A DNA stretch of 64,000 nt from a bacterium (GCA_026129405.1 JAHCID010000001.1:124001-188000); one strand, 5' to 3'; positions 1 through 64,000 are shown, counted from the first letter of the stretch. A program made the numbers and translations. Notes: generated by a model not told the origin, from the letters alone.

Positions 1-834
1 ACGGGCCGGCGCAAGGTGCTGGTCGCCGAGGGCGCGTACCACGGCACGCACGCATGGTGTGCGCCGATCCCGAGCGGCACGATGCCGGAGGATCGGGCCA
101 ACGTCGTCAGGTTCCGCTGGAACGACCTCGCCGACGTCGACCGCGCGCTCGCCGCCGCGGACGGCGACGTCGCCGCGATCATGGTCACCCCGTTCCGCCA
201 CGACGCCTTCCACGACCAGGAGCTGCCCGTCCCCGGCTTCTTCGACGGCCTGCGGAGCCGCTGCGACGCGCTCGGCGCCGTCCTGATCCTCGACGACGTG
301 CGTGCCGGCTTCCGCCTGCACCTCGGCGACTCGGGCCAGGCCATGGGCCTGCGGCCCGACGTCGCCTGCTACTGCAAGGCGCTCGGCAACGGCTACCCGA
401 TCGCCGCCGCCGTGGGCGCCGACGCCCTCCGCCCCGCGGCGCAGCGGGTGTTCTTCACCGGCTCGTACTGGTTCAGCGCGGTCGAGATGGCCGCCGCCCT
501 CGCCTGCCTGGCCGAGATCGAGGCGAGCGACGCCATCGCCCGCATGGCCGCGATGGGCACCCGCCTGCGTGACGGCCTCGCCCGCCAGGCCGCGGCGCAT
601 GGGCTGGCGATCACCCAGACCGGGCCGCCGCAGCTGCCCTTCCTCACCTTCGACGCCGACGCGGGCAGCTTCGAGCGCAGCCGGCGCTTCGCGGCCGCCT
701 GCGCCCTCGGCGGCGTCTATCTGCATCCGCATCACAACTGGTTCGTGTCGGCCGCGTTCGGCGACGCGGAGCTCGCGCGCACGCTCGAGGTCACCGAGGA
801 GGCGTTCGCCGCGATCGCGCGCGACCCCGCGTAG
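1..834 (+). CDS. Class III aminotransferase, C-terminal part (glutamate-1-semialdehyde aminomutase-like)
   Basis: This is the C-terminal part of a fold-type I PLP enzyme; the reading frame is open at base 1, so the true start lies outside the window. The segment 'LILDDVRAGFR' is the usual Asp that contacts the PLP pyridine nitrogen, and 'CYCKALGNGYPIAA' carries the lysine that forms the Schiff base, followed by the conserved GNG-P motif. A later 'FFTGSYW' resembles the phosphate-binding turn. The arrangement best fits glutamate-1-semialdehyde 2,1-aminomutase-like class III aminotransferases, but haem synthesis is not implied by the neighbours and another amino donor/acceptor pair is possible. 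Family is well supported; substrate is unknown. Confidence 0.85.
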   Translation, partial: TGRRKVLVAEGAYHGTHAWCAPIPSGTMPEDRANVVRFRWNDLADVDRALAAADGDVAAIMVTPFRHDAFHDQELPVPGFFDGLRSRCDALGAVLILDDVRAGFRLHLGDSGQAMGLRPDVACYCKALGNGYPIAAAVGADALRPAAQRVFFTGSYWFSAVEMAAALACLAEIEASDAIARMAAMGTRLRDGLARQAAAHGLAITQTGPPQLPFLTFDADAGSFERSRRFAAACALGGVYLHPHHNWFVSAAFGDAELARTLEVTEEAFAAIARDPA

Positions 835-888
835 CCCGCGCCGTCAGGTTCGCGCGCGCCCCGGACGGATGGTACTCCTCCCCCGGGC

Positions 889-3037
889 ATGTACGAGCGG
901 TTCTTCGGGCTCGTGGACGCGCCGTTCCGGCTGACGCCGGATCCGCGCTACCTCTTCCTCTCCGCGAAGCACGCGGACGCGCTCGCCCACCTGCGCCTCG
1001 GCCTCTCCGAGTCGAGCGGCTTCGTCTGCATCACCGGCGACGTCGGCACCGGCAAGACCACCGTCCTGCGCCATTTCCTCTCCGACCTCGCCCCCGAGGT
1101 GCGCGCGGCCTACGTCGTCAACCCGACGCTGACGCCGCTCGAGCTGCTCCAGACCGTCAACGCCGAGTTCGGTCTGCCGTCGTCGAGCCACAGCCGCAAG
1201 GAGCTGATCGACGCGCTGAACGCGCACCTCCTGCGCCAGCGCGGCGAGGGCCGCGTCGCGGTGGTCGTGGTCGACGAGGCACAGGCGCTCGGCATCGACG
1301 TCCTCGAGCATCTGCGGCTGCTGTCGAACCTCGAAACCACCACCGAGAAGCTGCTGCGCGTGATTCTCGTCGGCCAACCGCAGCTGCGCACGCTGCTGCT
1401 GCACCCCGAGCTCGTGCAGCTGAACCAGCGCATCACGCTGCGCTGGCACATCGGTCCGCTCGACCGCGCCGAGACCGCCGCCTACGTCCGCCACCGGCTG
1501 CACGTCGCCAGCCGCGGCCAGGTGACGCAGCTCTTCTCGCCGCTCGCCCTGGCCGCGATCCACCGACGCTCGGGGGGCGTGCCGAGGCTCGTGAACATGC
1601 TCTGCCATCGCGCGATGCTGGCCGCGTTCGCGCGCGAGGAGCGCACCGTCGGCCTCCCCGCGGTGCGGCGCGCGTATCGCGAGGTCGCGAGCGTGCCCCT
1701 GCCGGTGCGGCGCACGTCGCGCCCGTGGATGGTGCCGGGGGGGCTCGCGGCGGCGGCGGGCGTCGCCGCGCTGGCGTGGATCGCCACCGGCGGCCTCGAC
1801 GCCTGGCGCGCACCGGAGGCGACCGAGATCGCGGCGGTGGCGTCGGACGACCCACCGCCGGCAGCGCGGGTCGCCGGCGGCGAAGACGGGCGGCCGCCGG
1901 CGCGCCGGTCGTCGCCGCGGGGACGCCGGGGGCGCCGTCGCGGATGCGGGCGGCGCGGTTGCGGAGGCCTCCCCCGGCCGCAGCGGGCGGGACCGTGTCG
2001 GCGCCCACCACCATCGCCGCTGGAGCCGCCGAGCCGGCGACGGCGCCCGAGCAGCCCGCACCCGCGGCCGGCGCGGCACCGGCGGGCATGCTCGCCGTCG
2101 CGCTCGCACCGGCGCATCCGCAGGCCCCGGGTGCCGACCTCGTCGAGCGGCTGGTCGCGATGACGCCCGACGCCAGCGCGCGCGCCGCGCTCGGCACCGT
2201 GCTCGCCGCGTGGCGGCTCCGCCCGCTCGCCGCCGACGAGCCCGTGACGACCGGTGATCTCGCCACCGTCGCCCAGCGCCGCGGCCTCGAGCACCTGGCG
2301 ATCACCGGCAACCTCGGCATGCTGCGGCTGCTCGACGTGCCTGCGCTGCTCGAGCTGAACCCGCCCGGCACCGGCGCGCCGCGCTGGGCGGCGATGGTCA
2401 GCCTGCGGGACGGCGTGCCGCTCATCAGCGGCGGCGGCGGCGCACCCGAGCCGGTCGGCACCGGCACGCTCGAGCACATGTGGTACGGCCAGGCGCACGT
2501 CTTCTGGCGTGACTTCGAGGCCCTCGGCCCAACGCCCCTCGACGCGACCTCGCGCGGCGTCCGCGTCGCCCGCCTGCAGTCGCTCCTCGCGCGCATCGGC
2601 CACTACGCGGGGGCCGACAACGGGCAGTTCGACGCCCGCACCCAGGCCGCGGTGGTCGACTTCCAGCGCTCGCGCTACGTCGTCGCCGACGGCATCGTCG
2701 GCCCGCTCACCCGCGTCGTGCTGTACGCCGCCGCCGGCGGATACCCGCGCCCGTCCCTGCTCGGCGTGCCCGCGGCGGAGGAGCCGGCCGAACCCGGAAC
2801 CGCGCCGGGCCTCGAGGCGACGGCGCCCGCGGAGCCCGCCGTCGCCGTGGAGGCGGCCGTCGCCGGGCGACGCCGGAGGCGGCCGCATCGACCGGCGCAC
2901 CCGCCCCGCCCGCCGCCGACGTGCCGGCGCTGGCCGAGGCAGAACCGGCTGCGGAACCGGCGCACGACGCGGCCGCGCCGCCGGGCGGCGTCGCCGCACC
3001 GCCTACCGCCGAGGGCGCGCAGGAGGACGCGTCGTGA
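889..3037 (+). CDS. ExeA/GspA-like AAA ATPase with peptidoglycan-binding domain, frame interrupted
   Basis: Start ATG at 889. Residues 1-280 form an ExeA-type AAA+ ATPase: opening 'MYERFFGLVDAPFRLTPDP', Walker A 'GDVGTGKTT' (about 50-58), Walker B 'VVVVDEAQ', sensor 'ILVGQPQL'. A single membrane segment lies at about 1730-1790. The frame then fails: about 1922-1985 reads sensibly in the second frame, about 1985-2870 in the third (including a PG_binding_1 domain at about 2540-2750), and the Ala/Pro-rich tail to a TGA at 3035-3037 is in the second frame. ExeA proteins use ATP and cell-wall binding to help place the type II secretin with ExeB/GspB, and a GspB-like gene overlaps the stop here. 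All breaks lie in low-complexity GC-rich linkers, so sequence errors are likelier than decay. No other secretion genes are adjacent. Confidence 0.72.
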
Positions 3038-3902
3038 GCTCGATCCTCGACGCGCTCGCGAAGCTCGAGCGCTCCGGCGACGCGGCCCCGATCGCGGCGC
3101 CGGGCGCCCCGCTGCCGCCCCGTCGCGCGGCGGCCGCCGCCCGCTCGTGATCGGGCTCGTGGTGAAGCGCGTTCGTGGCGGGAGCAGGCATCGCCGCGTT
3201 GCTGGCACGGCGCGACGGCGAGCCCGCGAAGACGGTCGCGGCCGCAACGGGCGACGCGGACCGCGGCGCTCCGCCGGCCGCGGCAGCGACGGCCGGCGCG
3301 GCGAGCGCGCGCGCCGCGCCGGCGCCCGCCACGGCGCCCGCGAGCGCCGCACTCCGGGGAGCGGCGCGGCCGCGGCGAGCCCCGCCGGCGACCCGTCAGA
3401 GACGGCCGCCGCCGCGCCGGCACCGCCCGCGGCGCCATCGGCCGCGCCCGCCGCACCGGCGTTCGCGTCCGGCGCGCCACCGCCCGATCCGCCCGCCGAG
3501 GCGGCCACCCCGCTGCCCGTGCCACCGCCCGTGCAGGTGCCGGCGATGGCGGAGCGCCCGTGGGCACACCCGACGCCGGACGTCGCGACCACCGACGCCC
3601 CCGACGGCCGTCTCGCGGTGGCGCTCGTGCCGCGCACCGCCATGCCCCGGCCCGATCTCGACGACGCCATCGAGCCCGTCACCCGCTCGCGCGCGCCGAG
3701 CGGCGCGCCCGCGGTGCGGCTGAGCTTCCTGCTCTACTCGTCGAGCGCCGAGCGGCGCAGCGTCGCGCTGCAGATCGAGGGCAGCCTCGCCACCCTGCAC
3801 GAGGGTGACGAGGCGTCCGGTGTGGTCGTCGAGCGCATCCTTCCGGATCGCGCCGAGCTGAGCTGGAACGGCGAGCGCTTCACCGTCCGGGCCCGCGACT
3901 GA
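3034..3902 (+). CDS. GspB/ExeB-like type II secretion assembly protein, frame interrupted
   Basis: GTG start at 3034 overlaps the stop of the ExeA-like gene (GTGA) and follows an AGGAGGA ribosome site at 3021-3027. The start 'SSILDALAKLERS' is the classic GspB N-terminus. The frame then breaks near 3125-3170, where a transmembrane segment is split between two frames, and again near 3340-3360. The C-terminal domain at about 3710-3900 ('RLSFLLYSSSAERRSVAL', then 'EGDEASGVVVERILPDRAEL' and 'WNGERF') is a clear T2SSB domain ending at 3902. The predicted protein would be an inner-membrane protein with a Pro/Ala-rich periplasmic linker. Frame changes sit in repetitive GC-rich DNA and may be sequencing errors. 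Confidence 0.68.
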
Positions 3903-3909
3903 ACGGGTG

Positions 3910-5336
<1,427 letters not shown>

Positions 5337-5538
5337 GGGTACTCCTGGGTTGAGGTCGCTGCTCCGGATCGGTGCCCTGAGTGGCGAGCGATGAGGCAGG
5401 CACCGGACTGAAGGGGAGAAGCGAAACTCCGCCGCAGAACACTCTCGTCCGATCGACGGGAGGCGGGGCCCACGAAACAGGCGCCACCCTACGTGGCCCG
5501 GCCCTCCGGTGCAATGCGCGGCGTCACGGGCCGACGCC

Positions 5539-8457
<2,919 letters not shown>

Positions 8458-8539
8458 GATGCGGGGAGGGAGTGTGGTGCGTCCGCCCGGATGCGGCAAG
8501 ACCGCCCTGCGCCGCACGCCGGCGCCGCCCCACGGGCGA

Positions 8540-8841
8540 TCACTCGTCCTCCCTGGGGACCTTCGCGTCGCGCGCCACCGACGCCAGCTTCTGGTACGCG
8601 TCGCGGACCGCATCGAGCTCCTTCTCGTCGAGCTCTTCGAGGTCGAGCAGCGCGTCGTCGGCCTCGCGGATGGCGCGGATCAGCTCGTCGAGCTTCACCT
8701 GGAGCGCCTCGGTGTCGCGGTTCTGGCGGCCCAGACGACGATGATGCCGACGGCGCCCACGAACGTCGTCGGCCGCCCCGCCGCCCGCGACGTCCACTTC
8801 GCGAGCTGCGTGAACCAGGAGTGGCTCTTCGACGGCCGCAT
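8540..8841 (-). pseudogene. Low-affinity iron permease family remnant with internal deletion
   Basis: From an ATG at 8841 the first 39 residues ('[18 protein letters not shown]', then a membrane helix '[13 protein letters not shown]') match the N-terminus of bacterial Iron_permease (PF04120) proteins. The reading then jumps at about 8733 to another frame that gives '[19 protein letters not shown]' and the family's acidic C-terminal helix to a stop at 8540. Family members normally have about 34 further residues in between, including a second membrane helix ending in 'QNTQNRD'. The join therefore looks like a deletion of roughly 100 bp that is not a multiple of three. Role before damage: small inner-membrane protein of uncertain iron function. 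An assembly error is the alternative. Confidence 0.72.
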
Positions 8842-8965
8842 GCCGAGGCCATAGCGCGCACTGCCCGGCGCGCACAGACCGGTCGGCCACTCGACAGGCG
8901 CACCGTGCGTAGTAGGGTCGCAGCGGTCTGCCACGACGGCGGCGCCGACGGGAGGGGCACGAGCG

Positions 8966-9586
8966 ATGGGCGTGAAGGTTCAGGTGGTCTTCTACTCGAC
9001 GTACGGACACGTCTGGCGCATGGCCGAGGCCGTTGCCGAGGGTGCGAAGCGCGTCGCGGGCGCGGAGGTCACGCTGCTGCAGGTGCCCGAGACGCTCCCG
9101 GCCGACGTGCTCGAGAAGATGGGCGCCAGCAGAGCGCGCGCGACGTTCGCGCACGTCCCCGTCGCCGAGGCCGATAGGCTCGCCGACGCCGACGCGATCA
9201 TCTTCGGCACCCCCACCCGCTTCGGCAACATGTGCGGCCAGATGCGCGCCTTCCTCGACCAGACCGGCAAGCTCTGGGCCCGGGGCGCCCTCGTCGGCAA
9301 GGTCGGCAGCGTCTTCGCGTCGTCGAATACCCAGCACGGCGGGCAGGAATCGACCATCCTCACCTTCCACCCGACGCTCCTCCACCACGGCTTCGTCGTC
9401 GTCGGCCTGCCCTACTCCGAGCAGCGCCAGATGACGATGGACGAGATCACCGGCGGCTCTCCCTACGGCGCTTCCACGATCGCCGGGGTCGACGGCTCCC
9501 GCCAGCCGAGCGACAACGAGCTCGCCATGGCCCGCTACCAGGGCACGCACGTCACCGAGATCGCGAAGAAGCTCGTGGCGCAGTAA
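8966..9586 (+). CDS. wrbA: NAD(P)H:quinone oxidoreductase, WrbA family
   Basis: A flavodoxin-fold FMN enzyme that reduces quinones by two electrons and protects against oxidative stress. The 206-residue length is normal. The N-terminal '[16 protein letters not shown]' is the FMN phosphate loop, '[19 protein letters not shown]' is the signature region around the isoalloxazine, and '[14 protein letters not shown]' and '[12 protein letters not shown]' are typical WrbA loops. The ATG follows a GGGAGGGG-type ribosome site. It is transcribed away from the broken iron-permease gene across a 124-bp gap. No operon partners are evident. Confidence 0.95.
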
Positions 9587-9654
9587 CGCCACCAGACAGG
9601 GGGACGGTCGCGACGGCCCGCCGCCCGTGCGGCATCGCGCACGCGGGGCGGGGT

Positions 9655-10047
9655 TCACTCCGCGTTCGTATCCGGGTCGTCGATCACGAAGAGCCACGTC
9701 CCGTCCGCCTGCCTCCGCACCACCTCGCGCGCCCGCCCCGCGAGCGTGATCGGCTCGCCGCCGCCGGGCGGCGTCAGCGTCGCCTGCCAGGCATTGTAGA
9801 GCAGCGCGACGTCGCCACCCGTGACGACGTGGTGCACGTTCATCACCATGGCCGGACGCATCGCGACCAGCGCCGCGATCTCGTCGCGGATCGCCGCGTG
9901 GCCGGTCGCCGACGAGCGATCCTGCCGGATGAGCGTGCCGGTGGGCTCGTAGAGGGCGACGACGCCGTCGACGTCGCCCGCGTTGACGCGCTCGGCGAAG
10001 AGCCGGTCGACGTCGGTGGGAGCCTGCGCCTTCTCGCGCGTGGTCAT
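9655..10047 (-). CDS. NTF2-like (YybH/SgcJ-type) protein
   Basis: A 130-residue protein of the NTF2-like/SnoaL fold. The pattern 'DVDRLFAERVNAGDVDGVVALYEPTGTLI' followed by 'GHAAIRDEIAAL' and 'DVALLYNAWQAT' is typical of small cone-shaped alpha+beta proteins that act as isomerases, dehydratases or ligand-binding accessory proteins. ATG at 10047 has GGAGGGT just upstream. It is followed 14 bp upstream, on the same strand, by a second NTF2-like gene, so the two probably form a co-transcribed pair. No catalytic assignment can be made from sequence alone. Confidence 0.85.
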   Translation of the reverse strand: MTTREKAQAPTDVDRLFAERVNAGDVDGVVALYEPTGTLIRQDRSSATGHAAIRDEIAALVAMRPAMVMNVHHVVTGGDVALLYNAWQATLTPPGGGEPITLAGRAREVVRRQADGTWLFVIDDPDTNAE

Positions 10048-10061
10048 GGACCCTCCTGCGA

Positions 10062-10463
10062 TCAGCCGGGCGCCTTCGCGTCGAGCGCGGCACGCATGGT
10101 CGGGTTGTCGATGCAGAAGCGCAGGGCGACGACGCGGCCGTCGCGTAGCTGCCAGAAGTGCGCGACCGGCACGTCGAACGACGCCCCGTTGGCGTGCACG
10201 GTGCCGCGCGTCCAACCGACGGCGACGACCTGGTCGCCGGCGTCGATCCAGCGATCGACGGTGACCGCCGACGCGATGTTCGCGCTCAGCGTCGCGAAGA
10301 ACTGCATCGCGCCCTCGTGCCCGCGGTACGACCCGCCCCACGGCACCTCGGTGGACTGCTCGATGGTCACGTCCTCGGCGAGGAGCGCGAGGACGCCGGG
10401 GACGTCGCGGGTGCGGAAGCCGTCGTAGATGCGGGCGACGAGCTCGACGTTGGCGCGCGGCAT
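10062..10463 (-). CDS. SnoaL-like nuclear transport factor 2 family protein
   Basis: 133 residues with the NTF2/SnoaL pattern 'VELVARIYDGFRTRDVPGVLALLAEDVTIEQS', 'GHEGAMQFFATL' and a C-terminal 'FDVPVAHFWQLRDGRVVALRFCID' typical of ketosteroid isomerase-like proteins. It lies between the SDR gene and a second NTF2-like gene on the same strand, with short gaps, which suggests one transcription unit downstream of the PadR regulator. SnoaL-like proteins often act beside SDR enzymes on polyketide or steroid-like substrates, but substrate is unknown here. Confidence 0.87.
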   Translation of the reverse strand: MPRANVELVARIYDGFRTRDVPGVLALLAEDVTIEQSTEVPWGGSYRGHEGAMQFFATLSANIASAVTVDRWIDAGDQVVAVGWTRGTVHANGASFDVPVAHFWQLRDGRVVALRFCIDNPTMRAALDAKAPG

Positions 10464-10490
10464 GTCCGGCTTGTGCGCCGGAACCGGTGG

Positions 10491-11285
10491 TCATGCAAGA
10501 CCGCGCGCCGCCTTCTCCCCCGCGCGCAGGCCGATGTCGGTCATGATCTTCGCGGCGAGACGCGGCGACACACGCTGGATGTAGAGCAGCAGGCGATTCG
10601 ACGCGCCCGCGAGGAAGCTCGGCCGCCCCCGCCGCAACGTGCGGACCAGCTCCTCGCCGACCCAGTCCGGCGTGAAGACGCGCGGCCCCTCGAGCGGCAT
10701 CGCCGATTCCGTGCTGGTGTGCGGTGGGCCGAAGACCATGATGCGCACGCCGCTGCCCGCGAGCTCGCCGCGCAGCGCCTCCGACAGCGCCACGACCGCA
10801 GCCTTCGCCGAGCAGTACGCGGCGGCCGACGGCATCGGTACCCAGGCGAGCGTCGAGGCGATGTTCATGACGGTGCCGCCGCCCTGCGCGAGCATCGCCG
10901 GCAGGACGGCGCGCGTCACGCGCTCCATGCCGAAGAGGTGCACCTCGAACATGGCGCGGGTGGCCGCGCCATCGCGCGCCGCCCAGAAGCCGAGCGGTCC
11001 CGCGTTGCCGGCGTTGTTGACGAGGACGTCGATGCGGCCCCGGCGCGCGACGATCGTCGCGACGGCCGCGGCGACCGACGCGTCCGACGTCACGTCCATC
11101 GGCACCGCGAAGGCGTCGCCGCCGGCGGCCGTGATCGCGGCGACGGCGGCGGCGAGCCTGTCCTCCGAGCGCGCGGCGAGCACCACGCGCGCGCCGGCCC
11201 GCGCCAGCGCCTGCGCACTCGCGAGCCCGATGCCGCTCGACGCTCCCGTCACCACGACGACCTTGCCGCGGATGACCACCGTCAC
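10491..11285 (-). CDS. Short-chain dehydrogenase/reductase (SDR)
   Basis: A classical NAD(P)-dependent SDR of 264 residues. It has the cofactor motif 'TGASSGIG', the 'NNAG' motif, the catalytic Ser in 'NIAST', and the active-site 'YCSAK'. The start is the GTG at 11285, which overlaps the stop of the PadR gene (GTGA), so the two are translationally coupled; the coding frame shows no ATG before the Rossmann motif. The longer C-terminus ('LLLYIQRVSPRLAAKIMTDI') is like the subfamily of lipid- or retinol-type SDRs. Coupling to PadR suggests the regulator controls it, possibly in response to its substrate. Confidence 0.92.
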   Translation of the reverse strand: MTVVIRGKVVVVTGASSGIGLASAQALARAGARVVLAARSEDRLAAAVAAITAAGGDAFAVPMDVTSDASVAAAVATIVARRGRIDVLVNNAGNAGPLGFWAARDGAATRAMFEVHLFGMERVTRAVLPAMLAQGGGTVMNIASTLAWVPMPSAAAYCSAKAAVVALSEALRGELAGSGVRIMVFGPPHTSTESAMPLEGPRVFTPDWVGEELVRTLRRGRPSFLAGASNRLLLYIQRVSPRLAAKIMTDIGLRAGEKAARGLA

Positions 11286-11836
11286 GTGCGCTCTCCTCTG
11301 CCGCGCGACAGCGCACGGCGGCTGCGGCGGATCCAGGCGAGCTCCATGTCGCACCAGTCGAGACCGTGCTCGATCGCCAGGATCCACAGCGTGCGCTCGC
11401 GCGCCGAGCGTGCGAGCGCGAAGATGCCCGGGCTCTTCAGACGCGCGGCGTAGTCGCGCCGCGTGACCTCGATGCCCTCGGCGTAGCGGGCGAGCAATGC
11501 GTCGACCGCCGCGGGCGGGGCAGCCGCCGCGAAGACGACCTTCAAGAGCAGCGGATGGCGGAGCTGGAGCGGCTCCAGCGGCTCGGCGAGCCAGGCGTCG
11601 AGCGCCGCGCGGCCGCCGGCGGTGAGGGCATACACCTTCCGGTCCGGCTTGCCCTCGCCGGGCTGGCGCTCGGGCTCGACGAGCCGCTCGCGCTCCAGCG
11701 TGTGCAGCTCGCGATAGATCTGGCTCTGGGTCGCCGACCAGAACGAGCCCACCGAGCCGTCGAAGCGCTGCTTCAGGGTGTAGCCGCTGCACGGCTCGAG
11801 GGAGAGGAAGCCGAGAATCGCCCCGCGCAACGACAT
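11282..11836 (-). CDS. PadR family transcriptional regulator
   Basis: A 184-residue winged-helix regulator. The N-terminal 'ILGFLSLEPCSGYTLKQRFDGSVGSFWSATQSQIYRELHTLE' is the PadR DNA-binding domain, followed by the beta-wing 'GKPDRKVYALTAGGRAALDAWL' and the C-terminal Vir helical dimerisation domain ('LLLKVVFAAAAPP', 'ARYAEGIEVTRRDYAARL'). PadR proteins usually repress their own operon and are relieved by a small ligand. It is the first gene of a minus-strand unit with the SDR and two NTF2-like genes, and a dyad of two CATATG boxes lies 10 bp upstream of its start. Confidence 0.93.
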   Translation of the reverse strand: MSLRGAILGFLSLEPCSGYTLKQRFDGSVGSFWSATQSQIYRELHTLERERLVEPERQPGEGKPDRKVYALTAGGRAALDAWLAEPLEPLQLRHPLLLKVVFAAAAPPAAVDALLARYAEGIEVTRRDYAARLKSPGIFALARSARERTLWILAIEHGLDWCDMELAWIRRSRRALSRGRGERT

Positions 11837-11846
11837 CGGCCCACAC

Positions 11847-11868
11847 CATATGCCATCAGTGTCATATG
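11847..11868. promoter_or_regulatory. Putative PadR operator (CATATG dyad)
   Basis: Two CATATG hexamers are separated by 10 bases (CATATG-N10-CATATG), directly upstream of the padR start. The inner 16 bases at 11850-11865 (ATGC-N8-TCAT) resemble the PadR consensus ATGT-N8-ACAT with two mismatches. Position and symmetry suggest autoregulation; binding is not shown. Confidence 0.5.
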
Positions 11869-11932
11869 ACGCAACCGGACCGTCGTTGATTTACCTGCCG
11901 TCAGCCCCGTCCCAGGCGGCGGGAGGCCTCGC

Positions 11933-12181
11933 TCACGTCGCGCCCACGATCCCGAGCGCCAGCCAGGGCACGACGTTGAAGACCAGCACCGCCAGCTTGT
12001 AGGCCGCCATCGAGCCGAAGCACAGCGCGTCGAGCTGCGCCGGCGACAGGTGAAACCAGCGCGCCCACAGCTGCTGCACCTGGTGGTGCGCCGCCGTGTA
12101 GGCCGCGAACCAGACCAGGAGGACGCCGTAATTGACGATGGCGCACCACAGGAGAACCTCGCGTAGGGTTTCGACGCTCAT
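11933..12181 (-). CDS. DUF6868 family small membrane protein
   Basis: An 82-residue protein with two hydrophobic helices, 'VLLWCAIVNYGVLLVWFAAY' near the start and a second ending 'VLVFNVVPWLALGIVG'. The middle 'WARWFHLSPAQLDALCFGSMAAYKL' and the overall layout match the small DUF6868 proteins found in many Gram-negative genomes. Function is unknown. It lies alone between the PadR unit and the ABC exporter. Confidence 0.82.
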   Translation of the reverse strand: MSVETLREVLLWCAIVNYGVLLVWFAAYTAAHHQVQQLWARWFHLSPAQLDALCFGSMAAYKLAVLVFNVVPWLALGIVGAT

Positions 12182-12220
12182 CCGGCGCCGCTAGCACGCG
12201 GACACCCCGGGTCAAGGCGG

Positions 12221-12994
12221 TCAGCTCTTCAGCCGATAGCCGGTGCGGAAGATCCACACGACGACGAGCAGGCACGCGGCGAGGAAGCCCAGCGTCATGC
12301 CGAGGCTGACGCCCACCGCGACGTCCGACGTCCCGTAGAAGCTCCAGCGGAAGCCGCTGATCAGGTAGACGACCGGGTTGAGCAACGCGACGGTGCGCCA
12401 CGCCGGGGGCAGCATGTCGATCGAGTAGAACGCACCGCCGAGGAAGGTGAGCGGCGTCACGATCAACGCCGGCACGACCTGGAGCTGCTCGAAGCCGTTC
12501 GCCCACACGCCGAGGATGAAGCCGAAGAGCGAGAACGTGACCGCGGTGAGGACGAGGAAGCCGAGCATCCATCCCGGATGGCGGATCTCCACCGAGACGA
12601 AGAGCGTCGCCGTCGCGAGGATGACGAGCCCGAGCGCGATCGACTTGGTCGCCGCGGCGCCGACGTAGCCGAGCACCACCTCGGCCGTCGACACCGGCGC
12701 CGACAGCAGCTCGTAGATCGTGCCGGTGAACTTCGGGAAGTAGATGCCGAGCGATGCGTTCGAGATGCTCTCCGTGAAGAGCGACAGCATGATGAGCCCC
12801 GGGACGATGAAGGCCCCGTAGGGCACGCCGTCGACGGTATTCATGCGCGAGCCGATCGCCGAGCCGAAGACGACGAAGTAGAGCGACGTGGTGATGACGG
12901 GCGTCGCCAGGCTCTGGAGGAGCGTGCGCAGCGCGCGCGCCATCTCGAACTTGTAGATCGCCCAGACGCCGCGGTGGTTGAACGGAATCGTCAT
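12221..12994 (-). CDS. ABC-2 type transporter permease
   Basis: A 257-residue inner-membrane permease of the ABC-2 family (YadH-like). It has about six hydrophobic segments, the early '[26 protein letters not shown]' and the conserved '[20 protein letters not shown]' loop, followed by '[12 protein letters not shown]'. ATG at 12994 overlaps the stop of the ATPase gene (ATGA), showing a two-gene exporter operon. Such pairs export drugs, lipids or polysaccharide; the substrate cannot be read from the sequence. Confidence 0.94.
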
Positions 12995-13929
12995 GCGTGG
13001 TGGCTCACCAGGTCCACGAAGATCTCCTCCAGCGACGTCTCGCGGGTCTGCACGTCGGCCAGGTCGAGCCGCAGGTCGCCGATGCGACGCAGCAGCTCGC
13101 CGACGTGGGCGTCGCCGTCGTTGCCGGCGACGGTGAGCTCGAGCTCGCGCCCGCCGGCGTTCAGCGCCAGGCGCCAGGCGGCCAGCGCCGCCGGAATGGC
13201 GTCGAGCGGCCGCGCGAGGCGGAGGACGAGCCGCTTCTTGCCGAGCTTGTGCATGAGCGCCCGCTTCTCCTCGACGAGGATCAGCTCACCGCCGCGCATG
13301 ACCCCGACGCGATCGGCCATGTCCTCCGCCTCGTCGATGTAGTGCGTGGTCAGGATGATGGTCACGCCGCGCTCGCGCAGGCGACGGACCAGCGCCCACA
13401 TGTCGCGCCGCAGCTCGACGTCGACCCCGGCCGTGGGCTCGTCGAGGAACAGCACCTCGGGCTCGTGCGAGAGCGCCTTCGCGATCAGTACGCGGCGCTT
13501 CATGCCCCCCGAGAGGGTCATGATGCGGTCGTTGCGCTTCTCCCACAGCGCCAGGTCGCGCAGCAGCTGCTCCACGAACGGCGGATTGCGCGGCCGCCCG
13601 AAGAGCCCGCGACTGAAGTTGACGGTGGCCAGGACGGTCTCGAACGCGTCGGTCGTCAGCTCCTGCGGCACGAGACCGATCGTCGCACGCGCGGCGCGGT
13701 AGTCGCGGACGACGTCGTGGCCGTCGACGACCGCCGTGCCCGACGTGGGCGTGACGATACCGCAGACGATGCTGATGAGCGTCGTCTTGCCGGCGCCGTT
13801 CGGCCCGAGCAGCGCGAAGATCTCGCCGCGGTGGATGTCGAGGTCGATGCGCCCGAGGGCCCGCAGGCCGGACGCGTATGTCTTGCTGAGGCCCCTGATC
13901 GCGACCACGGGCCGTCCCGGTTCAGCCAT
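12991..13929 (-). CDS. ABC exporter ATP-binding protein
   Basis: 312-residue ATPase (YadG/CcmA-like) that pairs with the downstream permease. I start it at the ATG at 13929 ([18 protein letters not shown]); an upstream in-frame start would add 18 residues without homology. Motifs are Walker A 'GPNGAGKTT', the Q-loop 'LVPQE', the signature 'LSGGMKRR', Walker B '[12 protein letters not shown]' and the switch His in 'TTHYIDEAE'. A C-terminal accessory region '[11 protein letters not shown]' is typical for drug/lipid exporters of this type. Confidence 0.95.
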
Positions 13930-13996
13930 CGTTCGCCCGCACCCTGCCCGGCCGGCGGGGTTGACGGAACCACGGCGGAGCATGGGGACCGAAAGG

Positions 13997-14419
13997 CTAC
14001 GGCTGCGGCCGGAGGTGGCTCGGGTCCATCCACATCACCTCCCAGTGGTGGCCGTCGGGATCGTAGAAGCTCCAGCCGTACATGAAGCCGTAGTCCTGCT
14101 TGTCCATGGCATGCCGGCCGCCGGCGGCGACCGCGATCGTCACCATGTGATCGACCTCCTCGCGGCTGTCGCAGGAATACGAGAACAGCGCCTCGGTCAC
14201 CCGGGTGGCGTCGGCGATGGGCTGCCTCGTGAAGTCGCGGAAGCGCGCCTCGGCGAGCAGCATGACGAAGGCCTCGTCGCTGACGACCATGCAGGTCGCG
14301 TGCTCGTCGGTGAACTGCGCATTGAAGGTGAAGCCGAGCTTCGTGAAGAAGGCGACCGAGCGCTCGAGATCGCGCACCGGCAGGTTCACGAACAGCTTGC
14401 GGGGCTTGGGGGTGGTCAT
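13997..14419 (-). CDS. VOC family protein (glyoxalase/bleomycin-resistance fold)
   Basis: 140 residues in two beta-alpha-beta-beta-beta modules: '[23 protein letters not shown]' opens the first and '[23 protein letters not shown]' closes the second, with the usual metal-ligand Glu near the end. The pattern is close to the YaeR/PhnB-like proteins widely annotated as lactoylglutathione lyase-like. Substrate is unknown. It is transcribed away from the UGSC operon across a 113-bp gap. Confidence 0.92.
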
Positions 14420-14532
14420 GTTCGTCCGGGCTCCTCGTTCGGGGTTCTGCCGCGACGACGATCCACGGCGGCGGGAATCGACATGCGCGTTGACCGTCGC
14501 CGCGACCGCGTCGTATCGCTCGGCTTCCGCCC

Positions 14533-15078
14533 ATGGCGACCCTGACCATCCGCCGCCCGACGGCCACCTTCGACGCCCCGGCGGCCGAGTCGTTCCGCGT
14601 CGGCCGCCCCCTGCGCGGGCTGCGCGTCGGCGTGCGCCAGGACGGTACGTGGCGCTCCTGGCAGGTGATCGTGGCCGTCTGGCTGGAGCGGCTGCGCGGC
14701 GACGGCGCCGAGCCCGTCCTCCTCCAGACGGGCGAGCGGACCGGCGCCGAGGGCGAGCGCACCCGCGCCGAGCTCGCGGTCTGGATCGACGCCGTGGACT
14801 GCGCGGTGGTCGGGCTCGGCACCTGCGGCTCGTGCACCATGTGGAGCGTGCGCGACGCCATCGGCGTGGAGCGGGCGCACAAGCCGGTCGTCGTCGGCGT
14901 CTGCGAGGAGTTCGTCGCCCACGCGCGCACCACGGCGGAGTTCCTCGGCCATCACGGCCTGAAGGTGCTCGTCCTGCCCTATCCCCTCGAGGCGCGGCCC
15001 GAAGCCGAGCTGCGCGCGATCGCCGACGCCTGGTACCCGAAGATGCTGGACCTGCTCGGCGTCACGCGCGACGGCTGA
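14533..15078 (+). CDS. UGSC family protein, cysteine form
   Basis: 181 residues. The segment 'GLGTCGSCTMWSVRDAIGVE' (Cys98-Gly-Ser-Cys101) matches the motif that names the UGSC family, in which the first position is often selenocysteine; here it is an ordinary Cys codon. The following 'KPVVVGVCEEF' is also typical. The first part has a Rossmann-like 'LRGLRVGVRQDG' strand. Family function is not established; the CxxC-like motif suggests redox or thiol chemistry. It opens a tightly spaced operon: 7 bp to a PP-loop gene, then 42 bp to a large partner. Family assignment rests on motif memory; a profile search would settle it. Confidence 0.8.
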   Translation: MATLTIRRPTATFDAPAAESFRVGRPLRGLRVGVRQDGTWRSWQVIVAVWLERLRGDGAEPVLLQTGERTGAEGERTRAELAVWIDAVDCAVVGLGTCGSCTMWSVRDAIGVERAHKPVVVGVCEEFVAHARTTAEFLGHHGLKVLVLPYPLEARPEAELRAIADAWYPKMLDLLGVTRDG

Positions 15079-15085
15079 TCCGGCC

Positions 15086-16252
15086 GTGCAGGAATCGCAC
15101 CTCCGTCTCGACCCCCCGGTGCGCACGGCGCCGGCGCCCGGCGCGGACCCTGGGGTCCGCTGGCGCGGCGCCTTCGTCCCCGCCGACGGCGGCGACGAGG
15201 CCCCGATCGGCTTCGCCTTCACGTACCCCGACGGCGCGCCGCTGCCGGCGTCGCCCCGTCCCTTCCTCCTGGCCGCGCTGGTGCCGGCGATGCGCGTCGG
15301 GGCGCCGCTGCGCATCCCCCGGCCGGTCGATGCGACCACGCTCGCGAACCTCATGGAGTGGCAGGAGGCGTTCGCGTGCTGGCGCCCGCACCTCCGTCCC
15401 GTGCCGCTGCGCGCCGAGGTCGACCCCACGCCCGTGCCGTCGCCGCACCTCGGCGGCGCGCTGGCGGCCTTCTCGGGCGGCGCCGACAGCTGCTTCACCG
15501 TGGTGCGCCACACGACCGCGCCGCCGGAGGCGACCTACCGCCGCACCGCCCTGGTCGCGGGCGTCCTCGTCCACGGCTTCGAGATCGCGCTCGAGCGCGC
15601 CGGCGAGTTCGCGGGCGCCTGGCAGTCGGCGCGCACCTGCCTCGACGCGTTCGGCCTGCGCGCCTTCCGGCTCCGGACCGACGTGCGCGCACTCGAGGCG
15701 CGCTTCGGCTGCGACTGGGAGACCGAGACGCACGGCATCGCGGTCGCCGCGGCGCTCGCCTGCTACGAGCCGCTCGCGACCCACCTCGTCGTCCCCTCGA
15801 CCTACGGCTATCCGCGCGCCGTGACGCCGTGGGGCTCGAACCCCACCACCGACCCGCTGCTCGGCTCCGCGGCGGTGCCGCTGTGGCACGACGGCAGCGC
15901 CTTCACGCGCGTCGAGAAGGTCCTGGCCATCGCCTCGCACGAAGTCGTGCGCCGGACGCTGCGGGTGTGCTGGGAGGGCGGCCGGCTCGATCGCAACTGC
16001 GGCCACTGCTTCAAGTGCATCGTCACCCAGGCGGCGTTCTGGCTGGCGGGCTTCGCCGACGTGCCCGCGTTCCCCGACCGCTGCACGCTGGACGAGGTCG
16101 CCGCCCTGCCGACGACACTCGCGAGCCGCGCGGACATCGTCCGCGATCTGCACGCCACCGCGCTGGCCCGCGCCCACGCCGACCTCGCCCATGCCCTCGG
16201 CCGGGCCCTGGCGCCGCCGCCCGCACCGCGCCGGCGCTGGTTCGCGCGCTGA
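15086..16252 (+). CDS. QueC-like PP-loop ATP pyrophosphatase with long N-terminal extension
   Basis: 388 residues from a GTG start. 'AFSGGADSCFT' (130-135 SGGADS) is a PP-loop nucleotide motif, and 'CWEGG...NCGHCFKC' gives Cys295-x9-Cys305-x2-Cys308-x2-Cys311, almost the same as the four-Cys zinc site of QueC (7-cyano-7-deazaguanine synthase). Between them 'VPSTYGYPRAVTPWGSNPTT' resembles the substrate region of QueC-like enzymes. Unlike QueC, where the PP-loop is near residue 10, about 125 residues precede it. Enzymes of this fold activate a carbonyl or sulfur acceptor by adenylation. With no other queuosine synthesis genes next to it and UGSC genes on both sides, a distinct reaction is likely. 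Confidence 0.78.
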   Translation: MQESHLRLDPPVRTAPAPGADPGVRWRGAFVPADGGDEAPIGFAFTYPDGAPLPASPRPFLLAALVPAMRVGAPLRIPRPVDATTLANLMEWQEAFACWRPHLRPVPLRAEVDPTPVPSPHLGGALAAFSGGADSCFTVVRHTTAPPEATYRRTALVAGVLVHGFEIALERAGEFAGAWQSARTCLDAFGLRAFRLRTDVRALEARFGCDWETETHGIAVAAALACYEPLATHLVVPSTYGYPRAVTPWGSNPTTDPLLGSAAVPLWHDGSAFTRVEKVLAIASHEVVRRTLRVCWEGGRLDRNCGHCFKCIVTQAAFWLAGFADVPAFPDRCTLDEVAALPTTLASRADIVRDLHATALARAHADLAHALGRALAPPPAPRRRWFAR

Positions 16253-16294
16253 CGCGTTGTCCGCCGTCGGCGGCACGTGTTAGCCGAGCGGCGC

Positions 16295-17605
16295 ATGACG
16301 CTGACCCGCCCCACCCTGGTCGTCGACGACGACCCGGAGGCGCTGCTCGCGCGCTCGCTCGCCGAGGGCTGGGGCGACGGCGCGCCGCTCGTCCCCCCGA
16401 CCGACGCGCGCGTCCTCGCCATGCTCGCGGCGACGCCGCTGCCGCCCGACCACGTGCTCGGCGCCCTGCCGCCGCGCCACGGCGCGGCCAGCGTCGAGCT
16501 GCTCGCGATCAACGCCGTCCTGGCCGGCTGCGAGCCGCGCGCCTTCCCGCTGGTCCTCGCCGCGATCGAGGCGCTCCTGCGTCCCGAGTGGAACGCGGTC
16601 GCGATCACGACGACGACCTCGAGCGTCTTCCCGGTGCTGCTCGTGAACGGGCCGACCCGCGCGGCGCTCGGCATCGACCATCAGGCGGGCTGCTTCGGCG
16701 GCGCAGCGGGACGCGGCTCGATGACCATCGGGCGCGCGGTGGCGCTGGCGCTGCGCAACGTCGGCGGGCAGCGCGTCGGCGCGACCTCGCGCAGCGTCTT
16801 CGGGCAGGCGGCGCGCTTCGGGCAGTGCCTCGGCGAATGGGAGGAGTGCTCGCCCTGGCCGACGCTCGCCGCGCGCCGGGGCTTCGCCCGCGGCGAGGAG
16901 GTCGTCACCGTCCACGCCAGCAAGGGCAACTTCCCGCTCGCCGACACCAACAACGACGACCCGCACGACCTCGCCTACATGCTCGCGAAGAGCATCGCCT
17001 ACCCGATGAGCAACTACTACCTCGAGCTCACCGGCGACTGCGGGCAGATCGTGCTGGCGGTGAACCCGATCTGGGCCGAGCGGCTGGCGCGCGCCTTCCC
17101 GCGCCTCGAGTCGTTCCAGACCTACCTGCGCGAGCACGCCTGGCAGCCGATCGACCTCTGGCGGCCTGCGAACCAGGCGGTGCTGCGTCGCAAGCGGCGG
17201 GTCGACGCGCAGGGCCGCGTCCACCTCGTGAGCCGTCCCGAGCAGCTCGTCCCCATCGTCTGCGGCGGCCTCGGCGGCCTGCACGCGATGGTGCTGCCGA
17301 GCTGGTGCCAGAGCGAGATGCAGAGCGCCGCCGCCGTGCGCGAGGTCGCCTGGACCGACGCCGCGCTCGCCGCCGCGCTCGACGCGGCCCGGGCGCTCGT
17401 GCGCAGCGACGGCGCCGACCTGCTCCTCGTCGAGCGCAGCGGCGGCCGCATCGCGCTGCGGCTCGCGCTGGGCGACGCCGAGTGTGCCACCGGGGCCTGC
17501 GTCATGCCGGGCGAGATGCTGGAGCCCCTCGTCGCGGCGGCGATCGCGCGTCATCTGCCGGGCGTGGTCGCGGTCACGCTCGACGACCCGCGGCGCACGC
17601 CTTGA
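16295..17605 (+). CDS. Conserved UGSC-associated protein with 'DGxPxVPPT' motif, function unknown
   Basis: 436 residues. An earlier in-frame GTG at 16277 exists, but I prefer the ATG at 16295. The opening 'LAEGWGDGAPLVPPTDARV' and the later 'HQAGCFGGAAGRGSMTIGRAVALALRNVGG' and 'EECSPWP' are hallmarks of a large conserved family I remember as neighbours of UGSC proteins. Other conserved parts are 'CGGLGGLHAMVLPSW' and several Cys residues. No membrane helix or signal peptide is visible, so it should be cytoplasmic. It may form a complex with the UGSC protein. No enzymatic function can be assigned. Confidence 0.72.
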   Translation: MTLTRPTLVVDDDPEALLARSLAEGWGDGAPLVPPTDARVLAMLAATPLPPDHVLGALPPRHGAASVELLAINAVLAGCEPRAFPLVLAAIEALLRPEWNAVAITTTTSSVFPVLLVNGPTRAALGIDHQAGCFGGAAGRGSMTIGRAVALALRNVGGQRVGATSRSVFGQAARFGQCLGEWEECSPWPTLAARRGFARGEEVVTVHASKGNFPLADTNNDDPHDLAYMLAKSIAYPMSNYYLELTGDCGQIVLAVNPIWAERLARAFPRLESFQTYLREHAWQPIDLWRPANQAVLRRKRRVDAQGRVHLVSRPEQLVPIVCGGLGGLHAMVLPSWCQSEMQSAAAVREVAWTDAALAAALDAARALVRSDGADLLLVERSGGRIALRLALGDAECATGACVMPGEMLEPLVAAAIARHLPGVVAVTLDDPRRTP

Positions 17606-17638
17606 CCCCCGCCACGCCGGCCCCTAATCGCGGCAGAC

Positions 17639-18742
17639 ATGGGAGATCCCGCGTCGTACCAGGCCGCCGGGCTCTACGACCCCGCGGCGCCGGGGGCCGG
17701 CGGCCGCCTCGCGCTGCTCGAGTGGCTGGCGGCGCGCGGCATCACGATCGCGCAGATGGTGCGCGCGGACCGCGAAGCGTCGCTCACCGGTCTGGCGGGT
17801 GACCTCGCGCTCAGCCCCGGAGCACGCATGACGGCCGCCGAACTCGGCGCGCGGGTCGGCTGGCCCGAGGACCGCGTCATCGGCCTCAGCCAGGCCGCGG
17901 GCCTGCGGGTGCGCCCGCACGAGAAGGCCTACACCGAGTCGGACACCCTGCTCTTCACCGCGTTCGACGGCGGCGAGGCCCTGTTCGGCGACGGGCCGAT
18001 CCGGCGCTTCACGCATACGCTCGGGGCGTCGCTGGCGACCATCGCCGAAGCGGCGGTGTCGCTCTTCCAGGTGAACGTCGAAGGCCCGATGCGCGACGAG
18101 GGCCGCCCGGAGCTGGAGCTCGCCCAGCAGAACCTCCGGGCCGTCGAGTCGCTCGGCAACGTCGAAGCCCTGATGCAGCTCCTCTTCCGCTCGCACATGG
18201 CCGCGGCGACGCGGCGCCTGCGCGAAGCGCGGCCGCGCGCGTCGGTCGACACCGCCCGGCTCGCGGTGGGCTTCGTCGACCTCGTCGGCTTCACGCCGCT
18301 CGCGTCCCGCATGTCGCCGCGCGAGCTGCGCGACGTGGTCGAGCGCTTCGAGGACACCGCGCACGACGTCGTCACCGCCGGCGGCGGACGGCTCGTCAAG
18401 GTGATCGGCGACGCGGTGATGTTCATCACCGTCGACCCCGCCGCCGCGGGCGACGTCGCCCTCACCCTGGTGGAGCGCTTCACCGGCGACGCGTCGGTCA
18501 CGCCCCGGGGCGGCATCGCCGTCGGCGAGGTGCTGGTGCGCGGCGGCGACTACTACGGCCCGATCGTGAACCTCGCCGCCCGCGTCGCCGACCTCGCGGT
18601 GCCGTCCGAGCTGCTCGTCACCGAGGACGTCGCCGCGCACGGCGGCGCCGGGCTGCGTTTCGCGCCCGCGGGCAAGCGCATGGTGAAGGGCCTCGACGCG
18701 CCGGTGTCGCTGCTGACGGTGGAGCGGGCGCCGGCCGCGTGA
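17639..18742 (+). CDS. Adenylate/guanylate cyclase domain protein (class III)
   Basis: 367 residues. The C-terminal half is a class III nucleotidyl cyclase: metal-binding Asp in 'VGFVDLVGFT' (about 212-221), second metal region 'VKVIGDAVMFI', and the 'YYGPIVNLAARV' segment with the transition-state Asn and Arg. The N-terminal part is helical, with no membrane segment, and looks like the soluble regulatory region of mycobacterial-type cyclases. Product cAMP or cGMP is not decided by what I can see. It follows the UGSC partner gene by 33 bp and overlaps the sensor-kinase start (GTGA), suggesting coupled expression. Confidence 0.9.
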   Translation: MGDPASYQAAGLYDPAAPGAGGRLALLEWLAARGITIAQMVRADREASLTGLAGDLALSPGARMTAAELGARVGWPEDRVIGLSQAAGLRVRPHEKAYTESDTLLFTAFDGGEALFGDGPIRRFTHTLGASLATIAEAAVSLFQVNVEGPMRDEGRPELELAQQNLRAVESLGNVEALMQLLFRSHMAAATRRLREARPRASVDTARLAVGFVDLVGFTPLASRMSPRELRDVVERFEDTAHDVVTAGGGRLVKVIGDAVMFITVDPAAAGDVALTLVERFTGDASVTPRGGIAVGEVLVRGGDYYGPIVNLAARVADLAVPSELLVTEDVAAHGGAGLRFAPAGKRMVKGLDAPVSLLTVERAPAA

Positions 18743-20592
18743 CCCCCGTGCCCACGCGCGCCCTGCTGCTGGCCGCCTGCCTCGCCGTCCTCGGGCTCGC
18801 CGCCCATGCCGGCGCCGGCGGCTGCCCGCGTACGGCGATCGAGCTGCACGAGGCGGGCTTCGCGCCGAGCCCGACCGGCGGACCGCTCCCCGCCGACGCC
18901 GTGCTGACGCCGGTGCAGCTCCCCGACGCCTGGCGGGCGCGCATTCCGGACGCCGGCGGCTTCGCCTGGTACCGCTTCACGCTGCCCGCGCAGGACGGGG
19001 AGCAGGGGCGCTGCGGCATCCTGCTGCCGGACGTCAACATGAACGCCGCCGTCTGGGTGGACGGCGAGTGGATCGGCGAGGGCGGCTCGTTCACCGAGCC
19101 GGTGGCGCACAACTTCAACCGGCCGCTGTACTTCCCCTTCCCCGCCGCGCGACTCGGCGACGCGGCGAGCACCATCGACGTCCTCCTCTACGCCTACGCC
19201 GACCATTTCGGGCGCCTCGGCCCGATCTGGGTCGGCCCGCACGACGCGCTCGTGCGCCGGTACGAGTGGGCGTACTTCCGCCAGGTCACGCTCGCCAAGA
19301 TCGGCACGGTGGCGGCCGTCGTCACCGCGCTCGGCATCGGCACCGTGTGGGTCAGCACCGGCTTCGCCCCGCTCTACGGCTGCTTCTTCGCGTCGACGGC
19401 CGCCTGGACGGTGAACAGCCTCAACTACTGGGTGCGCGACCTGCCGATGTCGCACTGGGCGTGGGACCGCCTCGTCAACGGGGCGCTCGACCAGTTCGCG
19501 GTGTTCCTGGCGCTGTTCTTCCATCGGCTGCTCGGCGTGCGGCGACCGCGCACCGAGCGCAGCCTCGTCGTCTTCGGCATCGTGGCGGCGCTCGCGGCGG
19601 CGTTCACGCCACGCGCCTGGTTCGCCGAGACCATGATGGTCACCCACTGCGCCATCACGCTGATCGGCGCCTACGTGACCGCGCTCTCGTGGATCTACCG
19701 CAGGTCGCTGTCGCCGCTCGAGGCGCGCATCTACCTCGGCGCCTGGCTCGCGCAGCTGGCGTTCAGCGCGCACGACCTCGGCATCCAGCTCGGGCTCTGG
19801 CGCGGCGGCGGCTACACGCTGCCCTACACCGTGTCGTGCATGATGCTCGCCTTCGGCACGACGCTGGCCCTGCGCTACGTGCGCACGCTACGCCAGGCGC
19901 TGGCGCTCAACGAGACGCTCGAGCAGCGCGTGCGCGAGCGCGAGGCCGAGCTGTCACGCCAGTTCGACCGCAGCCGCGAGCTCGAGCGTCGCGACATCCT
20001 GAGCCGCGAGCGCCAGCGGCTCATGCGCGAGATGCACGACGGGCTCGGCGGCCACCTCGTCTCGTCGCTCGCGCTGGCCGAATCGGCCGACGACGCCGAC
20101 CCGGAGATCGTCGCCGCCCTGCGCGACGGCCTCGAGGAGCTGCGCCTCGTCATCCTCTCCCTCGACGCCGGCTTCACCGAGGTGCCGACGCTGCTGGCGT
20201 CGCTGCGCGAGCGGCTCGAGCCCGCGCTCGAGCGTCAGGGCATCCGCTTCCGCTGGGGCGTGGGCGAGGCGCCGACGCCGAAGCACCTCGGCCCCGAGCA
20301 GATGCTGAGCGTGCTCCGCATCCTCCAGGAGGCGATCACGAACGCCGTGAAGCACGCCCGCGCGACGACCATCGAGGTGACGACGGTGGTCGACGACGGT
20401 GCGCTCACCATCACGGTGCGCGACGACGGCGGCGGCTTCGGCCCGATCGTCCGGCGCGGCCGCGGCCTCGACAACATGGAGCGCCGCGCCCACGAGCTCG
20501 GCGGCCGCCTGCGCGTGCGCTCCGGCGAGGGCGGCACGACGGTCGCCCTGCGCCTGCCGCTCGGCGCGGGGCTCAGCCCTTCAGGTCGATGA
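18739..20592 (+). CDS. Membrane sensor histidine kinase (NarX/DegS type)
   Basis: 617 residues starting with GTG overlapping the cyclase stop. A signal peptide precedes a periplasmic jelly-roll-like sensor ('FAWYRFTLP', 'NMNAAVWVDGEWIGEGGSF'), as in 7TMR-DISM extracellular domains, then about seven membrane helices (about residues 190-390), a coiled coil ('LEQRVREREAELSRQFDR') and a HisKA_3 helix with the phospho-acceptor His in 'MREMHDGLGGHLVSSLA' (about 433). The HATPase_c domain has 'ITNAVKHA', 'DDGGGF' and 'GLDNMERRAHELGG'. The facing response regulator is its likely partner. The ligand sensed outside is unknown. Confidence 0.93.
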   Translation: MTPVPTRALLLAACLAVLGLAAHAGAGGCPRTAIELHEAGFAPSPTGGPLPADAVLTPVQLPDAWRARIPDAGGFAWYRFTLPAQDGEQGRCGILLPDVNMNAAVWVDGEWIGEGGSFTEPVAHNFNRPLYFPFPAARLGDAASTIDVLLYAYADHFGRLGPIWVGPHDALVRRYEWAYFRQVTLAKIGTVAAVVTALGIGTVWVSTGFAPLYGCFFASTAAWTVNSLNYWVRDLPMSHWAWDRLVNGALDQFAVFLALFFHRLLGVRRPRTERSLVVFGIVAALAAAFTPRAWFAETMMVTHCAITLIGAYVTALSWIYRRSLSPLEARIYLGAWLAQLAFSAHDLGIQLGLWRGGGYTLPYTVSCMMLAFGTTLALRYVRTLRQALALNETLEQRVREREAELSRQFDRSRELERRDILSRERQRLMREMHDGLGGHLVSSLALAESADDADPEIVAALRDGLEELRLVILSLDAGFTEVPTLLASLRERLEPALERQGIRFRWGVGEAPTPKHLGPEQMLSVLRILQEAITNAVKHARATTIEVTTVVDDGALTITVRDDGGGFGPIVRRGRGLDNMERRAHELGGRLRVRSGEGGTTVALRLPLGAGLSPSGR

Positions 20593-21223
20593 GACCCAGA
20601 TTCACGGCCTCGTAGATCGCCTCGCTGCGCGAGGAGACCTCGAGCTTGCGGTAGATGTGCTGGACGTGGGTCGTCACCGTGCGGTCGGCGATCTTGAGCA
20701 GCTCGGCGACCTCCGGCACGCGAAACCCCTTCGCGATCAGCGACAGGATCTCGAGCTCGCGCGCACTCAGCTGCGGCACCGGCCCGTCGGGCAGCCGCGG
20801 CGCGGCCTGCTGCACGCTCTGCAGCAGGTGCCGCGCGATCGCCGGGCTGATGGGCGAGCCGCCGGCGAGCAGCTCGAGCATCGCATTGGCCAGGTACTGT
20901 GCGGAGCCGTCCTTCAGGAGATAGCCCTGCGCGCCCGCCCGGATCGCCCGCATGACGTGCTGCTCGTCGGCGAAGACCGTGATCACCATCGTGCGCGTAC
21001 CCGGAGCGAGCCGGCGCGCCTCGCGGATGAGGTCGACGCCGTCGCCGTCGGGCAGGCCCAGATCCACGAGCATCAGGTCCACCTGCTCGGGGAGGACCGC
21101 CCGGGCCTCGCGTACCGACCCGACGGCCGCGATCAGCGCGAGGTCCGGCACGCGCCCGACCGCCCGCTCGAGGCGCTGCCGGGTCCGGGCCTCGTCCTCC
21201 ACGATCAGAACCGTATGGACCAT
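20573..21223 (-). CDS. LuxR/NarL-type response regulator
   Basis: 216 residues. The receiver has acidic 'VEDE', phospho-acceptor Asp in 'LMLVDLGLPDGDGV', Thr in 'MVITVFAD' and Lys in 'GYLLKDG'. The C-terminal LuxR helix-turn-helix reads 'LSARELEILSLIAKGFRVPEVAELLKIADRTVTTHVQHIYRKLEV'. NarL-type regulators pair with HisKA_3 kinases, and the neighbouring kinase is of that type. The two genes converge and their 3' ends overlap by 20 bp, an unusual arrangement for a two-component pair. Confidence 0.95.
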   Translation of the reverse strand: MVHTVLIVEDEARTRQRLERAVGRVPDLALIAAVGSVREARAVLPEQVDLMLVDLGLPDGDGVDLIREARRLAPGTRTMVITVFADEQHVMRAIRAGAQGYLLKDGSAQYLANAMLELLAGGSPISPAIARHLLQSVQQAAPRLPDGPVPQLSARELEILSLIAKGFRVPEVAELLKIADRTVTTHVQHIYRKLEVSSRSEAIYEAVNLGLIDLKG

Positions 21224-21304
21224 CCGGGCGAGAACCCTAGCGCGAACCGGCCCGCGCCGACCATCGGATGTTTTGACGATGGGAGCGTCCCGTACGGGAT
21301 CGCC

Positions 21305-21763
21305 TCAGCGCCAGTAGCGCGCCATCAGCTCCTGCGACCAGGCCGGCTGCCGCACCTCGCCGCGCGGCAGGAACTCCGCCATCACCGGCTTCAGGTCGAC
21401 CACCGGCGTGCCCTCGACGGCATCGAGCCCCTCGACGAGGAGCGCGCGCGGCTCCCGGCCGACGATGCGGGCGATGGTGCTGCCGAGGCGGTTCGGGCGA
21501 TCCTTGCCCCGCTGCGCGAAGATGCCCACGCGCGGCCAGGCCGGGTTGCCGCGCGGGTGACGCGCGCCGCGGTGGACCGCGTCTTCCGCCACCCGATGGA
21601 AGTGGAAGAGCACCTCGACGTGGGAGAACTCGTCCAGGCCGTCGAGCGACTCGGCCGGGAGGTCGTCGACCAGCTCGATGCGCGACCGGACGTCGCCCCA
21701 GGCGTCGTCGGTGAGGTCGGTGCGGCTGCCGCGGACGTGGGCGACCGGAGCGATCGTGATCAT
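21305..21763 (-). CDS. TrmO/TsaA-like tRNA methyltransferase family protein
   Basis: 152 residues from the ATG at 21763. The pattern 'ITIAPVAHVRGSRTD', 'RIELVDDLPAESLDGLDEFSHVEVLFHFH', 'HPRGNPAWPRVGIFAQRGKDRPNRLGST' is the TsaA-like beta-barrel of TrmO, which uses S-adenosylmethionine to N6-methylate t6A37 in tRNA-Thr. The protein lacks the C-terminal domain of the 235-residue E. coli TrmO, as many short homologues do, so the exact substrate is less sure than the fold. Confidence 0.9.
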   Translation of the reverse strand: MITIAPVAHVRGSRTDLTDDAWGDVRSRIELVDDLPAESLDGLDEFSHVEVLFHFHRVAEDAVHRGARHPRGNPAWPRVGIFAQRGKDRPNRLGSTIARIVGREPRALLVEGLDAVEGTPVVDLKPVMAEFLPRGEVRQPAWSQELMARYWR

Positions 21764-21909
21764 GGGAGCCAGGTAGCCCGCCGATCCCGGCGGCGCCACC
21801 CGTCACGCCTCCGGCGTAGCAGGGGCTCCTTCCGATCACCGCGGATCGCTCGAGCGCTCTGTTCCTGGCCGAGCACGACCCCTCGCACCACCCGGCCGGC
21901 CGGCGCGCC

Positions 21910-22794
21910 TCACTCCAGCGCGCGACCGCGACGCCAGTAGCCCATCAGCACCGCGGCGCTGCGCTCGACGCCGCGCTCGGCGACGAGGATGCGGCGGATC
22001 GTCTTCACCGCGCCCGCCTCGGCCGCGATCCAGGCGTAGAAGCCGCCGTCCGCTGGCGCAGCCCTGTCCCAAAGCAGCTCGACGTCGAGGTTCTCGTCCG
22101 GCAGCGGCGACGCTGGAGCGGCCGTGCACGGCAGCTCGGCGCGCGCGGCCGCGGTGACCAGCGCCGCGCCGGGCTCGGCGTGCCCCCGCGCCGTCCACGC
22201 GAGCGACAGCCCGCGCCAGATCGGCAGCGCGATGCGATCGTCCGCCGACGGAACCTCGACGAAGGCCTCCGTGCGCGGCGGCGCGAGCATGGCGGCGAGC
22301 TCCTCCAGGATGCCGGCGAGGGCCGGGAGCGCCGTCTCGTCGGCCATGAGCAGGACCCGCTCGAGCCGCGGCGGCGGACGCCACTCGTAGCCGCCGGGAT
22401 CCCCATCGAAGCGGCCGTCGGGCGCCACCATCTGGACGCGATCGCCGGGCGCCGCGCTCGTCGCCCACGCCGACGCCGGCCCGGTGTCGCCGTGGAGCAC
22501 GAAGTCGACGTCGACCTCCGCCGCGGCCGGCCGCAGCGCGCGGATCGTGTAGGTGCGCCGCGGCGGCCGCGCCGCCGGCGGCAGCGTCGGATAGACGCGC
22601 AGCCAGTCCGGCGGCAGTGCCGGGGGCCGGCCGTCGGGGGTAGGGAAGAATATCTTGATGCGCTGATCGGGGGCGCGCCGTCCCATGTCGGCGACGGCGT
22701 CCCCGGTGAACGTCAACCGGCAGAGCGACGGCGACAGCGGCGTGCGACGCACGACCTGCACGTCGAAGAGGCGATAGGCGACGGCTCCCGACAT
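21910..22794 (-). CDS. Siderophore-interacting protein (ferric-siderophore reductase, ViuB-like)
   Basis: 294 residues from the ATG at 22794 (an in-frame ATG three codons earlier is possible). The FAD-binding barrel shows 'VVRRTPLSPSLCRLTFTGD' and 'RRTYTIRALRP', the site for the flavin in this family; the C-terminal SIP domain has 'LLMADETALPALAGILEEL' and ends with 'AERGVERSAAVLMGYWRRGRA', the typical terminal motif. These enzymes reduce Fe(III) in siderophores in the cytoplasm to release iron. No siderophore uptake gene is adjacent, so it may act on imported xenosiderophores. Confidence 0.94.
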   Translation of the reverse strand: MSGAVAYRLFDVQVVRRTPLSPSLCRLTFTGDAVADMGRRAPDQRIKIFFPTPDGRPPALPPDWLRVYPTLPPAARPPRRTYTIRALRPAAAEVDVDFVLHGDTGPASAWATSAAPGDRVQMVAPDGRFDGDPGGYEWRPPPRLERVLLMADETALPALAGILEELAAMLAPPRTEAFVEVPSADDRIALPIWRGLSLAWTARGHAEPGAALVTAAARAELPCTAAPASPLPDENLDVELLWDRAAPADGGFYAWIAAEAGAVKTIRRILVAERGVERSAAVLMGYWRRGRALE

Positions 22795-22878
22795 GATGCC
22801 CATCGTGGCACCGCGGCGCGGTGGGTGGGATTGGCGAATTCTCGAAAGGCTTGCACCTACTTCGCAGGGCCGGCGTCG

Positions 22879-24369
22879 TCACACCCTCCAGGCGATCTGC
22901 TGGATCTCGGTGTACTCCTCCATGCCCCATTTGCCGCCCTCGCGGCCGAGCCCGCTCTCCTTGAAGCCGCCGAACGGGCCGTCGAGCATGTTGATGCCGT
23001 TGTTGATCCACACCACGCCGGTGCGGATGCGCTTCGCGAGCTGTACCGCGGCGCTCACGTCCTTGGCGTAGATCGCGCCGGCGAGGCCGTAGCTCGAGTC
23101 GTTGGCGATGCGCACCGCCTCGTCGGGGTCCTTGAACGGGATCACCGACACCACCGGCCCGAAGACCTCCTGCTGCGCGATGCGGTGCGAGTTCCGGACG
23201 TTGCAGAACACCGTCGGCTCGACGAACCAGCCCTTCGGCTTGTCCTTCGGCCGCCCGCCGCCGGTGGCGAGCGTCGCGCCGTCGGCCTTGCCCATCTCGA
23301 TGTGACGCTCGATCGACGCCCGCCGCTCGGGACGGATGACGGGGCCGAGCATCGACGACGGGTCGGCCGGGTCGCCGATGGCGACGACGTTGCGGCAGAA
23401 CCCGACCATGTTCTCGACGAAGCGGTCGTGCACCGACTCGTGCACGAGGACGCGGGTCGCCATGGCGCAGCCCTGGCCGGCGTGGAACATCGCCGGGCCG
23501 CTCGCGATCATGGCGTTCATCTCGACGTCGTCGGTGTCGAGGTAGATGCCGACCGACTTGCCGCCGAGCTCCAGGTGTACGCGCTTCAGGTTCTCGGCCG
23601 ACGCGTGGATGATCTTGCGGCCGTTGGCGACGCTGCCCGTGAAGCTCACCTTGTCGATGCGCGGATCGGAGACCAGCGTCTCGGCGATCGCGTTCGACTG
23701 CCCGAGGACGACGTTGACGACCCCGGGCGGCAGGTCCGCCTCCTGGATCAGCTCGATCAGGAACTGCGAGATCAGCGCGCTCCACGGCGACGGCTTGAAG
23801 ACCGACGTGCAGCCCGTCGCCAGCGCCGGGCCGAGCTTCTGCACGAAGACGTAGGCCGGGAAGTTCCAGGTCGGGATCATCGCGCAGACGCCGACGGGCT
23901 GGCGGTAGACGACGCCGGAGTTCAGCTGCGGCCCCATGTGCCCCTGCGAGATGCGCTGCGGCAGCGGCTCCTCGAACTCGAACCTGCGCGCCAGCTCGGC
24001 CCAGTGCCGCAGCGCCTCGATCGGCGTCTCCACCTGCATCCCGTGCGTGACGTAGGTGGCCGCCGCCTCGGCGATCAGGATCTGCCGCATCTCCTCCTTG
24101 CGGCGCTCCATCGCGTCGGCGATGCGCTCGAGCACCCTGGCCCGCTCCGCCTTCGACGACCGCGGCCACGGCCCCTCGTCGAACGCCGTGCGCGCCGCCG
24201 CGATGGCGCGCTGCATGTCCTCGACCGACGCGTCGGACGCCTTGCCGATGATCTCCTCGGTGGCGGGGTTGGGAACGTCGAACGTGGCTCCGGTGGACGC
24301 GTCGGCCTGGCGGCCGTCGATGAGCTGGCGAGCGGTCTGCACGGCGGGATCCCTCCGGGCGGGACGCAT
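22879..24369 (-). CDS. NAD(P)-dependent aldehyde dehydrogenase
   Basis: 496 residues from the ATG at 24369; the frame is open upstream but the added sequence is not aldehyde dehydrogenase-like. The family motifs are present: 'MIPTWNFPAYVFVQKLGPALATGCTSVFKPS', 'FTGSVANGRKI', catalytic general base Glu in 'LELGGKS', nucleophile Cys in 'HAGQGCAMATR', and 'QEVFGPVVSVIPF'. It oxidises an aldehyde to an acid. It is a free-standing gene; the aldehyde is not identifiable. Confidence 0.96.
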   Translation of the reverse strand: MRPARRDPAVQTARQLIDGRQADASTGATFDVPNPATEEIIGKASDASVEDMQRAIAAARTAFDEGPWPRSSKAERARVLERIADAMERRKEEMRQILIAEAAATYVTHGMQVETPIEALRHWAELARRFEFEEPLPQRISQGHMGPQLNSGVVYRQPVGVCAMIPTWNFPAYVFVQKLGPALATGCTSVFKPSPWSALISQFLIELIQEADLPPGVVNVVLGQSNAIAETLVSDPRIDKVSFTGSVANGRKIIHASAENLKRVHLELGGKSVGIYLDTDDVEMNAMIASGPAMFHAGQGCAMATRVLVHESVHDRFVENMVGFCRNVVAIGDPADPSSMLGPVIRPERRASIERHIEMGKADGATLATGGGRPKDKPKGWFVEPTVFCNVRNSHRIAQQEVFGPVVSVIPFKDPDEAVRIANDSSYGLAGAIYAKDVSAAVQLAKRIRTGVVWINNGINMLDGPFGGFKESGLGREGGKWGMEEYTEIQQIAWRV

Positions 24370-24480
24370 AGCCCGCACCGCCGCGAGCCGTCCACACCCG
24401 CGGGCCGTGGTCGCAACCCGCTCGTCGGCCTGCGACGGGTGATCGCAACCCGGACGGGCGCCCGTTAAGCCAGAAGGGGC

Positions 24481-24972
24481 ATGCCCGCCCGTGCCCTCTG
24501 CGCGCTCGCGTTCCTGGTCTCGGCCACGGCGGCCCCGGCCGCGACGCTCCAGCACGTCGAGGTGCTGGGCGGCGACGCCCCGGTGGTACGCCTGCGCCTC
24601 GACGGTGCCGTCGTCGCGCGCAGCGAGGAGCTGCCGCCGCGCGACGGCCAGCCGGCACGCATCGTCGTCGACCTGCCCGGCACGCGTCTCGCCGCCGGCG
24701 TGCGCGGCGCGGCCGGTGCCGGGCCGCTCCGGCGGGTGCGCGTCGGGCAGTTCGATACGAGCACCACGCGCGTGGTGCTCGACCTCGCCGCCCCCACCAC
24801 CTTCACGCTGACGGAGGACGGCGGCGTGCTCGATATCCGCCTCGCGAGCCACCCGCCCGCCGCGGACGCGCCGGCCCGCACGTTGCCGAAGCCCGGCGCC
24901 GCGCCCTACCTCGACTACGACGACGCCGACATGCAGCCGCTCCCGACGCTGCCCGGCGACTGGCGTCACTGA
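24481..24972 (+). CDS. Secreted AMIN-domain protein
   Basis: 163 residues with a clear signal peptide ('ALCALAFLVSATAAPAA'). The mature part 'LQHVEVLGGDAPVVRLRLDG', 'RIVVDLPGTRL' and 'RVRVGQFDTSTTRVVLDLAAP' is a single AMIN domain, a beta-sandwich that localises amidases, secretins and similar proteins to peptidoglycan at the envelope. It has no catalytic domain. It precedes the AMP-ligase gene by 39 bp on the same strand, but a functional link is not evident. Confidence 0.85.
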   Translation: MPARALCALAFLVSATAAPAATLQHVEVLGGDAPVVRLRLDGAVVARSEELPPRDGQPARIVVDLPGTRLAAGVRGAAGAGPLRRVRVGQFDTSTTRVVLDLAAPTTFTLTEDGGVLDIRLASHPPAADAPARTLPKPGAAPYLDYDDADMQPLPTLPGDWRH

Positions 24973-25011
24973 CGATTGGCGCCGCGCCGCCCGGGTGCGC
25001 TACGCAGCGGC

Positions 25012-26637
25012 ATGCGCCCGACCCGCCCGCCCACCCCCGAGCGCCGCGCGCAGCACGAGGCCACCGGCGCCTGGCCGCAGCCGCCCCTCTCGACGCTGCT
25101 CGCCGACCGCGCCGCGCGCACGCCCGATCGCGTCTTCGTCACCGAGAGCGCGGGCGGCCGCTTCACGTTCGCCGAGGTCGCGCGGCGCGCCGAGCGTCTC
25201 GCCGTCGCGCTCCAGCGCCTCGGCGTCGCGGCCGGCGACGTGGTCTCGTGGCAGGTGCCGAACTGGGCCTGCGCGGCGGCGCTCGCGGCGGCCATCGACC
25301 GCCTCGGCGCGATATCGAATCCGATCATCACCATCTACCGCGAGCAGGAGGTGGGCTTCGTCTGCCGCCAGACGCGCTCGCGCGTGCTCGTCGTGCCCGG
25401 CGTCGTACGCGGCGTCGACCATCGCGCGATGGCGCGCGCGGTGCAGGCGACGACGCCGTCGCTGGAGCACGTCGTCACGCTGCGCGCCGAGCCGCTGGAC
25501 GGCCAGCGCGGGCTCGAATCGCTCGAGGCCGACCCGGCGACGCCGCTGCCGCCGTCGCCGCACGGGCCGCACGACGTGTCGGCCATCTTCTACACCTCCG
25601 GCACGACGGCCGACCCGAAGGGCGTCCTCCACACCCCGTCGACGCTCGGCTCGGTGCTGCACTACCACGCCGAGATCTTCGGCACCGGCGGCGACGACGT
25701 CAGCCTGCTCCAGTTCCCGCTGACCCACATCGGCGGCCTGCTCATGTACGTCATGCTGCCGATCGCGCGCGGCTCGCACGTCGTCTACATGGACGGCTAC
25801 GACCCGGCGCTTGCGGTCGAGCTGATCGAGCGCCTCGGCGTCACCACCGCCGGCGGCCCGCCTGCGATCCTCCAGGGCATGTTCGCCGCCCCGAGCTTCA
25901 CACCCGAGAAGGTGCGCACGGTGAAGACGAGCGGCTCGGGCGCGGCCGACGTCTCGCCCGAGCTGATGCGGCAGATCCAGACCCGCTTCGGCGGCGACGC
26001 CTTCGTCTACCGCTCCTACGGCATGACCGAGTGCCCGATGCTGAGCTGCGGCCGCCGCGACGACCCGACGGAGACGCTGCACGGCACCGACGGCCGCCCC
26101 GTCCCCGGGGCCACGGCGCGCCTCGTCGACGACGCCGGCAATCCCGTCCCGCCGGGCACCGAGGGCGAGATCCTGGTGTTCGGCCCGCAGCTCTGCGTCG
26201 GCTACCTCGACCCGGCCCTGAACGCCGCCTTCACCGCCGACGGCTTCTACGCCAGCGGCGACCTCGGCGTCGCCGACGCGCGCGGCGCCATCCGCATCAC
26301 CGGGCGGCGCAAGGACGTCATCATCCGCAAGGGCGAGAACCTCTCGGCGAAGAGCATCGAGGACGATCTGGCGGCGCACCCGAAGGTGGCCGACGTGGCG
26401 GTCGTCGGCGTGCCCGACGCGGCCAGCGGCGAGCGCGTGTGCGCGTGCGTCGTCCTGAAGCCCGACGCCGGCGGGCTGACGCTTGCCGAGGTGCGCGCGC
26501 ACATGGAGGCGCGCGGGGTCATGCGGCAGAAGATCCCGGAGCAGCTCGAGCTGCTGGCGGAGCTGCCGCGCAACGCCACGGGCAAGGTGCGCAAGGACCA
26601 GCTGCGCGCGCGGCTCCGCGACGCGGCCGGGGCGTGA
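25012..26637 (+). CDS. AMP-dependent acyl-CoA synthetase/ligase
   Basis: 541-residue class I adenylate-forming enzyme. The phosphate loop 'FYTSGTTADPKGVLH', the acyl pocket region 'SYGMTECPM', 'DGFYASGDLGV', the hinge 'ITGRRKDVIIRKGENLSAKSIED' and the catalytic Lys in 'RNATGKVRKDQL' are all present. It activates a carboxylic acid to an acyl-AMP and then usually a CoA thioester, similar to cyclohexanecarboxylate- or fatty acid-CoA ligases. Start at ATG 25012. The substrate is unknown; several lipid-degradation genes elsewhere in the window fit acid catabolism. Confidence 0.95.
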   Translation: MRPTRPPTPERRAQHEATGAWPQPPLSTLLADRAARTPDRVFVTESAGGRFTFAEVARRAERLAVALQRLGVAAGDVVSWQVPNWACAAALAAAIDRLGAISNPIITIYREQEVGFVCRQTRSRVLVVPGVVRGVDHRAMARAVQATTPSLEHVVTLRAEPLDGQRGLESLEADPATPLPPSPHGPHDVSAIFYTSGTTADPKGVLHTPSTLGSVLHYHAEIFGTGGDDVSLLQFPLTHIGGLLMYVMLPIARGSHVVYMDGYDPALAVELIERLGVTTAGGPPAILQGMFAAPSFTPEKVRTVKTSGSGAADVSPELMRQIQTRFGGDAFVYRSYGMTECPMLSCGRRDDPTETLHGTDGRPVPGATARLVDDAGNPVPPGTEGEILVFGPQLCVGYLDPALNAAFTADGFYASGDLGVADARGAIRITGRRKDVIIRKGENLSAKSIEDDLAAHPKVADVAVVGVPDAASGERVCACVVLKPDAGGLTLAEVRAHMEARGVMRQKIPEQLELLAELPRNATGKVRKDQLRARLRDAAGA

Positions 26638-26852
26638 CGACGGGCGCGGCGCGCCGCGTGTTCGCCGCCCGCCGCGCCGGCGCTCGAGCATGTTCCGCAC
26701 GAAGGTATCGACAGCTTTTCGCCGGGCGCCTGTTTCGCGGCCCGTCCTCACACCAGACGTCCCTTCTCGCGCACGCAGCGCGTCGCTTACACGCGCCCTC
26801 GCGTAGCGCCGCTGGCGCGATCCGTCCGGCCGCCTGTGCCCCGCTCGCGCCA

Positions 26853-26867
26853 TCGGACGGCGTCCGA
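26853..26867. other. Short hairpin upstream of the DUF222-HNH gene
   Basis: TCGGAC-GGC-GTCCGA is a perfect 6-bp stem followed by AAAACCCC, 23 bp before the next ATG. The rest of the 253-bp gap 26638-26890 holds nothing I can recognise. Role unknown. Confidence 0.3.
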
Positions 26868-26890
26868 AAACCCCATGCTACGCCTCGTGC

Positions 26891-28315
26891 ATGACCTACG
26901 CCGACGAGGAGCGCCTCGGCGACGAGATCGCCGAGCTCGCCGCCCACCTCGACGCCGCCACCCATCGCCTCCTCGTCCTGATCGGCGACTTCGACGCCGC
27001 CGGCGCCTGGGCCGATCAAGGCGCGCTCAGCTGCGCCCACTGGCTCGGCTGGCGCATCGGCCTCGAGCTCGGCGCCGCCCGCGAGCACGTCCGCGTCGCG
27101 CGCGGGCTGCGCGACCTCCCGCAGATCGCCGACGCGCTCCGCCGCGGCCAGGTCAGCTACTCGAAGGTACGCGCCCTCACGCGCGTCGCCACCCCCGAGA
27201 CCGAGGCCGCGTTGCTCGCCATGGCGGGCGCATCGACCGCGTCGCAGCTCGAGCGCATCTGCCGCGGCTACCGCCGGGTGACACAGGTCGACGACGCCGG
27301 GCCCGAGGACGAGGAGGACGTGCGCTGGTTCCGCGAGGGCGAGACCGGCACGGGCTTCGTGCGCTTCGACATCCAGGTGCGGGCGGAGGAGGCGGCGCTG
27401 CTGCGGCGGGCGCTGGAGGTCGCGGCGTCGCGCGGTTGGTCGCGCGGCGACGTTTCCGCGGAAAAGCCCTGGGGCGCCATGTCGACGGGCGGACGCGCTG
27501 TGGCCGTCCTCGAGTCGTACCTCGCGGGCTCCGCGGACGCCGCCCCGCCGGTGGAGCTGGTGGTGCACGTCGACGCGGGGACGACCCTCGACGACGGCAC
27601 GGTGCTGCCCGACGCGACCGGCGCGCGCCTGGCGTGCGACGCGACCGTCGTCGCGGTGACGGAGGATTCCCGCGGGAACGTCCTCGACGTCGGCCGGCGC
27701 CGCCGCACCATCCCGACCCTGCTGCGCCGCGCGCTGCACCTGCGCGACGGCGGCTGCCGCTTCCCGGGCTGCACCAACCGCCGCGTCGACGGCCACCACA
27801 TCGTGCCGTGATCGCGGGGCGGATCCACGTCGCTGCCGAACCTCGTGTCGCTCTGCCGGCGCCACCACACCTTCGTGCACGAGTACGGGATGCCGGTCGT
27901 GGCGGGCGAGGCGGGGACGCTGCAGTTCCTGCGGCGGGACGGCACGCCGATGCCGGCGTGCGACCAGCGGGCCGGCGGCGGCGCGGAGGCCGTCGCCGCG
28001 CTGCGGACGGGGAATGCCGGCGTCGCGATCGATGCGATGACGGGGGCCTCGCAGTGGGACGGGCGGCGGCCCGACTATGCGCACATCGTGTGGGCGCTGC
28101 TGCCCACGCCGCCGGCCCCGGCGCAGCGCCGCGGCGGGCGAAGGCCCCTCGGCACCGCGTCGATCCGGCGTGGCGAGCCACGCCGCGGCCCTTGTCCAGG
28201 GACGTTCCCCGGCAGTATGCAAGCTGGAATGCTTCGCGACTCGGTGGCGAGCCGGCCGGCGTGCCGGGTGTTGGTTGTCGGGCCGCGAACCGGGATGCCT
28301 AGCGCGAGAGTGTAA
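26891..28315 (+). pseudogene. DUF222/HNH endonuclease domain protein interrupted by an in-frame TGA
   Basis: From ATG 26891 a DUF222 helical domain ('ADQGALSCAHWLGWRIGLELGAAREHVRVARGL', 'LPQIADALRRGQVSYSKVRALTRVA') runs into a C-terminal HNH nuclease motif 'CRFPGCTNRRVDGHHIV'. The frame stops at TGA 27809-27811, but continues without a shift as 'SRGGSTSLPNLVSLCRRHHTFVHEYGM', the second half of the HNH domain. Homologues usually carry a Trp or another residue at this place ('HIV-P-W-SRGG' expected), so a single G-to-A change in TGG explains it. DUF222-HNH genes are common in mobile, often multicopy settings. Without readthrough the product loses its zinc-binding second half and should be inactive. 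Confidence 0.8.
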
Positions 28316-29094
28316 TGAAGGGGCGTTCGCAGTTCGTTGGCGCCGCGGGACAGTACTACGTTGCCTACTGCCTCACGGTGCGCGCGAGGAGTTCGCTATG
28401 GTCCGAATGCGAGAATCGCTGGGATCGGGTAGATGCATTTTTGTCAGGGGACGTCGCAGGAAGCGACTGGTCCCAGCGTGTTCCCGAGAAGGTAGGCCAT
28501 GGAGCACCCCGGTCGCCTCACTGCCCCCGCGGGCGCCGTCGCTGGGCCGTTGACGCGTTGAGCACACGCGTACCTTGGCAGTTGGTGACGTCGCTCACGC
28601 CCGGGGAGGCATCCTCGCGCCTCGGCGTAAACCTGAAGCGAAGCGGGCGCGACTGCTACGTCACCGGCGGCGCGGTCGGTACCATCGTCGATGGCCGCGT
28701 CAACGCCTGGCGCCAACGGCCGGGGACGCATTCGTCGTTCGGGGCCGTCTTTGAAGGGGTCATACGACCCAACGGTACGAACGGTAGTCTGCTCGTAGGC
28801 GAGTTCCGCCTGCCTGGTCTTGTACGCCTCGGGGCACCCATCATCGTGGCACTAGCAGTGACGATGGCCGTTGCCGTTGGTGTTCTCTTGATCCTCGGCT
28901 ACGTGCCGAGCGGCCAGGGCATGTTCGCTATCGCTCCGGTTCTTCAGCTCTTCGTCATCGTAGTTCTCGTCGTCATCGTAGTTCTCGTCAGGTTCGGCCG
29001 CCGTCTAGCGGCGGGCGGTGGCGCGGACGGGATACGGCCCGACTGGTCGCGATGCGGTACGCACCGCAGCGGTAGCCGCCGCTTGGCGCCGTAG
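28315..29094 (+). CDS. Hypothetical membrane protein, possibly composite
   Basis: The frame opens at an ATG overlapping the previous stop (TAATG). The first 25 residues ('KGRSQFVGAAGQYYVAYCL') look like the beginning of a separate PDDEXK-like family and then lose all similarity, so this may be a remnant. The later part, from about 28560 ('QLVTSLTPGEASSRLGVNL', 'FGAVFEGVIRPNG', 'LVGEFRLPGLVRLGAPII') followed by two membrane helices, resembles small conserved two-helix membrane proteins of unknown function. The true start may be a TTG near 28558. Base composition and codon use look less GC-rich than the neighbours, hinting at transfer. Function unknown. Confidence 0.45.
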   Translation: MKGRSQFVGAAGQYYVAYCLTVRARSSLWSECENRWDRVDAFLSGDVAGSDWSQRVPEKVGHGAPRSPHCPRGRRRWAVDALSTRVPWQLVTSLTPGEASSRLGVNLKRSGRDCYVTGGAVGTIVDGRVNAWRQRPGTHSSFGAVFEGVIRPNGTNGSLLVGEFRLPGLVRLGAPIIVALAVTMAVAVGVLLILGYVPSGQGMFAIAPVLQLFVIVVLVVIVVLVRFGRRLAAGGGADGIRPDWSRCGTHRSGSRRLAP

Positions 29095-29130
29095 CTTGAC
29101 CGGCGCCAGCCCCCGTGCGAGCCGTCGCCC

Positions 29131-30210
29131 GTGACCAACGCCCCCGTCGTCGCCGTCGACACCGGCGAGCTCCCCCCACACATCCTCGACCTCCTGCGCC
29201 ACGACCACGCCCGCCTGGAGCCGCGGCTCGACGAGATGCTCGCCGTGCTCGGGCGGCAGGGCGCGCACGAGATCTGGCACAAGCACGGAACGTTCTACGA
29301 GCACCTGCTCGGGGTCTGGCGCATCCTCGCCGCCTGGGGGCAGCCGCCCGACGTGCGTCGGCTCGGGCTCATGCACAGCGTCTACTCGAACAGCGTCGTG
29401 CGCATGAAGGTGTTCGACGCCGCGCACGGCGAGCGCGCCGACCTCCGCCGGCTGATCGGCGACGAAGCGGAGCGGCTCGTCCATCTGTTCTGCTCGATCC
29501 GGCGTGAGGAGCTGCTCTTCGGCGATCTCGAAACGCCGGCCGAGGGCATCCGTGTCGGGCTGCACGGCGGTGACGAGAGCGTGCAGCTCTCGCGGCACGA
29601 CCTCGGCGTGTTCCTGATCGTCACCATGGCCGACTATGCGGAGCAGTTCTTCGGCTGGCAGGATCGCCTGTTCGGCACGCCGGAGGCCGACGGCACGAGC
29701 CGCGGCGGTCCGCACGCGCTCTGGCCCGGCGACTTCCGCCCGGGGCTCTGGATGGCGATGAGCTCGCGCTTCGGGCGGCGGGCGGCGCACTGCGGCGTGG
29801 CGCCGCTGCCGCCGGTGTTCGAGCGCTGCAGCGTCGAGATCTCGCGCGACGCCGAGGTCACGGCGCGGGATCTCTACTGGCAGGTGTCGTGCGACATGGC
29901 GCTGCAGGACGACGGCGAGCGTGCCGAGCGGGCGCTGCGCGAGGCGATCGCGGCGAACCCGTTCATCGCCGAGCCGCACGTCCTGCTCGCCCAGCTCCTC
30001 GTCGACCGGCAGGCCTGGGACGAGGCGGCGCACGAGGCGTCGGCGGCGCAGGGCGTCCTCGTGCAGTGGGCGACGCCGTGGGACAAGCGCCTCTCGTGGG
30101 AAGCGTGGGTCGCGTGGTCGCGCGTGCTGTGCAAGGGAGCCCGCGAGCGTGACTGGCCGCGCGACGGCTTTCGCATGATGTCGCTCGGCGAGGTGCGCCC
30201 CGGGCGCTGA
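29131..30210 (+). CDS. DUF6817 domain protein with C-terminal TPR-like region
   Basis: 359 residues. 'HKHGTFYEHLLGVWRILAAWGQPPDVRRLGLMHSVYSN' is the core of the DUF6817 family, a His-rich helical fold that looks like a distant HD-type domain, with further conserved 'FLIVTMADYAEQFFGWQDRLF'. The last 120 residues ('AERALREAIAANPFIAEPHVLLAQLLVDRQAWDEAAHEA') look like one or two TPR-like helix pairs. No signal peptide. Function is unknown; metal-dependent hydrolysis is only a guess from the His pattern. Confidence 0.75.
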   Translation: MTNAPVVAVDTGELPPHILDLLRHDHARLEPRLDEMLAVLGRQGAHEIWHKHGTFYEHLLGVWRILAAWGQPPDVRRLGLMHSVYSNSVVRMKVFDAAHGERADLRRLIGDEAERLVHLFCSIRREELLFGDLETPAEGIRVGLHGGDESVQLSRHDLGVFLIVTMADYAEQFFGWQDRLFGTPEADGTSRGGPHALWPGDFRPGLWMAMSSRFGRRAAHCGVAPLPPVFERCSVEISRDAEVTARDLYWQVSCDMALQDDGERAERALREAIAANPFIAEPHVLLAQLLVDRQAWDEAAHEASAAQGVLVQWATPWDKRLSWEAWVAWSRVLCKGARERDWPRDGFRMMSLGEVRPGR

Positions 30211-30230
30211 GCCGAGCGTCGGCGACCCGG

Positions 30231-30530
30231 ATGGCGCCGAGACCAGCGCAGCTTCGTGCACGCGGCCTCGCGGCGGCGGGACTCATGGTCCTGTCGCTGT
30301 CCGTCGGCACCGTCGGATCGGACCTCGTCGACACGGAGGGACTGCGCTTCGGCCGCACATCTGGGCGCGTCGGGCTGGTCCACGACGGCGGCCACGACGG
30401 CGAGTATCAGGTCGTCGACGCCCCCACCGAGACGACGGTGTTCGGCTTCCAGGTGCCGAGCGCGCCCGATCAGCTGTCGCTTGTCGCGAGCGAGATCGCC
30501 GCCCTCGTGAGCCGTCGGATCAGCGGCTAG
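30231..30530 (+). CDS. Small putative exported protein, unknown
   Basis: 99 residues starting 20 bp after the DUF6817 gene on the same strand. The N-terminus has a basic stretch and a hydrophobic run ('GLAAAGLMVLSLSVGTVGSD') that could be a signal peptide or anchor. The remainder has no family I recognise. High third-position GC supports it being real, but it is small. Confidence 0.45.
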   Translation: MAPRPAQLRARGLAAAGLMVLSLSVGTVGSDLVDTEGLRFGRTSGRVGLVHDGGHDGEYQVVDAPTETTVFGFQVPSAPDQLSLVASEIAALVSRRISG

Positions 30531-30548
30531 TCGGGGCTCGCCCGCGTC

Positions 30549-31571
30549 TCAGCGCGGGCGCAGGCTGCCGATCCCGAGCGAGGTGTCGCCCGCCGGCGGC
30601 GCCGCAACGGCCTCCGGTGCCAGGGCGGCCTCCGCTTCCGGGGCCGGCCCCGGATCGGCGAGCGCTTCGAGCGCGTCCTGCGACGGGGCGAAGAAGTGGA
30701 CGCCGGTCACCGGGTGCGAGAAGTCGAGCAGGCGGTCGTAGTTGCCGTCGGCGTCGGCGACGAACATGCGCTCGAGCATACCCTCGGTGACGGACAGGTC
30801 GCGGGCGTAGGCGATGAAGTACGTGCCCGCCTCACGGGCCGAGCCGTAGGCGCGGTTGTGGCGCAGGATCTTCTGCTCGGCACCGTCGCGGACGATCTTC
30901 GCCCGCTCCTTGTGTGCCGTCGGCAGGCAGCGCTCGTCCTCGAGCTCGACGTCGTCGATCTTCGTGCGCCCGATGACGCCCTCCTGGGCCTCGGTCGAGG
31001 TCGCCTGCCACGCGCCGAGGTCGGTGACGTAGCGCTGCACGGTGACGTAGCTGCCGCCGGCGTGGTCGGGATCTTCCTCGCCGACGATCGTGAAGGCGCC
31101 GCGCTCGTCGCCCGTCGGGTTCTCGGTGCCGTCGACGAAGCCGATCAGGTCGCGGCTGTCGAAGTAGCCGAAGCCGTGGGTCTCGTCGGCCACCGTGACC
31201 GCGTCGCCGAGACGCTCGAGGAGCAGGCGGGCGAGCTCGTGGCAGAAGTCCTCGCGCTCGGCGCGGATGTGCAGCAGAACGTCGCCGGGGGTGGAGGGGG
31301 CGACGCGCCCGCCGTCGGCCAGCGCCCGGAAGGCATGTAGCTGCGCCGGTCGGCTGTACCCGGGCTGGAGGCGTGACCAGGCGTCGGCGCCGATCCCCAC
31401 CACGCAGCTGAGCCCCATCGCCTCGTCGCGGTGGCCGACCGCGCGCACCAGGTTCGGCACCGCGGCGAGCGCCTCCCGCACCCGCTCCTCGCCGTCGGGG
31501 CGCACCTCGAGGACGATGAAGCGGGCGCTACGCCCGGGGCCAGCTTGAATCGCACTTTGCGGTGGAGCCAT
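30549..31571 (-). CDS. DyP-type peroxidase with encapsulin-targeting C-terminus
   Basis: 340 residues from the ATG at 31571 ('APPQSAIQAGPGRSARFIV' matches the YfeX/DyP-B start). The catalytic 'GFVDGTENPTGDE' carries the distal Asp of the GxxDG motif, and 'RHNRAYG...AGTYFIAYARDL' contains the haem-pocket Arg and 'TYFIAYA' strand of DyP enzymes. It oxidises organic substrates with hydrogen peroxide. After the fold comes a flexible Ala/Pro-rich linker and the end 'TSLGIGSLRPR', which fits the LGIGSL-type peptide that directs cargo into encapsulin shells. No encapsulin shell gene is next to it. Cytoplasmic, with no signal peptide. Confidence 0.94.
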   Translation of the reverse strand: MAPPQSAIQAGPGRSARFIVLEVRPDGEERVREALAAVPNLVRAVGHRDEAMGLSCVVGIGADAWSRLQPGYSRPAQLHAFRALADGGRVAPSTPGDVLLHIRAEREDFCHELARLLLERLGDAVTVADETHGFGYFDSRDLIGFVDGTENPTGDERGAFTIVGEEDPDHAGGSYVTVQRYVTDLGAWQATSTEAQEGVIGRTKIDDVELEDERCLPTAHKERAKIVRDGAEQKILRHNRAYGSAREAGTYFIAYARDLSVTEGMLERMFVADADGNYDRLLDFSHPVTGVHFFAPSQDALEALADPGPAPEAEAALAPEAVAAPPAGDTSLGIGSLRPR

Positions 31572-31713
31572 CGGCGGCGGCATCGTACGCAACGGTGGGC
31601 ATGTTGCAATGCCGCCGCACCGCCGGACGCCAAACGCGACCGCGAAAAAACTCCTTGACCGGCAGCCCCGCCGTCTCGGACTATCGCGACGACACTGCAG
31701 GAGGCCTTCGACG

Positions 31714-33951
31714 ATGCTGAGACACTGCATGCTGGTCCTGCTCGTCGCGCCGCTCCTCGCCCTGCCGGCGCGCGCCGAGCACATCACGCTCACCGTGCGC
31801 GGCGACACGGCCGCCGGCACGCTGCCGACCTGGTTCGAGCCCTCCGCCTTCTTCGGCTGGACGAGCAACCAGATGAAGCAGGACTTTGCGGTCGACGCGG
31901 GACGCTCCCACGGCCTGGTGGTCGAGTCGACGCAGCTGCTCCTCGGCCCATCGACCAGCCTCGCCGACTACCAGAACCGCCTCCAGCAGAGCGGGCTCGC
32001 TACCGTGGCGAGGCTCACCGCCGAGAGCGGAGCGCAGTTCCTCCTACAGGTGCACGGCATGCCGCGGTGGATCTCGAAGTCACAGGTCACCGCCATGCCG
32101 CCGGGCTGCGAGGAGGAGTGGCCCACCTACCAGACCGTCGCCCCCGACCCCACCAAGTGGGCCCTCTGGGAGGCGGCGATCGCCGCCACGGTGACGCACT
32201 TCAACGTCACCCACGGGCTCACCAACGTCTGGTATCAGTTCTGGGAGGAGCCGGACGCCCCGTGCTTCTGGACCGACACCCAGGCGAGTTTCCTCGAGAC
32301 CTGGCGTCACTTCGTCGCGGGGGCGCGCAGCGCCGATCCCGCGGCGCGCGTGGGCGGACCGGAGCCGGCGGGCGGACCCGAGAGCATCAAGCCCGGCGAG
32401 TCGGTGCCCGTCATGCAGGCATTCCTCGAGTTCTCGGCGGCCGAGGGCATCCGGCCCGACTTCGTCAGCTACCATCTGTTCGGCAATGCGCCCGAGCAGG
32501 GCCGGCGCGCCAACCGGCAGGTGCACGAGCTGCTCGCCGCCAACGGCTTTCCGCCCCTGCCGATCATCGTGGGCAGCTGGAACCCGCTGTCCGCCTGCTG
32601 GGAGCCCAACGAGCAGCGCGACGACCCGAGCTGGCCGTCGCCGCCGTCGCCTCTCGGCTGCTGGCAGACCGACAACGAGATGGGCGCGAGCTACTCGTTG
32701 GCCTTCATGGCGCACCTCGCCGACGGCGGCGAGGGCGGCTACCAGGCGATGTACCAGCTCGACGACGCCGATTGGGGCGGAAGCCTCGAGTTCCCGCACG
32801 ACTGGGGGCTGCGCACCAACAAGAACAAGCACGGCCTGCGCAAGGCCATCTATCACGCGCAGACCATCGTCGGCCGCATGCCGCGCACCCTCGTGTCCGT
32901 CGGGCTCACGCACGCCGACGGCGCCGACGAGCACTTCCCGCACGTGTACGCGATGGCTGGCGTCGAGGGCGACCGCATGAGCGTGCTCCTGTGGAGCTAC
33001 GTGACCAGCCCCGGTCGTCAGGCCGTCGAGGTGCTCCGCGACATGGGGTACGGCCCCGCCGACTTCGCGCGCTGGGGTGGACAGACGCGACTCGCGGCCT
33101 ACCTCGGCAACGCCATCGCGGTGAGCGCGCTCACGGCGGTGCCTTCGGAGCAGGCGCACCTCGAGCGCATGAAGGTCGTCTTCTACCGGCAGCGCGCGCT
33201 GGTCACCGAGCGGAGCCGCGTGACGCTCGCCGTCGACGGCTTCTCCTCGACGGGCGGCTACCGCGTGCGGCGCTGGCTCATCGACGCCGCCAACAACAAC
33301 GCCTATGGGGCCTGGGTCGCGGGAGGGTTGAACGCGGCGATCGCGGCGGAGCGGCTACGGCAGCTCGACACGCAGCTGGTGTCGAATCTCGCACAGATCC
33401 AGGAGGTCGACCTCGCCCCCTACGCGGTGATGCTGCTCGAGATCGAGCGCGGCGCCGACACCAGCGCCTGCCCCGACCCGTCGACGTTCGGCGGCGCGCG
33501 GCTCACCCTGACCAAGCTGCAGACGCCGGCGAGCGACGATCAGCTCAAGCTCGGCGGCACGGTCGCGGTGACGACGCCCCCGCCGCTCGACCTGGTCGCA
33601 CGCGGCATGAACCTCGTCCTCACCACCGGCACCGGCGTCGTCCTCGCCGACCTCACGGCGCCCGCGGGCCCTGCCTGGTCGGCGAAGGGCGGCGGCACGG
33701 CGTGGAAGTATCGCGCCCCGTCGGCGGCGAGCGGCATCGTCAATGCGACGGTGAAGGCGATCAAGCCGGCCGGCACGCTGCGCGTGAAGCTGAAGGCCCG
33801 CGGCCTCGCGCTCGGCGCCGCCCCCGCCGGCGCGCCGCTGGTGGCGCGGCTCGCGTTCGGGGCGCCGGCGGCGGCGCCCGGCCAGTGCGGCGTCACGGCG
33901 TTCGCGGGCTGCCGGACGACGACGAACGGGGCGACGATGCGATGCCCGTGA
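31714..33951 (+). CDS. Secreted GH39-like protein with C-terminal beta domain, probably inactive as glycosidase
   Basis: 745 residues; ATG at 31714 follows AGGAGG. A signal peptide ('LVLLVAPLLALPARAEH') is followed by a TIM-barrel like GH39/clan A hydrolases: 'TNVWYQFWEEPDAPCFW' stands where 'W-NEP' carries the acid/base Glu, and 'LPIIVGSWNPLS' where 'TEW' should carry the nucleophile Glu. Both sites deviate, so glycosidase activity is doubtful. From about residue 590 a separate domain begins 'GGARLTLTKLQTPASDDQLKL' and ends with Cys-rich 'FAGCRTTTNGATMRCP'; it resembles the domain in the secreted cytochrome at 46454-47473. Likely an envelope or extracellular carbohydrate-binding protein. Confidence 0.7.
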   Translation: MLRHCMLVLLVAPLLALPARAEHITLTVRGDTAAGTLPTWFEPSAFFGWTSNQMKQDFAVDAGRSHGLVVESTQLLLGPSTSLADYQNRLQQSGLATVARLTAESGAQFLLQVHGMPRWISKSQVTAMPPGCEEEWPTYQTVAPDPTKWALWEAAIAATVTHFNVTHGLTNVWYQFWEEPDAPCFWTDTQASFLETWRHFVAGARSADPAARVGGPEPAGGPESIKPGESVPVMQAFLEFSAAEGIRPDFVSYHLFGNAPEQGRRANRQVHELLAANGFPPLPIIVGSWNPLSACWEPNEQRDDPSWPSPPSPLGCWQTDNEMGASYSLAFMAHLADGGEGGYQAMYQLDDADWGGSLEFPHDWGLRTNKNKHGLRKAIYHAQTIVGRMPRTLVSVGLTHADGADEHFPHVYAMAGVEGDRMSVLLWSYVTSPGRQAVEVLRDMGYGPADFARWGGQTRLAAYLGNAIAVSALTAVPSEQAHLERMKVVFYRQRALVTERSRVTLAVDGFSSTGGYRVRRWLIDAANNNAYGAWVAGGLNAAIAAERLRQLDTQLVSNLAQIQEVDLAPYAVMLLEIERGADTSACPDPSTFGGARLTLTKLQTPASDDQLKLGGTVAVTTPPPLDLVARGMNLVLTTGTGVVLADLTAPAGPAWSAKGGGTAWKYRAPSAASGIVNATVKAIKPAGTLRVKLKARGLALGAAPAGAPLVARLAFGAPAAAPGQCGVTAFAGCRTTTNGATMRCP

Positions 33952-33997
33952 CGAGGTCCGAGCACGCCCACGTACCCGGCACGGTGCCGAGCGCCGG

Positions 33998-34894
33998 CTA
34001 CGCGCCGAGCTCCGCGGCCGCGACGGCGAGCACCTCGTCGGCCGCGCCGACGGCCACGAAGTGCCCGGCGCCCTCGACGGGATGCCACACCGCGCCGGGC
34101 ATCCGCTCGGCCACCTCGCGATTGACGGCGGGCGGGACGAGCGTGTCGGCGAGCCCCTGCCACACGTGGACCGGACGCGTGATGGCCGTCACCTCGAAGG
34201 CCCAGCGGCGATAGAGCAGCTCGGCGTCACGGACCAGCCCCTCGCTGCCCTGCGCGAAGCACTCGGCGCTCGCCTCGGAGAACGCCGTCTCGACGTCCGG
34301 GCGGAGCAGAATGCGGCGATCGTAGTCGCCGACCGCCTTCCGCAGCTGCGCGATGTAGGTCGCGCGGAGGTGCTCGGCGGTCAGCCCGATGGCGGCGTAC
34401 ATGAGCCGGAAGCCGGGCTCGAAGTGCAGCGCGAGAAAGCCGCCGAGCGCGTCGGCTGCGGAGAGGTGCCGCGCCGCCCAGTCGTCGCCGAACGCACCGT
34501 AGCTGCCGCCGGCGATGCTGGCGACGTGGCGCAGCCGCGCCGGGTCGATGTACGCCGCCGCCGCGAGCGCCCAGGGACCGCCCTCCGACCACCCGGTGAC
34601 GCCGAACTCCCGGTGCCCGAGGGCGTCGGCGACCGCGGTCAGGTCGTCCGCCCAGCCGGCGTACGTGCGTCCCTCCTGCGGGCTCGACTGCCCGATGCCG
34701 GGCCGATCCACGCACACGAAGCGCACGCGGTGCTTCGCCGCCGGGGCCGCGAACAGCCGCGCCTCGAGCCGGCTGCTCGGACCGCCGTGATTGTGCAGGA
34801 CGAGGCGACCCTGCGGGTCCCCGACCTCGCAGTAGGCGAGATGCCGGCCGTCCCGGGCGGTGAGGATCCCCGTCACGTCGGCGTCCGCCGTCAC
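33998..34894 (-). CDS. Alpha/beta fold hydrolase
   Basis: 298 residues from a GTG at 34894 that overlaps the serC stop (GTGA). Motifs: oxyanion region '[18 protein letters not shown]', 'VDRPGIGQS', nucleophile elbow 'GWSEGG', acid Asp in '[13 protein letters not shown]', and catalytic His in '[10 protein letters not shown]'. This is the proline iminopeptidase/epoxide-hydrolase-like branch; exact substrate unknown. Translational coupling to phosphoserine aminotransferase is likely to reflect operon packing. Confidence 0.9.
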
Positions 34895-36054
34895 GCTTGG
34901 CCCCGCACCGTCGCGAAGGCCCAGTCGAGCCAGGGCAGCAGCGCCTCGACGTCCGCGGTCTCGACGGTGGCGCCGCCCCAGACGCGGATGCCGGGAGGTG
35001 CGTCGCGATAGGACGCGAGATCGAAGCCGGCACCCTCCTTCTCGACCAGCGACGCCAGCTTCTTCGCCGCCTCCGCCTGCGCCTCCTTCGGCTGGGCCGT
35101 GAACCACGGGTCGGTGATCGCGAGGCAGATCGAGGTGCACGAGCGCGTCGCCGGCGTGGCCGCGAGGAAGTCGACCCACGGCGTGCGATCGACCCATGCG
35201 ACGATGGCGGCCAGGTTCGCCTCGCTGCGCGCGCGCAGCGCCGGCAGCCCGCCGATGCCCTGCGCCCAGGTGAGGCCGTCGAGCGCGTCCTCGACGGCGA
35301 GCATCGACGGCGTGTTGATGGTGTCGCCCTGGAAGATGCCCTCGATGAGCTTCTGGCCCTTGGTGAGCCGGAATATCTTCGGCAGCGGGCGCGGCGGCGG
35401 CGCGCTCTCGAGCCGCGCGACCGCGCGCGGCGAGAGCACCAGCATGCCGTGCGCGGCCTCGCCGCCGAGCACCTTCTGCCAGGACCAGGTGACGACGTCG
35501 AGCTTGCTCCACGGCAGCTCCATCGCGAACGCGGCCGAGGTGGCGTCGCAGATGGCGAGGCCGCCGCGGTCGGCCGGGATCCACGCGCCGTCGGGCACGC
35601 GCACGCCGGAGGTCGTGCCGTTCCAGGTGAAGACGACGTCGCGCGACCAGTCGGTGGCCGCGAGATCGGGCAGCTCGCCGTAGCCCGCCACGCGCGCCGT
35701 GACGTCGGTGAGCTTCAGCTGCTTGGTGACGTCGGTCACCCACTCCTGCCCGAAGCTCTCCCAGGCGAGCAGCTCGACGCCGCGCGGCCCGAGCAGCGAC
35801 CACAGCGCCATCTCGACCGCGCCCGTGTCCGACGCCGGCACGATGCCGACGCGGTAGTCCGCCGGGATGCCCAGGATCGAACGGCTGAGCTCGATCACGC
35901 GCCCGAGCTTCGCCTTGCCGGCCTTGGAACGATGCGAGCGTCCCGTCAGCGCGTCGGCGAGCGCAGCCAGCGACCATCCCGGACGCTTCGCGCAGGGCCC
36001 CGACGAGAAGCAGGGGTTGGTCGGCTTGTGCTCGGGCTTGGGCGGCGTGCTCAT
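34891..36054 (-). CDS. serC: Phosphoserine aminotransferase
   Basis: 387 residues. PLP enzyme for the second step of serine synthesis (3-phosphohydroxypyruvate + Glu to phosphoserine); it also serves pyridoxal phosphate synthesis. The start '[15 protein letters not shown]' and '[13 protein letters not shown]' match the alphaproteobacterial/archaeal-type SerC. '[29 protein letters not shown]' contains the Asp for the pyridine N and the Schiff-base Lys, and '[14 protein letters not shown]' is also typical. ATG at 36054. It overlaps the following hydrolase gene. No serA or serB gene is nearby. Confidence 0.93.
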
Positions 36055-36258
36055 CGCGGGGCGTCCTCCGTCGGAAAAGGACAGGCCTACGATCCCGGCC
36101 AGGACCATGCAACGGCGGCCGCTGCGTCGCGACCAACCGGTGGTCGCCGTGATCCGCGCGCCCGGCGCAGTTTGTAGAATCCGAGCCGCCGCCGCGTGGG
36201 CGGGCGCAGTATCCGCGGGCATGGCGTGCCGGCATGGGGCCTGCACGCGCAGGAAGTC

Positions 36259-36504
36259 ATGCCGCAGCGCACGCCATCCCCCGTCGATCCGCGCGCGGCG
36301 CCGCCCGACGACGCCGGCACGCAGGGCAGCTTCACGCGTCCCGAGGACACGCTCGCCGTGGGCGGCGAGTCCGCGGAAGGCCCGCTGCTGGATCGCGACC
36401 AGCAAGCGTCCGACGCGCCGCGCGTCCCCACGGCCATGGTGATCGCCTGCCTCGTGGCGATCGCCATCGTCGCGCTCGTCGTCGTCTTCTACGCTCCGAC
36501 CTGA
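36259..36504 (+). CDS. Small C-terminally anchored membrane protein, unknown
   Basis: 81 residues from the ATG at 36259, with GGAAG upstream. The first 55 residues are polar and disordered-looking; the end '[23 protein letters not shown]' is one membrane helix, so it may be a tail-anchored protein. It faces away from serC. No family recognised. Confidence 0.5.
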
Positions 36505-36665
36505 GCCGAGAAGGCGCGTCCGGAACGTGGCTTGCAGCCAGGCAGGGGGAGAAAGGGGCCGCCTGGCCCAACCCGGCGAGCGCCCTCGAGGTGACCGATC
36601 TCGTCGAACGGCACCGCGAAGAAGATCGTGGAGGACGAGGGCGGTACGGCGCGCGGATCGTGGCG

Positions 36666-38174
36666 TCAGCGCGATTCACGGCTACCGATCGAGGCGTCCA
36701 CCACCGGCAGCCGCATCGAGAACGTCATGCCGGGCCCGTCGTTCACCTCCGCCCACAGATCGCCGCCGTGCGCCGCGACGATCGAACGGCTGACGGCGAG
36801 TCCCATGCCCATGCCGCGCGTCTTCGTCGTGTAGAACGGCTCGAACAGACGCGCGAGCGTCGCGGGACCGGCACCGACGCCCGCGTCGCCGACGGCGGTC
36901 ACGACGCAGGGGCGGCCGTCGATCGTCTCCCGGCCGACGTGGATGGCGAGCCGGCGCCGGGGCTCCGGGAGCTGGCTCACGGCGTCCAGCCCGTTCAGGA
37001 TCAGGTTCTGCAGGACCTGCTGGAGCTGGACGCGGTCGCCGCGGACGAGCGGCGCGTCGTCCGGCAGCGTCGCCTCGATGCGCACGCGGCGCGACCGCGT
37101 CTCGTGCCCCGCGAGCCCGAGGACGTCGGCGACGACGTCACGCAGGTCGAGCACCGCGGGCTCGAACGGCGCCGTCATGGCCAATTGGCGGACGCGCGCG
37201 ACGATCGCGGACGCACGCCGCGCATCGCGCAGGATGTCGGTCAGCGCGCCGCCGATCTCGCCAACGTCCGGCGTCGGGGCCGCGATCAGCATCTGGCAGA
37301 CCTCGGCGTTGTTCACCACCGCGGCGAGGGGCTGGTTCACCTCGTGTGCGATCGACGCCGTGAGCTCGCGCTCGCGCGCCTGGAGCGCGTGCTCCGCGCG
37401 CTTGCGGTCCTCGATGTCGGTGAGCTGGACATACCAGCGGACCACGGCACCGGCGGCGGCGCGCTCGGGCAGGCCCCGCGCGAGAAACCACCGATACGCG
37501 CCGTCGGCGCCGAGGAGACGATGCTCCGTCTCGTAGGGGTCGCCCGTACGCACGGCCTGGGTCCACGCGTCCAGCACGCCCGCACGCTCGTCGGGATGCA
37601 CGAGCGCACCCCAGTCGCGCAGCTGCTCGCGCTCGAGCCCGAAGTAGTCGGCGATGCGGCGATTGACGAGCTCCAGCTCGCCCGCCCCGGTCATCGTACA
37701 GACCCAGCCGGGGATGCGATCGATGATCCGGCGGGAGCGCTGTTCGCTGGCGCGCAGGTCGTCTTCGGTGCGACGTCGCTCGTCGACGTCCGTCGCCGCG
37801 ACCCACCAGCCGCGTCCTCCCTCCGCGCGCGCGGCGCGCACCAGGAACCAGCGATACGCGCCGTCGTGCCGGCGCAGCCGCGCTTCCATCTCTCGCGGCT
37901 CGCGGCTCGTGGCCAGCGCGGCCAGGAACGCGTCGAGCAACGGGGCATCGCCGGGGTGAACGGCCGCGCGCCAGTCACGCGTCACCGCCGGCATGGGCGA
38001 CCGGCCGAGGTAGTCCAGCGCGCGCCGGTTGAACGACCGCGCCGTCGCATCGACGTCGAGCTGCCAGGCGAGGATGGGCAGCGCGTCGAGCACCGCGCTC
38101 GCCGGCCCGTCGCCGGACGGCGGCCTGTGCTGATCGAACACGCTCGCCCGCTCCTCGACGCTCGACCGGACCAC
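36666..38174 (-). CDS. PAS-domain hybrid-free sensor histidine kinase
   Basis: 502 residues, no signal peptide or membrane helix, so a cytoplasmic sensor. Two PAS/PAC repeats (about 25-130 and 150-265, each with 'GAYRWFL') precede a HisKA helix with the phospho-His in '[18 protein letters not shown]' and a HATPase_c domain ('[12 protein letters not shown]', 'VGDAGVG', '[29 protein letters not shown]'). This is the FixL-like group of PAS kinases. No haem-binding His can be claimed in the PAS domains. No response regulator lies next to it, so its partner is elsewhere. Confidence 0.92.
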
Positions 38175-38181
38175 GAGCAGA

Positions 38182-38577
38182 TCAGCGCTCCACCGGGATC
38201 AGGATCGGCGCCCCCTGGTCCTTCACGAGGAAGACCACGAACTTCGCCGGGGCGGTGGCGCTCGGGTTGCGCCCCACGAGGTGCACGCGCGTCGGGTCCT
38301 CGTAGAACGTCTCGCCGGGGCGGAGCGTGACCATCTCCCCGCCCTCCATCTGCATCTCGATCGTCCCCTCGAGCACGTAGATGAACGCGCTCGCGTCGTG
38401 ACGATGCACCGGGTCGACCGCGCCCGGCGCGTAGTCGACCGTGATCATGGTGACCTCCTTGCCGGGCACGCCGGCGAGCGGCCGGGTCAGCAGATCGGTG
38501 ACCCGCCCCGGCTCGGCGGCGCCGGCAGCGGCGATCGACGAGGCGACGACGAGCGCGGCGAGCAGGCGTGCGTCCAT
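38182..38577 (-). CDS. Secreted cupin-domain protein
   Basis: 131 residues from the ATG at 38577 with a signal peptide ('LLAALVVASSIAAAGAAEP'). One cupin barrel: motif 1 'PVHRHDASAFIYVLEGTIEMQMEGGE' with two His and a Glu-like metal set, motif 2 'FYEDPTRVHLVGRNPS'. Exported cupins of this kind often are described as quercetinase-like or unknown metal-binding proteins. It ends 7 bp before the PAS kinase on the same strand and may be co-expressed. Confidence 0.88.
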   Translation of the reverse strand: MDARLLAALVVASSIAAAGAAEPGRVTDLLTRPLAGVPGKEVTMITVDYAPGAVDPVHRHDASAFIYVLEGTIEMQMEGGEMVTLRPGETFYEDPTRVHLVGRNPSATAPAKFVVFLVKDQGAPILIPVER

Positions 38578-38669
38578 GGCTCCTCCGTTCTCCGGCGAGT
38601 GCGGGAGGCGCATCGCCGTTCGCTGCACGCAGGACCACCCAGCACGGCATTTCGTGACAGGGCCCGGGA

Positions 38670-38688
38670 GCCCCCGGCACCCGGGGGC
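38670..38688. other. Strong GC hairpin in divergent intergenic region
   Basis: GCCCCCGG-CAC-CCGGGGGC is a perfect 8-bp stem between the divergent cupin and LLM-oxidoreductase starts. There is no U-tract, so it is not a classical terminator; a regulatory dyad is possible. Confidence 0.4.
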
Positions 38689-38733
38689 GACACGCCTGGC
38701 GCCGCTGCCACGGCCGCGCTACGGACGTCGACG

Positions 38734-39603
38734 ATGCGGTTCTCCTACGCCGAAGCCCTCTGCGACCCCGCCCACTACCTGCCGCTCGCGCGGGCGGTCG
38801 AAGACGCCGGGTGGGACACGTTCATCGTCCCGGACAGCATCTGCTACCCGGAGGTCTCGGACAGCCGGTATCCGTACACCCCCGACGGCAACCGCGAGTT
38901 CCTCGAGGACAAGCCGTTCATCGAGCCGTTCTCGCTGATCCCCGCGATGGGGGCGGTGACGAGCCGGCTCCGCTTCACGACCTTCGTCGTCAAGCTGCCG
39001 ATCCGCCAGCCGGTGCTGGTGGCGAAGTCCGTCGCGTCGGTGGCGGTGATGACGCAGGGCCGCTTCGGGTTCGGCGTCGGCCTCTCCCCGTGGCCCGAGG
39101 ACTTCGTCGTCACCGGCACCGCGTGGAAGACGCGCGGCAAGCGCATGGACGAGATGATCGCCATCGTCCGCGGACTCCTGCGCGGCGGGTACTTCGCGTT
39201 CGAGGGCGCGCACTACACGGTGCCGAGCATCAAGATCTGTCCGGTGCCGCCCTCGCCGGTCCCGGTCCTGATCGGCGGGCACACGGAGCCGGCGCTGCGC
39301 CGCGCGGCGCGCCTGGGCGACGGCTGGATGCACGCAGGCGGCGATCACGAGCTCCTCGTCGGATATCTCCGCCGGCTGGCGGAGCTGCGACGCGAGTATG
39401 GGCGCGAGCGCGAGCCGTTCGAGATCCACGTGATCTCGCTGCACGCCTACACCGCCGACGGCATCCGCATGCTCGAGGACCTCGGCGTGACCGACGTCAT
39501 CGTCGGCTTCCGCGATCCCTACCACATGCCGGACACGCCGGTGGGCGAGAAGATCGACTACCTGCGCCGCTACGCCGACGACGTGATCGCCTCGACCCGG
39601 TAG
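38734..39603 (+). CDS. LLM-class F420-dependent oxidoreductase
   Basis: 289 residues from the ATG at 38734. The luciferase-like TIM-barrel signs are 'RLRFTTFVVKLPIRQPVLVAKSVASVAVMTQGRFGFGVGLSPW', 'GKRMDEMIAIVRGLLRGG' and 'PVLIGGHTEPALRRAARLGDGWM'. Enzymes with this layout use F420 or FMN and act on alcohols, aldehydes or unsaturated compounds. The presence suggests the organism makes F420, as Binatia are thought to do. It is a single gene between opposing units; substrate unknown. Confidence 0.92.
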   Translation: MRFSYAEALCDPAHYLPLARAVEDAGWDTFIVPDSICYPEVSDSRYPYTPDGNREFLEDKPFIEPFSLIPAMGAVTSRLRFTTFVVKLPIRQPVLVAKSVASVAVMTQGRFGFGVGLSPWPEDFVVTGTAWKTRGKRMDEMIAIVRGLLRGGYFAFEGAHYTVPSIKICPVPPSPVPVLIGGHTEPALRRAARLGDGWMHAGGDHELLVGYLRRLAELRREYGREREPFEIHVISLHAYTADGIRMLEDLGVTDVIVGFRDPYHMPDTPVGEKIDYLRRYADDVIASTR

Positions 39604-39685
39604 GCGCCAACGGAGCCCGGCGCGCATTCGCGCCGCCCACGCCGAGCTCGAGGCGCTCGCCGCTTCGCGCGACGGCGAGTGAGGC

Positions 39686-40390
39686 TCACACGAGCCCCGT
39701 CACCGGCAGCGCCGCGCCGTGGATGGCGCGCGCCGCCGGCGAGGCGAGGAAGACGATCGCCGCCGCCAGGTCCTCGGGCGCCACCCAGCGGCGCGGGTCG
39801 GCGTCGGGCATCGCGGCGCGGTTGGCGGGCGTGTCGATGATGCTCGGCAGCACGCAGTTGACGTTGATGCCCTGCTCGCGCAGCTCCGCGGCCATCGCCT
39901 CGGTGAGCCGCTGCACCGCGCTCTTCGCCGCCGTATAGGCGCCCATGCCGGCGGCGCCGCGCTGGGCCCCGAAGGCGCCGACGTTGACGATGCGCCCGCC
40001 GCCGCCCTGGAGCATCACCGGGACCACGGCGCGCACGGCGTGCACGAGCGTGGTGACGTTGACGTCGAAGAGGAAGCGCCAGGTCGCGTCGTCGGTGGCG
40101 TGGACGGGATCGCCCATGCGGAAGCCGCCGGCGACGTTGCACAGCACGTCGAGGCGCCCGAAACGCGCCGTCGCCTCCCGCACCGTGCGCTCCACCTCGG
40201 CCGCGTCGAGCAGATCGGTCGGCGCGAGGAGACGGCCCGCGGCGGCGGCGCCGAAGACGTCGGTCAAGGCCTCGCGGCGCTGGTCGACGAGGACGAGCTG
40301 CGCACCGCGCGCCGCGAACGCCTGCGCCACCACCCGCCCGAGGGCACCCGCGGCGCCCGTGATCGCGACCACCCGATCGGTGAAGTCCAT
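39686..40390 (-). CDS. Short-chain dehydrogenase/reductase
   Basis: 234 residues. 'AITGAAGALGRVVAQ' is the NAD(P) loop (GxxGxLG variant), 'CNVAGG' stands for NNAG, catalytic Ser is replaced by a Gly/Ala-like 'NVGAFGAQ', and 'YTAAKSAVQ' holds the active Tyr and Lys. The variant at the Ser position is worth noting: activity is uncertain. Last gene of the SGNH-YhhQ-SDR-SDR minus-strand operon, 11 bp after the previous SDR. Confidence 0.9.
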   Translation of the reverse strand: MDFTDRVVAITGAAGALGRVVAQAFAARGAQLVLVDQRREALTDVFGAAAAGRLLAPTDLLDAAEVERTVREATARFGRLDVLCNVAGGFRMGDPVHATDDATWRFLFDVNVTTLVHAVRAVVPVMLQGGGGRIVNVGAFGAQRGAAGMGAYTAAKSAVQRLTEAMAAELREQGINVNCVLPSIIDTPANRAAMPDADPRRWVAPEDLAAAIVFLASPAARAIHGAALPVTGLV

Positions 40391-40401
40391 ACGTGCCTCC
40401 G

Positions 40402-41127
40402 TCACAGGTTGCTGTGGATCTCGAGCACCGCGCCGGTCACCGCGCCCGACTCCTCGTCGTCGCAGAGGAAGCGGATCGTCCGTGCCACCTGCGCGGGCGA
40501 CGTCTCGGTGCGCAGGAACGGCGCCGCCTCGCGCAGCATGCGCGTCTCCACGGCGCCCGGCGCGACGCAGTTGACGCGCACGCCGAGCGGCCGGCCCTCG
40601 ACGGCGAGGCACTCGGTCAGCCCGACGACGGCGAACTTGCTCACCGAGTAGGCCGTGAAGCCGGCGAACTTGGGCGTCCCGCGCAACCCGCCGAGCGAGC
40701 TCAGGTTCACGATCGCGCCGCCGTGCCCGAGACGCCGGAAGGCACGCAGCGCCTCGCGGCTGGCGAGGAACGTGCCGCGCGCGTTGACGTCCATGACCGC
40801 GTCCCAGTCGGCCGCCGTCAGCTCCTCGGCCGGGGCGGCACGGAACGTGGCGCCGTTGTTCACGAGCGCGTGCAGGTCGCCGAAGTGCGACAGCGTGGCT
40901 GCGACCAGCCGCACGATCGCCTGCTCATCGGCGAGATCGGTCGGCACGGCCAGCACCCGATCGGCGCCGGCGCGCGCCGCGATCTCCGCGGCGACGGCGT
41001 CGATCTCGCCCGCCGTGCGGCTGGCCAGCACGACGCGCGCGCCCGCGTCGGCCAGCAGCGACGCCGTCGCCGCGCCGATGCCGCGGCCCGCGCCGGTGAC
41101 GATCACCACCCGTCCCTCGAGTGCCAT
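40402..41127 (-). CDS. Short-chain dehydrogenase/reductase (FabG-like)
   Basis: 241 residues with complete classical SDR motifs: 'VTGAGRGIGAATA', 'NNGA', catalytic Ser in 'NLSSLGG', 'YSVSKFAV' and 'NCVAPGAVETRM'. A keto-acyl reductase-like role is common for this type, but substrates vary. It lies 12 bp after the YhhQ-type transporter gene and 11 bp before a second SDR, so it is part of one transcription unit. Confidence 0.93.
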   Translation of the reverse strand: MALEGRVVIVTGAGRGIGAATASLLADAGARVVLASRTAGEIDAVAAEIAARAGADRVLAVPTDLADEQAIVRLVAATLSHFGDLHALVNNGATFRAAPAEELTAADWDAVMDVNARGTFLASREALRAFRRLGHGGAIVNLSSLGGLRGTPKFAGFTAYSVSKFAVVGLTECLAVEGRPLGVRVNCVAPGAVETRMLREAAPFLRTETSPAQVARTIRFLCDDEESGAVTGAVLEIHSNL

Positions 41128-41139
41128 GTCCCGCCCTTC

Positions 41140-41862
41140 TCAGACCTTCAGCGTGAACGGATTGAAGTCGGTGTCGCGGTCGTAGAAGTCCTCGTGCTCC
41201 GCGCGCTTCAAGAACCCCACGACACGGTACGTGACCGGCGTCATGACGACCTCCCAGCCCGACTTGAGGAAGTAGTTGGCGATCATCACCTGCACGACCA
41301 GCGCGGGCTCCCAGATGCCGAGGAACGCCGCCGGGTAGAAGATCAGCGAGTCGACCGCCTCGCCCGCCAGCGTGGAGCCGATGGTGCGCATCCACAGGAA
41401 GCGGCCCTCGCTCCAGACCTTCATCTTCGCCATCACGAAGGAGTTCACGAACTCGCCGCAGAAGTACGCGAGCAGCGACGCGGCGACCAGGCGCGGCGTG
41501 TTGCCGAACACCTGCTCGAGGGCGGCCTGGTGCGGATAGCCCTCGGCCGGCGGCAGCCCGACCACCACCCAGCTGACGACCGACGCGAAGATCATCGCCG
41601 AGAAGCCGGCCCACACGACCTTGCGCGAGCGCGCGTAGCCGTAGACCTCGGTGAGGACGTCGCCGAAGATGTACGAGAGCGGGAAGAACAGGATGCCCGC
41701 GCCGAAGGTGAAGCCGCCGACGGTGACGACCTTGCTCGCGCCGATCAGGTTCGCCGTCAGCAGCACCGTGACGAACGCGGCCATCACGAGGTCGTAGTAC
41801 TTGTACGCCCGCCGGTGCCGAATCGGGGCCGGATGCGCTGCCCGCGCCGCCTGCGTCGTCAT
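41140..41862 (-). CDS. Queuosine precursor transporter (YhhQ family)
   Basis: 240-residue membrane protein with about six helices. 'YDLVMAAFVTVLLTANLIGASK', 'GILFFPLSYIFGDVLTEVYGYARSRKVVWAGF', 'CGEFVNSFVMAKMKV' and 'WMRTIGSTLAGEAVDSLIFYPAAF' are the conserved blocks of the DUF165/YhhQ family, which imports preQ0/preQ1 for tRNA queuosine. This suggests salvage of queuine precursors. It lies in an operon after a SGNH hydrolase-like gene and before two SDR genes. Confidence 0.94.
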   Translation of the reverse strand: MTTQAARAAHPAPIRHRRAYKYYDLVMAAFVTVLLTANLIGASKVVTVGGFTFGAGILFFPLSYIFGDVLTEVYGYARSRKVVWAGFSAMIFASVVSWVVVGLPPAEGYPHQAALEQVFGNTPRLVAASLLAYFCGEFVNSFVMAKMKVWSEGRFLWMRTIGSTLAGEAVDSLIFYPAAFLGIWEPALVVQVMIANYFLKSGWEVVMTPVTYRVVGFLKRAEHEDFYDRDTDFNPFTLKV

Positions 41863-41869
41863 CGCCGCC

Positions 41870-43594
41870 TCAGCGCGCCGTCCACGGCACCCGCGTAAAC
41901 GGAGCTACGTGCACCCGGCTGCGGCGTCCCGCCCCGTCGGCGATCCGCAGGTCGACGACGCCGCCCGGTCCGGGATCGCCGGGGCGGCGGTCGCCGTCGG
42001 GGAGGACGGCGTAGTGCGCGTCGTCGAGGAGCGCCATGGTCACGGCGCCGAACGCGTTCACGACCACCGCGATCGCCGGCTTGCCGTCGACGCGCACCTG
42101 CGTGCGCCGCCCCGAGGGCAGCTCCCGCATCCGCCCCACCACCTTGCAGGCGGCGCCCGCGTCGACGCCGAGGGCGCGACGGAAGCCGGCGGCGTCGCAC
42201 AGATGGGCCCGCAGGATCCCGACCTCGGGGGGGCCGACCGGCGTCACCTCGACGTCGAGCGCCACGGTCGTCCCGTCCGCCTCGAGCGCGAGCGCGGGAA
42301 CGCCGGCGTCGGACGGCAGCGGGAGGAGCGGCGCATCGAGCAGCGTCTGGTCGCTGCCGACCACGGCCAAGAGGCGCCGGACCTCGGGCGGGAGACGATC
42401 GACGCGTTTCACGCGCTCCACGAGCAGCTGCTTGGGACGCGCGTACAGGCCGGCCACGATGCGATCGTTCAGCGCGACGTCGATCTCGACCGCGTCGCGC
42501 AAGGCGATGACCGGCTGCGCCGGATCGGGCGCGACGGGCTCCCGGCCGATGCGGATCACGCCCTGCGACGGGAAGGCGGCCGGATCGAGCGAGTGCAGCA
42601 CGGTCGTCGCCACGAGCAGGTTTCCGAGCGGGCTGAAGTGCTCGTTGGGCATACGGTAGGGGAACACGAGATCCGGCGGCAGGCGCACGACCGGCAGGCA
42701 CGGCCCCGCACAGGAGTCGGCCAGCGACGCCAGCAGGCCGTCGATGTCGATCAGCATGGCGTTCGGCCCCTCGCGCCCGATCCACCCGAGCAGGCGCCGA
42801 TACGTCTCGTGGATCTCCTGGGTGACGTCGTCCCGGTAGTAGAACGGGTTCGGCAGCGTGCGCGACGGCGGCACCCAGGCCTCCAGGAACGCCGGGGAAC
42901 GTCGATCCCAGCGCAGATAGCGCAGCCGCGGCACGAAGCGCATGTAGGCGTCGAAGCGCTCCTCCTCGGTGAGGCCGACGACCTCGGCGAGCGCGAGGCC
43001 GTCGCCGGCGAGGACGTAGCGGGCGTGGAAGCCGAGCTTCTTCGCCGGCGGCGACCAGTAGTGGAACGTGCTGTCGCGGCCCGTCCACATCCGGGCCCAG
43101 CCGAGCAGGACCACGCGGTCGAGGGCGTAGTCGCGGCCGACGCGGTCCCACAGGAGCGCCGCCTGATGGAGCCCGAAGGCCGGGCTGCCGAAGTTCAGCA
43201 CCTCGATGTCGCTGCGGCCCGATTCGTCGGCGAGCCGCTGCAGGACCGCAGGGTAGTCGTTGCCGTCCGCCACCTCGGAGCCCCAGGTGAAGGAGTCGCC
43301 GAAGCACCCGATGCGGATCCGCCCCGGCGCCTTCTCCCGCGGGAAGTTGCCGAAGGCGCGGGCGCGCTCGTCCGGCGCAGGGATCGCGCCGAGCTGCGAG
43401 GACAGCGCCGCGTCGATGCCGGGGATGGCGACGTTGCCCTCGAAGTGCGCCGGCCGGATCGCGTGGACGTAGCGCAGGTACGCGACCCAGGCGACGCCGA
43501 CCACGAAGACCGCGAGATAGAGGGCGTACAGAACCGCCCCCCGCAGACGTGTCGACGTCGCGGATCTCCGGGTCGGGCCGGCGGCAGCAGGCAT
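41870..43594 (-). CDS. Membrane-anchored SGNH/GDSL hydrolase-like protein
   Basis: 574 residues. An N-terminal helix ('AVLYALYLAVFVVGVAWVAYL') anchors it to the inner membrane. 'RIGCFGDSFTWGSEVADGNDYPAVL' is the GDS block with the nucleophile Ser, 'VLNFGSPAFGLHQ' the oxyanion Gly block, and 'MPNEHFSPLGNLLVA' near residue 330 supplies the His of the last block. The C-terminal half is beta-rich and of unknown type. Similar proteins modify exported polysaccharides (acetyl esterases/transferases). It overlaps nothing but is 7 bp upstream of the YhhQ gene. Confidence 0.82.
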   Translation of the reverse strand: MPAAAGPTRRSATSTRLRGAVLYALYLAVFVVGVAWVAYLRYVHAIRPAHFEGNVAIPGIDAALSSQLGAIPAPDERARAFGNFPREKAPGRIRIGCFGDSFTWGSEVADGNDYPAVLQRLADESGRSDIEVLNFGSPAFGLHQAALLWDRVGRDYALDRVVLLGWARMWTGRDSTFHYWSPPAKKLGFHARYVLAGDGLALAEVVGLTEEERFDAYMRFVPRLRYLRWDRRSPAFLEAWVPPSRTLPNPFYYRDDVTQEIHETYRRLLGWIGREGPNAMLIDIDGLLASLADSCAGPCLPVVRLPPDLVFPYRMPNEHFSPLGNLLVATTVLHSLDPAAFPSQGVIRIGREPVAPDPAQPVIALRDAVEIDVALNDRIVAGLYARPKQLLVERVKRVDRLPPEVRRLLAVVGSDQTLLDAPLLPLPSDAGVPALALEADGTTVALDVEVTPVGPPEVGILRAHLCDAAGFRRALGVDAGAACKVVGRMRELPSGRRTQVRVDGKPAIAVVVNAFGAVTMALLDDAHYAVLPDGDRRPGDPGPGGVVDLRIADGAGRRSRVHVAPFTRVPWTAR

Positions 43595-43642
43595 CCGCGC
43601 GAAGCTATGCTTCCGCCCGCACGATGACCAGCTTTGCCGCCC

Positions 43643-45145
43643 TCACGCCCGCGGCGACGCCCGGACCGCGCGATCGAACGCCCAGTTGCGGATCAGCTCG
43701 ACCTGCTCCTTCATCGTCTTCGAGAGCGGCACCACGCGCGAGGTGGCGGCGTAGAGATCGGCGATCTTGAGCGGCCGCCCCTCGAGGTGCACCGTGGTGA
43801 GCGCCGACACCACGCACTGCTCGATCTCGGCGCCGGTCCAGCCCCTGGTCATCTTCTTGAGCGGCTCCATCTCGAAGCCGCCGGCGTCGACGCCGCGGCG
43901 GTCGAGGTGCACCTTGAAGATCTCGAGCCGCTCGTCGTCGAGCGGCAGGTCGACGAAGAAGACCTCGTCGAAGCGGCCCTTGCGGATCATCTCCGCGGGC
44001 AGGAGATCGATCCGGTTGGCGGTGGCGCCGACGAAGAGCCCGCCCGTCTTCTCCTGCATCCAGGTGAGGAAGAAGCTGAAGATGCGGCCGACGTCGCTCT
44101 CCTTCGACTGCGTGGTGATGCCGGCCTCGATCTCGTCGAACCACACCACGGCGGGCGCCATCGACTCGAGCATGCGACAGGCGCGCACGAAGGCGCCCTC
44201 CGGGGTCCCGTGGCGGCCGGAGAACACCTCGATCATGTCGATGCGGTAGAGCGGCAGCTCGAAGCACGAGGCGATGGCCTTGACGGACAGGCTCTTGCCG
44301 CAGCCCGAGATGCCCATGATGAGGACGCCCTTCGGCACGATCTCGGCGCTCAGCGAATCGCGCATCTGGAAGAGCTTGCGGCGGGCCGTGAGCCAGTCCT
44401 TCAGCACCGACAGCCCGCCGACGTCGCCGAGGTCGGTCTGGATCGGCACGTACTCGACCATGCCGCTGCGGTTGACGACCAGCCGCTTCTCCTCCAGCAG
44501 CGCCGGCACCGACTCGGCGTCGAGCCGGCGCCGTTCGGCGAGCGCGCGGCGGACCGCGTGCTGGGCGTCGTCCATGGTGAGCCCCTGGAGCGCGCGGCCG
44601 AGCTGAGTGATGGTCTCGTCGCTGCCGTCGACCGTGCCGCCCGACGCCGTGATCTGCTCCGCCTGCCGCCGCAGGAAGCTCGTCAGCTCGGCCAGGTCCG
44701 GCACCGCCAGCTCGACGTAGGCGACGGCGCGCTCGATCTCGTCGGGGATGTACTTCACCGGCGACGAGATCACGACGAGCTTCTGCCGGTCGAGGCAGGC
44801 GTCGTAGAGGTCGCGCAGCCGGCGCCGGACGTCGGCCGCCTCGCGCATGGGCTCGTGGAAGTCCTTGAGGAGATAGACGCCGGGTCCGCTCGACGCGATG
44901 ATGGTGTCGAGCACGGCGCGCGGCCCGAGCTGCTCGCCGCGACCCGACTCGCCGTCGCGCCGGAGCCCCTCGGTGAGGCTCCAGACGAACAGCGGCGCCG
45001 GCGGCGAGAACAGCGTCGACGCCGTTTCGCGCAGCAGCTCGACGATCCGATGCTCCTCGGCCGTCCGGAAGTAGGCGAGCGGGCGTCCCGACTCGACGAT
45101 GTCTCTCAGCACGCGCATGGCGCGGCTCTCGTTGGGGGCGGTCAT
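43643..45145 (-). CDS. AAA+ ATPase, Ycf46-like
   Basis: 500 residues from the ATG at 45145. The N-terminal half is the variable domain of cyanobacterial/chloroplast Ycf46-type ATPases ('PLAYFRTAEEHRIVELLRE', 'VYLLKDFHEPM', 'LVVISSPVKYIPDEIERAVAYVELAVPD'). The C-terminal AAA+ module has Walker A 'GISGCGKSLS', Walker B 'VVWFDEIEAG', sensor 'GATANRI' and 'MIRKGRFDEVFFVDLP' with the arginine finger. Ycf46 proteins lack a settled role; a link to carbon uptake was reported for cyanobacteria. It stands alone here, 59 bp after a NUDIX gene. Confidence 0.88.
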   Translation of the reverse strand: MTAPNESRAMRVLRDIVESGRPLAYFRTAEEHRIVELLRETASTLFSPPAPLFVWSLTEGLRRDGESGRGEQLGPRAVLDTIIASSGPGVYLLKDFHEPMREAADVRRRLRDLYDACLDRQKLVVISSPVKYIPDEIERAVAYVELAVPDLAELTSFLRRQAEQITASGGTVDGSDETITQLGRALQGLTMDDAQHAVRRALAERRRLDAESVPALLEEKRLVVNRSGMVEYVPIQTDLGDVGGLSVLKDWLTARRKLFQMRDSLSAEIVPKGVLIMGISGCGKSLSVKAIASCFELPLYRIDMIEVFSGRHGTPEGAFVRACRMLESMAPAVVWFDEIEAGITTQSKESDVGRIFSFFLTWMQEKTGGLFVGATANRIDLLPAEMIRKGRFDEVFFVDLPLDDERLEIFKVHLDRRGVDAGGFEMEPLKKMTRGWTGAEIEQCVVSALTTVHLEGRPLKIADLYAATSRVVPLSKTMKEQVELIRNWAFDRAVRASPRA

Positions 45146-45204
45146 CGACCGTCCATACCGAGGGGCGCGGGCCGTCCTGTCAACCCGGGCCGGCCGCGCC
45201 CCCG

Positions 45205-45867
45205 TCAGCCGCGCTCGTAGACCCAGCCGCTCGCGCGCATGTACAGGCGATGGCGCGGGCCGGCGCCGTCGATCGCGTCGGCGTCGTAGGCGGCGTCGCC
45301 GTGCCACAGCGCGACCGGCCCCTCGGGACCGGCCGCGATGCGCGTCACGAAGCGCTCCGGGTCGCGCGCGGCGGCTGCGGCCAGGCTGGCGGCGACGTCG
45401 GCGTGCGCGCGCAGCCACTCGAGCGTCACCCACGTCGGCGGCGCGAACTCGATCTCGAGCGCGTTGCGGCGCGCGAGCGCGTCGGCGGGACGGAGCCAGA
45501 CGTGCTCGTGGATCTCGCCGCGATCGATCGTCACCGCGGCGGCCGTCGCGGGGGCGATGAAGAACCAGGTGAGAAAGCGCTTCGGCGCCATCGCCGGCGG
45601 GCTCCAGTGCGACAGCGGCACGAGCGTCGCCTCGGGGATGGTGAGCCCGGTCTCCTCGCGGGCTTCGCGCACCGCGGCGCGCCGGGCGGTGATCAGCTCG
45701 TCGGCGGGCGCGTGGCCGTGGTGATCCGCGGGGTCGATGCGGCCGCCCGGGAACACCCACATGCCGCCGAACGCGATCTTCGAGTTGCGCCGGAGGAGCA
45801 GCGTCTCGAGACCCGCGGCGCCGTTGCGCACGAGGACGACCGTGGCCGCCGGGATGGCTTCGCTCAT
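45205..45867 (-). CDS. NUDIX hydrolase
   Basis: 220 residues. The Nudix box 'GGRIDPADHHGHAPADELITARRAAVREAREETGL' has an insertion between the first Gly and the 'REAREETGL' helix but keeps the metal-binding Glu residues. This longer box is typical of the human NUDT19/RP2-like branch, which cleaves CoA species. The start 'AIPAATVVLVRN' and 'MWVFPGGRID' also fit. Pyrophosphohydrolase on a nucleotide-like substrate is expected. Confidence 0.92.
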   Translation of the reverse strand: MSEAIPAATVVLVRNGAAGLETLLLRRNSKIAFGGMWVFPGGRIDPADHHGHAPADELITARRAAVREAREETGLTIPEATLVPLSHWSPPAMAPKRFLTWFFIAPATAAAVTIDRGEIHEHVWLRPADALARRNALEIEFAPPTWVTLEWLRAHADVAASLAAAAARDPERFVTRIAAGPEGPVALWHGDAAYDADAIDGAGPRHRLYMRASGWVYERG

Positions 45868-45998
45868 GGCCAGCGGAGTGTCGTCACGTCGGGGGCCGTG
45901 GGCAAGCCCCGCGACGATTGAACGAGCGGCACCGCGGGGGCATGAGGAACGACCGTCGCTCAGCGGCGGCCAGACTGCGGTCGCGAAGGAGGAATGCG

Positions 45999-46379
45999 AT
46001 GTTCAGCCACGTGATGGTCGGCACCAACGATCTCGAGGCGTCGAAGAAGTTCTACGACGCCGTACTCGGCACGCTCGGCATCGGACCGGGCTTCATCGAC
46101 GACGCCCGGCGCATCTTCTACCTGTCGCCGGCCGGCGCCGCGTTCGCCGTCAGCATCCCGATCGACGGCGCGCCCGCCTCGGCGGCGAACGGCGGGACCG
46201 TCGGGTTCGTGGTCGCCGACCCGGCCACCGTCGACGCCTGGCACGCGGCCGGCGTGGCGAACGGCGGCACGACCTGCGAAGACCCGCCGGGCGTGCGCGA
46301 AGGCGGGCTGGGCAAGATGTATCTCGCCTATCTCCGCGATCCGTCCGGCAACAAGCTCTGCGCCCTGCACCGCATGTGA
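45999..46379 (+). CDS. VOC family protein
   Basis: 126 residues from ATG 45999, directly after AAGGAGGA. One VOC pair of modules: 'MFSHVMVGTNDLEASKKFYDAVLGTLG' and 'LAYLRDPSGNKLCALHRM'. This short type has conserved His6 as a possible metal ligand and is common as a glyoxalase-like protein of unknown substrate. It is a single gene. Confidence 0.93.
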   Translation: MFSHVMVGTNDLEASKKFYDAVLGTLGIGPGFIDDARRIFYLSPAGAAFAVSIPIDGAPASAANGGTVGFVVADPATVDAWHAAGVANGGTTCEDPPGVREGGLGKMYLAYLRDPSGNKLCALHRM

Positions 46380-46453
46380 GCCGCGCGCGCGGGGGCTGAC
46401 CGCAGCCCCCGCGCCAGCGCGCCGGCCGGCCGAGGCCAGCGCTCACTCCGGCG

Positions 46454-47473
46454 TCACGGGCAGTCGTTCACCGCGCCGTCGCTGATCCACTGGCGCAGCG
46501 CGTCGCGCACCGCGGCCGACAGCGGCAGGCCGTTGAGCGGCATCTGCGCGCCGCAGAATCCGCTCACGCAGGACGCCGTGAAGGCGGTGTGCGTGCCGTC
46601 GAGCTTGTGCATCAGCCAGCTCGCGGACGGGTTGCCGGGCGCGACGCGGGCCATGGTCGGGATCTCGGTCGCGGCCACGTTCACGAGCGCCGCATAGCCC
46701 GTGTTGCAGCCGCCGAGCCCATTGAGCCCGGCCGCGCCGCCGTGGCAGCCGCCGCAGGTGGCGCCGATCACCTGGGCATGGATGACGCTCCACGACGGCG
46801 CCATCGTCGTCGTGGTGGTCGAGGTCGTGGTGGTCGTCGACGTCGTGGTCGGGGGCGGCGCCGCGGACGACGCCTTCAGCTGCGTCGCGTCCTGCTTCTG
46901 GAACGGAGGCGTGAACGCGGCGCCCCAGCAGGGGCCACCGCCGCTGCGCTGGAGCTGCACGTCGAGGGTGCCCGCGAGGGTCGCCAGCCCGCTGAGCCCG
47001 AGGGACGCGCCCTTCCCCTTCAGCATGATCTTCGCCTTGCCCGCCGCACCTTCGGTGAGCTTCAGCATCTGCAGGCCGTCGGGCGTGAGCTCCTTGTCGG
47101 CGTACGAGAAGCCCTTGCCCGACTCGCGCCAGCACGGCTTGCCGGCGCACGTACCGCCCGCCGGCATCGCCCAGCCCTGCACGAGCGAGCCGCCCGCGTA
47201 GAGACAGAGCGCGTAGTCGGTGGTGGCGAGCGGATCGCCGAAGTCCGCCTTCGCGGTGGCGGCTCCGCGCGTCCACTTCCAGGTGAGACCGTCGGCGGTG
47301 TCGGGGCTCTTGTCCTTCAGCAGGATCGACGAGCGCCGTGCCTCGAGCGGCAGCCGGCAGGCCGACGGTGCGGGGGTGCAGCCCTCCGCCGCGAAGACCG
47401 GCGAGGCGACCTGGAGCTGTGCGGCCACCACCACGGGCAGCAGCGAGACGAGCGTGAGTGCGCGCTTGGACAT
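46454..47473 (-). CDS. Secreted c-type cytochrome-like protein with 'KDK/FGDP' domain
   Basis: 339 residues with a signal peptide. Residues 45-200 form a beta-rich domain ('SSILLKDKSPDTADGLTWKW', 'KADFGDPLATTDYALCLY', 'MLKGKGASLGLSGLATL', 'LQRSGGGPCWGAAF'), which I associate with Binatia secreted proteins. A linker of Pro and about 15 Thr/Ser (207-224) leads to a mono-haem domain with C240-G-G-C-H244 and a possible Met ligand in 'AQMPLNGLPLS'. It is likely a periplasmic or surface electron-transfer or binding protein. The start at 47473 follows the 'GGAGGG' sequence. Gene stands alone. Confidence 0.82.
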   Translation of the reverse strand: MSKRALTLVSLLPVVVAAQLQVASPVFAAEGCTPAPSACRLPLEARRSSILLKDKSPDTADGLTWKWTRGAATAKADFGDPLATTDYALCLYAGGSLVQGWAMPAGGTCAGKPCWRESGKGFSYADKELTPDGLQMLKLTEGAAGKAKIMLKGKGASLGLSGLATLAGTLDVQLQRSGGGPCWGAAFTPPFQKQDATQLKASSAAPPPTTTSTTTTTSTTTTTMAPSWSVIHAQVIGATCGGCHGGAAGLNGLGGCNTGYAALVNVAATEIPTMARVAPGNPSASWLMHKLDGTHTAFTASCVSGFCGAQMPLNGLPLSAAVRDALRQWISDGAVNDCP

Positions 47474-47603
47474 GCGATCCCTCCTCGGGCGAGGGGGGGC
47501 GCTACCACGGGGCGCGGCACCGGGTCCACCACGAAAAGGCCGATTGGGCGCCGCAGGGGATGGAGCGGCGGGCCGGCCCGGACGGCCCGCCGCTCCGCGC
47601 AAG

Positions 47604-48773
47604 TCAGACGGTGATGCCGTAGAGCCCGGCGCAGTTGTCGTGCGTGATCTTCCGGCGCTCGTCCGCCGGCACGCCCTCGAACATGTCGGCGACGGTCTTG
47701 CGCGAGTGCGGCCAGTCGCAGCCGTGGTGCGGGTAGTCGGTCGACCACATCACGTTGTCGACGCCGATCGCGTGGCGGTTCTTTACGCCGTAGTGATCGA
47801 TGACGAAGGTGAAGAACCAGTTCGTCTTCACGTACGTGCTGGGCTTGCGATCGAGCTTCACCTTGGCCCAGTGACGGTTGCGCTCGTAGCGATCGTCCAT
47901 CTGCTCGAGGAAGTACGGCACCCAGCCGATGCCGGCCTCGACGGAGACGAACTTGAGATCGGGGAAGCGATCGTGGACGCCCGTCAGGATGATCTCGCCG
48001 AGCAGCAGCGGCATCGAGTCGAGGCCCGCGCCCGACAGCGTCGACACCTGACGGCCACCGGTGCCCTCGCCGCGCCGCGACTTCTCCTCCATCGCGTTCT
48101 TCGGCTTCGGCGGCGCCTTCGTCTTCGACGCGAGGCCGATGTGCAGGCTGATCGGCAGCTTCAGCTTCTGGGCCTCGGCGAAGAACGGATCGTCGGCCTC
48201 GGACAGGCTGGCGTTGCCGCTCGGCCACGCCGACAGCAGCACGCCGCGCAGGCCCATCTCCCTGCAGCGCCGCATCTCGGCGATGGCCGCGTCGATGCCG
48301 ATCGCCGGCATCTGGCCGACGCCGATCAGGCGGCCCTCGCCCTTGGCACAGAAGTCCTTCGCGAGCCAGTCGTTGTAGGCCTTCACGCCGGCGAGGTGCA
48401 GCTCGTCCTCGGTGCCCTGCATGAAGTGCCGCATGGTGCGCTGGGGCGAGTAGATCACCTCCGCGACGACGCCGTCTTCGAGCATCTCCTTCACGCGCGC
48501 GCTGCCCTCGAAGTTGCCCTGGTTGATCGTGGCGTACTTCGCACCCGACCAGCGCAGCTCCTCGCGCGGGCGGCTGCGGGTGACGGTGACGAGGCCGAGG
48601 GGCGCGGGCGCGCCGCCGTCGTTGTACAGCCAGGCGTCGCCGCCCTCCTCGTCCTTCACGAGCTGGGGGGCCTGCGAGCGCAGGTGCTCGGGCAGCCACT
48701 TCTGCCAGAGCTCGGGCGGCTCGACGTTGTGCGAGTCGGCGGAGATGAGCGAGTCGGTGTTCACGGGCTCCAT
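47604..48773 (-). CDS. Amidohydrolase (Amidohydro_2, metal-dependent hydrolase)
   Basis: 389 residues from ATG at 48773. 'LISADSHNVEPPELWQKWLPE' is the opening of the Amidohydro_2 family (the D-x-H-x-x-E form of the first metal motif), and 'KLPISLHIG', 'FVSVEAGIGWVPYFLEQMDDRY' and 'NVMWSTDYPHHGCDWPHSR' give the later His, Glu and Asp ligands. Such proteins are widespread in aromatic-degrading soil bacteria as decarboxylases or hydrolases. A perfect palindrome upstream suggests control by a TetR-like repressor. The divergent partner is an AmpG-like transporter. Confidence 0.93.
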   Translation of the reverse strand: MEPVNTDSLISADSHNVEPPELWQKWLPEHLRSQAPQLVKDEEGGDAWLYNDGGAPAPLGLVTVTRSRPREELRWSGAKYATINQGNFEGSARVKEMLEDGVVAEVIYSPQRTMRHFMQGTEDELHLAGVKAYNDWLAKDFCAKGEGRLIGVGQMPAIGIDAAIAEMRRCREMGLRGVLLSAWPSGNASLSEADDPFFAEAQKLKLPISLHIGLASKTKAPPKPKNAMEEKSRRGEGTGGRQVSTLSGAGLDSMPLLLGEIILTGVHDRFPDLKFVSVEAGIGWVPYFLEQMDDRYERNRHWAKVKLDRKPSTYVKTNWFFTFVIDHYGVKNRHAIGVDNVMWSTDYPHHGCDWPHSRKTVADMFEGVPADERRKITHDNCAGLYGITV

Positions 48774-48791
48774 GCGGGTCCTCCGAGGAAG

Positions 48792-48805
48792 CGAACGATC
48801 GTTCG
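48792..48805. promoter_or_regulatory. Perfect 14-bp palindrome, probable TetR-type operator
   Basis: CGAACGATCGTTCG is a perfect palindrome 18 bp upstream of the amidohydrolase start and 102 bp upstream of the divergent transporter start. The AACG-A/T-CGTT core is a familiar TetR-family operator form. No TetR gene is in the window. Confidence 0.55.
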
Positions 48806-48907
48806 TTAGACCCTGGTCGCTTAACAGAAACGCGGCGTGGATTGGAAGGGCCGTTTGGTGGGCTCGGGTCGCTCTGGTACGAGCCGGTGCGGGTGGGGTC
48901 GGAGCGA

Positions 48908-50461
48908 GTGGGGACGTGGGGCAGCATCCGGCGAGCGTTCGCCTCGTGGCGCACCGCCGCGGTCGCGCTCCTCTCGTTCTCGTCGGGTCTACCGCTCGGG
49001 CTGGTGTGGATCGCGATCCCCGACTGGATGCGCGGCATCGGCGTCGACATCCGCATCGTCGGCCTGCTGACGCTCGCGCAGGCACCGTGGACGTTCAAGT
49101 TCCTCTGGGCGCCGCTGATGGACCGCTGGCAGCTCCCCGGCATGGGCCGGCGGCGCGGCTGGGCGATGGTCGCGCAGGTGGGCCTCCTCGCCGGCACGCT
49201 GGCGCTCGCCGGCGTCGGCGGGCATCCCGACGCGCCGTGGATCGTCGGCGCGCTGGCGCTCGCGATCGCCTTCTCGGCCGCGACCCAGGACATCGCCATC
49301 GACGCCTACGCCGTCGACGTGCTGCGGCCCGAGGAGCAGGGCGTCGCCGTGGGCGCGCGCACCGCGCTCTATCGCGCCGCCATGTTCGTCGCGGGCGGGC
49401 TCTCGATCACGCTCGCCGGGCAGTACTCGTGGCCGCTCGTGAACGTCGGCCTCGCGGCGCTCTACCTGCCGATGCTGCTCGTCACCTGGCGGGCGCCCGA
49501 GCCCGCCGACGTGCCGCCGGCGCCGGCGACGTTGCGCGAGGCGGTGTGGCTGCCGTTCCTCGGCTTCCTCTCACGTCACCGCGCGCTCGAGATCCTCGCC
49601 TTCGTCCTCTGCTACAAGCTGGCCGACAACCTCGCCGGCGCGCTCACCCGACCGTTCCTCGTCGACATGGGCTACGACGAGTGGGACCGCGGGGTCGCGC
49701 TCGCCAGCGTCGGCCTCGGCGCGACGCTCGTCGGCACCTTCCTCGGCGGCGTCATGACGACGGGCATGGGCCTCGGCAACGCGCTCTGGATATTCGGGCT
49801 GCTCCAGCTGTTCTCGAACCTCGGCTACGTGCTCATCGCCGGCAGCCCGGTGAACCGGCCGCTCATGTACGGGGCGACCGCGTTCGAAACGCTGACCAGC
49901 GGCATGGGCACGGGCGCGTTCTCCGTCCTACTCCTGCGCCTTACCCAGAAGCGCTTCTCGGCGACGCAGTACGCGCTCTTCTCGAGCCTCTTCGGCCTGC
50001 CGCGGCTGATCTCCGGACCGGTGAGCGGCTTTCTCGTCGACGCCCTCGGCTGGCGGACGTTCTTCTGGCTGACGATGGTGGCCGGCATCCCGGGCCTCGC
50101 GCTGCTGTGGCGCTTCGTGCCGCCGGGCGTGCGCGAGCCCGTGTTCACCGTCGAGCCGCCGCACGCGCGCGCGCCGCTGTCGCGCGCCGGGCTCGCCTGG
50201 CGCGGGGTGCTCGGGGGCGTCGTCGCAGCGGCGCTCACGGCGCTGACGGTCGCGGCGTTGGCGGCGCTCAAGGCGCTGCGCACGAGCGGTAGCTTCGACC
50301 TCGGCCCGCCGCTGTGGGCCCTCGCGCAGCCGGCGGAGGTGGGCGACTGGCTGACGCTCGCCGGCATCGTGGTGACGGCGCTCGCGTGCGGCCTCTTCGT
50401 CGCGGCGATCGCCGCGGCCCGGCACGGCGCGACGGCCGAGGTCGCCGACGCCCAGCCTTGA
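48908..50461 (+). CDS. MFS transporter, AmpG/PAT-like
   Basis: 517 residues from a GTG at 48908 preceded by GGAGCGA; an ATG-less longer frame upstream adds only charged sequence. About 14 hydrophobic segments. 'LLSFSSGLPLGLVWIAIPDWMRGIGVDIRIVGLLTLAQAPWTFKFLWAPLMD' is the AmpG signature region, followed by 'FSAATQDIAIDAYAVDVLRPEEQG' and 'GGLSITLAG'. AmpG proteins import muropeptides for wall recycling, but many PAT homologues in soil bacteria probably carry acyl-CoA-linked or other substrates. Divergent from the amidohydrolase gene. Confidence 0.9.
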   Translation: MGTWGSIRRAFASWRTAAVALLSFSSGLPLGLVWIAIPDWMRGIGVDIRIVGLLTLAQAPWTFKFLWAPLMDRWQLPGMGRRRGWAMVAQVGLLAGTLALAGVGGHPDAPWIVGALALAIAFSAATQDIAIDAYAVDVLRPEEQGVAVGARTALYRAAMFVAGGLSITLAGQYSWPLVNVGLAALYLPMLLVTWRAPEPADVPPAPATLREAVWLPFLGFLSRHRALEILAFVLCYKLADNLAGALTRPFLVDMGYDEWDRGVALASVGLGATLVGTFLGGVMTTGMGLGNALWIFGLLQLFSNLGYVLIAGSPVNRPLMYGATAFETLTSGMGTGAFSVLLLRLTQKRFSATQYALFSSLFGLPRLISGPVSGFLVDALGWRTFFWLTMVAGIPGLALLWRFVPPGVREPVFTVEPPHARAPLSRAGLAWRGVLGGVVAAALTALTVAALAALKALRTSGSFDLGPPLWALAQPAEVGDWLTLAGIVVTALACGLFVAAIAAARHGATAEVADAQP

Positions 50462-50494
50462 CTCGCACCGCGGCGACCGCCCAGGTTGCCCGCG

Positions 50495-51574
50495 ATGTCG
50501 TACGACCCCTTCGCCCGCGGCCCCTTCCCCGTCGGAGTGCGCTCGACGGTGCTCACCGACACGCGCCGCGGCGACCGCTCCCTGCCGGCCGAGGTCTGGT
50601 ACCCGGCGATCGACGCCCACGCCGGCCGCGACCTCGACCCCGCCGCCCAGGACGCCTACGAGTTCCTGCCCGGCCTGCCGCCGATCCCCCAGGCCGCCGT
50701 GCGCGACGCCACCCCGCGCGCCGGTCGCCGCCCGGTCGTCCTCTTCTCGCACGGTTTCGGCTCGCACCGCCGGCAGAGCACCTTCCTCTGCACCCACCTC
50801 GCGAGCCACGGGTACGTGGTCGCCGCCTGCGACCACACCGGCAACGCGGTGCTCGACGTCCTCCAGGCCATGCTGGCGAAGCGCAACGGGGGCCCGACGC
50901 CCGACACGCTCGCCGAGCTGCGCGCGTTCGCGCCCCTGCGCCCGGCCGACGCGAGCTTCCTCCTCGACCGCGTCCTCGACGGCACGGCGGGCGACGTCGC
51001 CGGCCACGTCGACGCCGGCCGCGTCGGCATCGCCGGCCACAGCTTCGGCGGCTGGACCAGCCTCGCCACCGCGGAGCGTGATCGCCGCATCACGGCGACG
51101 CTGCCCCTGGCGCCGGCCGGCGGCCCCGTCGGCCTGCCCGACGAGCCGTTGCTCGGCCAGCTCGCCTTCGACTGGACGCGACCCGTGCCGTCGCTGTTCA
51201 TCGTCGCCGACCGCGACTCGCTGCTACCGCTCGCGAGCACGACGCATCTCGCCGGCCTCGTGCCGGCGCCGCGCCGTCTGGTGGCGCTCGAGAACACGGA
51301 CCACATGCACTTCTGCGACCGCGCCGAGCAGGTGCACGAGTTCTTCCGCGCGATGCCCCCGCCGGGTCTGTTCGAGCGCCTGGCCGGCGGCGTCCCGCCG
51401 ATCGCGGAGCTGGCGCCGCCGGCGGGGGCGGAGCTCGCCGTGCGCGGCCTCGGCCTGGCGCACTTCGACGCGACGCTCGCCGGTCACGTGGCTGCGGCGC
51501 AGCTACTCGCCGCCGATCTCGGCGCCCTCCTGGCCGATCGGGGCGTCCGCGCGACCGAACACGCGCTGCCCTGA
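50495..51574 (+). CDS. Alpha/beta hydrolase, PAF-acetylhydrolase/dienelactone-like
   Basis: 359 residues from ATG 50495. 'PVVLFSHGFGSHRRQSTFLCTHLASHGYVVAACDHTGN' is the oxyanion region, 'RVGIAGHSFGGWTSLA' the nucleophile elbow (GHSFGG), and 'SLFIVADRDSLLP' and 'NTDHMHFCDRA' supply Asp and His. The layout fits esterases of the platelet-activating-factor acetylhydrolase/PET-hydrolase-like group. No signal peptide. Follows the transporter by 33 bp and may be co-transcribed. Confidence 0.9.
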   Translation: MSYDPFARGPFPVGVRSTVLTDTRRGDRSLPAEVWYPAIDAHAGRDLDPAAQDAYEFLPGLPPIPQAAVRDATPRAGRRPVVLFSHGFGSHRRQSTFLCTHLASHGYVVAACDHTGNAVLDVLQAMLAKRNGGPTPDTLAELRAFAPLRPADASFLLDRVLDGTAGDVAGHVDAGRVGIAGHSFGGWTSLATAERDRRITATLPLAPAGGPVGLPDEPLLGQLAFDWTRPVPSLFIVADRDSLLPLASTTHLAGLVPAPRRLVALENTDHMHFCDRAEQVHEFFRAMPPPGLFERLAGGVPPIAELAPPAGAELAVRGLGLAHFDATLAGHVAAAQLLAADLGALLADRGVRATEHALP

Positions 51575-51635
51575 TCGCTTTTCCTTGACGGGAAGCCGAG
51601 CGTCTTGCATGCTCGGCGGCACCCAGGAGGGCATC

Positions 51636-52028
51636 ATGGCAAGAAAGCCTGTGCTGCCGCTCGCCGGATGCATACTCGGCGCGGCACTGTTCGCAGCGTG
51701 GACCCTGCCTCCGCTCCGCTCCTCGCCCCTCCCCTGCCCCGGCGGCCGCTTCCGCGTCGAAGGCGACGCGGTACCCGGCGGGGTTCTGCTCCTCGACGGT
51801 GACCGGGCCAGTCTGCCGGGGCGCTGCCCGGCGGCGCGCATGACGGTCGCCCACCCGGCGCGCAGCGTCACCGCGGTGCGCACGAGCTGGAAGGCGTGCG
51901 CCGGCACGGACCGCCTGCGCATCCGGCTCCGCTTCGCGCCCGGCTGCGAGGCGGCCGACGGCGTGGTCGTGGCGGGCGAGGCCGAGCCGGGCCGGCGCTT
52001 CCGCGCCCTCCGGGTCACCGCCAGCTGA
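51636..52028 (+). CDS. Small secreted 'CPGGRF' domain protein
   Basis: 130 residues from the ATG at 51636, after AGGAGGG. A signal peptide ('LAGCILGAALFAAWTLPPLR') precedes 'PCPGGRFRVEGDAV', 'LLDGDRASLPGRCPAARMTV' and 'WKACAGTDRLRIRLRFAPGCEAADG', a small Cys-containing beta fold that I recall as frequent in secreted proteins of Binatia-like genomes. Function unknown; four or five Cys suggest disulfides. Confidence 0.65.
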   Translation: MARKPVLPLAGCILGAALFAAWTLPPLRSSPLPCPGGRFRVEGDAVPGGVLLLDGDRASLPGRCPAARMTVAHPARSVTAVRTSWKACAGTDRLRIRLRFAPGCEAADGVVVAGEAEPGRRFRALRVTAS

Positions 52029-52043
52029 GCGCGGCGCGCATGC

Positions 52044-52856
52044 TCAGGCGACCAGCCGTGCCATCGCCCGCCGCGCCTGGCGCAGCACGGGCTCGTAGCC
52101 CATCGCGTCGACGTCGTCGCTGACGATCTCGAGCTCGTACCAGCCGCGGTAGCCGCGGGCTTCGAGCGTCTGCACGATCTCGCGCAGCGGGAGGATGCCC
52201 TTGCCGAGCAGCGCCCGGTCCAGCGTGCGCATGGTGTCGCGCTTGTAGTCCGACAGCTGCACGGCGTGGATCCGCCGCGGCGCGTCCGCGGCGATCGTCT
52301 CCAGCAGCCGGCGCTCCCACCCCGAGTGCCAGACGTCGAGCACGTAGCCGGCGCCGCGGCCGGCACGGCGGGCGATCTCGCGAGCGTCGGCCAGCGTGTT
52401 CACGAACGACAGGTCCTGGCGCAGCGGGTGGATCACCTCGACGGCCAGGCGGATGTTCGCGGCCGCGGCCTCGGGCAGGAGCCGCGCGTAGGCGTCGCCG
52501 TAGGCCGCCGCCGCCCGCTCCCAGGTCGCACCGTTCCGACCGCCGGGAATCACGACCAGCACCTCGCCGCCGACCTCGTGCAGCCAGGCCAACGCCCGCC
52601 GCACCTCGTCGACCCCGCGACGGATCGTGCCCGGTTCGGTGCCGAACCTGCCGTACGACCCGAGATGGGCGACGCGCATCCCGGAGGCCCGCAGCAGCCC
52701 CGCCGCGCGCTCGCGGCCGTAGGCGTCGAGCTTCGTGCTGGCGAGGCTGATGGCCCGGAACCCGAGCCGCTCGAGCCCGCGCACGTCCTCCTCGAGCGTC
52801 CAGCGCCGCAGCATGTAGTGGCCGACGGTCAGCCGGTCGAGGATCGCGGCGGGCAT
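52044..52856 (-). CDS. Sugar phosphate isomerase/epimerase-like TIM-barrel protein
   Basis: 270 residues. 'TLEEDVRGLERLGFRAISL', 'AAAANIRLAVEVIHPLRQDLSFVNTL', 'YVLDVWHSGW' and 'RIHAVQLSDYKRDTM' place the metal-binding Glu, His, Asp and His of the AP-endonuclease-2/xylose-isomerase-like (IolE/YcjR) barrel. These isomerise or dehydrate sugar-like substrates. Before transposon insertion it lay 33 bp downstream of the thiolase gene and was probably the last gene of that operon; it is now separated by 2.7 kb and may depend on another promoter. Confidence 0.9.
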   Translation of the reverse strand: MPAAILDRLTVGHYMLRRWTLEEDVRGLERLGFRAISLASTKLDAYGRERAAGLLRASGMRVAHLGSYGRFGTEPGTIRRGVDEVRRALAWLHEVGGEVLVVIPGGRNGATWERAAAAYGDAYARLLPEAAAANIRLAVEVIHPLRQDLSFVNTLADAREIARRAGRGAGYVLDVWHSGWERRLLETIAADAPRRIHAVQLSDYKRDTMRTLDRALLGKGILPLREIVQTLEARGYRGWYELEIVSDDVDAMGYEPVLRQARRAMARLVA

Positions 52857-52900
52857 CGGGTGGGGGATAGGTCCGCGGATACGCAGGCGTCAATCACCCC

Positions 52901-52908
52901 GGCGGCCG
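52901..52908. repeat. Left copy of 8-bp target-site duplication
   Basis: GGCGGCCG immediately precedes the left inverted repeat and is repeated exactly at 55571-55578 after the right one. Eight bases fits IS1-family insertion. Confidence 0.9.
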
Positions 52909-52926
52909 GGTAGTGGGTCAGTTTGA
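52909..52926 (+). repeat. Left terminal inverted repeat of IS1-family transposon
   Basis: GGTAGTGGGTCAGTTTGA; perfect inverted match over 18 bases to 55553-55570, with partial similarity continuing inward (TCCCCGTC against ATCCGTC). Confidence 0.92.
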
Positions 52927-52946
52927 TCCCCGTCTGACGGCTACTA

Positions 52947-53225
52947 CTACTTCTTCTTCTTGCGCGGGCGCCCCGGGTTGCGATGCGGCACCTCTGCCCT
53001 AGCGGCCGACACTCCAATCTCGATGGCATCGAAGGCGCCTGCGGCGCCGTCCTTCTTGCCCTGCTCGTAAACCGCTTCCAGAACCTGGAGTAGCTTCACG
53101 CCATGGAACAGGGGCATGTCGTCCATGATCTCTTTGAGTGCGGCGGATATTCGGGGGCTGGCGTAGACCTTAATCTGCTCGCCGGAATTCAGTTCGATCG
53201 CGGTCGTGATGTACTTCGCTGCCAT
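52947..53225 (-). CDS. Transposon passenger: small protein with basic AT-hook-like tail
   Basis: 92 residues from the ATG at 53225, after an AGGAGGCGGAAG ribosome site; an upstream ATG would add ten basic residues. 'KYITTAIELNSGEQIKVYASPRISAALKEIMDDMPLF' and a predicted helix 'GVKLLQVLEAVYEQGKKDG' precede the tail 'NPGRPRKKKK', which looks like an AT-hook. A DNA-binding accessory or regulatory protein is the likely role. It runs opposite to the other passengers, with 39 bp between divergent starts, and ends 20 bp from the left repeat. Family unknown to me. Confidence 0.7.
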   Translation of the reverse strand: MAAKYITTAIELNSGEQIKVYASPRISAALKEIMDDMPLFHGVKLLQVLEAVYEQGKKDGAAGAFDAIEIGVSAARAEVPHRNPGRPRKKKK

Positions 53226-53264
53226 CGGCTTCCGCCTCCTTGAAGCACGTGGCATAGTTCAGCC

Positions 53265-53603
53265 ATGCACAAGCGGTCAAGCACGGTCACGGCGCTGCTC
53301 GCAGGCTGGCTTTTGATGTCGCCGCCGCCGCAGAAGCGCGAGGGCGCGGCGCCGGGACTCGGCAGCTACGGGCAGGATCTGAGCGTGCCCGTCTCAAAAT
53401 GGAAGCAGGAGGGCGCGTTCGACACGGCCGCCGAGTGCGAAGCGGCGATCGTCCGAACGATGGACGATCTCGGGAAGGCGCAAGGGAGTGATGCGATGCC
53501 GGTCCACGTCGACCTCCAGGCGCGGATGCAGGCCGCCGCCTCGGGTGCCCGGTGCGTTCCGGCAGATCACATCTACCCGGCGGCCGTGGGGGAGCAGCCG
53601 TGA
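53265..53603 (+). CDS. Transposon passenger: small exported-type protein
   Basis: 112 residues. A short hydrophobic N-terminus ('TVTALLAGWLLMSPP') may be a signal peptide. 'VSKWKQEGAFDTAAECEAAI' and 'GARCVPADHIYPA' match a pattern I know in small secreted proteins (W...FD-A-CE ... RCV-AD), likely with one disulfide. Its stop overlaps the GTG of the next gene (GTGA), so the two are coupled. No clear ribosome site. Function unknown. Confidence 0.65.
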   Translation: MHKRSSTVTALLAGWLLMSPPPQKREGAAPGLGSYGQDLSVPVSKWKQEGAFDTAAECEAAIVRTMDDLGKAQGSDAMPVHVDLQARMQAAASGARCVPADHIYPAAVGEQP

Positions 53604-53860
53604 AGGCCAAGAAGCCCGCACGCCGGCCGCGCGACCCGAACCAGCTCGCCAAGCTCATCGTCGACATGGCGACCGGCGAGGCCCCCCGCGACGACCTCGC
53701 GCCGCGCGACGACGGAAAGAACCCGGCCGCCGTCGCCCTCGGTCGACTGGGTGGGCTCAAGGGGGGAAAGGCCAGGGCGGCCAGCCTCAGCGCCAGGAAA
53801 CGCCGTGAAATAGCCAAGAAAGCCGCAAGTGCGCGCTGGCGAAAGCGCGGCGAAAAATAG
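53600..53860 (+). CDS. Transposon passenger: small basic conserved protein
   Basis: 86 residues from a GTG at 53600 overlapping the previous stop. The conserved part is 'RDPNQLAKLIVDMATGE', 'NPAAVALGRLGGLKGGKARA' and 'LSARKRREIAKKAASARW', with many Lys/Arg; this pattern is widespread in environmental bacteria, often near mobile genes, and suggests nucleic-acid binding. Cytoplasmic, unknown function. The stop codon abuts a strong hairpin. Confidence 0.75.
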   Translation: MKAKKPARRPRDPNQLAKLIVDMATGEAPRDDLAPRDDGKNPAAVALGRLGGLKGGKARAASLSARKRREIAKKAASARWRKRGEK

Positions 53861-53879
53861 CTAGTGGTCGGCCACTAGC
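53860..53879. terminator. Hairpin at the stop of the 86-residue gene
   Basis: GCTAGTGG-TCGG-CCACTAGC: perfect 8-bp stem with a stable TCGG-type tetraloop right at the stop codon. No U-run follows, so termination is possible but not sure; it separates the two passenger units. Confidence 0.5.
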
Positions 53880-53962
53880 CAGATCCGCCACGAACAGTGG
53901 CGCGACCGGCTTGCCGCGCAGTCGCTACTGTGGTTAATGGAGCCCAGTCTAGGGAGGCTGCG

Positions 53963-54472
53963 ATGCAGGACATTCGCATGGTGCTTAAGGCCAAGAGGGA
54001 TGCGCTTCAGCGTTTGCAGGCCGAGATCGATGTCCTTGAGCGTGCCCAAGCCCTCCTGGAGGGCGATAGCCTTGAGCCTTCCCCTCGACGCGTTGTTCTG
54101 ACCCCGGAGAAGCGCCTCACTGGCGCGCAGGCCAAGAATCACTTCGCGCCTACTTCGCAGGTCGGACTTGCGATCGCCGTACTGCGGGACGCAGGCAGCC
54201 CCCTTCACGTCACCGAGATCATGCGGCGTATCATGGACCGCGGTGGCTCCGTGAAGAAGGCGTCCCTCGTCGGCAGCCTCGCGCGACTTGTGAACGAGAA
54301 GCGCGTGTTTGTGCGTAAGCGGCCCAACGTTTTCGGGCTGTTGGAGTGGGCCGGCGGACCGCCGACTCTCCCGCTCCAGGTCGGAAACGGTGGCTCAAGT
54401 AGTGCCGAGCTTTCCCGTGGCAACCCGACGTCGGAGTCCACTCCCGGCGCCGGCTGGGCCGCTCGGCATTAG
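53963..54472 (+). CDS. Transposon passenger: coiled-coil plus HARE-HTH-like protein
   Basis: 169 residues from the ATG at 53963, after AGGGAGGC. N-terminal coiled coil ('MVLKAKRDALQRLQAEIDVLERAQALLEGD'), a linker, then a winged-helix domain 'VGLAIAVLRDAGSPLHVTEIMRRIMDRGGSVKKASLVGSLARLVNEKRVFVRKRPNVFGLLEW', which matches the HARE-HTH pattern (helices followed by a beta wing ending in the aromatic 'FGL'). HARE-HTH domains occur in RNA polymerase delta subunits and DNA-modification-linked proteins. The glycine/serine-rich tail is variable. It may regulate transposition or sense DNA modification; the role is not known. Confidence 0.72.
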   Translation: MQDIRMVLKAKRDALQRLQAEIDVLERAQALLEGDSLEPSPRRVVLTPEKRLTGAQAKNHFAPTSQVGLAIAVLRDAGSPLHVTEIMRRIMDRGGSVKKASLVGSLARLVNEKRVFVRKRPNVFGLLEWAGGPPTLPLQVGNGGSSSAELSRGNPTSESTPGAGWAARH

Positions 54473-54478
54473 CGGCGT

Positions 54479-54515
54479 AGGGACCGCCCGGGCGTCCAAA
54501 ACCCAGGCGGTCCCT
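54479..54515. terminator. Inverted repeat after the HARE-HTH gene
   Basis: AGGGACCGCC at 54479-54488 pairs perfectly with GGCGGTCCCT at 54506-54515 across a 17-nt loop, 7 bp after the stop. It could end the passenger transcript before the transposase. There is no U-tract. Confidence 0.5.
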
Positions 54516-54545
54516 GCGCTGCGCCCGTTGCGTCACTGACGCACG

Positions 54546-54569
54546 GATCTGCCTAACAGATGGCAGATC
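54546..54569. promoter_or_regulatory. Inverted repeat in the passenger-transposase gap
   Basis: GATCTGCC-N8-GGCAGATC, a perfect 8-bp arm pair, 122 bp before the transposase start. Possible operator or structural element. Confidence 0.4.
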
Positions 54570-54587
54570 TCAGGCTCAAGATCCACT

Positions 54588-54607
54588 TCGTGCGTGCGCA
54601 CGCACGA
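54588..54607. promoter_or_regulatory. 20-bp perfect palindrome upstream of transposase
   Basis: TCGTGCGTGCGCACGCACGA, symmetric over all 20 bases, 85 bp before the transposase ATG. It is likely an operator or a recombination-linked dyad. The gap 54473-54691 otherwise holds no gene. Confidence 0.5.
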
Positions 54608-54691
54608 CCAATGACACAGCCCATGACATAGGTTTTCGTAGGGAGCAGTTTCGGATTGACGTAGCATGATCGATCAAGCATAAGGGTCAAC

Positions 54692-55561
54692 ATGAATCGG
54701 CTGGACGGCAAGCGCCGCGCTCAAGTCGTGGCGGCTCTGGTGGAGGGCAACAGCATCCGGGCGACGTGCCGCATGACCGGCGTCGCCAAGGGCACCGTGC
54801 TCAAGCTGGTGGCCGACCTGGGCGAGGCGGCTCGCGAGTATCAGGACCGCACGCTGCGGAACCTGCCCTGCACGCGCATTCAGTGCGACGAGATCTGGAG
54901 CTTCTGCTACGCGAAGGACAAGAATCTTCCCGACTCCATGCGCCACAAGCCTGGCGTCGGCTCCATCTGGACGTGGACCGCGATCTGCGCCGACACCAAG
55001 CTCGTCCCGAGCTTCCACATCGGCACGCGCGACGCAGGTTGCGCCTGGGAGTTCATGAACGACCTGGCCGGCCGGCTCTGCAAGCGCATCCAGCTCACGA
55101 CCGATGGTCATCGGGCCTATCTCGATGCCGTCGACACGGCGATCGGGAACCACCAGATCGACTACGCCATGCTCATCAAGATCTACGGCGAGGCCCGTGC
55201 CGAGGAAGCGCGCTACAGCCCGCCGACGTGCATCGGGACCGACGTCAAGATCATCGCGGGGAACCCGGATCCGGCGCACATCAGCACGAGCTACGTCGAG
55301 CGCCAGAACCTGACGATGCGCATGAGCATCCGTCGCTTCACCCGCCTGACCAATGCGTTCTCCAAGAAGATCGAGAACCACGAGCACTCGGTCGCGCTGC
55401 ACTTCCTCCACTACAACTTCGCGCGCATCCACCAGTCGATCCGGTGCTCGCCTGCGATGGAGGCCGGCGTCACGGACCGGCTCTGGTCGGTCAAAGACAT
55501 CGTGGCGCTGCTTGAGGAGCGCGAGGCTCAGGTCCGCCCGACCGGGACGGATTCAAACTGA
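54692..55561 (+). CDS. IS1-family transposase (DDE)
   Basis: 289 residues, full length and uninterrupted. N-terminal helix-turn-helix (about 20-40, 'SIRATCRMTGVAKGTVLKLV'), then the catalytic triad Asp66 in 'QCDEIWSFC', Asp138 in 'LTTDGHRAYLDAV' and Glu203 in 'YVERQNLTMRMSIRRFTRLTNAFSKK'. This is the single-frame form of IS1 transposase (ISMhu11-like group) rather than the frameshifted insAB form. The stop codon at 55559-55561 lies inside the right inverted repeat. It should cut and join the 18-bp ends listed here. Confidence 0.93.
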   Translation: MNRLDGKRRAQVVAALVEGNSIRATCRMTGVAKGTVLKLVADLGEAAREYQDRTLRNLPCTRIQCDEIWSFCYAKDKNLPDSMRHKPGVGSIWTWTAICADTKLVPSFHIGTRDAGCAWEFMNDLAGRLCKRIQLTTDGHRAYLDAVDTAIGNHQIDYAMLIKIYGEARAEEARYSPPTCIGTDVKIIAGNPDPAHISTSYVERQNLTMRMSIRRFTRLTNAFSKKIENHEHSVALHFLHYNFARIHQSIRCSPAMEAGVTDRLWSVKDIVALLEEREAQVRPTGTDSN

Positions 55562-55570
55562 CCCACTACC
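55553..55570 (-). repeat. Right terminal inverted repeat of IS1-family transposon
   Basis: Reverse complement is GGTAGTGGGTCAGTTTGA, identical to the left end. It contains both the transposase stop and, on the other strand, the TAG now ending the thiolase gene. Confidence 0.92.
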
Positions 55571-56654
55571 GGCGGCCGAGCAGCGCCGCCGACGTCGGCT
55601 CGAGCAGCGACCCCGCCACCAACGCGACGCGGGCGCCGCGCACCGGGCGCGCCGCGTCCCCGCGCAGCTGGCGCACCGCCTCGACGACGTCGTTGATGCC
55701 GTCGAGGGCCGCCTCGCCGAGCTGCCCGCCGTGCGGGTTCACCCGCGGCCGTGCGAGGCCGCGCGCATCGGCTGGACGCCGACACAGGCCATAGGCGACG
55801 AGCCCGAGCGCGACCAGCCCCGCGGGATCGTCGTGCAGGCACGCGACGTCGACCGCCGCGGCCCGCAGGCCCGCCGCGCGGTACATCGCCTTCGCCGCGC
55901 GCGCGATCGCCGCCGGCGCGTCGGCGCGCACCCACTCGCCGGCGAACCGCGTCGCCGACGGCACCGCCGCCTGCATGGTCGCGAGCACGCGCACCGGGGC
56001 GTGACGCCCGCCCGCCGCCTCCAGCCGGGTCACCACGAAAGCGCAGCCGCCCACCGCCGGCTCGGCGCAGTCCGCGCGCCGCAGCGGCTCGGCGACGAAC
56101 GGGCTGGCGGCGTACGTGCGGGCGTCGAGCGCGCGCCGGACGATGGCCCGCGGGTTCTTCGCCGCCGCGGCGTGGGCCGCGCGGGTCGCGGCGGCGACGA
56201 CGCCCGCGTCGATCCCCCGCCGCCGCAGCACGAGGGCCGCCGCCTGCGCCGGCGTGACCAGCCCGAACGGCATCTGCATCTGCTCGACGCCGGGCAGCAG
56301 GGCCGGTACGGCCGCCGCCGCCCGCTCCGCGCCGTGGCGCGCATGGTAGGCGACGACGGTGCGCGCGAGCCCCTGCTCGACGGCCATCGCCGCCAGGCGC
56401 ACCAGCGCCGGCGCGCTCCCCGGCCCGTAGGGCACCGCCGCGTACCAGTCGAGGTTCGGCATGCCGAGAACGCCGGGCAGATCGAACTCCCACATCGCCT
56501 CGCGGTCGAAGCGCACCACGCCGTCGACGTCAGCCGGGCGCAGGCGGGCGTCGGCGAGCGCGCGCGCGATCGCCTGCGCGGCGAGCGCCGCCTCGGTCAC
56601 CCGACCGCGGCGCGCGAAGCGCGTCTGGCCGACGCCGGCGATGGCCGCCGTCAC
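55566..56654 (-). CDS. Thiolase-like acetyl-CoA acetyltransferase (SCP-x type), end altered by transposon
   Basis: 362 residues from a GTG at 56654 overlapping the DUF35 stop (GTGA). The start 'AIAGVGQTRFAR', the mid 'FGLVTPAQAAALVLRR' and 'RVNPHGGQLGEAALDGINDVVEAVRQLRG' are typical of the SCP2-thiolase-like group associated with DUF35 proteins. The family's usual nucleophile Cys is not evident near the N-terminal third, so its activity is uncertain. Its TAG stop (55566-55568) lies in the transposon repeat. Removing the element restores two more codons (Gly, Asp) and TGA at 52890-52892, so the insertion removed only two residues. Confidence 0.9.
   Translation of the reverse strand: MTAAIAGVGQTRFARRGRVTEAALAAQAIARALADARLRPADVDGVVRFDREAMWEFDLPGVLGMPNLDWYAAVPYGPGSAPALVRLAAMAVEQGLARTVVAYHARHGAERAAAAVPALLPGVEQMQMPFGLVTPAQAAALVLRRRGIDAGVVAAATRAAHAAAAKNPRAIVRRALDARTYAASPFVAEPLRRADCAEPAVGGCAFVVTRLEAAGGRHAPVRVLATMQAAVPSATRFAGEWVRADAPAAIARAAKAMYRAAGLRAAAVDVACLHDDPAGLVALGLVAYGLCRRPADARGLARPRVNPHGGQLGEAALDGINDVVEAVRQLRGDAARPVRGARVALVAGSLLEPTSAALLGRR
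55571..55578. repeat. Right copy of 8-bp target-site duplication
   Basis: GGCGGCCG, identical to 52901-52908, directly after the right inverted repeat. Confidence 0.9.
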
Positions 56655-57058
56655 GCCGGACGCCAGTGCGGCAGCGCGACGTCCTCGGCGACGTCCTCGA
56701 ACCGCACCGCGACACGCAGCCCGGCGCGGATCTTCGCCGGCTCGCAGTCGCGCAGCTGGCCGACCAGGAACGGCCCCTCCTCCAGCTCGACGAGGGCCAT
56801 CGCGTAGGGCACGCGCGCCGCGAACGCGGGCAGCGTCGGCGCGTGCACGATCGTCCACGAGTAGACCGTGCCGCGCCCCGCGGCGGTGAACCACGTGTGA
56901 CGCAGCGAGGCGCAGCGCGGGCAGGCGGGCCGCGGCGAGAAGCGCGCGGTGCCGCAGTCGTCGCAGCGCTGGAGGCGCAGCTCGTGGCGACGGCAGCCGT
57001 CCCAGAACTCCTGCGTGTCGGGATTGGGCTGGGGAAGCGGAGGGAGCACGTCGGCCAT
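56651..57058 (-). CDS. DUF35 zinc-ribbon/OB-fold protein
   Basis: 135 residues from the ATG at 57058. 'FWDGCRRHELRLQRCDDCGTARFSPRPACPRCASL' gives a rubredoxin-like zinc ribbon (CxxC...CxxC), followed by an OB-fold 'GTVYSWTIVHAPTLPAFAARVPYAMALVELEEGPFLVGQL'. Proteins of this family bind acyl-CoA and work in complex with thiolase-like partners, for example in steroid side-chain or HMG-CoA chemistry. It is sandwiched between two thiolase genes (5 bp and overlapping), which strongly supports a complex. Confidence 0.95.
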   Translation of the reverse strand: MADVLPPLPQPNPDTQEFWDGCRRHELRLQRCDDCGTARFSPRPACPRCASLRHTWFTAAGRGTVYSWTIVHAPTLPAFAARVPYAMALVELEEGPFLVGQLRDCEPAKIRAGLRVAVRFEDVAEDVALPHWRPA

Positions 57059-57063
57059 CGTAG

Positions 57064-58230
57064 TCACCGCGCCAGGAGGACCGCGCCGTACGGGTCGCTC
57101 GACGCCGCGGCGACGAGCACGAGCTCGGCGTCCGGCACCTGCGCCGTGCTGGTGCCGCGCAGCTGGCGCACCGCCTCGGTCCAGTTGTTGAAGCCGTGGA
57201 TGAACGCCTCGGAGAGCTGGCCGCCGTGCGTGTTCACCGGCAGCCGGCCGTCGGGCCAGCGGATGCCGCCGCCGGCGACGAAGCCGCCGCTCTCGCCGTG
57301 ACCGCAGAAGCCCCAGTCCTCGAGCGCCAGCAGCACCATGGGCGTGAAGTGGTCGTAGAACATCGCCGCGTCGACGTCCGACGGGCGCACGCCGGCCTCG
57401 CCCCACAGCCGCGCGGCGGCCTCCGTCACCCAGCGCCGGCGCTCGTACGCGAACCAGTCGTGCGGGTGATGGTGCGCCGGGCCGTTCGTCTGCGCGCTGC
57501 CGAGGATCCAGACGGGACGCCGGGCGGTGTCGCGCGCCCGCTCGCGCGAGGCCAGCACGATCGCGCAGCCGCCGTCGGTCTCGAGGCAGCAGTCGAGGAG
57601 GCGCAGCGGCTCGGCGACGAAGCGCGAGGCGCGGTGGTCGGCGAGCGTCATGGGCTCGCGCATGAGGGCGTTCGGGTTGCGGGTCGCGTGATGGCGCATC
57701 GCGACCGCGACCTCGCCGAGGTGGTCCTCGGTCGTGCCGTGATCGAGCATGTGCCGGCGCGCGATCAGCGCCATCTCCTGCACCGGCGACACGAGCCCGA
57801 ACGGCACCTGCCACTGGTAGAAGCCGGCGATGCGCGGCGCGATCTTCTCCCACGGCCGGCCGCCCTCGGTGTAGCCCTTGCCGAACGACGACCGGCGCCC
57901 GCGGTTGCGGGCGCGGAACGCGACCACGACCGACGCGTGCCCCGCCGCGAGCGCCGTCGCCGCGCTGCGCACGACGGCGCAGTACGAGCCGCCGCCGTGG
58001 CTGTGGGTCGAGAAGAAGCGCACGTCGCCGAGGCCGAGCATGGCCGCGACGTCGCCCACCGTGTTCGACTCGATGTCGAAGAGGCAGAGGCCGTCGACGT
58101 CGCGCGGCGCGAGGCCCGCATCGGCGAGCGCCGCGTGGATCGCCTCGGCCGCGACCTGCGCCTCGCTGATCCCGAGGTGCTTCGCGAAGCGCGTCTGGCC
58201 GATGCCGACGATCGCCGCGGGCGGCGCCAC
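57064..58230 (-). CDS. Thiolase-like acetyl-CoA acetyltransferase
   Basis: 388 residues from a GTG at 58230. 'AAIVGIGQTRFAKHLGISEAQVAAEAIHAALADAGLAPRDVDGL', 'HSHGGGSYCAVVRSAATALAAGHASVVVAFRAR' and 'PVNTHGGQLSEAFIHGFNNWTEAVRQLRG' fit the same SCP2-thiolase-like group as the next-but-one gene; the Cys in 'GGGSYCAV' is a candidate for the nucleophile position. Likely partner of the DUF35 protein in a heteromeric acyl-CoA-binding complex. One base separates it from the upstream hydrolase. Confidence 0.94.
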   Translation of the reverse strand: MAPPAAIVGIGQTRFAKHLGISEAQVAAEAIHAALADAGLAPRDVDGLCLFDIESNTVGDVAAMLGLGDVRFFSTHSHGGGSYCAVVRSAATALAAGHASVVVAFRARNRGRRSSFGKGYTEGGRPWEKIAPRIAGFYQWQVPFGLVSPVQEMALIARRHMLDHGTTEDHLGEVAVAMRHHATRNPNALMREPMTLADHRASRFVAEPLRLLDCCLETDGGCAIVLASRERARDTARRPVWILGSAQTNGPAHHHPHDWFAYERRRWVTEAAARLWGEAGVRPSDVDAAMFYDHFTPMVLLALEDWGFCGHGESGGFVAGGGIRWPDGRLPVNTHGGQLSEAFIHGFNNWTEAVRQLRGTSTAQVPDAELVLVAAASSDPYGAVLLAR

Positions 58231-58231
58231 G

Positions 58232-59512
58232 TCAGACGGGCCAGCGCTCGCGCAGCCAGGGCAGGAGGACGTCGCGCGCGCAGCGCTCCTGCGGGTGCGG
58301 CAGGGCGGCGCCCTCGACGCCGGCCGGGTAGAGGTAGTGCCCGGCCCATGGGATCTCCGCGTACTGCTTGTCCTCGGCCCCCGACCACTCGTAGGTGGCG
58401 CGACATTCGGACGGGTAGATGTCGAGGTCGGCGAGCGGGCAGGCGACGAGCGTCGGCACGCGCACCGCCGGCAGCGTGCGCTCGAGCGACGCCTTCGACG
58501 ACAGCCCCGACCACGTCGACAGCCACCCGCGCCCGCTCATGACGCGCGCCAGCCCCTCGCCGTAGTTGCCGACGATGGGATCGCGCCCGAACGAGAAGAT
58601 CGAGCCCAGCGGCCGCTGCGACGGATCGAGCGCCGGGTCGAGGTTCCGCGGCTCGGCGAGCGTGCGGTAGATGAGGAAGTAGCGCCGCTGGAACGCACTG
58701 CGCGACAGCCAGGCGCGCTCGCCCTGCGGCAGCTTCGCCACCTGGTCGATGGCGCCGAGCCGCTTGCGGTGCCAGCGCACCTCTTCGCACCAGGCCAACG
58801 CCCGCGCGTCGAGCCGCGCGCAGCGCTCGCGCTGCGCCGCCCGATACGTGGCGAGGAAGTCGGCGGAGTACGCCGACGGTCCCTCGTGCATCGGACGGTA
58901 GCCGTTGGCGGGGTCGTACATGTCGAGCGCCGGATGCGTCGCGATGGGATCGTTCTCGTCGAGGACCGACGGATCGAGCCGATCGAGCAGGAAGCGGCCC
59001 TCGCCGAGGTGCGCCGCCAGCAGCACGAGGCCGTCGGCCATCGGCATCGCGGTCTCGTGCAGCGGCACGGGATCGCCCGAGGGCGCGCGCAGGAAGCGCG
59101 CCTGCGGCTCCTTCGCCGCCTGCTCGAGGTAGAACGCCGACAGCGAGCCGCCGCCGGAGTTGCCGAGCAGCACGACGGTGCGGAAGCCCCGCTCGCGCAG
59201 CCACGCGACCGAGCCCGCGACGTCGATCAGCAGGCGCTCGTGCAGCGCGTCGGCGTCGTGGTTCAGGTAGCGCGTGGTCGCGCCGAAGAAGGCGTAGCCG
59301 CCCTCGACCAGATACGGCACGAGGTAATGGCGCGAGAAGTCGACGCGCGGATGCATCGCCAGGATCGCGACGTCGGGATCGGTCTCCGCCGGGCGATACA
59401 GCACCCCGCTCAGCGGGAAGCCGTCGGCCGCGGGATGATCGACGATCTCGCGGCGGACGGCCGGGTCGAGCTCTCGATAGCAGTGCGGCAGCTGGATTCG
59501 CACCGAGGGCAT
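58232..59512 (-). CDS. Alpha/beta hydrolase, first gene of thiolase operon
   Basis: 426 residues from ATG 59512. 'VAILAMHPRVDFSRHYLVPYLVEGGYAFFGATTRYLNHD' has the oxyanion region, 'VVLLGNSGGGSLSAFY' the nucleophile elbow (GNSGGG), 'PTLVACPLADLDIYPSE' an Asp and 'EIPWAGHYLYPAG' the catalytic His. It could hydrolyse an ester or thioester product of the pathway. Operon with two thiolase-like genes and the DUF35 gene on the minus strand; divergent from the PEP-mutase gene. Confidence 0.9.
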   Translation of the reverse strand: MPSVRIQLPHCYRELDPAVRREIVDHPAADGFPLSGVLYRPAETDPDVAILAMHPRVDFSRHYLVPYLVEGGYAFFGATTRYLNHDADALHERLLIDVAGSVAWLRERGFRTVVLLGNSGGGSLSAFYLEQAAKEPQARFLRAPSGDPVPLHETAMPMADGLVLLAAHLGEGRFLLDRLDPSVLDENDPIATHPALDMYDPANGYRPMHEGPSAYSADFLATYRAAQRERCARLDARALAWCEEVRWHRKRLGAIDQVAKLPQGERAWLSRSAFQRRYFLIYRTLAEPRNLDPALDPSQRPLGSIFSFGRDPIVGNYGEGLARVMSGRGWLSTWSGLSSKASLERTLPAVRVPTLVACPLADLDIYPSECRATYEWSGAEDKQYAEIPWAGHYLYPAGVEGAALPHPQERCARDVLLPWLRERWPV

Positions 59513-59601
59513 CGGCGCCGCAGCCTGCCAGGGGTCACCGTAGGCGGCAACCACGCAGCGCGACGTTGACACCGCCCCGTTGCTCCCGAGACGATGCGGC
59601 G

Positions 59602-60477
59602 ATGGCCTCCATCGCTTCGCTCCTCGCTGCCGAGGGCGCGCTCGCGCTGCCCGGCGTCTACGACGCGCTGTCCGCGCGGCTCGCCGAGCGGGCCGGGTTT
59701 CGCGCGCTCTTCCTCTCCGGCTTCGGGGTGTCGGCGGCGCGTCTCGGGCGGCCCGACTTCGGCTTTCTCGGCCGCGCCGAGATGCTCGACGCCGCGCGGC
59801 AGGTGTGCGCCGTGGTGTCGGTGCCGGTGATCGTCGACGTCGACACGGGCTGGGGCGGTATCTTCAACGTCGAGGCGGTCGTCACCGAGCTGATCCGCGC
59901 CGGCGCCGCCGGCTGCTTCCTCGAGGACCAGGTCTTCCCGAAGCGCTGCGGCCACATGCGCGGCAAGCGCGTCGTGCCGCTGGACGAGTATCTGCCCAAG
60001 CTGCGGGCGGCGCTGCGGGCTCGCGACGGCACCGCATTCCACGTCACCGCCCGCACCGACGCGCGCGCCGCGGTCGGCCTCGACGAGGCGATCGCCCGCG
60101 CGCGCGCCTTCGCCGACGCCGGCGCCGACGCGGTCTTCGTCGAGGCGCCCGAGTCGGTCGACGAGATGGCGCGCGTGCGCGCCGCCGTGCCCGCGGCGAC
60201 GACGCTCGTCGCCAACATGGTCGAGGGCGGCCGCACGCCGGTGCGCGACACCGCCGCGCTCGGCGCCGCCGGCCATCGCCTCGTCGTACAGCCGGTGACC
60301 GGCATCCTCGCCGCGGCGCACGCGCTGCAGACGGCATACGCCGCGCTCGCCCGCGACGGCACGAGTGCCGCCGTCGGCGACCGCCTGCTCGGCTTCGACG
60401 CGCTGAACGGCGTGCTCGGGCTCGACGCGCTCTACGCACGCGAGGCGGCGCTGCTCACGGACACGCCGCGCGGCTGA
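59602..60477 (+). CDS. Isocitrate lyase/PEP mutase family protein
   Basis: 291 residues from the ATG at 59602. TIM-barrel of the ICL/PEPM superfamily: 'LPGVYDALSARLAERAGFRALFLSGFGVSAARLGRPD', metal-binding 'PVIVDVDTGWGG', and the active-site loop 'EDQVFPKRCGHMRGK' with Lys-Arg-Cys-Gly-His. 'NMVEGGRTP' is also usual. C-C bond lyase (2-methylisocitrate lyase-like) or oxaloacetate decarboxylase-like reactions are possible. It is 36 bp before an AMP-ligase gene in the same direction. Confidence 0.93.
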   Translation: MASIASLLAAEGALALPGVYDALSARLAERAGFRALFLSGFGVSAARLGRPDFGFLGRAEMLDAARQVCAVVSVPVIVDVDTGWGGIFNVEAVVTELIRAGAAGCFLEDQVFPKRCGHMRGKRVVPLDEYLPKLRAALRARDGTAFHVTARTDARAAVGLDEAIARARAFADAGADAVFVEAPESVDEMARVRAAVPAATTLVANMVEGGRTPVRDTAALGAAGHRLVVQPVTGILAAAHALQTAYAALARDGTSAAVGDRLLGFDALNGVLGLDALYAREAALLTDTPRG

Positions 60478-60513
60478 CTGGACCGCGTCGATCGCCCCGG
60501 GTTAAGCCACGCC

Positions 60514-62064
60514 GTGCCCGCGACCACGCTGCCCGCGCTGCTCGACGCCGTCGCCACCGCCCATCCCGAGGCCGAGGCGTTCCGCTACCGCGACGAGCGC
60601 CTCACCTACGCCGACTGGGCCGGGCTTTCCGGCCGCGTGGCCGCGACGCTGGCCGCGCACGGCGCCCGCCGCGGCGACGTCGTCGCGCTGCTGCTGCCGT
60701 CGACGCCCTGCTACCAGATCTGCTACCTCGCCGCGGCGCATCTCGGCGCGGTCACGACCGGCATCAACGTCCGCTACCGGCGCACCGAGATCGGCCATCT
60801 GCTGCGCCGCTCCGGCGCCCGCCTGCTGGTCGCCGTGACCCGCTGGCACGACGCCGACTTCCGCGCGCTGCTGGCGCCGCTGCGCGCCGAGCTGCCCGAC
60901 CTGCGCGAGGTGCTGTGGGTCGAGCCCGAGACGCTCGCCGCGGGCACGCGCGACGCCGTCGCCGCACTCGCTCCCGACGCGCCGCCGCCGCCGGTCGCCG
61001 CGCAGGCCGACGATCCGGCGGCCATCGTCTTCACGAGCGGCACGACCGGCGTCCCGAAGGGCGCCTGGTACGCCCACGCGAGCCTGCTGGCGCTCGCCGA
61101 CATCGAGGGCCGCCGACATCCCGGCGGCCCGCCGCGCTTCCTGCGCCACCTCGCCGCAGGCCTGTCGTTCGCCCACGTCGGCACGATGGCGCGCATCGCC
61201 ATCCACGTCGGCAACGCCTGGTCGTCGCTCGTGCACGACACGTTCGATCCGGCGCTGGTGCTGGCGACGATCGAGCACGAGCGCCTCGAGCACCTCGGCG
61301 CCATCCCGACGCAGGCGATCCTGCTCCTCGAGCACCCCGACCGCCCGCGACGCGACCTCTCCTCGCTGCGCACCGTGCTGCTCGGCGGCGCACCGTCGTC
61401 TCCCGAGCTGATCCGCCGCGTGCAGGACGTGCTCGGCGTCCGCGTGCAGGTGCGCTACTCGTCGACCGAGGTCGGCATCGCGACCGGCTCGCTGCCCGAC
61501 GATGCCCCCGAGCTGCTCGCGACCACGGTCGGCAAGCCGACGCCGGGCGTGGAGCTGCGCATCGTCGACTCCGAGCGCGGCCCGTGCGCCGCGGGCGAGG
61601 TCGGCGAGGTGCTCGTGCGCTCGCCCGCGACCATGCGCGGCTACTGGCGCGACCCCGAGCAGACGGCGGCGGTGCTGGACGCCGACGGCTGGGTCCACAC
61701 CGGCGACCTCGGCTGGCTCGACGACGCCGGCTACCTCCGCCTGCGCGGCCGGCGCAGCGAGATGTACATCCGCGGCGGCTTCAACGTGTACCCCGCCGAG
61801 GTCGAGGACGTGCTCGCGCGCCACCCGAAGGTCGCGCGCGCCGCGGTGCTCGGCATGCCCGACGCGATCTTCGGCGAGATCGGCTGGGCCTTCGTCGCGC
61901 CGCGGCGGCCCGACGATCCGCCGACGCTGGGCGAGCTGCGCCGCTTCGTCGGCGCAGAGCTGGCGAGCTTCAAGCGACCCGACCGGCTGACGGTGCTGCC
62001 CGAGCTGCCGGTGACGCCGATGTTCAAGGTCGACAAGCAGGCGCTGCGCGGGCGGGCGGGGTGA
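60514..62064 (+). CDS. AMP-dependent acyl-CoA synthetase/ligase
   Basis: 516 residues from a GTG start. 'IVFTSGTTGVPKGAWYAH' is the ATP phosphate loop, 'RYSSTEVGIATGS', 'DGWVHTGDLGWLDD', hinge 'RLRGRRSEMYIRGGFNVYPAEVEDVL' and the catalytic Lys in 'LPVTPMFKVDKQALRG' all fit a class I adenylating enzyme. It activates an acid for CoA ligation. Located 36 bp after the PEP-mutase gene, so both probably serve one catabolic route with the divergent thiolase operon. Confidence 0.95.
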   Translation: MPATTLPALLDAVATAHPEAEAFRYRDERLTYADWAGLSGRVAATLAAHGARRGDVVALLLPSTPCYQICYLAAAHLGAVTTGINVRYRRTEIGHLLRRSGARLLVAVTRWHDADFRALLAPLRAELPDLREVLWVEPETLAAGTRDAVAALAPDAPPPPVAAQADDPAAIVFTSGTTGVPKGAWYAHASLLALADIEGRRHPGGPPRFLRHLAAGLSFAHVGTMARIAIHVGNAWSSLVHDTFDPALVLATIEHERLEHLGAIPTQAILLLEHPDRPRRDLSSLRTVLLGGAPSSPELIRRVQDVLGVRVQVRYSSTEVGIATGSLPDDAPELLATTVGKPTPGVELRIVDSERGPCAAGEVGEVLVRSPATMRGYWRDPEQTAAVLDADGWVHTGDLGWLDDAGYLRLRGRRSEMYIRGGFNVYPAEVEDVLARHPKVARAAVLGMPDAIFGEIGWAFVAPRRPDDPPTLGELRRFVGAELASFKRPDRLTVLPELPVTPMFKVDKQALRGRAG

Positions 62065-62169
62065 GCCCCGCTTCGGTCTTGCATCTCGACCGAAGAGCCA
62101 AGATGCAAGCTTTCACACGCCGAGGCTTCTCAGCTGAGCTCGCACGGTGCTATCGGGCTCCGGCACACG

Positions 62170-63408
62170 ATGCAGGAAGAGATCGGCCCCGGCGCCATCG
62201 CCGCACTGCGATGGATCGACGCGAGCGCGACCATCGACATCCACCTCGGACCACCGCTGGCGATCCTCGCCGGCATCGCGCTCGTCCGCGGCCTTCGGCG
62301 CGGGCGGACGGTCGCACAGCTCGGCGCACGCGAGGAGACGACGCTCCTCGCCATCGTGATCCTCATCGCACTCGGCCTGCGCCTGATCGCCCTCGATGCA
62401 CCCCAGCAGCCCCGGTTCTACTTCTCCGAGTCGACCGTGCAGGTGGCGGGGCGCATGCTCGACGACGCCGGGTTTCTCGCGAGCGTGCGGCGCCTGGCGA
62501 CGAACACGCAAGTCGCTTGGGCCCAGGAATCGCCCGTGCTCTTCGGCGTGCACGCAGCCTTCCAGCATCTGCTCGGGCCGTTCGCCGGCCTGCCCGGCGT
62601 CGTGGGCGCTGCCTGGGGCGTCACCACCTCGCTCCTCGCCTGGGCGGCCGGGCGCGCGATCGTCTCGCCCGGATTCGGCCTCGCCTTCGCCGCACTGGTC
62701 ACGATCGCGCCACTCCAGGTCACGTGGGCGCGCATCGGCGGGCTGCAGATTCCCGCTGTCACCCACACACTGCTCGTCGTCTGGGTCGCCTTCGCGGCGG
62801 GCCGCCGCCGCAGCCTCCTCTTGTCCGTGCTGAGCGGGCTGCTCGCCTTCGCGAGCCTGTGGCACTATTTCCCCGCCCGGATCGCGCCGCTACTCGGAGC
62901 AGTCGCGCTCGTGTCGGGTCTCACGCGCGGACCGGGCCGACTCGGGCGGCGGGGCTGGCTCTGCGCACCGCTCGCCGGCCTCGCGTGCGAGGCTGCCGCC
63001 TGGGCCGCATACCACGCGGGCGATTTCACTCTCTGGCCGCGCTATCCTGGGTATCTCGGTACGCGCGGCGAGGCCACGATGCTCGCGGCTCTGGAAGGTG
63101 CCTGGGAGACGGTCGTACGCGAGCTGCCGCACACACTCAGCCGGTACTTCTGGACCGCACGCGCCGCCGATCCTCGCGCCCTCTGGGGTCTGCCCGCGGC
63201 GCCGGTCGGCGGCGGTCTCGATCCCGGCCTGCTGCACGGCGGCCTCGTCCTGCTGCCCATCGCCCTGCTCGGTGTGCTCGGGATGCTGGCGTGCCTCCGC
63301 CACCCCTGGCGCAATGCAATCTGGCTCCTGCTCGCGGCGGGCGGCCTCCTGCTGCCGGCGCTGAGCACACCGTCTGCGCGGCGCTTCGTCCTGCTCGATC
63401 TGGCCTAG
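62170..63408 (+). CDS. Membrane glycosyltransferase-like protein, N-terminal part (stopped at TAG)
   Basis: 412 residues with about nine hydrophobic helices and a loop 'QPRFYFSESTVQVAGRML'. The layout, with Asp/Glu-containing first periplasmic loop and 'LQVTWARIGGLQIPAVTH', resembles GT-C/ArnT-like (PMT_2) membrane glycosyltransferases acting on lipid-linked sugars. The frame ends at TAG 63406-63408 after 'RFVLLDLA', but the next codons continue as a further membrane helix and exported domain in the same frame, so the stop probably breaks a longer gene; Trp (TGG) to TAG is the simplest change. Which family exactly is uncertain. Confidence 0.65.
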   Translation: MQEEIGPGAIAALRWIDASATIDIHLGPPLAILAGIALVRGLRRGRTVAQLGAREETTLLAIVILIALGLRLIALDAPQQPRFYFSESTVQVAGRMLDDAGFLASVRRLATNTQVAWAQESPVLFGVHAAFQHLLGPFAGLPGVVGAAWGVTTSLLAWAAGRAIVSPGFGLAFAALVTIAPLQVTWARIGGLQIPAVTHTLLVVWVAFAAGRRRSLLLSVLSGLLAFASLWHYFPARIAPLLGAVALVSGLTRGPGRLGRRGWLCAPLAGLACEAAAWAAYHAGDFTLWPRYPGYLGTRGEATMLAALEGAWETVVRELPHTLSRYFWTARAADPRALWGLPAAPVGGGLDPGLLHGGLVLLPIALLGVLGMLACLRHPWRNAIWLLLAAGGLLLPALSTPSARRFVLLDLA

Positions 63409-64000
63409 TGCGCCTTCGCAGCCCACGGGCTCCTGCTGATGGGGCGTGGAACCGAGGTCGCGCGTCGAGGCGGCCCGCGGCGTCTCGCCGTCGCCGCCGG
63501 GCTGCTGCTCGCACTCGGAGCGTGGAGCGGCGGGACCCTGGCGGCACTCGCCGCGGCGTTGCCGCGGGCCGGCCGCGTTCCCATCCCGTTCGGTGAGAGC
63601 GGCTTCGGCGACGGCCTCGCCTGCCTGCAATGCGTCGAGGAGGGACGGCGTTGGCAGCGCGCGATCGCGGGAGGCGAGGTCATCGTGCTGTTCGACTCCG
63701 ACTGCGAGCGCGAGGACGCGACCTCTCCTGCCGGCGTGCCCATGTATGGACGCATCGGCGCCCGCGCTGCCGGTCGTCCCGAGGCCTTCCTGGAGTTGTA
63801 CGCCGTGCTCCAGAACGTCGAGCGCGAGGATGATCCCCCACGCGTCCTCCAGCGCTGGGACGCGACCCGGACGAACGGCCTCGTGCACCTCGAAACCCGC
63901 CTTGCCGCCGCGGGCGACGCGGCGATCGTCTGGGAATTCCGCCATCCCACGGCGTGGGAGCAGTCGCTCGCCGACCGTCTGGAGCGTGCCGGAGGCATCC
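63409..64000 (+). CDS. In-frame continuation of the membrane protein, cut by window end
   Basis: In frame with the previous gene: a short helix 'CAFAAHGLLLM', then 'RLAVAAGLLLALGAWSGGTLAALAAAL' (membrane helix) and a soluble domain 'VPIPFGESGFGDGLACLQCVEEGRRWQRAIAGGEVIVLFDSDCERED' that runs open to base 64000. An ATG at 63439 could start it as a separate protein. Similar layouts place a C-terminal periplasmic domain after the last helix of GT-C enzymes. Partial; the true end is outside the window. Confidence 0.55.

Follow-up and report, generated by a model that had tools for sequence, protein, structure and literature searches.

A Probable IS1-Derived Carrier Transposon with a Small Basic Hallmark Protein and Swappable Cargo of Addiction and Defence Type

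We analysed a window of 64,000 nucleotides of bacterial DNA, in which positions 52909-55570 are occupied by a transposon of 2662 bp. The features of the element and of its immediate borders are listed below.

52901-52908, no strand: left copy of the 8-bp target duplication GGCGGCCG, read off the sequence
52909-52926, plus strand: left terminal inverted repeat GGTAGTGGGTCAGTTTGA, pairing with the right end at 18/18 positions
52947-53255, minus strand: ORF A, 102 aa, orphan cargo with an AT-hook-like C-terminus (PGRPRKKKK)
53265-53603, plus strand: ORF B, 112 aa, orphan cargo with an N-terminal hydrophobic stretch; GTGA overlap with the ARW gene
53600-53860, plus strand: ARW gene, small basic protein of 86 aa, hallmark of the family (profile match 2e-32)
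53963-54472, plus strand: coiled-coil and HARE-HTH protein, 169 aa (from its ATG), variable-slot cargo (Pfam HARE-HTH)
54692-55561, plus strand: IS1-type DDE transposase, single ORF, 289 aa (D66, D138, E203; Pfam, NCBIfam and an alignment of 76 relatives)
55553-55570, minus strand: right terminal inverted repeat, containing the transposase stop codon
55571-55578, no strand: right copy of the 8-bp target duplication GGCGGCCG, read off the sequence

An earlier reading, made from the sequence alone, had described a perfect 18-bp inverted repeat at both ends, an exact 8-bp duplication at the flanks, an intact DDE transposase and four passenger genes, and all of these were borne out: the repeats pair at 18 of 18 positions, GGCGGCCG stands on both sides, the transposase is a full-length 289-aa ORF with a Pfam DDE_Tnp_IS1 match, and four passenger ORFs are present, of which the two small plus-strand ones overlap (GTGA, 53600-53603). 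No further site within three mismatches of the 18-bp repeat occurs in the window (0 expected by chance), and the element is present as a single copy in its own genome. The insertion point, read directly, lies at the extreme 3' end of a minus-strand gene (55566-56894), whose frame now stops within the repeat, at its TAG (GRR-stop); the joined flanks would give GRRGD-stop. The G+C content of the element is 64.8% compared with 73% for the window, which fits a recent acquisition.

The transposase scored 26.7 bits against Pfam DDE_Tnp_IS1, above the cut-off of 24.1, and 54.7 bits against the NCBIfam IS1 equivalog, below the cut-off of 100 and with a match covering only model positions 45-169 of 199. 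D66, D138 and E203 were invariant or nearly invariant in the alignment of 76 relatives. The ends have the GGnnnTG form and the inverted repeats of about 20 bp expected of IS1 (18/18 in GGTAGTGGGTCAGTTTGA), and the 8-bp duplication of the window copy falls within the 8-9 bp of that family. The ISXO2-type transposase domain of the IS1595 family gave 15.3 bits (E=0.014) against a cut-off of 75. Judged by these sequence features, the transposase is a divergent member of the IS1 family. The classical IS1 layout, with the insA/insB' programmed frameshift and the N-terminal zinc-finger part, is replaced here by a single ORF; the IS1 family accepts single-ORF members, and the element is thus outside classical IS1 and still inside the family. 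Some long single-ORF IS1 members (the ISMhu11 group) are listed in ISfinder. The element resembles the single-ORF members in its DDE transposase domain, GGnnnTG ends and 8-bp duplication, whereas it differs from IS1 in lacking the insA zinc-finger part and the two-ORF frameshift arrangement, in having a dedicated ARW gene, and in bearing cargo, with a length of 2-4 kb compared with about 0.7-1.2 kb in IS1. IS1 elements are taken to be short and without passengers, and the earlier premise that they normally carry only their transposase is inapplicable to this clade, in which the window copy measures 2662 bp, its relatives 1413-6694 bp, and all delimited relatives carry passengers. With an IS-type transposase and ends placed around genes unrelated to transposition, the element has the makeup of a transporter IS.

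As the sequence-only reading had proposed, the ends and the transposase were searched in related genomes. Loci were gathered by the transposase alone, and the only guide in placing the ends was their similarity to the reference repeat, the flanks being unused. This gave 77 relatives with both ends, and identical 8-bp flanks were observed in 65 of the 77, compared with 0 of 385 shifted-position controls. The fuller set comprises 78 elements (one redundant pair) with lengths of 1413-6694 bp (median 3.1 kb), and the ends of these 78 relatives are the same as, or nearly the same as, GGTAGTGGGTCAGTTTGA of the window. There were no bare IS copies among the 77 distinct elements, the minimum of non-transposase DNA being 678 bp; since every delimitable relative has some passenger genes, their presence is no accident. 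By record titles, the hosts belong to at least 14 named phyla and include one Woesearchaeota MAG, MAG binning errors being possible, and some copies lie on IMG/VR contigs. For more distant transposases (42-50% identity), including a second transposase in the same genome, ends were not found.

Evidence of movement came from an element on an Acidiphilium multivorum JZ-6 plasmid (L201, 3267-5900, duplication AAGCCGAG), which carries an ARW gene and a 318-aa protein, ClpP-like by sequence, in addition to the transposase. Its joined flanks, with one 8-bp copy, gave an unbroken 500-nt match in pACRY02 of A. cryptum JF-5 and in another A. multivorum plasmid, and this is thus a true empty site; the insertion truncates a RES-domain gene adjoining a MbcA/ParS/Xre antitoxin gene. 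The search for empty sites, also proposed earlier, therefore succeeded exactly for the Acidiphilium sister but not for the window copy, whose empty site was not found in 24 relatives; its left-flank gene occurs in two family members (76% and 70%), and the right flank does not lie beside it there. Two further elements, L170 and L171, consist of cargo between both ends, with 7-of-8 duplications and no transposase, which suggests that they moved in trans. In this they are like minimal insertion cassettes and non-autonomous IS derivatives; unlike minimal cassettes, they carry the ends of the family, and the DUF3800 gene of L171 belongs to a Pfam family of complete-element cargo.

The ARW profile matches 71 of the 78 elements, with a clear short ORF (E<1e-12) in 65 of the 78. 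The consensus consists of an N-terminal DxNxLAxxIVxxATG followed by KNPAAVALGRLGGLKGGKARAxKLSxxxRxEIAxKAAxARW. In 42 of 65 elements, no more than 90 bp separate the left end from the start of the gene; elsewhere, including in the window, other genes stand before it. An independent search found ARW in 20 of 395 genomes of the phylum: in one of these it is part of a 346-aa frame with a motif match only, and the remaining 19 of 19 also carry the transposase. Six transposase-positive genomes without ARW have transposases at most 50% identical to that of the window, and in a few cases ARW was matched on a contig where no transposase was detected, sometimes at the contig edge. The protein has no model in Pfam or NCBIfam. 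PHROG 2384 matches its motif only; both PHROG 2384 and P63C cargo proteins have this C-terminal motif of ARW as their N-terminal part. The predicted structure consists of short helices at low global confidence (pTM 0.36). One copy, on a Mesorhizobium plasmid, bears the annotation 'histone H1', a label that we take to rest on composition. A tblastn search of plasmids with the ARW consensus gave no match although plasmid copies exist, with the low-complexity filter or the threshold as the probable cause. Its position, basic character and strict association make it most likely that the ARW protein binds DNA and serves the backbone in an accessory or regulatory role.

The remaining cargo is exchangeable. 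At least 22 cargo-type changes were placed on the transposase tree, and strongly supported sister pairs (L048/L035 and L067/L069) carry unlike cargo. At the DNA level, elements L065, L066 and L071 are 82-86% identical in the transposase end and in the outermost 22 bp on the left, with no detectable DNA similarity in the stretch between; this pattern indicates that the transposase end is a stable backbone and that the left part is replaceable. Thus, the idea that the four-gene cargo is conserved as a unit did not stand, since only the ARW gene (53600-53860) is a hallmark and ORFs A and B have no counterparts among the fetched loci. Comparison of cargo order upheld the recurrence of ARW, whereas the rest proved exchangeable, with one clear counterpart of the HARE-HTH gene (L014).

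Cargo kinds were defined by all-against-all comparison and family scans. The slot kinds include HTH with M78 (ImmA/IrrE), P63C, XRE with a SecB-like partner, HigB and Fic, as well as SocA/Panacea, DUF3800, Bro-N, a dCTP-deaminase-like protein, a ClpP-like SDH protease and an aspartic-protease-like protein. Complete toxin-antitoxin (TA) or defence modules lie between the ends in three elements, as the pairs IetA and IetS in L008 and RmrA and RmrT in L065 and L123. Matches in the slot reached 3.6e-86 for IetA, 4.4e-30 for IetS, 1.7e-120 for RmrA, 8e-26 for RmrT, 3e-104 for SoFic, 3.6e-49 for PD-Lambda-2_B, 4.5e-9 for HigB and 3.2e-24 for SocA/Panacea. The P63C proteins were considered as PADLOC RmrA and rejected, RmrA being of the HTH and M78 type. 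Compared with a control set of 148 flanking ORFs of the same loci, the cargo matched 67 PADLOC models and the flanks 65, whereas the most frequent model occurred up to 10 times in cargo and at most 3 times in flanks; similar model totals with unequal recurrence demonstrate the recurrence of specific modules, not an overall enrichment of defence genes.

In the window copy, the HARE-HTH domain noted earlier in 53963-54472 was confirmed by Pfam (E=5.6e-8; 33.5 bits, cut-off 25.9). Its clear homologue in one other element (L014, 33% identity) adjoins a Bro-N protein, and four weaker matches in other genomes are at loci without recognisable ends. The protein has no match in the defence library (PADLOC), and a fold search with its model (pLDDT 58) gave no match at E<=0.001, the matches being winged-helix-like only. 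ORF A has no Pfam, PADLOC or PHROG match and no relative in the fetched loci or plasmids; ORF B has no convincing relative in the fetched loci and no PADLOC match. PADLOC thus identified no known TA or defence module in the window copy (HARE-HTH protein, ORFs A and B). ORF B begins with MHKRSS, and the 30 bp surrounding its start resemble the start of ARW elsewhere (MPKRSS; L014, L007); given this resemblance, ORF B may sit behind an old ARW promoter, behind which it may have been inserted. Several short elements (L012, L019, L034, L045 and L090) share the layout of an ARW gene, a small protein with a helical N-terminus and an HTH-like part, and the transposase. These small proteins were examined as HARE-HTH homologues, for which the profile comparison was not convincing.

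We consider it probable that this is an IS1-derived carrier transposon with the ARW hallmark protein and swappable cargo of addiction or defence type. Its backbone comprises the 18-bp ends on either side, an ARW gene, usually just inside the left end, and, often near the right end, a DDE transposase encoded by a single ORF. The transposase would act on both ends, and the whole unit would insert with an 8-bp stagger, as its anatomy and the empty site of a sister element indicate; the chemistry we infer from IS1. The ARW protein may assist as an accessory factor that binds DNA or act as the element's autoregulator. The modules in the slot, selfish or beneficial, would keep the element in the population, a role suggested by the known members and by the parallel proposal for Tn3-family transposons (PMC7157771). 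The slot may favour addiction and defence modules because these would offset the burden of the element or make its loss costly. In the window, the slot would contain two small orphan ORFs and the protein with the coiled coil and the HARE-HTH domain. The latter is most likely either a regulator that binds DNA or the non-toxic half of a module; we put forward the role of regulator only tentatively, and that of the non-toxic half of an addiction- or defence-type module is somewhat doubtful. A wider proposal appears to us evenly balanced, namely that a hitherto undescribed clade of compact IS1-derived transposons with a core of transposase and ARW crosses phyla and shuttles TA and anti-phage modules in its slot among bacteria (and an archaeal MAG), which would make unknown slot genes, such as the HARE-HTH gene, candidate defence or addiction genes.

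Several other explanations were weighed. If a bare IS1-type element had captured neighbouring genes once, its cargo would be meaningless, and the lack of relatives of ORFs A and B in the fetched loci and the single clear element-borne relative of the HARE-HTH protein would agree with such an event. However, passenger DNA was present in all 77 delimited relatives, with the same ARW gene in most; the hallmark gene largely refutes a one-off capture, which we regard as very improbable. Alternatively, the slot might be neutral and its cargo random mobile accessory genes, among which TA and defence genes are seen since they are common and well represented in libraries. The similar PADLOC totals in cargo and flanks, and the many cargo genes without assigned function, among them three of the four here, speak for this, but unrelated hosts repeatedly show the same modules (M78/PD-Lambda-2_B in 10, P63C in 9), metabolic or resistance genes are not prominent in the 25 commonest cargo families, and complete pairs (IetAS, RmrAT) are retained; a neutral slot is thus unlikely.

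Two further explanations concern the roles of the small proteins. ARW could be a cargo-side protein, for example, antitoxin-like or nucleoid-like, that shields the host from the slot: P63C cargo proteins and PHROG 2384 bear its C-terminal motif at their N-termini, and it accompanies every cargo kind. Yet it tracks the transposase and no single cargo type, and is retained where the slot has a complete module of two genes, as with RmrAT in L065, which leaves a cargo-side role distinctly unlikely. The sequence-only reading had suggested that the cargo may control transposition or sense the host; in relatives, TA or anti-phage modules often occupy the variable slot. We give about the same low credence to control of transposition, with the HARE-HTH and ARW proteins jointly regulating a self-regulated transposon that is no carrier. 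Several of the shortest elements, with their ARW gene, small protein with helical N-terminus and HTH-like part, and transposase, would suit that arrangement; however, homology of those small proteins with the HARE-HTH protein could not be demonstrated, and most elements, whose ends and duplications are nonetheless proper, lack them.

Compared with known systems, the proposed carrier transposon resembles the transporter IS (tIS), exemplified by the IS1595 family, in which an IS carries passenger genes (PMC3129680). It shares with tIS one transposase, short ends and passengers unrelated to transposition (PMC3129680), and differs from IS1595-family tIS in that the transposase belongs to another family, passengers are the rule, and a hallmark gene and an exchangeable slot are present. 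Tn3-family transposons carry TA passenger pairs, and, as here, these modules stand at a set place and are exchanged between relatives (PMC7157771). Unlike Tn3-family transposons, the elements described here are much smaller, have an IS1-type transposase and a wider range of cargo that extends to defence systems other than TA, IetAS among them, and show no resolvase or res site. Thus, IS with passengers and TA pairs in the Tn3 family were already known, whereas the widespread IS1-type carrier clade with ARW is poorly described; in the open literature, we found no account of IS1-type carriers that have this set of genes. If the proposal is true, an IS family usually seen as minimal would include a large clade that always carries cargo and acts as a small defence and addiction shuttle. 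The base-exact ends would then make the slot directly searchable for new TA and anti-phage genes, and a 2-kb element would allow a test of whether it is for the sake of their own stability that transposons retain such modules.

A further observation concerns the palindrome TTGACCGCTCAA, which is absent from the window. It was rejected as a universal operator and, on both counts, is not family-wide; with up to two mismatches, it was observed in 15 of 64 elements, compared with 0.3 expected.

In about 15 relatives (e.g., L019, L032, L088, and L059), the DNA 5' of the ARW gene, which encodes the small basic protein typical of this transposon family, holds the palindrome TTGACCGCTCAA (observed in 15 of 64 elements; 0.3 expected) and a -10-like box that lies a few bases 5' of the ARW ATG. 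Together, the palindrome and the box suggest that the ARW gene of one sublineage has an operator and that its transcript is leaderless. In the window element, the DNA 5' of the cargo gene ORF B is similar to the ARW promoter and start region of other elements (53235-53282), and the ORF B N-terminus reads MHKRSS, where the ARW gene of other elements starts MPKRSS. From this resemblance, the ancestral ARW promoter may now stand in front of ORF B.

Two cargo-only elements lacked both the transposase and the ARW gene:

L170, 842-2945: both ends, 7/8 duplication
L171, 801-1842: both ends, 7/8 duplication; cargo, a DUF3800-like gene

The GGKARA...ARW motif is C-terminal in the ARW protein and N-terminal in the P63C cargo proteins (L029, L040, L067, and L075), and a clear ARW gene was missing from some of these P63C-carrying elements.

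Outside the window, the genome of the window element carries one more IS1-type transposase gene (G000:C1:29754-30566; L004, L210); it is divergent (43%), and a search for its element ends found none. Family copies were also present on IMG/VR contigs classed as viral (L120, L121, L123, L125, L126, L128, L131, L132, and L136), making viral contigs a possible between-host route for the family.

The Acidiphilium plasmid element L201, a sister of the window element, was inserted in, and thereby shortened, a RES-domain gene whose partner is an MbcA/ParS/Xre antitoxin gene (loci L201 and NC_009468.1:83663-84184). The window element sits at the 3' terminus of the minus-strand gene 55566-56894 (site 55566-55578); the TAG stop of this gene now comes from the element's right repeat, and thus the loss is limited to about two codons (GD).
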